From a virus: a DNA stretch of 24,028 nt. The translations under genes and the position numbers were made by a program. The stretch spans positions 1 through 24,028 of the IMG/VR virus record IMGVR_UViG_3300042328_000235; one strand, written 5' to 3'. Numbering within the stretch: the stretch's first letter is position 1; every line of letters begins with the position of its first letter. The notes under the pieces were generated by a model, which saw nothing but the letters and a program-made list of their open reading frames with translations, ran no database searches and was not told the DNA's origin. Below are positions 1 to 24,028 of the stretch, piece by piece.

Positions 1-96
1 AACATGGCTCAGTTCTTGGAAGAAAACCCCGGGGTCGTACCGCCCGGACTCAACTCAGCATCTGAGTATGACATCTCTGTACGCAAACCTACTTAA
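1..96 (+). CDS. C-terminal end of an unidentified phage protein (partial)
   Basis: The first frame is open from the window edge to TAA at 94-96 and gives 31 residues ending in SVRKPT. An internal ATG at position 4 could be a start but more likely is an internal Met, as the frame is open to the edge. It lies 12 nt before the ATG of the next gene on the same strand, so both are probably in one operon in the replication block. There is too little sequence to recognise a family, and no function is claimed. Confidence 0.55.
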   Translation, partial: NMAQFLEENPGVVPPGLNSASEYDISVRKPT

Positions 97-108
97 TTGG
101 AAAACAAA

Positions 109-1092
109 ATGAGTAACATTACTATGTTCAGCCCCTCAAACGTACCCTCATTCGCTAAGAATGCAGAGTTATCCGCAACCACTTTGGCTCTGGCCGGTAA
201 CGTGAACGCCGGTGGCGGCATGAAGCGCGTCTCCATCAAGGGCGGTGTGTTCCGCCTGCTTGCAAGCGGCAAGGAGATTGCCGCGATTGACGAGCGCTTC
301 TTGGACGTCATCATCGTGAAAGCCGCCCCCAAGGTCAGCCGTATTTTCTACGCTGGTGGCTACGACAAGGATGCGGCTGCAGCCGCCCCTGACTGCACTT
401 CTGCTGATGGTGAGAAGCCCGATGCAGGCGTTCGCAACAAGCAGTCCTCAAGCTGTGCCACATGCCCACAGAACATCGCTGGGTCAGGTACAGGTCAGAG
501 CCGTGCATGCCGCTACCAACAGCGCTTGGCTGTGGTGTTGGCTAACAACCCCGAAGGTGATGTGTTGCAAGTGACTTTGCCTGCGACTTCTATCTTCGGC
601 AAGGAAGACGGCGAGAAGCGTCCATTGCAGGCATACGCCCGCTACATGGCGGCTCAAACGCCTCCAGTGAACTTGGACTCCATCGTGACACGTATGAAGT
701 TCGACACCAAGGCTGAGTCTCCCAAGTTGTTCTTCGCCCCTGTGCGTTGGTTGACTGAAGATGAGTACGAGACCGCGCAAGATCAGGCCAAGTCCAAGGA
801 TGCTGAGAAGGCCGTGGCTGTTACCCCTGCCTCTGCTGATGGCGTTGCCGCCCCTGCACCGCTTGCCATTGAAGGCAAGCGTCCCACCACCAAGCCTATG
901 GGCGAGATGATGGACGAGGACGAAGCAGAAGCCGTGGCCGAAGTCAAAGCCGCCAAGCCCAAGAAAGCCAAGGCTGTGGAAGTGGAAGCCGAGGAAGAGC
1001 CAGAAGTTCGCAAGGCGCCAGCCAAGGTTGAGTCAGTACCTGCCAAGAAGGGTAAGCTGGCCGACATCGTTGCTGACTGGGACGATGAGTAA
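109..1092 (+). CDS. Cys-rich phage protein with acidic C-terminal tail, candidate ssDNA-binding protein
   Basis: The protein has 327 residues from ATG at 109. A TTG 12 nt upstream is in frame, but it abuts the previous stop codon and gives no better start. Residues 1-180 look folded and mostly beta, with four cysteines, C96, C116, C119 and C134, spaced like a structural zinc site (C-x2-C in the middle). From about residue 240 the chain becomes Ala/Lys/Glu/Pro-rich and disordered, and it ends in a short acidic tip, ADIVADWDDE. A flexible linker with an acidic tip is the layout of phage and bacterial ssDNA-binding proteins such as T7 gp2.5, T4 gp32 and SSB, and the position upstream of a primase-helicase fits. 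I recognise no OB-fold signature, so this role is inferred. An alternative is an unrelated zinc-binding replication accessory protein. Confidence 0.85.
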   Translation: MSNITMFSPSNVPSFAKNAELSATTLALAGNVNAGGGMKRVSIKGGVFRLLASGKEIAAIDERFLDVIIVKAAPKVSRIFYAGGYDKDAAAAAPDCTSADGEKPDAGVRNKQSSSCATCPQNIAGSGTGQSRACRYQQRLAVVLANNPEGDVLQVTLPATSIFGKEDGEKRPLQAYARYMAAQTPPVNLDSIVTRMKFDTKAESPKLFFAPVRWLTEDEYETAQDQAKSKDAEKAVAVTPASADGVAAPAPLAIEGKRPTTKPMGEMMDEDEAEAVAEVKAAKPKKAKAVEVEAEEEPEVRKAPAKVESVPAKKGKLADIVADWDDE

Positions 1093-1099
1093 GCACACA

Positions 1100-1118
1100 G
1101 GGGGCTTCGGCCCCCTTT
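1100..1118 (+). terminator. UUCG-tetraloop hairpin after the Cys-rich gene
   Basis: GGGGGC at 1100-1105 and GCCCCC at 1110-1115 form a perfect 6-bp GC stem closed by TTCG (1106-1109), followed by TTTAA. It starts 8 nt after the stop of the Cys-rich protein. The extra-stable cUUCGg loop with a short T run is typical of intrinsic terminators, but three T residues make it weak. It may instead act as an mRNA-stabilising or attenuating element, as the next ATG follows after only 6 to 9 nt. Confidence 0.6.
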
Positions 1119-1124
1119 AAAACT

Positions 1125-1418
1125 ATGGCCTATTCACAAAAAATCATTGACGACGTAGCGAAGACCCCCAAGTCTCTGGGCAACCAGCTTGGGCGTTGGG
1201 CGATTCATCTTGACTTCCCAGTCACGAAGATTGCCTATGCGCTTGGCGTCTCTCGACAGACTGTATACAACTGGTTTACAGGCACGGAAGTGTTTGTGGC
1301 CTATCGTAACCGCGTCGAATTCTTAACCAAAATAATGCAGACCTCTCGCACAGCAGACGAGGCATGGAGAAAAATATGTACGGAATACAACCTAGATCCC
1401 TCACCACGCAAGAACTGA
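1125..1418 (+). CDS. Small helix-turn-helix DNA-binding protein
   Basis: The protein has 97 residues. Residues 33-52 (VTKIAYALGVSRQTVYNWFTG) form a clear helix-turn-helix of the kind seen in Cro/CI-like and transposase-type regulators: a hydrophobic first helix, the AxxLGVS turn and a Q-T-V-Y-N-W recognition helix. The N-terminal 30 residues and the Trp/Lys-rich C-terminus resemble no enzyme. The ATG at 1125 has no Shine-Dalgarno sequence. Just upstream is the G/C hairpin at 1100-1115, so translation may depend on the preceding gene or on a leaderless-like mode. The gene's end overlaps the next gene in another frame. Likely a regulator of phage transcription or a replication-initiation accessory; operator sites are not visible. 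Confidence 0.8.
   Translation: MAYSQKIIDDVAKTPKSLGNQLGRWAIHLDFPVTKIAYALGVSRQTVYNWFTGTEVFVAYRNRVEFLTKIMQTSRTADEAWRKICTEYNLDPSPRKN
1366..1370 (+). promoter_or_regulatory. Shine-Dalgarno GGAGA that favours the start at 1376
   Basis: GGAGA lies 5 nt before the ATG at 1376, an ideal spacing, and inside the reading frame of the helix-turn-helix gene. The upstream in-frame ATG at 1364 has no such site, because the GGAGA overlaps its own second codon. This is why the shorter 60-codon form is preferred. Confidence 0.6.
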
Positions 1419-1558
1419 TTCGTTTCGCTGAAGACTTGGTGCACAAGCCCGAAGGCTTACCAAAGAACTGGCAGTTGGAATTGCTCAGTCGTATTGCTGG
1501 TTACCCCATCATGGAGCGCCCAGTAGCCACGGACTCACGTCAGCTCGAACTCTTCTAA
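1376..1558 (+). CDS. 60-residue protein ending in a sliding-clamp-like motif QLELF
   Basis: Start chosen at ATG 1376 because GGAGA sits 5 nt before it; ATG 1364 would add four residues. The gene overlaps the last 43 nt of the helix-turn-helix gene in a different frame, which points to coupled translation. The product is largely helical (residues 8-40) with no catalytic motif. It ends exactly with DSRQLELF. The consensus clamp-binding pentapeptide of bacterial beta-clamp partners is QL[S/D]LF, so the C-terminus differs from it only by a conservative Glu. Placed just before the primase-helicase, it may recruit or block the host DnaN clamp during phage replication. That is an inference from the motif and context, and the family is not otherwise recognised. 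Confidence 0.7.
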   Translation: MYGIQPRSLTTQELIRFAEDLVHKPEGLPKNWQLELLSRIAGYPIMERPVATDSRQLELF

Positions 1559-1573
1559 CCCGCAAGGAATTCA

Positions 1574-4465
1574 ATGACTCCGCTTGAGTTTTTAGCGGTT
1601 GTTCTGCCACCGCCAGAATTTGGTCGGTATTGCGTAGCAGAACTTACTAAGAAGAAAGAGCATGCCTTTGTTGACACGCTCGATCAGACATCCGCGCCAA
1701 TTAACCGTTGGCACGAAGATAAGTGTGACGTTTACTTTGCCTTGGCCACCTTTGGCGAGGAAGACAACCGCACTGCCGCAAACGCAAAGTATGTGAAGTC
1801 CCTGTTCATTGACATGGATGGGTATGCCACAAAGAAAGATGCCGCACTTGCGCTCAATGCGTTCTTGGAGAAGACTGGCCTAGATGCGTTGGGTACGCCC
1901 TACGTGGTGGCGTCTGGTGGCGGCTTGCACTGCTACTGGCCACTGCAGGAGGCTTTGCCTATCGACTCATGGAAGCCTGTGGCCGAGAACTTTAAACGCC
2001 TGTGCAAACAGGAAGAACTGGCCATCGACATGACTGTGACGGCTGATGCCGCCCGTGTCTTGCGTGTGCCTGAGACGACAAACTTTAAGAAGAAGTACGC
2101 AACGCCGCGCCCTGTGCGCATACTGACTGAAGGCGACGTGTTCAACTTCGACGACATAGCGGCCATCATCAGGGAAAAGCTTGTCGGTTCGGTCTATGAG
2201 GCGCAAGCCCCAAGGCTTGACTTGCCCGGCTCCCGTCCTTCGGCTGCCTCCACTTCCCCGACCAGTGTCAAACTCTTTGAGAACAGCGTGACCAAGTTCA
2301 AACCAATTTGGCTGGCCACGCAAAACGATCGGGGTTGCAACCAGCTTGCGCATTACGTTGAGCATGCTCAGGAAGAAGGCATGGAGCCGATCTGGCGTGG
2401 TCTTCTGTCATGGACTAAAGTCTGTGAGGACGGCAACCGTGCGGCTGTGTGGCTGAGCAAGATGCACCCGTACGAGCCAGAGCGTATGAACCAGAAGCTA
2501 CAAAGCATCAAGGGTCCGTACCCCTGCATCAAGATGGATAGCGAGAACCCCGGTGTATGCCCGTCATGCACACATTGGGGCAAGATCACCAACCCGCTGA
2601 TCCTTGGTCGTGAGTTGGCAGTCGAGGTTGAGGAGAAAGAGATTGAAGTAGCGCTGTCTGCTGAAAGCTCGAGTTCCTTAAAAGAGACCATCAAGGTCAT
2701 GCGCCCAACACCACCACGCGGCTATGCCTATGGCGCAAATGGCGGCACGTTCATGGAGCGCACAGTAGAAGACGAAGAAGGCAACAAGGCCAAGAAGCAG
2801 GTCATGTTGTTGCCCTACGAACTGTTCGTTGTTGACATCCTCAACAGCAACGGGGATCACACAGTGCACATGATAGCGCTCAAGCCAGAAGGTGCAGTGA
2901 ACGTGACTATGGCTCAGAAGGCTGTGGTCAGTAAAGACGAGACAGTCAAGGCGCTGGCTAGTCAAAACATCGTGGCCGCTTTTGGCCACGGCAACGATAA
3001 AAACCTATTTGAATATGTGAGGGCATGCGTGGAAGAAGCTAGCACAAGCAGACCAGCTATAAAGGTCCCTGACAGCTACGGCTGGCAGGCAGATAACACA
3101 TACGTCTATGCAGGGCGTATCTTCAGTAAGGGTAAACCCCCAGTCAAAGTCCCGATGCCGGGTCTTGAGAACATCACAGTAAACACCGAACCCAAGGGAA
3201 CCATTGAGGCATGGCGTGACTTCATTAACATGCTGATTGCCAAGAAGATGTGGGGACACCTTGCTGTGATCCTTGCCGGTGCTGGGTCGCCATTCATGCG
3301 CTTTACAGGCATCTACGGCATGACATACCACTGTGCATCAACTGAGTCCGGTACAGGTAAGACCTTGTCTCTGGAAGCTGCAGCATCTGTATGGGGACAC
3401 CCGACCCACTACCGCACAGGCAAGAGCACATCTCCTGTGGCCATGCAACAGCGCTTGGGTTTGCTCAACAGCCACCCACTCATCACCGATGAGATCACCG
3501 CCAAGAACCGAGCCGCTCCTGAGTGGTTGCCTGAGTTCCTGCTTGATATGACCGAAGGCCGTGGCAAGGAGCGTATGGAGTCTGGCTCCAACAAAGAGCG
3601 CTTGAACTTGTCCACATGGATGACTACCTGCCTGATGTCTTCCAACACCCACGTTGTGGACTACCTGACTGGCGGTCGTGACCACTCTTCGGAAGGTGAA
3701 CTGCGCCGCTTGCTTGAGTTTACGTTTGAAGAAGCGCTGGCATGGGAGCCCCATGAGATTGAGATCATCAAGTCCTTGCAGTACAACTATGGCGTGGCTG
3801 GCTACAAGTTGGTCGAGTACATGGTTGAGCATGTGGACGAGTTCCCCACATCTGTGCGCGAAGCAGTAGCCGCCATGTACACAGAGTTCAACGCCACCAA
3901 CGATGAGCGCTTCTGGATGGCAGGTATCGGAACCGCAGTCCATGCCCGTAATGCTTTCAAAGCCGCTGGCATTGTGGATATCCCCCTGCGCCCCGTACTG
4001 AACGCTTTCAAGAAGGTCGTGGCATCTATGCGCGCTAGCATGAAGCACAGCCTGCGCACTGCTGAAGATGTGCTGAACTCCTACACTCGTGACAGCTACG
4101 GCAACTTTGTGGTGATTAAACCCAGCACTGGCGGTCTTATGGCTGAACTCGGTAGCGGTCAGATCATTGACCAGACTATCACACGCAACAAGATTCTTGG
4201 GCGTGTGGAGCACGGCATAACGCCCGGCTACATTGACTACTTCATTGAGGAGACACTGCTCAAGTCCTATTGCGCTTCCATGAGTTTCGGTTACGCTTCA
4301 TTCAAGCGCCAGCTTGAGGATACGTTCCAGATCGAGTATCTTAGGAAGAACATGACAGCCAAGACCAAAGGCCCCGCGATGCGGGTTCCTGCAATGCGCG
4401 TCAGGCGTAAGATGGACGAAATAGATGAAAGTATCATCAATCCACTTCCCGTGGGAGAAAGTTGA
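1574..4465 (+). CDS. Phage primase-helicase: AEP-like primase fused to DUF927/AAA-type helicase
   Basis: The protein has 963 residues, with AAGGA 5 nt before ATG. Residues 1-200 look like an archaeo-eukaryotic-type primase (PrimPol): D80-x-D82 in LFIDMDGY, a SGGGLHCYW strand with H119, and RVLRVPETTNFK near 161-172, matching the metal-binding, nucleotide-binding and third motifs of that fold. C318, C329, C332 and H334 form a likely small zinc site between the halves. Residues 540-780 look like a DUF927-type P-loop ATPase: Walker A ESGTGKT with K596, Walker B LITDE with D639-E640, an SSN sensor, and an ELRRLLEF arginine segment. It would make primers and unwind DNA at the phage origin or fork. 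The arrangement is known in phages and mobile elements. The primase assignment rests on motifs only, while the ATPase is firm. Confidence 0.9.
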   Translation: MTPLEFLAVVLPPPEFGRYCVAELTKKKEHAFVDTLDQTSAPINRWHEDKCDVYFALATFGEEDNRTAANAKYVKSLFIDMDGYATKKDAALALNAFLEKTGLDALGTPYVVASGGGLHCYWPLQEALPIDSWKPVAENFKRLCKQEELAIDMTVTADAARVLRVPETTNFKKKYATPRPVRILTEGDVFNFDDIAAIIREKLVGSVYEAQAPRLDLPGSRPSAASTSPTSVKLFENSVTKFKPIWLATQNDRGCNQLAHYVEHAQEEGMEPIWRGLLSWTKVCEDGNRAAVWLSKMHPYEPERMNQKLQSIKGPYPCIKMDSENPGVCPSCTHWGKITNPLILGRELAVEVEEKEIEVALSAESSSSLKETIKVMRPTPPRGYAYGANGGTFMERTVEDEEGNKAKKQVMLLPYELFVVDILNSNGDHTVHMIALKPEGAVNVTMAQKAVVSKDETVKALASQNIVAAFGHGNDKNLFEYVRACVEEASTSRPAIKVPDSYGWQADNTYVYAGRIFSKGKPPVKVPMPGLENITVNTEPKGTIEAWRDFINMLIAKKMWGHLAVILAGAGSPFMRFTGIYGMTYHCASTESGTGKTLSLEAAASVWGHPTHYRTGKSTSPVAMQQRLGLLNSHPLITDEITAKNRAAPEWLPEFLLDMTEGRGKERMESGSNKERLNLSTWMTTCLMSSNTHVVDYLTGGRDHSSEGELRRLLEFTFEEALAWEPHEIEIIKSLQYNYGVAGYKLVEYMVEHVDEFPTSVREAVAAMYTEFNATNDERFWMAGIGTAVHARNAFKAAGIVDIPLRPVLNAFKKVVASMRASMKHSLRTAEDVLNSYTRDSYGNFVVIKPSTGGLMAELGSGQIIDQTITRNKILGRVEHGITPGYIDYFIEETLLKSYCASMSFGYASFKRQLEDTFQIEYLRKNMTAKTKGPAMRVPAMRVRRKMDEIDESIINPLPVGES

Positions 4466-4655
4466 AAAGGGGCAGGGATTCTTCATCCCTTGCCTCGACA
4501 CGGACTCTGTCCGTGAACTAGGGCTGCGCAAGGCAGTCCTTTGCCGCGTACTAGACGCCCGTGCTAAGACGGGCGTCTACGAAGGCTTTACTGGGGTCTT
4601 CTTCTTTCGGTTGCCTGATAGAAAGCTTCGGCCTCACGATTCTGCGCCGCCTTGA
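4425..4655 (+). CDS. Small unassigned phage protein, convergent with the late block
   Basis: The protein has 76 residues from ATG 4425, overlapping the last 41 nt of the primase-helicase in another frame, with a weak GGA 8 nt upstream. The N-terminal 62 residues have a compact pattern (IHFPWEKVEKGQGFFIP, then a GL-rich helix, then GVYEGFTGVFFFR) that resembles small uncharacterised proteins of phage replication blocks; that resemblance is from memory. The last 23 codons overlap the 3' end of the giant minus-strand gene, so the tail after FFFRLP may be dispensable. Three inverted repeats lie inside the coding region. No function is claimed. An alternative is that the region is mostly a structured convergent junction and the frame is open by chance, but the residue pattern argues for a real gene. 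Confidence 0.6.
   Translation: MKVSSIHFPWEKVEKGQGFFIPCLDTDSVRELGLRKAVLCRVLDARAKTGVYEGFTGVFFFRLPDRKLRPHDSAPP
4471..4515. repeat. Two inverted repeats just after the primase-helicase gene
   Basis: GGCAGGGAT (4471-4479) pairs with ATCCCTTGCC (4485-4494) with one bulged T across a TCTTC loop. It starts 6 nt after the primase-helicase stop. Next, CACGGAC (4499-4505) pairs perfectly with GTCCGTG (4509-4515) across TCT. Neither is followed by a T run. They could slow or end plus-strand transcription with a protein factor, or fold the mRNA of the overlapping small gene. Confidence 0.4.
4552..4579. terminator. 11-bp perfect palindromic hairpin at the convergent junction
   Basis: TAGACGCCCGT (4552-4562) and ACGGGCGTCTA (4569-4579) form a perfect 11-bp stem with a 6-nt loop. 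On the minus strand it begins 8 nt past the TAA of the giant late gene, which is where a terminator would sit. There is no T run on either side, so a factor-independent terminator is not proven. Because the stem is symmetrical it would act on both strands. It also lies within the small plus-strand gene. Confidence 0.4.
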
Positions 4656-7600
4656 TGCGTGCGATCAGCTTGTCTTTTTGCTCTGTTGAGAGCCTTGAGT
4701 CAGCTCGCACCGTACGCTCATCGGTGAACATCTCCCCCATAGACTTCTTGAAGCCTCCAGCCATATCGGCTTGGGCCAACAGCGACGCATACTCCTGCGC
4801 CCATGCTCTGGCTTCGGCTTTCTTACCGCGTCTCTCCAAATCCTCATAGCCTTTTTGCGCTCTGACGACTTCTTCCATGCGCTCGTAAGCGCGGTCGATG
4901 ATGAAGCGGCCTTCGGTTGACTGGAACAGACCGCCAATGAACGGCAACTTGCTGGCAGAAGAAGACGCTTTCTCGCCTTCCGTTGATGAGCGCAGTACTG
5001 GGTCTAGCATGTGCAGGGCTGACAGCCCCAAGTTGCTGGTATAGCTACGCACAAAATGCTCAATCAGCAGGGGCGACACGCCCACGGCTCCGGTAAACGA
5101 ACCCAAAGCTTTGGCCACTTCAGTCGTCTCTTCACGATAGCGCATAGCGGCAGGCAAATCTTTCTCTCTTGCCGACTCGATCGGTCCGTATGCCGTAGCG
5201 CCAATGGACGCTTCGATAAGCGGTTTGCCGGCCACAGGCACAACGCCGGGAGTGGACTGCCACAATAGCATGCCCAGACCTTTGATTGCTTCCTTGGCCT
5301 TAGTGTCTCGCCGCGCCACATCCAAAATAGCTTCTGGCAACGCCTTGAACAAGATACCCACCTCGTACGGAATTGGAATCTTTAGTGGTTCTTTGACGTT
5401 TGGAATGTACACAAACCAATTGCCATACTTAACTTCAGGCGGTAGTTTGCGGTAATCTTCGTTGTCTTCCATCATCAAAGCGTAAGCCATGGTTCCGGCC
5501 ATCAACATTAGGCCACGCGCTTTGATCTTGCGCTGAATCTCCAAACGCTCAGCAAAAGGTGTTGTGCCTTTAAATGAACGATACAAGACATCCAAGCCCT
5601 GAATCTGCGCGTTAAAGAACGGAACCATGGTGCTGAGCATTTGCATGCTTGGCGACAATCCACGGCGGCTAAAGTTCTGAGACTCAAACGCACGGAACTG
5701 CGCTTGCGCTTCTGTAAAGCCTTTCTTCAACGAATCTTCGTAGATAGTTGCGCGTGTAGCCGCATCAGACTGTAGCGCTACGGTGTCCAGCATGCCCAGC
5801 ATCTTGTCCCACTTGCCGCGGCCTGTGCCGATGTCCTGCAAGAACTTCTGCATGTCTTTCTCGTCGCCAGTGTAAATGTTGCTACTAATAGCCAAACCAC
5901 GCATCAACGCTTCTTCGGCAGGGCTGCGACCAGAACGCATCTTAGCTAACTGACGCAGAGCATTAACCACAGGGACGCCATCTACGCCACCAACAATAGC
6001 CGCATTGACTGGGTCACGAATCAATTGGCGAATAGCGTAGGCAGGGCTACGAGTTACAAACTTACGCACCCAGTCAGCAGGCACCCCCATCATGCGTACG
6101 ATCTCTGGGATGGTAGTCTTGATACCTTCCATACCTTTGACAATCAAATGCGCTGGGATACCAAACGTGTCGGAGTCAATGACAGCAAAGTAATCTTCGC
6201 CATCAACTTTGTAACGCACAACATCTGTGCCAGCGGGGCCGCTGCCCTTGCCGATCTTGGATGCAAACCCCGCCTTATACAGCGCATCCGATGTCTTGTG
6301 AGTAGCGTTGTTTCTCAAACCGGCACGGGACAACATGAATGTGTTCTGTACAGCGCTGGTCAAGATCGGGAGGATGGTTTTTTCATCGCCCAACATGCGT
6401 TGCAAGTCTGGGTTCTCTTTGATGTTGCCAATACGAATACTGCTTTCCTTGTCGGTAAACAGTTTGACCTCGTTGTTCTCAATACGGTAGAACGGAACGA
6501 ATGGCGTCTTCTTCAGGCGAGCGCCTTCTTCTTTGGTGATAAACCCGCACTGGACAATAAAGTCTATGAGACCGTTGTTGTACTGTTTGTACACCGCCTT
6601 GGCGGCGTCAATGCTTTTCTTGGCTGCTGGGTTTGCTGCCAGTGTAGCTTTGTCTTTCAAGTACTCAGCTTTAGCAGCCGCAGGGTCAGAAGACAATAAA
6701 CGTGCCCAGCCGTTAGGCGTAGCTTCCGCACGCTCACCAGCAATCTGCACTGTCAAAAGACGTTCAGCATCCGCACCCAACCCCGCTTTGGCGGCATCGT
6801 CTAAATGTTCAGTCATTTGAACAAGGTTAGCGCCCCCTGATGATTGGTAGCGGTACTCTGTGCCCAAAGCGGTTTTGTCTGCCACGATCGACACAGGGCC
6901 GTGCGTAATAAACTGACCTGCTGTTTGCGTAGTGTTGTCAGCCAAACGCATAAAGTACTGCGCTTGGAACGCTTCAGTAGAAGACAGCTTGCCAGCACCT
7001 TCTCCCGCCACAATAGCGGCATCCGCAGCAGCCAGCTTGTCAACTAACTGTACGCGGCCACCTAGACCAAAAAAGTTTTCTTTAAGGGTCTTGGTCTTAC
7101 CTGCTTCTTGGCCAACAATAACAGATGTGCTGGCAGGCGCTTTGGTACGGAAAACAGACGGCGCGTTGATCTGGTCAACCATCTGGAACTTCTGCGCAGG
7201 CATGTACAGCGCTTCGATGTTCTTGGTAGCCACATCTGACGTAACTTGGCCAGTTTTAAAGCCAACCAACCGCAGCAGTGCTTGGAAGAAACGCGACAAC
7301 ATGTTGCCACCAAACCAAGGCTTCTTATTGATCTGGTCACGGAAGTCTTTATTAGACTGCACCTCAGACGCAAACTCAGCCACGTTAGTCAAGCCGTACT
7401 CGTTGACAAGCGCCTTGTCTTTCTTCAGTTGATTGAACATCGCGTTCAATTCATTGCGGGCGTTGAGTTGTTCTTTAGTCAGATCGCTGGCAGGCATTAC
7501 CAACCCACGCAAAGATGCGGCGTGGGTAACCTCGTGGATCAGGTTCTCTTCTGTCAACTCCCCGGGTCTAAACGACACTGTGTTGGTCACGTTGTTGTAG

Positions 7601-10600
7601 AACGCTGGCACAGGATTGCCGTAAACATCTGTAAGGTTTGGATCAATAACCACTTTAGTGCGCAACAGCATGTTGACCACGTTCTTAGCGTTCTGACGAA
7701 TAAAGTCAGAGCTACCATTCTGCGCCACATCGTTTACAGCATCAAGCAAGCGCCCATCTTCAATGGCTTCTTTAGCGTTATCGGACAGCTGGGCCTGTTC
7801 CATCTCCGTGTACTGGGTTGCAGCACCTTGGATCGGGCCTTCTTCGTCAATCTCTGGCAGTGTGGCAGCTTCCTGCTTGGCAGTAGCGGCATCAATCGCG
7901 GCTTCGACTTCTGCTTGCGCTCCGCCTTTGAGGGCTTTAGATGCACGAATGTCACGGGCGTTCTTGTATGCTTCTTCAGCCGCGTCGCTTCGTTGGTTTG
8001 CAAGATCAAGGGCGTCCTGTGCCAGCTCTTTGGTAGCGGGCGTCTTGGCTTCGTCAAAGTCTTTCTGGGCTTTCTCCAGTTCAATGACCGACTGACGGAA
8101 GCGCTCACGAGCGGCAATAATTTCAATCGTCGGGCCTTGACCCAACAACCGCTCACCTTCAGCCAACTGCGCAGCAATTTGCTCTTCAGTTAAACCTTCG
8201 GTAGCTTCTGCGTAAGCGGTCTCCAACTTGGCACGGCTGGCTTCTGTAGCGCCATCCAAACGCGCCTTGACTGTAAACAAATGAACTGCGTTAGCGGCCT
8301 CTTGGGACAGGCCATCTGCACGAAGCTTAGTCACGCCAGATTGACGCACGCGTTTAGCGCCCATCATGTTACGAACAACAGGGCCTTCCTTACGGGCAGG
8401 CAAACGCATACCTTCCACAGCAGTTGGTTGCGGTGCGCCGGGCTGTTCTACCTCACGCTCAACAATCGGAGCAACGGAGTACAGGGTGTCGATATTGGAT
8501 TCAAGTTTGTCGTACTCGGCCTGATATTTTTCAATGTCGGCGGTGTTGTTTTTCTCTTTGGCTTTACCCAAATTAGTGTCCGCTGTAGCCAGCTCACGCT
8601 TGAGGCGGTTTAGCTCAGCAGTCATCAATGGATCAGATGTGTCCCGTGTAAAGCGGCGGGTATCGTACCCAGCGCCAGACTTAGCTTTCTCAAGACGCTC
8701 CTTCTCTGCTTTGGCCGCATCAAGTGCCTTTTGTTTCTCGGCAGCACCAGCATTTCTCTCAGCTTGAATTTTGCGTTCTTCTTCGCGAGCTTTAGTTTCC
8801 GCCTCTACGCGAGCCTTCTCGGCTTTGGCTGCCGTGGCTTTAGCTTCTTCAATTTGTTTGAGAAGTGGGGACTCTACGTTCAAAGCTTTAGCCAAACGAG
8901 CGCTTGTGTTTACAAGAGCTTCGCGCAAGTCCTGCCCAATCAACTTGTTCAAAGTCAGATTGTCTCGACGTGCGGCCAAGTAAGCCAACTCCGCCGCTTG
9001 TGTCTTAGGTAACAACTTTTCAGTAGCACTAGCGGCACGAGTCATAGCGCCATCTAAGCGGCCAAACTCCAAACCGGAAGCCGTAGCAGGCAAGTTGTCA
9101 ATTGCTTTACGTGCCCCCTCATAAGCAGTTTGGGCGGCATCGCTAAGTTTCTTAGCAGCCATGTACTCGCTACGAGCTTCTTTTTCGGCAAAGTCAATAC
9201 TAGCGGCGTAGTCTTTTGGCAAAGGCCCCTGCATCTTGGCTATTACTGGAGACGGCTGTTTCTGTTTATCAGCCCCACGCTCTTGCAGTACCGCATCAAT
9301 TTTTGCCAACTCGTCGTCAATTGCTTTAACGTTTTCTTCAGAGAACGTGCCTTTGATAAGCGGCTCAAGCTCCTGTATGACCAGTTGTTGCTGTCTAATT
9401 TCTTGTGTAACACCAGACTCAGCTAACTTGCCACGAGCAGTTGTGAGCTCTCTGCCAGACATCCGCACAACTTCAGTTGCTTTTGACAGCGCTTTCTGCG
9501 CTTTAACAACCTCTGGCACTTTTGCCACGGGGGCAACTGACTGTTTCTTAATGTCCCAGCTTTCGGCTTTCTTTGGCTTTGTAAGAATCTTGCCTTTGAT
9601 GTTTTTAAACTCACGGGCCTCACCCGCTTTAAGGCGTTCGGCTTCGATCTGGCCAGCAGGCGCTTTTGTAACGGCAGCTTGCTGTTGCTCTTGCATACGT
9701 TGGCGACGCTCTAAATCACGCAAGACGGCTTCTGCTTTAGGTACTGCGCGTTGGGCTTGGTCTAGCTCTTGTTTTACGGCTTGCAAGTCAGCGCGGCCTT
9801 CTTCAGACAACGTTGCCAACATGTCAAAATAACGTGCGTTTTGTTCGCGTGATCTGGCATCAGACTCGAGCTTTTGCAAAAGCAAGTTATCAGGCGTTTG
9901 GGCAAGCTCTTCCCTAAAAGCTTTGGCTTCGTCTTTAAATCTCTTTGCTACCTCACTGAAGTACTGTGGGTTGTCTTGCATCGCTTCCGTATTGCGCACA
10001 GCTTTCTTCAGTTCTTCAACCTTAGTCTCTGCCGCCACAAACGCAGTGCGTGCTTCTGTCAGTTCTTCAGGCGTAATCTCACGCAGTGTGGGCGCAAGGC
10101 GCTGGGGCTGGACGCCGGGCAATTCTTTTTGTTTACCTGCTGGCGCAGTAACTTCCTCTTCCGTACCGGCGGCAATTTTTGCTTTCAGATCATCACGGGC
10201 TTTTTCTAACTGCGCGCGAATGTTGCCGGCACCGGATTGAACCGTCAGACCTTTAAGCTGGCGCTCAATGTTGCCAAGCTGTTGTTGCATCTCCGCCATC
10301 TCAGGCGTGACTTCTTTGGCTAGCTTGTTTTCTTCTTCAATTGAAGGCTTAGAAGTGCGTAACTTTCTCAATTCTTGGCCAAGGTCTTTGCGGCGGTCTT
10401 TAAGTTCTGCCAACGCAGCCATCTTGGCTTCGTCTGTTGGACGGCCAGCCTTCTGTACTTTCTCATTTACAAGGCGCAACTCACGGGTCACAGCATCAAT
10501 GCGGTTAGCGGTGCCCTCTGTACGCTCAATAGGAAGCTGGCGCTGGCCTCTAATCAGTTCGCGGTCTTCACCAATGACTTGGCTATAGCGCTCGACTACG

Positions 10601-13359
10601 GCATCAGACTTGTCTTCCCAACCTGTTTTGGCCTGCAGCTTTTTAAGTTCAACCGCCAATGTGTCGCGGCGTTTCTCCATTGCCCCCAGCGCTTCTGCTT
10701 GTTCCGCAGAAGTTGGCTGGCCAATCTCTTTGATTTCTTTGTCCAGCTTGCGCAGCTCTACGTTTGCGCGTGTAAGGTTGTCGACAGTTTTTTGAATGTC
10801 GTCTGTAATGGTTAACAGTTGCTCACGCAAACCAAGCCCGGCTTCACGCTCAAGCGCTTTACCGTTGGCCAAAATTCTGTTGATATTGACAAGGCGTGTC
10901 GCGTTGAAGATAAACGTGTTTGTGCTCTTGCGTTGCTCAGTAATGTCCTTGACTTTGACCGCGTCATACAGATCAATCAGATCGTCGTGCATCTTTGCAC
11001 GTAACTCTTTGGCTTCTTTGGCCATAGCCGCACGATTGGTCTGCTTATCAAACCCTTCTTGTGCAGGTTTCAGCTTGGGTAAATAGTAGTCAAGCAACGC
11101 TGAGACGTTCTCGTCCGTGCGCTCACCAATAAGATTCTGTGCCAAAGGCGTTGTGTCTTTGTAGCGATCAGCCGTCTCCATACGGCGGTTTAAGTTATCC
11201 AAAGCTTTGCGCTTTACGCCCAACTCAAACGTTTCACGGCTAGGTAGCATGGCGCCTTTAACGCCTTCTTTTTTAGCCAACTCTTTGATGTCTTTTTCCA
11301 ACGTTTCTTTAAGCTCGTCGCGGTCGTTGCGGTACTCAATGTTGGCAGGGTCTTGCTTTAACTTGTTCCAGTCCTGCTCGCTCTTATCAAACAGCGCCAA
11401 CAGTCCACGGGCTTCTTCCAAGTCTTTGTCAAAAATTGCCTGCTCAACAGGTGACCGTCCTTTGTTCTTCTCGGCAATAGCGCGGAGTCTTTCAATCTCA
11501 GCTTCAACGCTCTCCCGTGTTTCACGGGCTTCTCTTGCGCCTTCGTCAATCTGAGCGGCAAACAAGTCGTCTGTTGGTACGTTGCGGAACTGATCGCCTT
11601 CCATTAGTGTGGGCACGGCCTCCAGCTCTTTGAGGCGGGGGATTAGTTTAGCAATCGCTTCATCGTCGCCAAGCTCTTGGTAACGGGCAACTTTCTTGCG
11701 CAAGTCTTTAATTTCAACGTCACGAGATGCAACGTCAGTTTGCTTGGGGGCTTCGGCAACAAAAGGTTTTAGTTCGTCAAGCTGCGCTAGCGCATCTTTA
11801 TTTTGTTTGATACTGTTGACAAGGCGCTCCATGTCGTCAGTACTAGTGGCCGCTTGCAACTTAGTGCGCAAACCTTCAATCTGTTTGGTGACCGTGTCCC
11901 GCATAGCCGCATAGCTTGTCGGTGTTGGGGCCATTGATTGAAATTGCTTTTGCAAGTCAAACTGCTGATTGGTAAGCGCTTGAATCTGTGCCTGATCGCC
12001 AGTCTTTGTAGCTTCGGCAATCTGTGCGTTAAGACCTTTGATCTGGGTGTCGAGCGTACGCAATTGGCCAACAGGAGACTGATCCCTTGCTTCAGGGATA
12101 GCGCCAAACAAATCCATCTGTGCGCCGGGCACTTTGGCAGCTTCTTCAATTGCAGTTTTGTTGGCTGTCTCTTTGGCACGCTCATCAATAGCTTTCTTGG
12201 CTTGACGGTACTCTTCAACTGTGCCTGTGTACTCATCAGATTTGCGCAACTCTTTGATCTGAGTGCGCGCTTCTTGTTTGTCTGCTACTGCGGCCAGATC
12301 ACCTTCGGCGGGTCTGCCTTTAATACGCGCCAACAAGTCCGCTTCTTGCTTTTGCAAGTCAGCGTAGCGAGTCTGAATCTCGTCCAAGTACTCAGGGGTC
12401 TGTCGGTACGCGGCTTTCTCTTGCTCCAAGCGCTGCTTCTCGGCTTCTTGTGCTTGCACTTGCTTGGCTTGTTCTGCACGAGCTTCTTCTGCTTGTTGGG
12501 TTTTAATCCGCCCACGCTCAATGTAACGACCTGCAGGGGCTAATGCGCCACCCAACACAGCGCCACCAATCAAACTATCCCAATACTCGTCACGAGCTTG
12601 TGCGTCTGTAAGTTTTAAACCAGCTTGTAAACGCTCAAGGAATTGCTGTGCTACTTCTGTAGTACTCTCTGCGCCAATAGCTTTACCAGTAGCTTTGGAG
12701 TAGTCCCCCAACATTTTTGTCATGCCTTGCTTGGCAATCTGTTCAGCGGCGTCCTGAGAAAGTTCTTTACCTGCCGCACCAAAAATACCCCGAATAGCAG
12801 GGAACATTTTGAAAGACAGTAAGTCAAGGGCACCTGCAACAGAACCTGCGCCAGCAGCGGCGGCTAGATTGGTTTCTTCTAGGGGTCGGCCTTCCTCAGT
12901 CTGGCGTTTTAGGAACTGGCCTGTAAACTGAGCGCCTGATGCCAATGCGCCAAGACCGCCCGCAACAATAGCGGGAGCTCCGCCTAACGTAGCCGCAGCG
13001 CCTGCTGCTAGTGGAGCCGCAACGTACGGCAAAGAACCGCCAAGCAACTCAGTAAATTTGGTAACTGGCGCTTCTGTCCAGCCTTTTTCTGTGGGCTTAA
13101 ACGTACGTCGTTGGTACGCTTCTTCCTCTGCCATGATCTGTTTGGCACGTTCGGTGTCCATTGCACCTGTACGGCCTGCAAGCGCAGCGGCAGAACTTTT
13201 TAAGCCAGAAATGCCTGCCTTGACAGCAGGAACAAAACCTTCTTCGGGGGCGCCCCCTATACCAAGCTGCTCTCTAAGTATCTCCGCTGCTTTTTCTTTG
13301 GATACGCTGTCTGGAAACTCAACGGTTCGTCCATCAGGCAAAGCAACGGTATAGCTCAT
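4588..13359 (-). CDS. Giant polyvalent virion protein: coiled coil, zincin-like site, LPD38 domain
   Basis: The protein has 2923 residues, starting 3 nt after the previous stop. It opens with a short phage-type beta-helix module (YTVALPDGRTVEF, residues 1-33). Ala/Gly-rich hydrophobic stretches follow at about 105-148, 164-195 and 262-278. From about 282 to 1830 it is almost entirely Glu/Lys/Gln/Ala-rich, predicted coiled coil. A globular part holds LIHEVTH (H1942, E1943, H1946), a zincin-type zinc site with E1995 or E1999 as possible third ligand. Residues about 2400-2600 (SPAYAIRQLIRDP to VPFFNAQIQGLDVLYR) match LPD38 of the large polyvalent proteins, followed by a hydrophobic segment near 2612-2630. 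Such proteins are thought to be packaged and injected with the DNA, like T7 gp16 or N4 vRNAP, and to act early in the host. The injected role and the protease activity are inferred. Confidence 0.9.
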   Translation of the reverse strand: MSYTVALPDGRTVEFPDSVSKEKAAEILREQLGIGGAPEEGFVPAVKAGISGLKSSAAALAGRTGAMDTERAKQIMAEEEAYQRRTFKPTEKGWTEAPVTKFTELLGGSLPYVAAPLAAGAAATLGGAPAIVAGGLGALASGAQFTGQFLKRQTEEGRPLEETNLAAAAGAGSVAGALDLLSFKMFPAIRGIFGAAGKELSQDAAEQIAKQGMTKMLGDYSKATGKAIGAESTTEVAQQFLERLQAGLKLTDAQARDEYWDSLIGGAVLGGALAPAGRYIERGRIKTQQAEEARAEQAKQVQAQEAEKQRLEQEKAAYRQTPEYLDEIQTRYADLQKQEADLLARIKGRPAEGDLAAVADKQEARTQIKELRKSDEYTGTVEEYRQAKKAIDERAKETANKTAIEEAAKVPGAQMDLFGAIPEARDQSPVGQLRTLDTQIKGLNAQIAEATKTGDQAQIQALTNQQFDLQKQFQSMAPTPTSYAAMRDTVTKQIEGLRTKLQAATSTDDMERLVNSIKQNKDALAQLDELKPFVAEAPKQTDVASRDVEIKDLRKKVARYQELGDDEAIAKLIPRLKELEAVPTLMEGDQFRNVPTDDLFAAQIDEGAREARETRESVEAEIERLRAIAEKNKGRSPVEQAIFDKDLEEARGLLALFDKSEQDWNKLKQDPANIEYRNDRDELKETLEKDIKELAKKEGVKGAMLPSRETFELGVKRKALDNLNRRMETADRYKDTTPLAQNLIGERTDENVSALLDYYLPKLKPAQEGFDKQTNRAAMAKEAKELRAKMHDDLIDLYDAVKVKDITEQRKSTNTFIFNATRLVNINRILANGKALEREAGLGLREQLLTITDDIQKTVDNLTRANVELRKLDKEIKEIGQPTSAEQAEALGAMEKRRDTLAVELKKLQAKTGWEDKSDAVVERYSQVIGEDRELIRGQRQLPIERTEGTANRIDAVTRELRLVNEKVQKAGRPTDEAKMAALAELKDRRKDLGQELRKLRTSKPSIEEENKLAKEVTPEMAEMQQQLGNIERQLKGLTVQSGAGNIRAQLEKARDDLKAKIAAGTEEEVTAPAGKQKELPGVQPQRLAPTLREITPEELTEARTAFVAAETKVEELKKAVRNTEAMQDNPQYFSEVAKRFKDEAKAFREELAQTPDNLLLQKLESDARSREQNARYFDMLATLSEEGRADLQAVKQELDQAQRAVPKAEAVLRDLERRQRMQEQQQAAVTKAPAGQIEAERLKAGEAREFKNIKGKILTKPKKAESWDIKKQSVAPVAKVPEVVKAQKALSKATEVVRMSGRELTTARGKLAESGVTQEIRQQQLVIQELEPLIKGTFSEENVKAIDDELAKIDAVLQERGADKQKQPSPVIAKMQGPLPKDYAASIDFAEKEARSEYMAAKKLSDAAQTAYEGARKAIDNLPATASGLEFGRLDGAMTRAASATEKLLPKTQAAELAYLAARRDNLTLNKLIGQDLREALVNTSARLAKALNVESPLLKQIEEAKATAAKAEKARVEAETKAREEERKIQAERNAGAAEKQKALDAAKAEKERLEKAKSGAGYDTRRFTRDTSDPLMTAELNRLKRELATADTNLGKAKEKNNTADIEKYQAEYDKLESNIDTLYSVAPIVEREVEQPGAPQPTAVEGMRLPARKEGPVVRNMMGAKRVRQSGVTKLRADGLSQEAANAVHLFTVKARLDGATEASRAKLETAYAEATEGLTEEQIAAQLAEGERLLGQGPTIEIIAARERFRQSVIELEKAQKDFDEAKTPATKELAQDALDLANQRSDAAEEAYKNARDIRASKALKGGAQAEVEAAIDAATAKQEAATLPEIDEEGPIQGAATQYTEMEQAQLSDNAKEAIEDGRLLDAVNDVAQNGSSDFIRQNAKNVVNMLLRTKVVIDPNLTDVYGNPVPAFYNNVTNTVSFRPGELTEENLIHEVTHAASLRGLVMPASDLTKEQLNARNELNAMFNQLKKDKALVNEYGLTNVAEFASEVQSNKDFRDQINKKPWFGGNMLSRFFQALLRLVGFKTGQVTSDVATKNIEALYMPAQKFQMVDQINAPSVFRTKAPASTSVIVGQEAGKTKTLKENFFGLGGRVQLVDKLAAADAAIVAGEGAGKLSSTEAFQAQYFMRLADNTTQTAGQFITHGPVSIVADKTALGTEYRYQSSGGANLVQMTEHLDDAAKAGLGADAERLLTVQIAGERAEATPNGWARLLSSDPAAAKAEYLKDKATLAANPAAKKSIDAAKAVYKQYNNGLIDFIVQCGFITKEEGARLKKTPFVPFYRIENNEVKLFTDKESSIRIGNIKENPDLQRMLGDEKTILPILTSAVQNTFMLSRAGLRNNATHKTSDALYKAGFASKIGKGSGPAGTDVVRYKVDGEDYFAVIDSDTFGIPAHLIVKGMEGIKTTIPEIVRMMGVPADWVRKFVTRSPAYAIRQLIRDPVNAAIVGGVDGVPVVNALRQLAKMRSGRSPAEEALMRGLAISSNIYTGDEKDMQKFLQDIGTGRGKWDKMLGMLDTVALQSDAATRATIYEDSLKKGFTEAQAQFRAFESQNFSRRGLSPSMQMLSTMVPFFNAQIQGLDVLYRSFKGTTPFAERLEIQRKIKARGLMLMAGTMAYALMMEDNEDYRKLPPEVKYGNWFVYIPNVKEPLKIPIPYEVGILFKALPEAILDVARRDTKAKEAIKGLGMLLWQSTPGVVPVAGKPLIEASIGATAYGPIESAREKDLPAAMRYREETTEVAKALGSFTGAVGVSPLLIEHFVRSYTSNLGLSALHMLDPVLRSSTEGEKASSSASKLPFIGGLFQSTEGRFIIDRAYERMEEVVRAQKGYEDLERRGKKAEARAWAQEYASLLAQADMAGGFKKSMGEMFTDERTVRADSRLSTEQKDKLIARIKAAQNREAEAFYQATERRRPQ

Positions 13360-13362
13360 AGA

Positions 13363-15072
13363 TCACTTTCTTGGTTCAAGTTTTCCTGTTTGGGGGTTTA
13401 AAACAAAGTCGGCCCCACCTGCAGGTGCACTTCCGCCCCCGGCAGTGCCTGCTAATTTTGCCAGAGCTGGATTTAATTGCAAGGTTTTTTCCCATTCTTT
13501 TTCAAACTGCGTTTGAAGTTCTTCAGGCGTGCCGTACTTGTTGGCTTTCATGACCTGTTCCATCACGTTCCTACGGGCCTGCTCAATAGCGCCTGACCCC
13601 TTAACTGCCTGTATGTAGTCTTTGTTGTCTGCTGAACGCTTATCTGCGGCGTATTTAGTAGCGCCTGCAGTAATATTTGCCACACGTTCTTGCATAGCGC
13701 CTGTAAACATGGTCTTGGCATCTTCGCGAGACATGCCGTAGCGTGTAACAGCAAAGTCTGTAAGGCTCTTAAGTCCTGCGTTGGTCGCTTTATCCACGTC
13801 GGCAGTAGCTTTACGAATCTCGGAGTTGTTCAGGTTCTTCTGGTTAAAGCGAACGTCTTCCAAACGACCGTAAGCGTCTTCAAGCTTGTCCCGAGCGTCT
13901 GAAATCTTGTCTAAACTCTTACGGTATGCGGCTGTTCCAACCAAAGCACCCTGACCAATGTTTGCAAACGCATTAGCGGAAGTACCTGACATCATGGCCA
14001 GACCCGCTTCCAAAAGCGCTAAATTGCCAGCCTTGCTTTCTTCTTTACCAATCCGCTCTTCTTTGGCTTTGAGCTTGGCTTCGCGGTCTTTGCCGTACTC
14101 ACCCTGCGCCGTAATATCGGTTTTAAGCTGGTTTAATTGTCTCTGAGCAGAAGACGTTTCTGCTGCGCCTTGCTGCCGTATAAGTTCTTTAATTTCATTT
14201 AGTTCAGTATCACGTTTATCCTTAGGGCCCGCAAACAACTCGTAAATGCTCTGAATGCCTTGACCAGAAGTTGCGCCTTGCCCTCTTTGCCCACCTTGCC
14301 CACCTTGTGCGGTTGGGGCTGCTGGAGCCGTGTCTTTAGTGCTAACGGCTTTGTCAGTGGCGGCTTTTGCTTTGCTTGCTTTTTCAGCAGCTATCAAAGC
14401 GGCATCAGGATTTACAACATCTTTTGGCGCTGCCAATTGAGGCGTGCCTGCAGCCTGTGCTTTTAACTGTTCGTAGTATGCTTTTTCATCCGCACTGGCA
14501 ATACCGCGGGCAATACGATCTTCAATAATTTGAAGCTGTCTTCGGACCCCTTCTTTTTGTAGGCCGCTAGACATCTGCTCCCAAACCGTTTGGTTTTCTG
14601 GCGCACCCGCTTGAGTAAAACTTGCACGGGGGCTAACGTTTGACATCCCCGGAATGTTAAACAAAGGATTAAGACTGTTAACAACGCTACCGTCACCGCC
14701 TTGCGCCTTAGGCATGCCTTGATAGCGAGGGATGTGGCCACCGCCAGCCATACGAAGCACAGGCTCACTGCGCTGGGCAAAATCAAAACTACTATCGTCA
14801 TAGCCAGCAATACCGCCGTCAGCCATACCTTGGATGTTGGGCGCGGGTAGTTGTGCAATACCCATCTGATCTACCGCCGCATCGGCTACTTTGGGCATCT
14901 GCGCCATTTGGGATTGCGCGGCTTGACGCGTGCGTTTACGGCGACCATCTTCAGAGATGATTAAAGGCAGTATGTATGGGTCAGCCTTGTGCATCATGGC
15001 CATTTGTTTCAAGGCCGCGTCAGGCAGTTTTTCTAAACGCGAAAGGATGTTTTCTGAGTTTGGGAGTGCCAT
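13363..15072 (-). CDS. Putative internal virion/ejection protein with coiled coil
   Basis: The protein has 569 residues. ATG lies 5 nt after the previous stop with only a weak GGG upstream, so translation is probably coupled. Residues 1-120 hold a basic patch (RRKRTRQ, 44-50) and two glycine motifs, MADGGIAGY (83-91) and MAGGGHIPRY (108-117). Residues 240-275 are Ala/Gln/Gly-rich. From 285 to 430 it is a charged coiled coil, broken at 350-385 by a hydrophobic LALLEAGLAMMSG segment with GQGALVGTAAYRKSLDKI, a pattern seen in many phage virion proteins encoded beside ejection proteins. The end of the gene supplies the upstream region of the giant gene. It most likely takes part in the DNA-ejection apparatus. 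No enzyme motif is seen and the exact role is unknown. Confidence 0.85.
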   Translation of the reverse strand: MALPNSENILSRLEKLPDAALKQMAMMHKADPYILPLIISEDGRRKRTRQAAQSQMAQMPKVADAAVDQMGIAQLPAPNIQGMADGGIAGYDDSSFDFAQRSEPVLRMAGGGHIPRYQGMPKAQGGDGSVVNSLNPLFNIPGMSNVSPRASFTQAGAPENQTVWEQMSSGLQKEGVRRQLQIIEDRIARGIASADEKAYYEQLKAQAAGTPQLAAPKDVVNPDAALIAAEKASKAKAATDKAVSTKDTAPAAPTAQGGQGGQRGQGATSGQGIQSIYELFAGPKDKRDTELNEIKELIRQQGAAETSSAQRQLNQLKTDITAQGEYGKDREAKLKAKEERIGKEESKAGNLALLEAGLAMMSGTSANAFANIGQGALVGTAAYRKSLDKISDARDKLEDAYGRLEDVRFNQKNLNNSEIRKATADVDKATNAGLKSLTDFAVTRYGMSREDAKTMFTGAMQERVANITAGATKYAADKRSADNKDYIQAVKGSGAIEQARRNVMEQVMKANKYGTPEELQTQFEKEWEKTLQLNPALAKLAGTAGGGSAPAGGADFVLNPQTGKLEPRK

Positions 15073-15077
15073 ATTTT

Positions 15078-16118
15078 TCAGCCCATGTTATAGATTGCAA
15101 GATCAGCCAAGCCTGCGGGTTTATCCCTATATGCGACATCTTCAACAGCGCCGCCCTTCTTGAACACGCCCAAGCCTTTAGCGGCAAGGCCAACACCTGC
15201 TATTTGCGAAATCGGACTTGCAGGAGGTGCGTATATAGTGCTACCCATCTGAGACAGAGGCGCACCGCGAATGATGTCAGACATGAAGCCCATCTGTTTG
15301 TAAGGCTGGTTCTGAGCGTTGAGCCACTCTTGGTATTGGTTGCCAAGAATAGTATTCATTTGCTGTTGTTGCTGGCCACCATAAGTATTTTGTAACTTGT
15401 TGATGTCCATGCCTTGAGTGAACTGATTCTGACCAATTGTGTTCAGTGTGTTGGCGCCTGTAAGAGCTGTTTGCAAACCTTGCAGACCAAGACCCGCGCC
15501 ATACTGGCGTGACTGCTCGTTTAACTGAGCCGCTTGCTGGCGTTGCTGTTGCTCTGTATTGAATTGGTTCAGTGCTTGGCCGTAAGCGTTCTGCATGCCC
15601 GTAGCAAAGATGTCGCCCTTTTGACGAGCCAAATTACCAGCGGCTTGACCCCGCATAAGATAGTCACCACTACCGCCAAACGCACCAGTACGGGCCGCTT
15701 GAGCTTGCTGAGCCTGTCCTGCAATAGCCGCTTGCCGCGCCGCATCGTTTTGCTGGCGCTGAATTACTTGCTGAACATAGGGCGACATGTACTGAGACAG
15801 CGCATCACCACCAGTCACGCTACCTGATTGGTAATTGCTAGGGCCATACTGTGTGTTGAGTGCTTGCTGACCCGCTAACCCCGCCAAACCTGAAGCGCCT
15901 GCCAGTTGGTATGAAGGCTGCATTTGCTGAGCGCCTTCAAAGGACTGCTTTTGAAGTGGGGAAAACTGCGCTACGCGCTCCCCTGTGTACGCCTCGTAGG
16001 GGATATTGGGGTTAGTAAAAGCTTGCGCTTGACCCAGCAGTGTTGTTGCATACGGCGCAACTTCAGGCGCAAAACCTACTTGGTTCTGCGTTGTTTGTTG
16101 TATTGTTTGGCTAGCCAT
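15078..16118 (-). CDS. Gln/Ala-rich virion protein, putative DNA-ejection protein
   Basis: The protein has 346 residues, with a strong AAGGAG (16126-16131) 7 nt before ATG that overlaps the TAA of the upstream gene. It is dominated by Gln, Ala and Gly, with helical Q-rich runs such as EQQQRQQAAQ and GGQQQQQMNT. It begins with a conserved-looking segment containing PYEAYTGERVAQFSPLQ (about 40-56), followed by the GAQQ and Q-x-Y patterns found in small ejection-type proteins of podoviruses (compare the role of P22 gp7/gp20; similarity in style only). The C-terminus has SPISQIAGVGLAAKGLG and a FKKGGAVE motif related to the Gly-Gly motifs of its neighbours. It lies between two other low-complexity virion proteins. 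The function is inferred from context. Confidence 0.85.
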   Translation of the reverse strand: MASQTIQQTTQNQVGFAPEVAPYATTLLGQAQAFTNPNIPYEAYTGERVAQFSPLQKQSFEGAQQMQPSYQLAGASGLAGLAGQQALNTQYGPSNYQSGSVTGGDALSQYMSPYVQQVIQRQQNDAARQAAIAGQAQQAQAARTGAFGGSGDYLMRGQAAGNLARQKGDIFATGMQNAYGQALNQFNTEQQQRQQAAQLNEQSRQYGAGLGLQGLQTALTGANTLNTIGQNQFTQGMDINKLQNTYGGQQQQQMNTILGNQYQEWLNAQNQPYKQMGFMSDIIRGAPLSQMGSTIYAPPASPISQIAGVGLAAKGLGVFKKGGAVEDVAYRDKPAGLADLAIYNMG

Positions 16119-16129
16119 TTACTGACTCC

Positions 16130-18229
16130 TTATGCGGGAAGATGTTTCTCAGAGCGGGAGTTGGCGGCTACTTTGCCTTTACCAACAGTCTTGCCCCGAG
16201 CTTTTTGAATACGATCCATCATGGCGTACAGCTTACGTGCGCCAGCTTCTGTAGAGCCGTTACCCAGCTCAGACACGATACGTGCAGGCACTACGAACTC
16301 ACCATCAGCAAGACGTGCGGGGTGCTTCTTACGGCCAATCGTAGCAGGGATGCTGTCAGACACGCCGTCTCCGGGACCCTTGAGCAAACGGCCACCATCA
16401 GAGTAACCGCCAAGTGCACCAAGACCACCAAGGGCGTAGCGGGGCATCATGCCGCCGTTAGCGTAGCCCATCAAACCACCGTTGGCATTACCGGCGTAAT
16501 CGTAGCGGTCTTCGTCAATATTATTGTCATCGCCTACAAACCCGTCGTAACCGCCACCATCGTCATTGCCAATGTATGTTGGTTCGCCAAGGTATGAGCC
16601 AAACGCGTCTGGCAGGCCTTGTTGTTGCACACTGTCTGTTTCGCCAGTGTACGTGTTGTTACCGCTGTTTAGCGAGTTGTCACCCGCCATAGAGCCGTCG
16701 TAGTATCCCGAGTTGTCAACGTTTTGCCAATCTTGAACTTCTTCAGTTGTGTCGCTGTAGTAAGGCTCGACAGGTGTCTCTGGCATGCGATCAATAATTT
16801 CTTGAATACCTGCAGTTGTACCGTCATCTACAGGCGCTTCAGGCGCTTCAGGCAGCCTATCAATAATTTCTTGAATACCTGCAGTTGTACCGTCATCTAC
16901 AGGTGTCTCTGGCATGCGATCAATAATTTCTTGAATACCTGCAGTTGTACCGTCATCTACAGGCGCTTCAGGCATCCGGTCAATAATTTCTTGAATGCCC
17001 GGAGTTGTGCCGTCATCTTGAATTGTTGGCGTAGGCACACGATCTTCAACAGGGATATTTGGGTTTGCTGGCGCGGGCACAAAGCCTGAATACGTAGGTG
17101 AGGGATCAGTATCGGATACGGCGTTACCTACGCTTGCACCTCCCATAATGGGGCCAGCGCCTCCGCCAACACCGCCACCGCCACCACCGCCTGTAACTGG
17201 AGTCGTAGTCATAGACGTAGAAGGTGTTGTGGTTGTAGCTGGAGCGTTTGTGTTTGAAACAACGGGTCTGGGCGCAATTGCTTGAATTCCCGCGGGGGCA
17301 GCGCTTGCAGTATTACCCATCAGATAGTCATACGCAGCCTTAGACTGGCCAGACAGGGTGTTGTATCTAGCATAAGGATCAGTTTCGCCGCCTTCAGCAA
17401 GCGCCACAATACCGCCTGTGGCCATGCCGGGTGGGAGCTGCTGTCCTAAACCTGCGGGAGGAGGAGCCTGCTCTTTACGAATAAAGTCAGGGAACTGACG
17501 AGCGCCCCACTCACTGGCCAACACGGGGTCCATTGCTTTGACTGTGCGGGTATTAGCGTCGTATTGAAATGGGCGAATGTAGCCGGGGGTGGCAGCAGGC
17601 ATTTTGGTCGTTGTTGGGACCATGGCGTCAGCAATAAACGGAGACGCGGCGGCAAGGCCCGCCTTCCAATTGTCTTTGGCAAACTGTCCAAGCGCGGAGG
17701 GGCTATCAGTAACAGCTTTAAATCCAGCTCCAATTTTGTCTAGGTTTGATGTAGCCGCAGCGTTGGCGGCGGGGGCAGTGGCGGCATTTTGAAAACCTAA
17801 AGCCTGTGCTTGAGCATCTGTCAAAGAGGTTGCCAAATTAGCGCCAGTACCAGCACCAACTTTAGCACCGGCACCCATAAAGGCTTCGCCTATACCTGCA
17901 CCACCATAAGCACCAAGACCGGCCATCAAGCCTTTAGACAAACTTCCAGTAGCCAAAGCAGTAACGCCGCCAACTGCTAATCCCGCGCCTGCGGCACTCA
18001 TCAAACCAAAACCAGCGGGGCCTAATGCAAAGCCTGCAATCATGGGCAAGAGCTTCTTCAAGAAGCCCGCTTCAGGCAAACCTGTGTCAGGGTTGATGGT
18101 CAGTGAACCGCCATTTTTCATGGCCAACGCCTGCAGACTCGCCACTTCTTCGGGAGTCATGTGAACAAGCATGGAGTCAGAGCCACGCCCTTTTGTGGCC
18201 ATGTGGTTGGCTAATACGTGAAGGCTCAT
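16130..18229 (-). CDS. Low-complexity virion protein with tandem repeats and conserved C-terminal module
   Basis: The protein has 699 residues; GAGAGG sits 5 nt before ATG. Residues 54-125 are Gly/Ala-rich and hydrophobic (KKLLPMIAGFALGPAGFG onward), a likely membrane-active or transmembrane region. The middle is Pro/Thr/Ala-rich with a poly-Gly run at 347-358. Residues 406-488 carry four tandem copies of a 20-residue unit. Asp/Gly/Tyr-rich sequence follows, then Gly-Gly motifs (NGGMMPRYALGG, 591-602). The last 85 residues contain GPGDGVSDSIPATI, PARLADGEFVVPARIVSELG and a basic helix, a module I recognise from many phage structural proteins of unknown role. Together with the next two genes it probably belongs to the ejected internal proteins or tail. 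No catalytic residues are evident. Confidence 0.85.
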   Translation of the reverse strand: MSLHVLANHMATKGRGSDSMLVHMTPEEVASLQALAMKNGGSLTINPDTGLPEAGFLKKLLPMIAGFALGPAGFGLMSAAGAGLAVGGVTALATGSLSKGLMAGLGAYGGAGIGEAFMGAGAKVGAGTGANLATSLTDAQAQALGFQNAATAPAANAAATSNLDKIGAGFKAVTDSPSALGQFAKDNWKAGLAAASPFIADAMVPTTTKMPAATPGYIRPFQYDANTRTVKAMDPVLASEWGARQFPDFIRKEQAPPPAGLGQQLPPGMATGGIVALAEGGETDPYARYNTLSGQSKAAYDYLMGNTASAAPAGIQAIAPRPVVSNTNAPATTTTPSTSMTTTPVTGGGGGGGVGGGAGPIMGGASVGNAVSDTDPSPTYSGFVPAPANPNIPVEDRVPTPTIQDDGTTPGIQEIIDRMPEAPVDDGTTAGIQEIIDRMPETPVDDGTTAGIQEIIDRLPEAPEAPVDDGTTAGIQEIIDRMPETPVEPYYSDTTEEVQDWQNVDNSGYYDGSMAGDNSLNSGNNTYTGETDSVQQQGLPDAFGSYLGEPTYIGNDDGGGYDGFVGDDNNIDEDRYDYAGNANGGLMGYANGGMMPRYALGGLGALGGYSDGGRLLKGPGDGVSDSIPATIGRKKHPARLADGEFVVPARIVSELGNGSTEAGARKLYAMMDRIQKARGKTVGKGKVAANSRSEKHLPA
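16766..17014 (-). repeat. Four tandem 60-bp units inside the 699-residue gene
   Basis: Residues 406-488 consist of four copies of a unit DGTTAGIQEIIDRMPE-[A/T]PVD. The third copy is three residues longer (an extra APE) and the first has DGTTPG. At the DNA level the copies are nearly identical over the GIQEIID part, so they arose by recent duplication. The unit pairs a short amphipathic helix with a Pro-rich acidic hinge. Confidence 0.95.
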
Positions 18230-18267
18230 GTTTGCCTCTCAAAATGGGGGTTGGTCGATATTATCAT
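18225..18267 (-). other. Possible 13-codon bridging ORF between C1q-like and 699-residue genes
   Basis: ATG at 18267-18265 overlaps the TGA of the C1q-like gene as ATGA. The frame stays open for 13 codons (MIISTNPHFERQT) and closes with TGA at 18228-18226, which overlaps the ATG of the 699-residue gene as ATGA. It has no Shine-Dalgarno of its own, and the GAGAGG for the downstream gene lies inside it. It could be a reinitiation bridge that keeps ribosomes on the mRNA. It may also be chance, and a stable product is doubtful. Confidence 0.25.
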
Positions 18268-18911
18268 GTTGGTAGCGCAGAGACAAATGAAAGTGTGGCT
18301 ACGATGGAAGCAGTTGACGGTTTAGTTGGCGTGCCCGAAGCAGGGTATGTTTGGATTGTTACGTCCGCATTTGTAGTTGACCAGTATATTTGAACGTGGT
18401 CGCCCGCATTCATGTTTAGGAAATAGTTCCAGCCTTTGATATCGTGAAACGGGACACCCGCACTTTTTCTAGCGGGTAGGCCAACTAAACCAGTTGAGCC
18501 AGTGATGTCTGCGTTGTTCTGCTTTAGCCAAATAAACACGTCTTGGGGGGCGTTATCCAAGTTTTGCAACTGCACACTAAACTGCAAGTTGTATACACCT
18601 GCATATTCCACAGTAATTTTAGAGTTAGAAACAACTGACACCCCGTTTGAGAAGTCTGTGGTATTTAACGTCATCAGCGTAGCGGTGTTAACTGTGGTCG
18701 TATGGTCTGTAAAATCCGAAAACGCTCCATACGGAAACGCCAAATACTTACCACCCGCATTACCTGTAATCTCTGTAAGCGCATTCTGTAATTGGTTGAA
18801 GTACAAGCGCAAGATGTTGGTAAACTGATCCTGATACCTACGCTCGTACTGCTCCGTCCCCAATGGTAGATTAGGTACAGCAGGGTTAATAAGGCGATTG
18901 CTGTTAGCCAT
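18264..18911 (-). CDS. C1q/TNF-like beta-sandwich virion protein
   Basis: The protein has 215 residues. ATG shares its A with the stop of the upstream gene (TGATG), and GGAAG lies 6 nt before it. A helical N-terminus (EQYERRYQDQFTNILRLY) is followed by a beta-rich domain from about 65 to the end: TTVNTATLMTLNTTDFSNGV, then GVYNLQFSVQLQN, VFIWLKQNNADI, WNYFLNMNAGDHVQIYWSTT and a final TLSFVS strand. This is the order of strands in the C1q-like jelly-roll proteins common in phage genomes. They usually form trimeric knobs on tail or head fibres and bind surfaces. It lies directly after the hub-like gene, so a tail decoration or receptor-contact role is likely. The ligand cannot be read from the sequence. 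Confidence 0.85.
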   Translation of the reverse strand: MANSNRLINPAVPNLPLGTEQYERRYQDQFTNILRLYFNQLQNALTEITGNAGGKYLAFPYGAFSDFTDHTTTVNTATLMTLNTTDFSNGVSVVSNSKITVEYAGVYNLQFSVQLQNLDNAPQDVFIWLKQNNADITGSTGLVGLPARKSAGVPFHDIKGWNYFLNMNAGDHVQIYWSTTNADVTIQTYPASGTPTKPSTASIVATLSFVSALPT

Positions 18912-20989
18912 CAGCGTCTTCCGTCCGCGCGAATATCAATACGGGGAGCGCCCAACTGCCAAGCGGTATTAACTTGATTGGAACTAATCTTAAAGATCAT
19001 CTGACGCCCACGAAAACGTGTGTAAATCTGACCCGTAAACTCTTCTGTAATGTTGTACGTACTGCTTGAGGCCACCGGCTGGCTTGCATCACTTGTTACA
19101 CCCGAGCCTGAGTTAGACAAGCCAAGCAGTTCCATTGTCACTGTAGCCGCAGTGCCAGAGGGGGAGTTCGTAGAGTTTTCAAATGTCAAGTCGGGCAAGA
19201 TGCGCCACACAAAACCAAAATTGTGGCCGTCACCAATATCAAACTCAGACGACGCAATGTACGCATTAAGCGGTAAAACTGCGGCGGTTTCGTTGTCGTT
19301 TAGACCTGTTTCATGCGTAACCAAATTAGAACTGTACGTTGCTGCAATCGGTGTTGGCAATAGCCCTGAATCAAGCCAAGCAGTACGCGCCATGGTTCCG
19401 TAGTACCAGATTTTCTCGACGTAGTTGTAAATCACATACTTGTCTACAGTCGTGCTGCTGCCAGAACAGTAGAACCACCAGACTTCATTGAAGCCTTCGT
19501 TAGTGCCGCAGAAAATCTGAAGCGTTTGGTCTGGGTTTAGGTCTTGGAAAATGTAGCGACGCAAGTCGCAATTAAGCGTTTGTATACGGCCATCGTATGC
19601 GTAGAACTTGTCCACGCCCATCCAGAAAATAATACCTGAAGCAATCACAGCCGCGTTGGGGCTGATGATAGAGATGTTGTCACCCAAAAGCTGAGACGCC
19701 CAGACATACGGAGGGCCAAGGTACTGGAGTGAATACGCGCTTGAGTCAGTAAACACCACAATCTCTTGACGGGCCTGCACAGTCGTAATGATCTGGGAGC
19801 CGTGGGATAGTCGGGTAAACCCTGCCTGATTAGTTGGGTCTGGTGTCCAGTTATAGGGATCGTTCTGTCCTGACCAGCGAATCAACATTGGGTCAAGCGT
19901 AGTCTGGCCGTAGTCGTTTGTGCCAAACACCATAACAAAGCGTGAAGCATCTGAGACAGTCAGCGTATTTTGAACAACTGGCGCATCAACAATGTTTGAG
20001 ATGTAAACGCCCGAGCCAGTAGATGTGGTGCTGACTTCGTTACCCGCCGCGTCAAGAAGACCAAAAGTCAAGCCGTCAACACTGAACGCATAGTACGTAG
20101 TTGCCACAACAATCCCGGTTGGCAAAGATGTCGTAGCGGCAAACTGAAGCGCAGCGCCTTCGGTAAATGCAACCGTGGAAGTCACGACAGTAGGCACACC
20201 CGTCACAGCGCTGTTGGTAAACGTTACATTCCCGCCCAGCGTGTTCAAAGCTACGCCTCGGCTAGACAAGCCTGCGGTGGCATCCCAGTAATATAGCCCG
20301 CCGCCACGGGGACCAAACACAAGGTCTTCGCCGTAATTTATTTGACTCCAAAGCTGCAAAGCGCTTGTGCTTGTGCCGCCAGTGCCCCATACCCCATCTC
20401 CCCAAGCCCCAGCGCCCCAACCAGTCAAAGGAACAGCGTAAGCAGGGCCAGCATTGATTTGATAAGCGGCAACGACAGCGGAGCCGCCATACGAGCCTGC
20501 AGGAATAGCCGAGGGTACTGTGATTGTGTAAGAGTCAAGGCTTACAACTGTAAGTTGATACTCAGCGTTCCATGTAGAAGCGTATGTGCCCGTAGCACCG
20601 CTGAATGTGACAAACGATCCAGTAGTTGCACCGTGGGCAATAGAAGTCACTGTGACTGTAGTTGTTCCGGTAGCAGTAAAAGGATTTGTGCCCAGCGTTA
20701 CTGTTGATCGAATAGGCGTGATGTTGTTATATATGCCGCCCTTTTCAATATAAAACTTTGTGTTTGTGCCAACACCAACCAAATTTAAAAAGCCAAGCGT
20801 CACCCAGTTCCACAATGAGCGGCACACACCGTTATACGTGTACGGAGATATTTGTTCCCAGCCGCCAATTACTTCGGGATTACCCTGACGGAAACGGATT
20901 TTGTCGCACTCATACCAGCCACCCTCAGTGGTGTACCGCGTATTCTCCCGGTTGACGCCGGGTTTGAACAGGATTTTTTGTAATGGCAT
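18911..20989 (-). CDS. Tail-hub/stabilisation-like structural protein
   Basis: The protein has 692 residues; AGGA lies 7 nt before ATG. The N-terminus (PGVNRENTRYTTEGGWYECD, then KIRFRQGNPEVIGGW) is a signature I recognise from many podovirus-type structural proteins. Residues 96-185 form a beta-rich insert of the phage Ig-like type (TATGTTTVTVTSIAHG, GSFVTFSGATGTY). The rest has repeating W/Y-rich strands (LVFGPRGGGLYYWD, MLIRWSGQNDPYNWTP, SAYSLQYLGPPYVW, NEVWWFYCSG) that suggest a beta-propeller. P22 gp10, the packaged-DNA stabilisation/tail-hub protein, has such a propeller, so a hub role is a reasonable inference, though direct homology was not tested. It is followed by the C1q-like gene through a 1-nt overlap. 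Confidence 0.85.
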   Translation of the reverse strand: MPLQKILFKPGVNRENTRYTTEGGWYECDKIRFRQGNPEVIGGWEQISPYTYNGVCRSLWNWVTLGFLNLVGVGTNTKFYIEKGGIYNNITPIRSTVTLGTNPFTATGTTTVTVTSIAHGATTGSFVTFSGATGTYASTWNAEYQLTVVSLDSYTITVPSAIPAGSYGGSAVVAAYQINAGPAYAVPLTGWGAGAWGDGVWGTGGTSTSALQLWSQINYGEDLVFGPRGGGLYYWDATAGLSSRGVALNTLGGNVTFTNSAVTGVPTVVTSTVAFTEGAALQFAATTSLPTGIVVATTYYAFSVDGLTFGLLDAAGNEVSTTSTGSGVYISNIVDAPVVQNTLTVSDASRFVMVFGTNDYGQTTLDPMLIRWSGQNDPYNWTPDPTNQAGFTRLSHGSQIITTVQARQEIVVFTDSSAYSLQYLGPPYVWASQLLGDNISIISPNAAVIASGIIFWMGVDKFYAYDGRIQTLNCDLRRYIFQDLNPDQTLQIFCGTNEGFNEVWWFYCSGSSTTVDKYVIYNYVEKIWYYGTMARTAWLDSGLLPTPIAATYSSNLVTHETGLNDNETAAVLPLNAYIASSEFDIGDGHNFGFVWRILPDLTFENSTNSPSGTAATVTMELLGLSNSGSGVTSDASQPVASSSTYNITEEFTGQIYTRFRGRQMIFKISSNQVNTAWQLGAPRIDIRADGRR

Positions 20990-20997
20990 GGGCAGTC

Positions 20998-21474
20998 CTA
21001 GGATAAAAACACGGCCCGCTCGTCAATACGGCGATTCTGTAGCCCTTTGAGAATTTTACCCCCCGCCATGCAATATTTCAACAACTCTTCTGCTGCCCCT
21101 TCCATGTCACCACGCAGTACCTTTTGACGCAAGGTTGAACGCTGTAGAGTACCCAGCCCTACGTTGAAAGAAAAGGATACCAACGCATCAAACTGTCCTT
21201 GAGTAAGAGGCACAGGACAATAAGTAGCCACGCCTTTCTCAAAGCGAGCAAGATCTGCCCTAAGTATTGCATCTACTTCCTCCATTGAATATTTACGCAT
21301 GGCTTCTGCGGGTGGTGTAAACGCATCCCGCTGGTCTATCTTCAGCTTGCCCTGCTCTGGGAACATGACATGGCCGACCCCGATTGTCCACAACTTTGCA
21401 GGGCAACGGTACGGGTTTACCCTCACACCCTCATGGTGACGAATCATGTGTAAACACTTGTCTGAGATGTTCAT
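20998..21474 (-). CDS. Endolysin, GH24 (T4-lysozyme-type) muramidase
   Basis: The protein has 158 residues, the usual length for this family. It cuts the glycosidic bonds of peptidoglycan. The catalytic region at the N-terminus, HHEGVRVNPYRCPAKLWTIGVGH, follows the E-8aa-x-5aa-T spacing: E15, C24 and T30, so Cys stands where T4 lysozyme has Asp20. The later motif ALVSFSFNVGLG (95-106) and the C-terminal R-R-x-x-E segment also fit GH24. There is no signal peptide or N-terminal anchor, so export to the wall needs the holin encoded upstream. No Shine-Dalgarno is seen before ATG. Instead the start overlaps the stop of a 25-codon ORF, so expression is probably coupled. Confidence 0.93.
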   Translation of the reverse strand: MNISDKCLHMIRHHEGVRVNPYRCPAKLWTIGVGHVMFPEQGKLKIDQRDAFTPPAEAMRKYSMEEVDAILRADLARFEKGVATYCPVPLTQGQFDALVSFSFNVGLGTLQRSTLRQKVLRGDMEGAAEELLKYCMAGGKILKGLQNRRIDERAVFLS

Positions 21475-21548
21475 TTTGGTAAATTTAAAATTAAATAACC
21501 GCTAATAAACATAGTCAAAGCCATTTTTGTGTATATTAAATAAATCAT
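21471..21548 (-). CDS. Candidate 25-residue membrane microprotein between holin and endolysin
   Basis: ATG at 21548-21546 overlaps the holin TGA (21547-21545) as ATGA. The frame runs 25 codons to TGA at 21473-21471, which overlaps the endolysin ATG (21474-21472), again as ATGA. The peptide begins MIYLIYTK and continues with a second possible start, MALTMFISGYLILNLPK. It is almost wholly hydrophobic with one lysine in the middle and one at the end, which would suit a single short membrane span. A GGA lies 3 nt before the first ATG (weak). It fills what otherwise looks like a 70-nt AT-rich gap and explains why the endolysin lacks its own Shine-Dalgarno. It might modulate the holin or act as an antiholin, or be only a translational link. 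No homologue is known to me. Confidence 0.5.
   Translation of the reverse strand: MIYLIYTKMALTMFISGYLILNLPK
21490..21518 (-). promoter_or_regulatory. Weak candidate sigma70-type promoter before the endolysin
   Basis: Read on the minus strand, TTGACT (21518-21513) and TTTAAT (21495-21490) are separated by exactly 17 nt, each one mismatch from the consensus boxes. Transcription would start about 8 nt before the endolysin ATG, leaving no room for a ribosome site. The stretch is AT-rich and also codes for the candidate microprotein, so the match may be accidental. Confidence 0.22.
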
Positions 21549-22060
21549 TTTCCAAACGCCCGGCCACCAAAGTGGAACGCTATGATTGAAGCAAACAATG
21601 CTTGGGTGTCAGAGTCCCACAGCATCTCAGCCAACTCGGTGAATGGCACACCACGGCTCCAGCCGTAAGCAAACAGGCCGATGTCAATAAACAACAGCAG
21701 GAAGAAGAAGCCGTAGGTGATGACTGGGCGAACAGAAGCGCGAAGGTTCTTCATCCATTCGCTAGTGCCTTCGTTTAGGCTCATATCGTGGGCGTAGACA
21801 GCTTGCATCTCAGCTTGTTGGGCGCCAATCAAAATCTGCTTAGTGTTGGCTGCGCTTTCTGTTTCCAGTTGCTCAGATTTTATATGTTCAATACGTTCCT
21901 GTGCTTCAAAACCTGCTTTACGCAGTTCAAGCTCACGAGTGATTTGCATTTGGGCAAGATTTAACTCGTGCTTTTTATCCGCTCGGTCTTGGAAGAATTC
22001 CAAAATCTTGGGCAAACCGCCCATTAAAAACGAAATTAGCGTGGAGAGTAGTGTCAGCAT
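21545..22060 (-). CDS. Holin of the 3TM / gene-transfer-release type
   Basis: The protein has 171 residues, with AAAGGA 5 nt before ATG. A hydrophobic N-terminal segment (2-20) is followed by a long charged helix (about 23-105), then membrane span 2 (112-133, PVITYGFFFLLLFIDIGLFA) and span 3 (154-166). It ends with FHFGGRAFGK. The R-P before the second span, the W-x-x-D (148-151) and the FGGR-x-x-GK end are typical of the 3TM holin family named for gene-transfer-agent release. It makes the membrane lesion that lets the cytosolic endolysin reach the wall. It sits directly upstream of the microprotein and endolysin in one lysis cluster. Confidence 0.85.
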   Translation of the reverse strand: MLTLLSTLISFLMGGLPKILEFFQDRADKKHELNLAQMQITRELELRKAGFEAQERIEHIKSEQLETESAANTKQILIGAQQAEMQAVYAHDMSLNEGTSEWMKNLRASVRPVITYGFFFLLLFIDIGLFAYGWSRGVPFTELAEMLWDSDTQALFASIIAFHFGGRAFGK

Positions 22061-22069
22061 AATAGTCCT

Positions 22070-22681
22070 TTACTGTTTGCTTTTACTGAGCATAGTACTG
22101 GCAATCAATAACATGCTCATTTCTTTGTGTACATCTTTGGGTTCTTTTTCCCACCCGACAGTAATCTGTCCAACAAACCTGCCCTGCTCTGGCGGGACAC
22201 TTACACGGCATCCAAATCTTACGCCCTTGTCAATATACCAAAGACCAATCTCACTTTGAGGCACATTGTATTCACTGCAAGGTATCTCATTGGCCATCAA
22301 CGCAACCACATCACGGTTGTTGGCTGAATTCTGTGTAAACAGCCCTACGTCTAAACCTTCATGGGTTCTGTCCCTGCCCTCGCGGGTATACGCCCGATAT
22401 AGCACCCTTGTACCAAACAGAGGGTTGACTTTGAATATCGCAACTACCGCCGCATTGGTGTTCTTAAACAAATGCGCCGCAACGTCTTCCGCCCTGTCCT
22501 CTGCAATCGTTGGGAGCTTCTTATTCTCTTTGTACGCCTCAAACAAAAAGGCTTGGTTCTGCCAGACAAAGTATCCAGAGAAAGCAAACACCGCCATGAG
22601 TATCAGCGCAAACAGTTTAAACGGGCTGTCTACATAGGACAGCACCTTACTCAATACGTCTGCTGGCTTCTCGTCACTCAT
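22070..22681 (-). CDS. Membrane-anchored phage protein of unknown function
   Basis: The protein has 203 residues, and its ATG overlaps the upstream stop as ATGA. One membrane span at 22-42 (KLFALILMAVFAFSGYFVW) is preceded by a short charged cytoplasmic end. The 160-residue remainder, probably periplasmic, is alpha/beta in pattern, with two cysteines (C135, C158) that could form a disulfide and a GVRFGCRVSVPPEQGRFVG core. I have seen the arrangement in phage lysis and tail regions, and the core looks loosely GAF-like, but this is a guess. Placement just before the holin suggests a role in lysis timing or at the cell envelope. It is not a classic spanin: it has no lipobox, although it might replace one. 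Confidence 0.75.
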   Translation of the reverse strand: MSDEKPADVLSKVLSYVDSPFKLFALILMAVFAFSGYFVWQNQAFLFEAYKENKKLPTIAEDRAEDVAAHLFKNTNAAVVAIFKVNPLFGTRVLYRAYTREGRDRTHEGLDVGLFTQNSANNRDVVALMANEIPCSEYNVPQSEIGLWYIDKGVRFGCRVSVPPEQGRFVGQITVGWEKEPKDVHKEMSMLLIASTMLSKSKQ

Positions 22682-22827
22682 AGACCAACCATTCCAAGTA
22701 CTTTATTCACAATTTTGTCCGAAATGAAATTCGGCAATATCTTGATGAAGTCTAAAAACAGATTTGCACCCCACCAAGCACCAATAATCTTGAAGCTCAT
22801 GTCAGCGGCTTTTTGGTACTCGTTCAC
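22678..22827 (-). CDS. 49-residue hydrophobic protein with GTG start, overlapped at both ends
   Basis: This gene is 150 nt, too short to stand out by length. GTG (22827-22825) overlaps the stop of the upstream 163-residue gene as GTGA, and its TGA (22680-22678) overlaps the next ATG as ATGA. Both junctions are standard 4-nt coupled overlaps, and the frame exactly fills what would otherwise be a 140-nt gap. A GAGG lies 8 nt upstream of GTG; ATG at 22800 would give a 40-residue version. The sequence has a membrane-prone stretch (FKIIGAWWGANLFLDFIKILP) and an amphipathic C-terminus (NFISDKIVNKVLGMVGL). It may be a small holin-like or phage envelope protein. The family is not recognised. Confidence 0.7.
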   Translation of the reverse strand: MNEYQKAADMSFKIIGAWWGANLFLDFIKILPNFISDKIVNKVLGMVGL

Positions 22828-23315
22828 CGCCCGCACCTCACTTTAGCGCAGTGCTCTATAACCTCGTAGACTCCAACGTACAACATAAACAACAGGATCG
22901 CAAGGCCGCCCAGCATCAAGCCAATTTCAAGTTGGTCTTGCTCTTTCTGTTTACGCTTCTTCTCTTCTTCCTTCTCGCGCCTAGCGGTGTGGGCATCTTC
23001 CACATCCATAGCCTGCGCTCTGGCTTTGATTTTGTTCCACACATCAATCTTGCCCGCCTGCATGAACAGCATTTGCAGGTCAGCCTCAAACGTCTTGGCT
23101 TGGTCAAGCGCCATCTCAATCTGAAGCGCAGTCCCCATAGAGGAACCGCCTTTTTTCTTGGACTCTACAACAGCCTTCGCCGCAGTTGACTTAGCATCAA
23201 AATACTTACCCAACATTGGCCCAAGCGAGGCCACATCATCTACCGTCTTGGAAGCCTGCTTAATCAGTTTTACTGCGGACTGAATACCGGCTAGCGCGGT
23301 AATTGGATCAATCAT
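22824..23315 (-). CDS. Coiled-coil protein with C-terminal membrane span
   Basis: The protein has 163 residues. ATG follows the upstream stop by 3 nt with no strong Shine-Dalgarno, so it is probably coupled. It begins MIDPITALAGIQSAVKLIKQ, an opening I recognise from small phage proteins of unknown role in lysis/tail regions. Residues 62-105 are helical, 106-128 form a highly charged Arg/Lys/Glu stretch (ARREKEEEKKRKQKEQ), and 131-150 is a membrane span (IGLMLGGLAILLFMLYVGVY) followed by a short Cys-containing end. This gives a cytoplasmic helical rod anchored at its C-terminus. It may be a lysis accessory or assembly protein. No motif decides. Confidence 0.8.
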   Translation of the reverse strand: MIDPITALAGIQSAVKLIKQASKTVDDVASLGPMLGKYFDAKSTAAKAVVESKKKGGSSMGTALQIEMALDQAKTFEADLQMLFMQAGKIDVWNKIKARAQAMDVEDAHTARREKEEEKKRKQKEQDQLEIGLMLGGLAILLFMLYVGVYEVIEHCAKVRCGR

Positions 23316-23318
23316 TTT

Positions 23319-23906
23319 TTAGTAAACTTCAGCTTCTAAACCAATACTTGTTGCAGTTGCAACAATAGTAGCACCGGCACTGTCAGAAGCAATTTCAACA
23401 GTATAGTATCGACCGCCTGCGCCGATTATCCCTCGTGAAACGCCGTACAGTCTAGAGGTTGATAATTGAAGCCAAACACCTCTGGTGCTACCGGTTACTG
23501 TAGTAGTGCTGTAACTGCCAGTTTCCGTAAATCTAATCCAATAGCTTGAACCAATCCCAGCAGTGGTAGGTGTTGCCCAACTGCCAGCGCTAACGGTACC
23601 GGCGTTAGTAGAAGCGTCTATTGTTCCATCAGAGTAAAAAATAAGGTCAGCAAAAGCAGTGCCGGGGCTCGGTGTATCGCCATAGACACCCGCTAACCCA
23701 GCTAAAGAAACAGTGATGTTAGATTTACCGTACAAGGAGTTCATGCTCCAAGTTGAACCGCTAGTACTACTCACGCCAGCAAGAGCGCGAACATTTGACT
23801 GATTCATAGAAATTGTAGTAGTCAGCCCAAGGCCAAGCTCTTGCGCGACGCTAACTGGACTGGACGTGCCCCCCATGTTGAGGGCACCAGATGATGGCAT
23901 CGTCAT
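23319..23906 (-). CDS. Tail-fibre-like virion protein
   Basis: The protein has 195 residues. The start is ATG at 23906, 6 nt after a perfect AAGGAG (23918-23913) that overlaps the end of the upstream gene; a second Met follows at residue 3. The N-terminus contains SSGALNMGGTSSPVSVAQELGL, then SISMNQSNVRALAGV-type sequence and SMNSLYGKS at about 54-62. This recurrent N-terminal module of phage tail-tip and fibre-related proteins ends in the YGKS signature. The rest is Ser/Thr/Gly-rich beta sequence (GTIDASTNAGTVSAG, STRGVWLQLSTSRLYGV, GGRYYTVEIAS). It probably forms part of the adsorption apparatus together with the fibre gene upstream. Confidence 0.8.
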   Translation of the reverse strand: MTMPSSGALNMGGTSSPVSVAQELGLGLTTTISMNQSNVRALAGVSSTSGSTWSMNSLYGKSNITVSLAGLAGVYGDTPSPGTAFADLIFYSDGTIDASTNAGTVSAGSWATPTTAGIGSSYWIRFTETGSYSTTTVTGSTRGVWLQLSTSRLYGVSRGIIGAGGRYYTVEIASDSAGATIVATATSIGLEAEVY

Positions 23907-23909
23907 GGT

Positions 23910-24028
23910 TTACTCCTTGGCTTTTAACTGCTTTTCCAAAGACACAATTCGCTTGGCCAACTCAATAACCGCGGCCATTGCAGCGTTGCCGTAAGACACA
24001 CCAAGCAAGCCATTTCTTTTCTCAATTG
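23910..24028 (-). CDS. C-terminus of a fibre-like protein (partial)
   Basis: The frame is open from the window edge to TAA at 23912-23910 and gives about 39 residues: IEKRNGLLGVSYGN, then AAMAAVIELAKRIVSLEKQL and KAKE. A V-x-Y-x-x segment followed by an amphipathic helix with heptad hydrophobics is how the S74-type intramolecular chaperone domains of phage tail fibres and tailspikes end. Only the last helix is visible, so this is tentative. The downstream gene's Shine-Dalgarno is embedded in its final codons. Confidence 0.6.
   Translation of the reverse strand, partial: IEKRNGLLGVSYGNAAMAAVIELAKRIVSLEKQLKAKE

Follow-up and report, generated by a model that had tools for sequence, protein, structure and literature searches.

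The holin-endolysin junction

The window analyzed here is a 24,028-nucleotide stretch of viral DNA (IMG/VR record IMGVR_UViG_3300042328_000235) in which a holin-like gene and an endolysin gene flank a micro-ORF that is absent from the existing annotation (Table 1). Read along the minus strand, the junction is ...GGAAA ATGA TTTATTTAATATACACAAAAATGGCTTTGACTATGTTTATTAGCGGTTATTTAATTTTAAATTTACCAAA ATGA ACATC..., with one ATGA shared by the holin stop and the micro-ORF start (21548-21545), a second ATGA shared by the micro-ORF stop and the endolysin start (21474-21471), and 70 nt of spacing from holin stop to endolysin start. A first-pass annotation had proposed this micro-ORF from the sequence of the window, and its coordinates, its length and both 4-nt overlaps proved exact on re-inspection. 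The GC content of the micro-ORF is 21%, compared with approximately 50% in the surrounding DNA of the window.

Table 1. Features of the holin-endolysin junction in the window
Feature	Position	Strand	Description
Holin-like membrane protein gene	21545..22060	-	171 aa, C-terminus FHFGGRAFGK then stop, PHROG 6637
Micro-ORF	21471..21548	-	25 codons, MIYLIYTKMALTMFISGYLILNLPK then stop; predicted single-pass membrane peptide
74-nt segment	21475..21548	-	Present in the window, missing from direct-overlap relatives
AAATGA, holin stop/micro-ORF start overlap	21545..21550	-	Copy 1 of the segment-flanking repeat
AAATGA, micro-ORF stop/endolysin start overlap	21471..21476	-	Copy 2 of the repeat
Endolysin (phage lysozyme)	20998..21474	-	158 aa; PF00959 and phrog_7 matches

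The holin-like protein matches phrog_6637, a PHROGs family of unknown function, with an E value of 2e-20. Among its relatives, 19 of 43 match phrog_3427, annotated as "holin" (best E 6.7e-4), and PF11351 (GTA_holin_3TM) gives an E value of 0.45 for the window protein and at best 0.064 for the relatives. An AF2 model of the protein is all-helical, with a pTM of 0.36, and a fold search with this model returned nothing significant. The name "holin" is reasonable but unproven, given where the gene lies, the helices of the model and the weakness of the profile matches. The endolysin matches PF00959 (E 4e-37) and the phrog_7 endolysin family (E 3.6e-46), and at its N-terminus, MNISDKCLHMIRHHEG, no hydrophobic stretch or signal-anchor is visible.

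Coding and selection in the micro-ORF

Shuffled inserts are open across 24 codons in 11% of cases and approximately one third of these would finish in the right phase, so that the same geometry arises by chance in approximately 4% of shuffled inserts. A single example alone would thus be unremarkable, and the significance of the micro-ORF comes from its relatives. An exact 25-mer search of IMG/VR returned eight contigs with the same insert, and diverged versions were found by degenerate searches. One of these searches used the holin end as its anchor and asked only that the ATG be followed by an Ile codon and then by a third codon beginning with T; codon 4 onward was therefore unconstrained, and conservation there is not built in. 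Including the window, 28 IMG/VR contigs, all of them metagenomic, carry the micro-ORF in nine nucleotide versions whose ORF GC content ranges from 21 to 47%. In all 28 loci the micro-ORF has exactly 25 codons, ATGA at both ends and no frameshift. A holin-independent pattern search recovered the same set, with 27 of its 28 matches lying directly after a holin-like gene and the remaining one being a chance match.

Ten residues (M1, I2, Y3, Y6, M9, T12, S16, Y18, I20 and L23) are invariant across the nine versions. In three independent close pairs, synonymous changes outnumber nonsynonymous ones by 17 to 9, where a synonymous share of 22-29% would be expected under neutrality, giving P values of 7e-6 under equal rates and 1.4e-4 with transitions favored threefold. 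The dN/dS between micro-ORF versions is mostly 0.05-0.3. Versions with 44-47% GC retain the same hydrophobic pattern, indicating that AT-richness does not account for the hydrophobicity. As judged from these substitution patterns, the micro-ORF is shown to be under purifying selection at the amino acid level, and it is almost certainly a real coding gene. The first-pass annotation had read it as a microprotein and had proposed that an alignment of relatives would reveal a conserved frame, length and hydrophobicity with an excess of synonymous changes; the nine versions bear out each of these and support that reading. It had also held that frameshifts, or direct abutment of the two flanking genes, in relatives would tell against the frame. 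No frameshift was seen in the 28 loci, whereas direct abutment was found in most relatives, making the microgene optional rather than unreal.

Across the versions, the predicted GRAVY is 1.03-1.65 and the predicted best 15-residue mean hydropathy is 1.73-2.40, and the product is probably a membrane peptide. Residue variability is helically periodic, with a best angle of 104 degrees, and approximately 2% of shuffles are equally strong at 100 degrees. Residues Y6, M9, T12, S16, I20 and L23 would cluster mostly along one side of a helix, and this conserved face suggests packing against another membrane helix. An ATG at codon 9 (window 21522-21524, minus strand) is invariant across the nine versions, and a 17-residue second product from such a dual start is conceivable.

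The peptide has no match in Pfam, PHROGs or NCBIfam. No relation to a known antiholin family was found in these collections, which is weak evidence for so short a peptide and so diverse a group as the antiholins. No version contains a cysteine, and thus none has the lipobox cysteine of an Rz1-like outer-membrane spanin. In GTDB species genomes an exact 24-mer had no match, and all five matches to the degenerate peptide pattern were due to chance, none being a 25-codon ORF after a holin; a host or prophage origin is therefore rejected. Isolate phages gave no tblastn match and only weak, AT-rich blastn matches.

Distribution and transfer of the microgene

In IMG/VR, holin and endolysin overlap directly in every one of the 80 nearest holin relatives (87-98% identical), by ATGA in 79 cases and by ATGATG in one. 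Likewise, when at least 120 contigs were taken in database order by their conserved holin 3' end, at least 99 further loci had a direct overlap. In a wider sample most loci overlap directly by ATGA, and in approximately 10% an unrelated gene of about 50 codons occupies the holin-endolysin slot; the IMG/VR collection is redundant, and these proportions of presence and absence are rough. A holin DNA tree built from 50 loci requires 13 changes in microgene presence, at least 10 of which are forced by well-supported branches. The direct-overlap neighbors in this tree were picked for nearness, which favors interleaving, but the forced-change count stands. The closest relative of the window on this tree (L004) is without the microgene. 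A holin protein tree of 201 rows requires 12 changes for the microgene versus 4 for the ~50-codon slot gene. The sister loci L142 and L303, with and without the microgene, respectively, have identical holin proteins, and no holin residues were found that change recurrently with microgene presence. Absence from most relatives, one of them with an identical holin, indicates that lysis works without the microgene, which by its distribution among these sequences is optional.

The window and two other loci, L081 and L082, carry identical 78-nt ORFs between holins that are 77-84% identical and endolysins that are 76-80% identical, and the tract of identity ends 2 nt before the ORF on its upstream side and 4-12 nt past it on its downstream side. 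L216 and L255 form a more extreme case, sharing an identical micro-ORF in a tract that extends 2 nt upstream and 1 nt downstream of it (holin 71%, endolysin 69% identical). The holin pS is 0.73 between the window and L081 and 0.70 between the window and L082, compared with a micro-ORF pS of 0 in both; with synonymous sites treated as independent, the chance of zero synonymous difference in the micro-ORF is approximately 1e-8 to 1e-7. In addition, the microgene of L149 is identical to that of L095, with a holin identity of 76%, and has 9 differences from that of L142, whose holin is closer (85%). Micro-ORF identity thus does not track holin distance, indicating that the history of the microgene differs from that of its flanks. 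From these comparisons, the microgene is very probably a transferable 74-bp cassette. Loci either have or lack the 74-nt segment in full, with AAATGA at its limits, and precise loss by deletion between the AAATGA repeats may have occurred alongside such movement between phages or in its place. It is unlikely that the microgene is a specialized mobile micro-cassette that enters and precisely leaves ATGA junctions via its AAATGA ends, restoring coupling and carrying a lysis-timing peptide; if it were, it would be among the smallest transferable protein-coding units.

Other genes were seen in the same slot. The ~50-codon gene (48-52 codons, MIWTLVLVTGINMNSILVVGYFEYEAACQKAAKEWRDLGYKVGCVQTQKK), found at L200:1552-1701(-) and about 80 other loci, is unrelated to the microgene and is joined by ATGA in 75 of 79 loci and by GTGA in 3. 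We considered whether it encodes a similar membrane protein; this was rejected, since the product is predicted to be soluble, with a beta-beta-alpha-beta fold (pLDDT 92.8) and two conserved cysteines. It has no significant PDB match. A 217-codon gene (MKTFVVRPELMFVGQVHGKKV...) lies between microgene and endolysin at L095:869-1522(+) and also in L138, L149, L153, L159 and L172. In these six subfamily-B loci it is ATGA-joined and 97-100% identical across holins that are 74-88% identical. It is possibly a driver of cassette transfer; it has no family, PDB or isolate-phage match, and the idea of a homing endonuclease likewise found no family or PDB match. Further single inserts starting on the holin ATGA are ORFs of 61 codons (MTRLLILVLLCILVAFHIFGC..., lipoprotein-like), 65 codons and 99 codons, in L316, L322 and L371.

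Coupling, function and rival readings

The first-pass annotation had pointed out that no Shine-Dalgarno sequence precedes the endolysin start (TTACCAAAATGA). This is correct but is not specific to the insert, as direct-overlap relatives (GGNAAATGA) likewise have none. Reporter work has shown that re-initiation coupling is nearly gone once the gap reaches approximately 20 nt (PMC10666635; see also PMC6728339). Given this loss and an endolysin without a Shine-Dalgarno sequence, inserting 70 nt of non-coding DNA should leave the endolysin uncoupled. We infer that an ATGA-ORF-ATGA insert keeps the coupling, suggesting a rule under which phages can accept a new gene at a coupled junction only as an ORF that ends in ATGA on both sides, a rule with which the joints of the ~50-codon slot gene also agree. 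In the mechanism that we propose, a ribosome finishing the holin gene would re-initiate at the first ATGA and translate the micro-peptide, and at the second ATGA it would terminate and re-initiate on the endolysin, so that only ATGA-ORF-ATGA inserts would be tolerated at this joint. The peptide would reside in the inner membrane, where its conserved helix face might contact the co-translated holin or itself and might shift the timing of lysis in an antiholin-like or accelerating manner; the contact and the shift in timing are the weakest steps. Taken as a whole, the reading of an optional, cassette-borne membrane microgene of the lysis operon, with coupling kept and an effect on lysis, is one that we hold with moderate confidence.

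From its position and overlap, the microgene may encode a partner of the holin, and its position and topology make a role like that of an antiholin, or in tuning lysis, plausible. That the microgene acts in lysis by tuning it is the leading but tentative assignment, and other late membrane functions rank close behind. It could be real cargo with another late role (superinfection exclusion, membrane depolarization or host transport) that was placed where ATGA-ended inserts are tolerated, a possibility that we take seriously while rating it below even. This junction seems to be a hot spot for insertions, and the slot also hosts the unrelated ~50-codon, 217-codon and 61-codon genes with the same ATGA joints; the predicted solubility of its common occupant indicates that the slot need not be lysis-specific, and the identity of the holin protein with and without the microgene also fits the cargo reading. 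However, in the holin-independent pattern search the microgene was found only directly after the holin-like gene and never elsewhere, and overlap coupling favors partners of one complex, overlapping gene pairs being enriched for subunits of the same complex (PMC10666635).

A different history, in which the microgene is ancestral and vertically inherited, is repeatedly lost via AAATGA slippage, and owes its DNA identity to nucleotide-level constraint with no transfer, would agree with subfamilies that broadly follow two main holin clades, with the ease of precise loss between 6-nt repeats, and with an unrooted tree on which gains and losses are indistinguishable. We consider it quite improbable, since versions with 4-7 synonymous changes (L090 and L142) indicate that the nucleotide sequence is not frozen, and since the L149 microgene matches that of L095 over that of L142. 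Very little credence is given to a purely nucleotide device, in which the peptide is irrelevant and the segment acts as a spacer or as a coupling element setting the holin:endolysin ratio, despite the exact ATGA joints and the endolysin start without a Shine-Dalgarno sequence. The synonymous excess and the conserved residues and hydrophobicity over 21-47% GC argue against it, no frameshifted natural versions that keep the joints were seen, and the insert has no unusual RNA fold (no better than shuffles, z 0.46), so that a role for RNA structure was rejected. The first-pass annotation had offered such a ratio-fixing device as an alternative, and this does not appear to be the purpose of the insert, because the ATGA overlap is there even in phages that lack the insert; on the sequences compared, the ends of the insert preserve existing coupling rather than create it. 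The reading that a random AT-rich insertion happens to be open, favored only by the ~4% of shuffled inserts with the same geometry, is refuted by the comparison of nine versions over 28 loci and carries practically no weight. A mobile promoter was also rejected: the TTGACT-17-TTTAAT before the endolysin in the window is missing from GC-rich versions and was not listed by a sequence scan, which found no terminator-like site in the insert either.

Several known systems resemble the microgene in part. Lysis cassettes contain antiholins and other holin-modulating small membrane proteins, such as lambda S107 and T4 RI. The microgene is like these in being a gene for a predicted small membrane protein beside a holin-like gene and probably co-expressed with it; unlike them, its 25-residue product comes from a separate, optional gene and shows no sequence relation to them that we could find. 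Releasins (Mu gp25/DUF2730; PMC9239132) are small transmembrane accessories of an endolysin system, as the peptide may be, but they act on signal-anchor-release endolysins, whereas the endolysin here is without a visible anchor and the DUF2730 releasin profile gave no match. Modular insertion at phage gene boundaries, by boundary-sequence or illegitimate recombination, is discussed in PMC3029335. As with morons, the microgene is an extra gene between genes that are adjacent in relatives, with sharp mosaic boundaries; unlike morons, the unit is 74 bp, has no promoter or terminator conserved across versions, and has ends that would keep coupling. The ultra-small mobile mycobacteriophage elements (MPME, 439 bp; PMC3029335) are also tiny sequence-identical units in different phages, but they have inverted repeats and varied sites, whereas the microgene unit occupies a single site, its only repeats are the direct AAATGA copies, and nothing points to self-mobility. 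Each joint has the -4 overlap of ATGA-coupled termination-reinitiation pairs (PMC6728339, PMC10666635); unlike in ordinary pairs, a gene has been inserted here that re-creates the overlap on either side of itself.

Small genes in phages, coupling through ATGA and mosaic insertion at the boundaries between genes are each familiar in kind, and what is unusual is the apparent sharp-edged movement of a 74-bp protein-coding unit with the overlap restored at both ends. A 25-codon ORF, below the size that most gene finders report, can evidently be a selected and, very probably, horizontally moving gene, and even a well-studied phage lysis operon still yields such a microgene. The natural close pairs with and without it (L142/L303 and L090/L336) make an effect on lysis timing directly testable.

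Three further ORFs of the window were noted. A 692-aa protein (18911-20989) resembles phage stabilization proteins, and a 699-aa ORF (16130-18229, minus strand) contains several near-identical tandem copies of DDGTTAGIQEIIDRMPE(A/T)PV. A 2923-codon ORF (4588-13359, minus strand) fills over one third of the window, and in this podovirus-like phage its product is likely to be either a large virion-internal protein or a polyvalent one.
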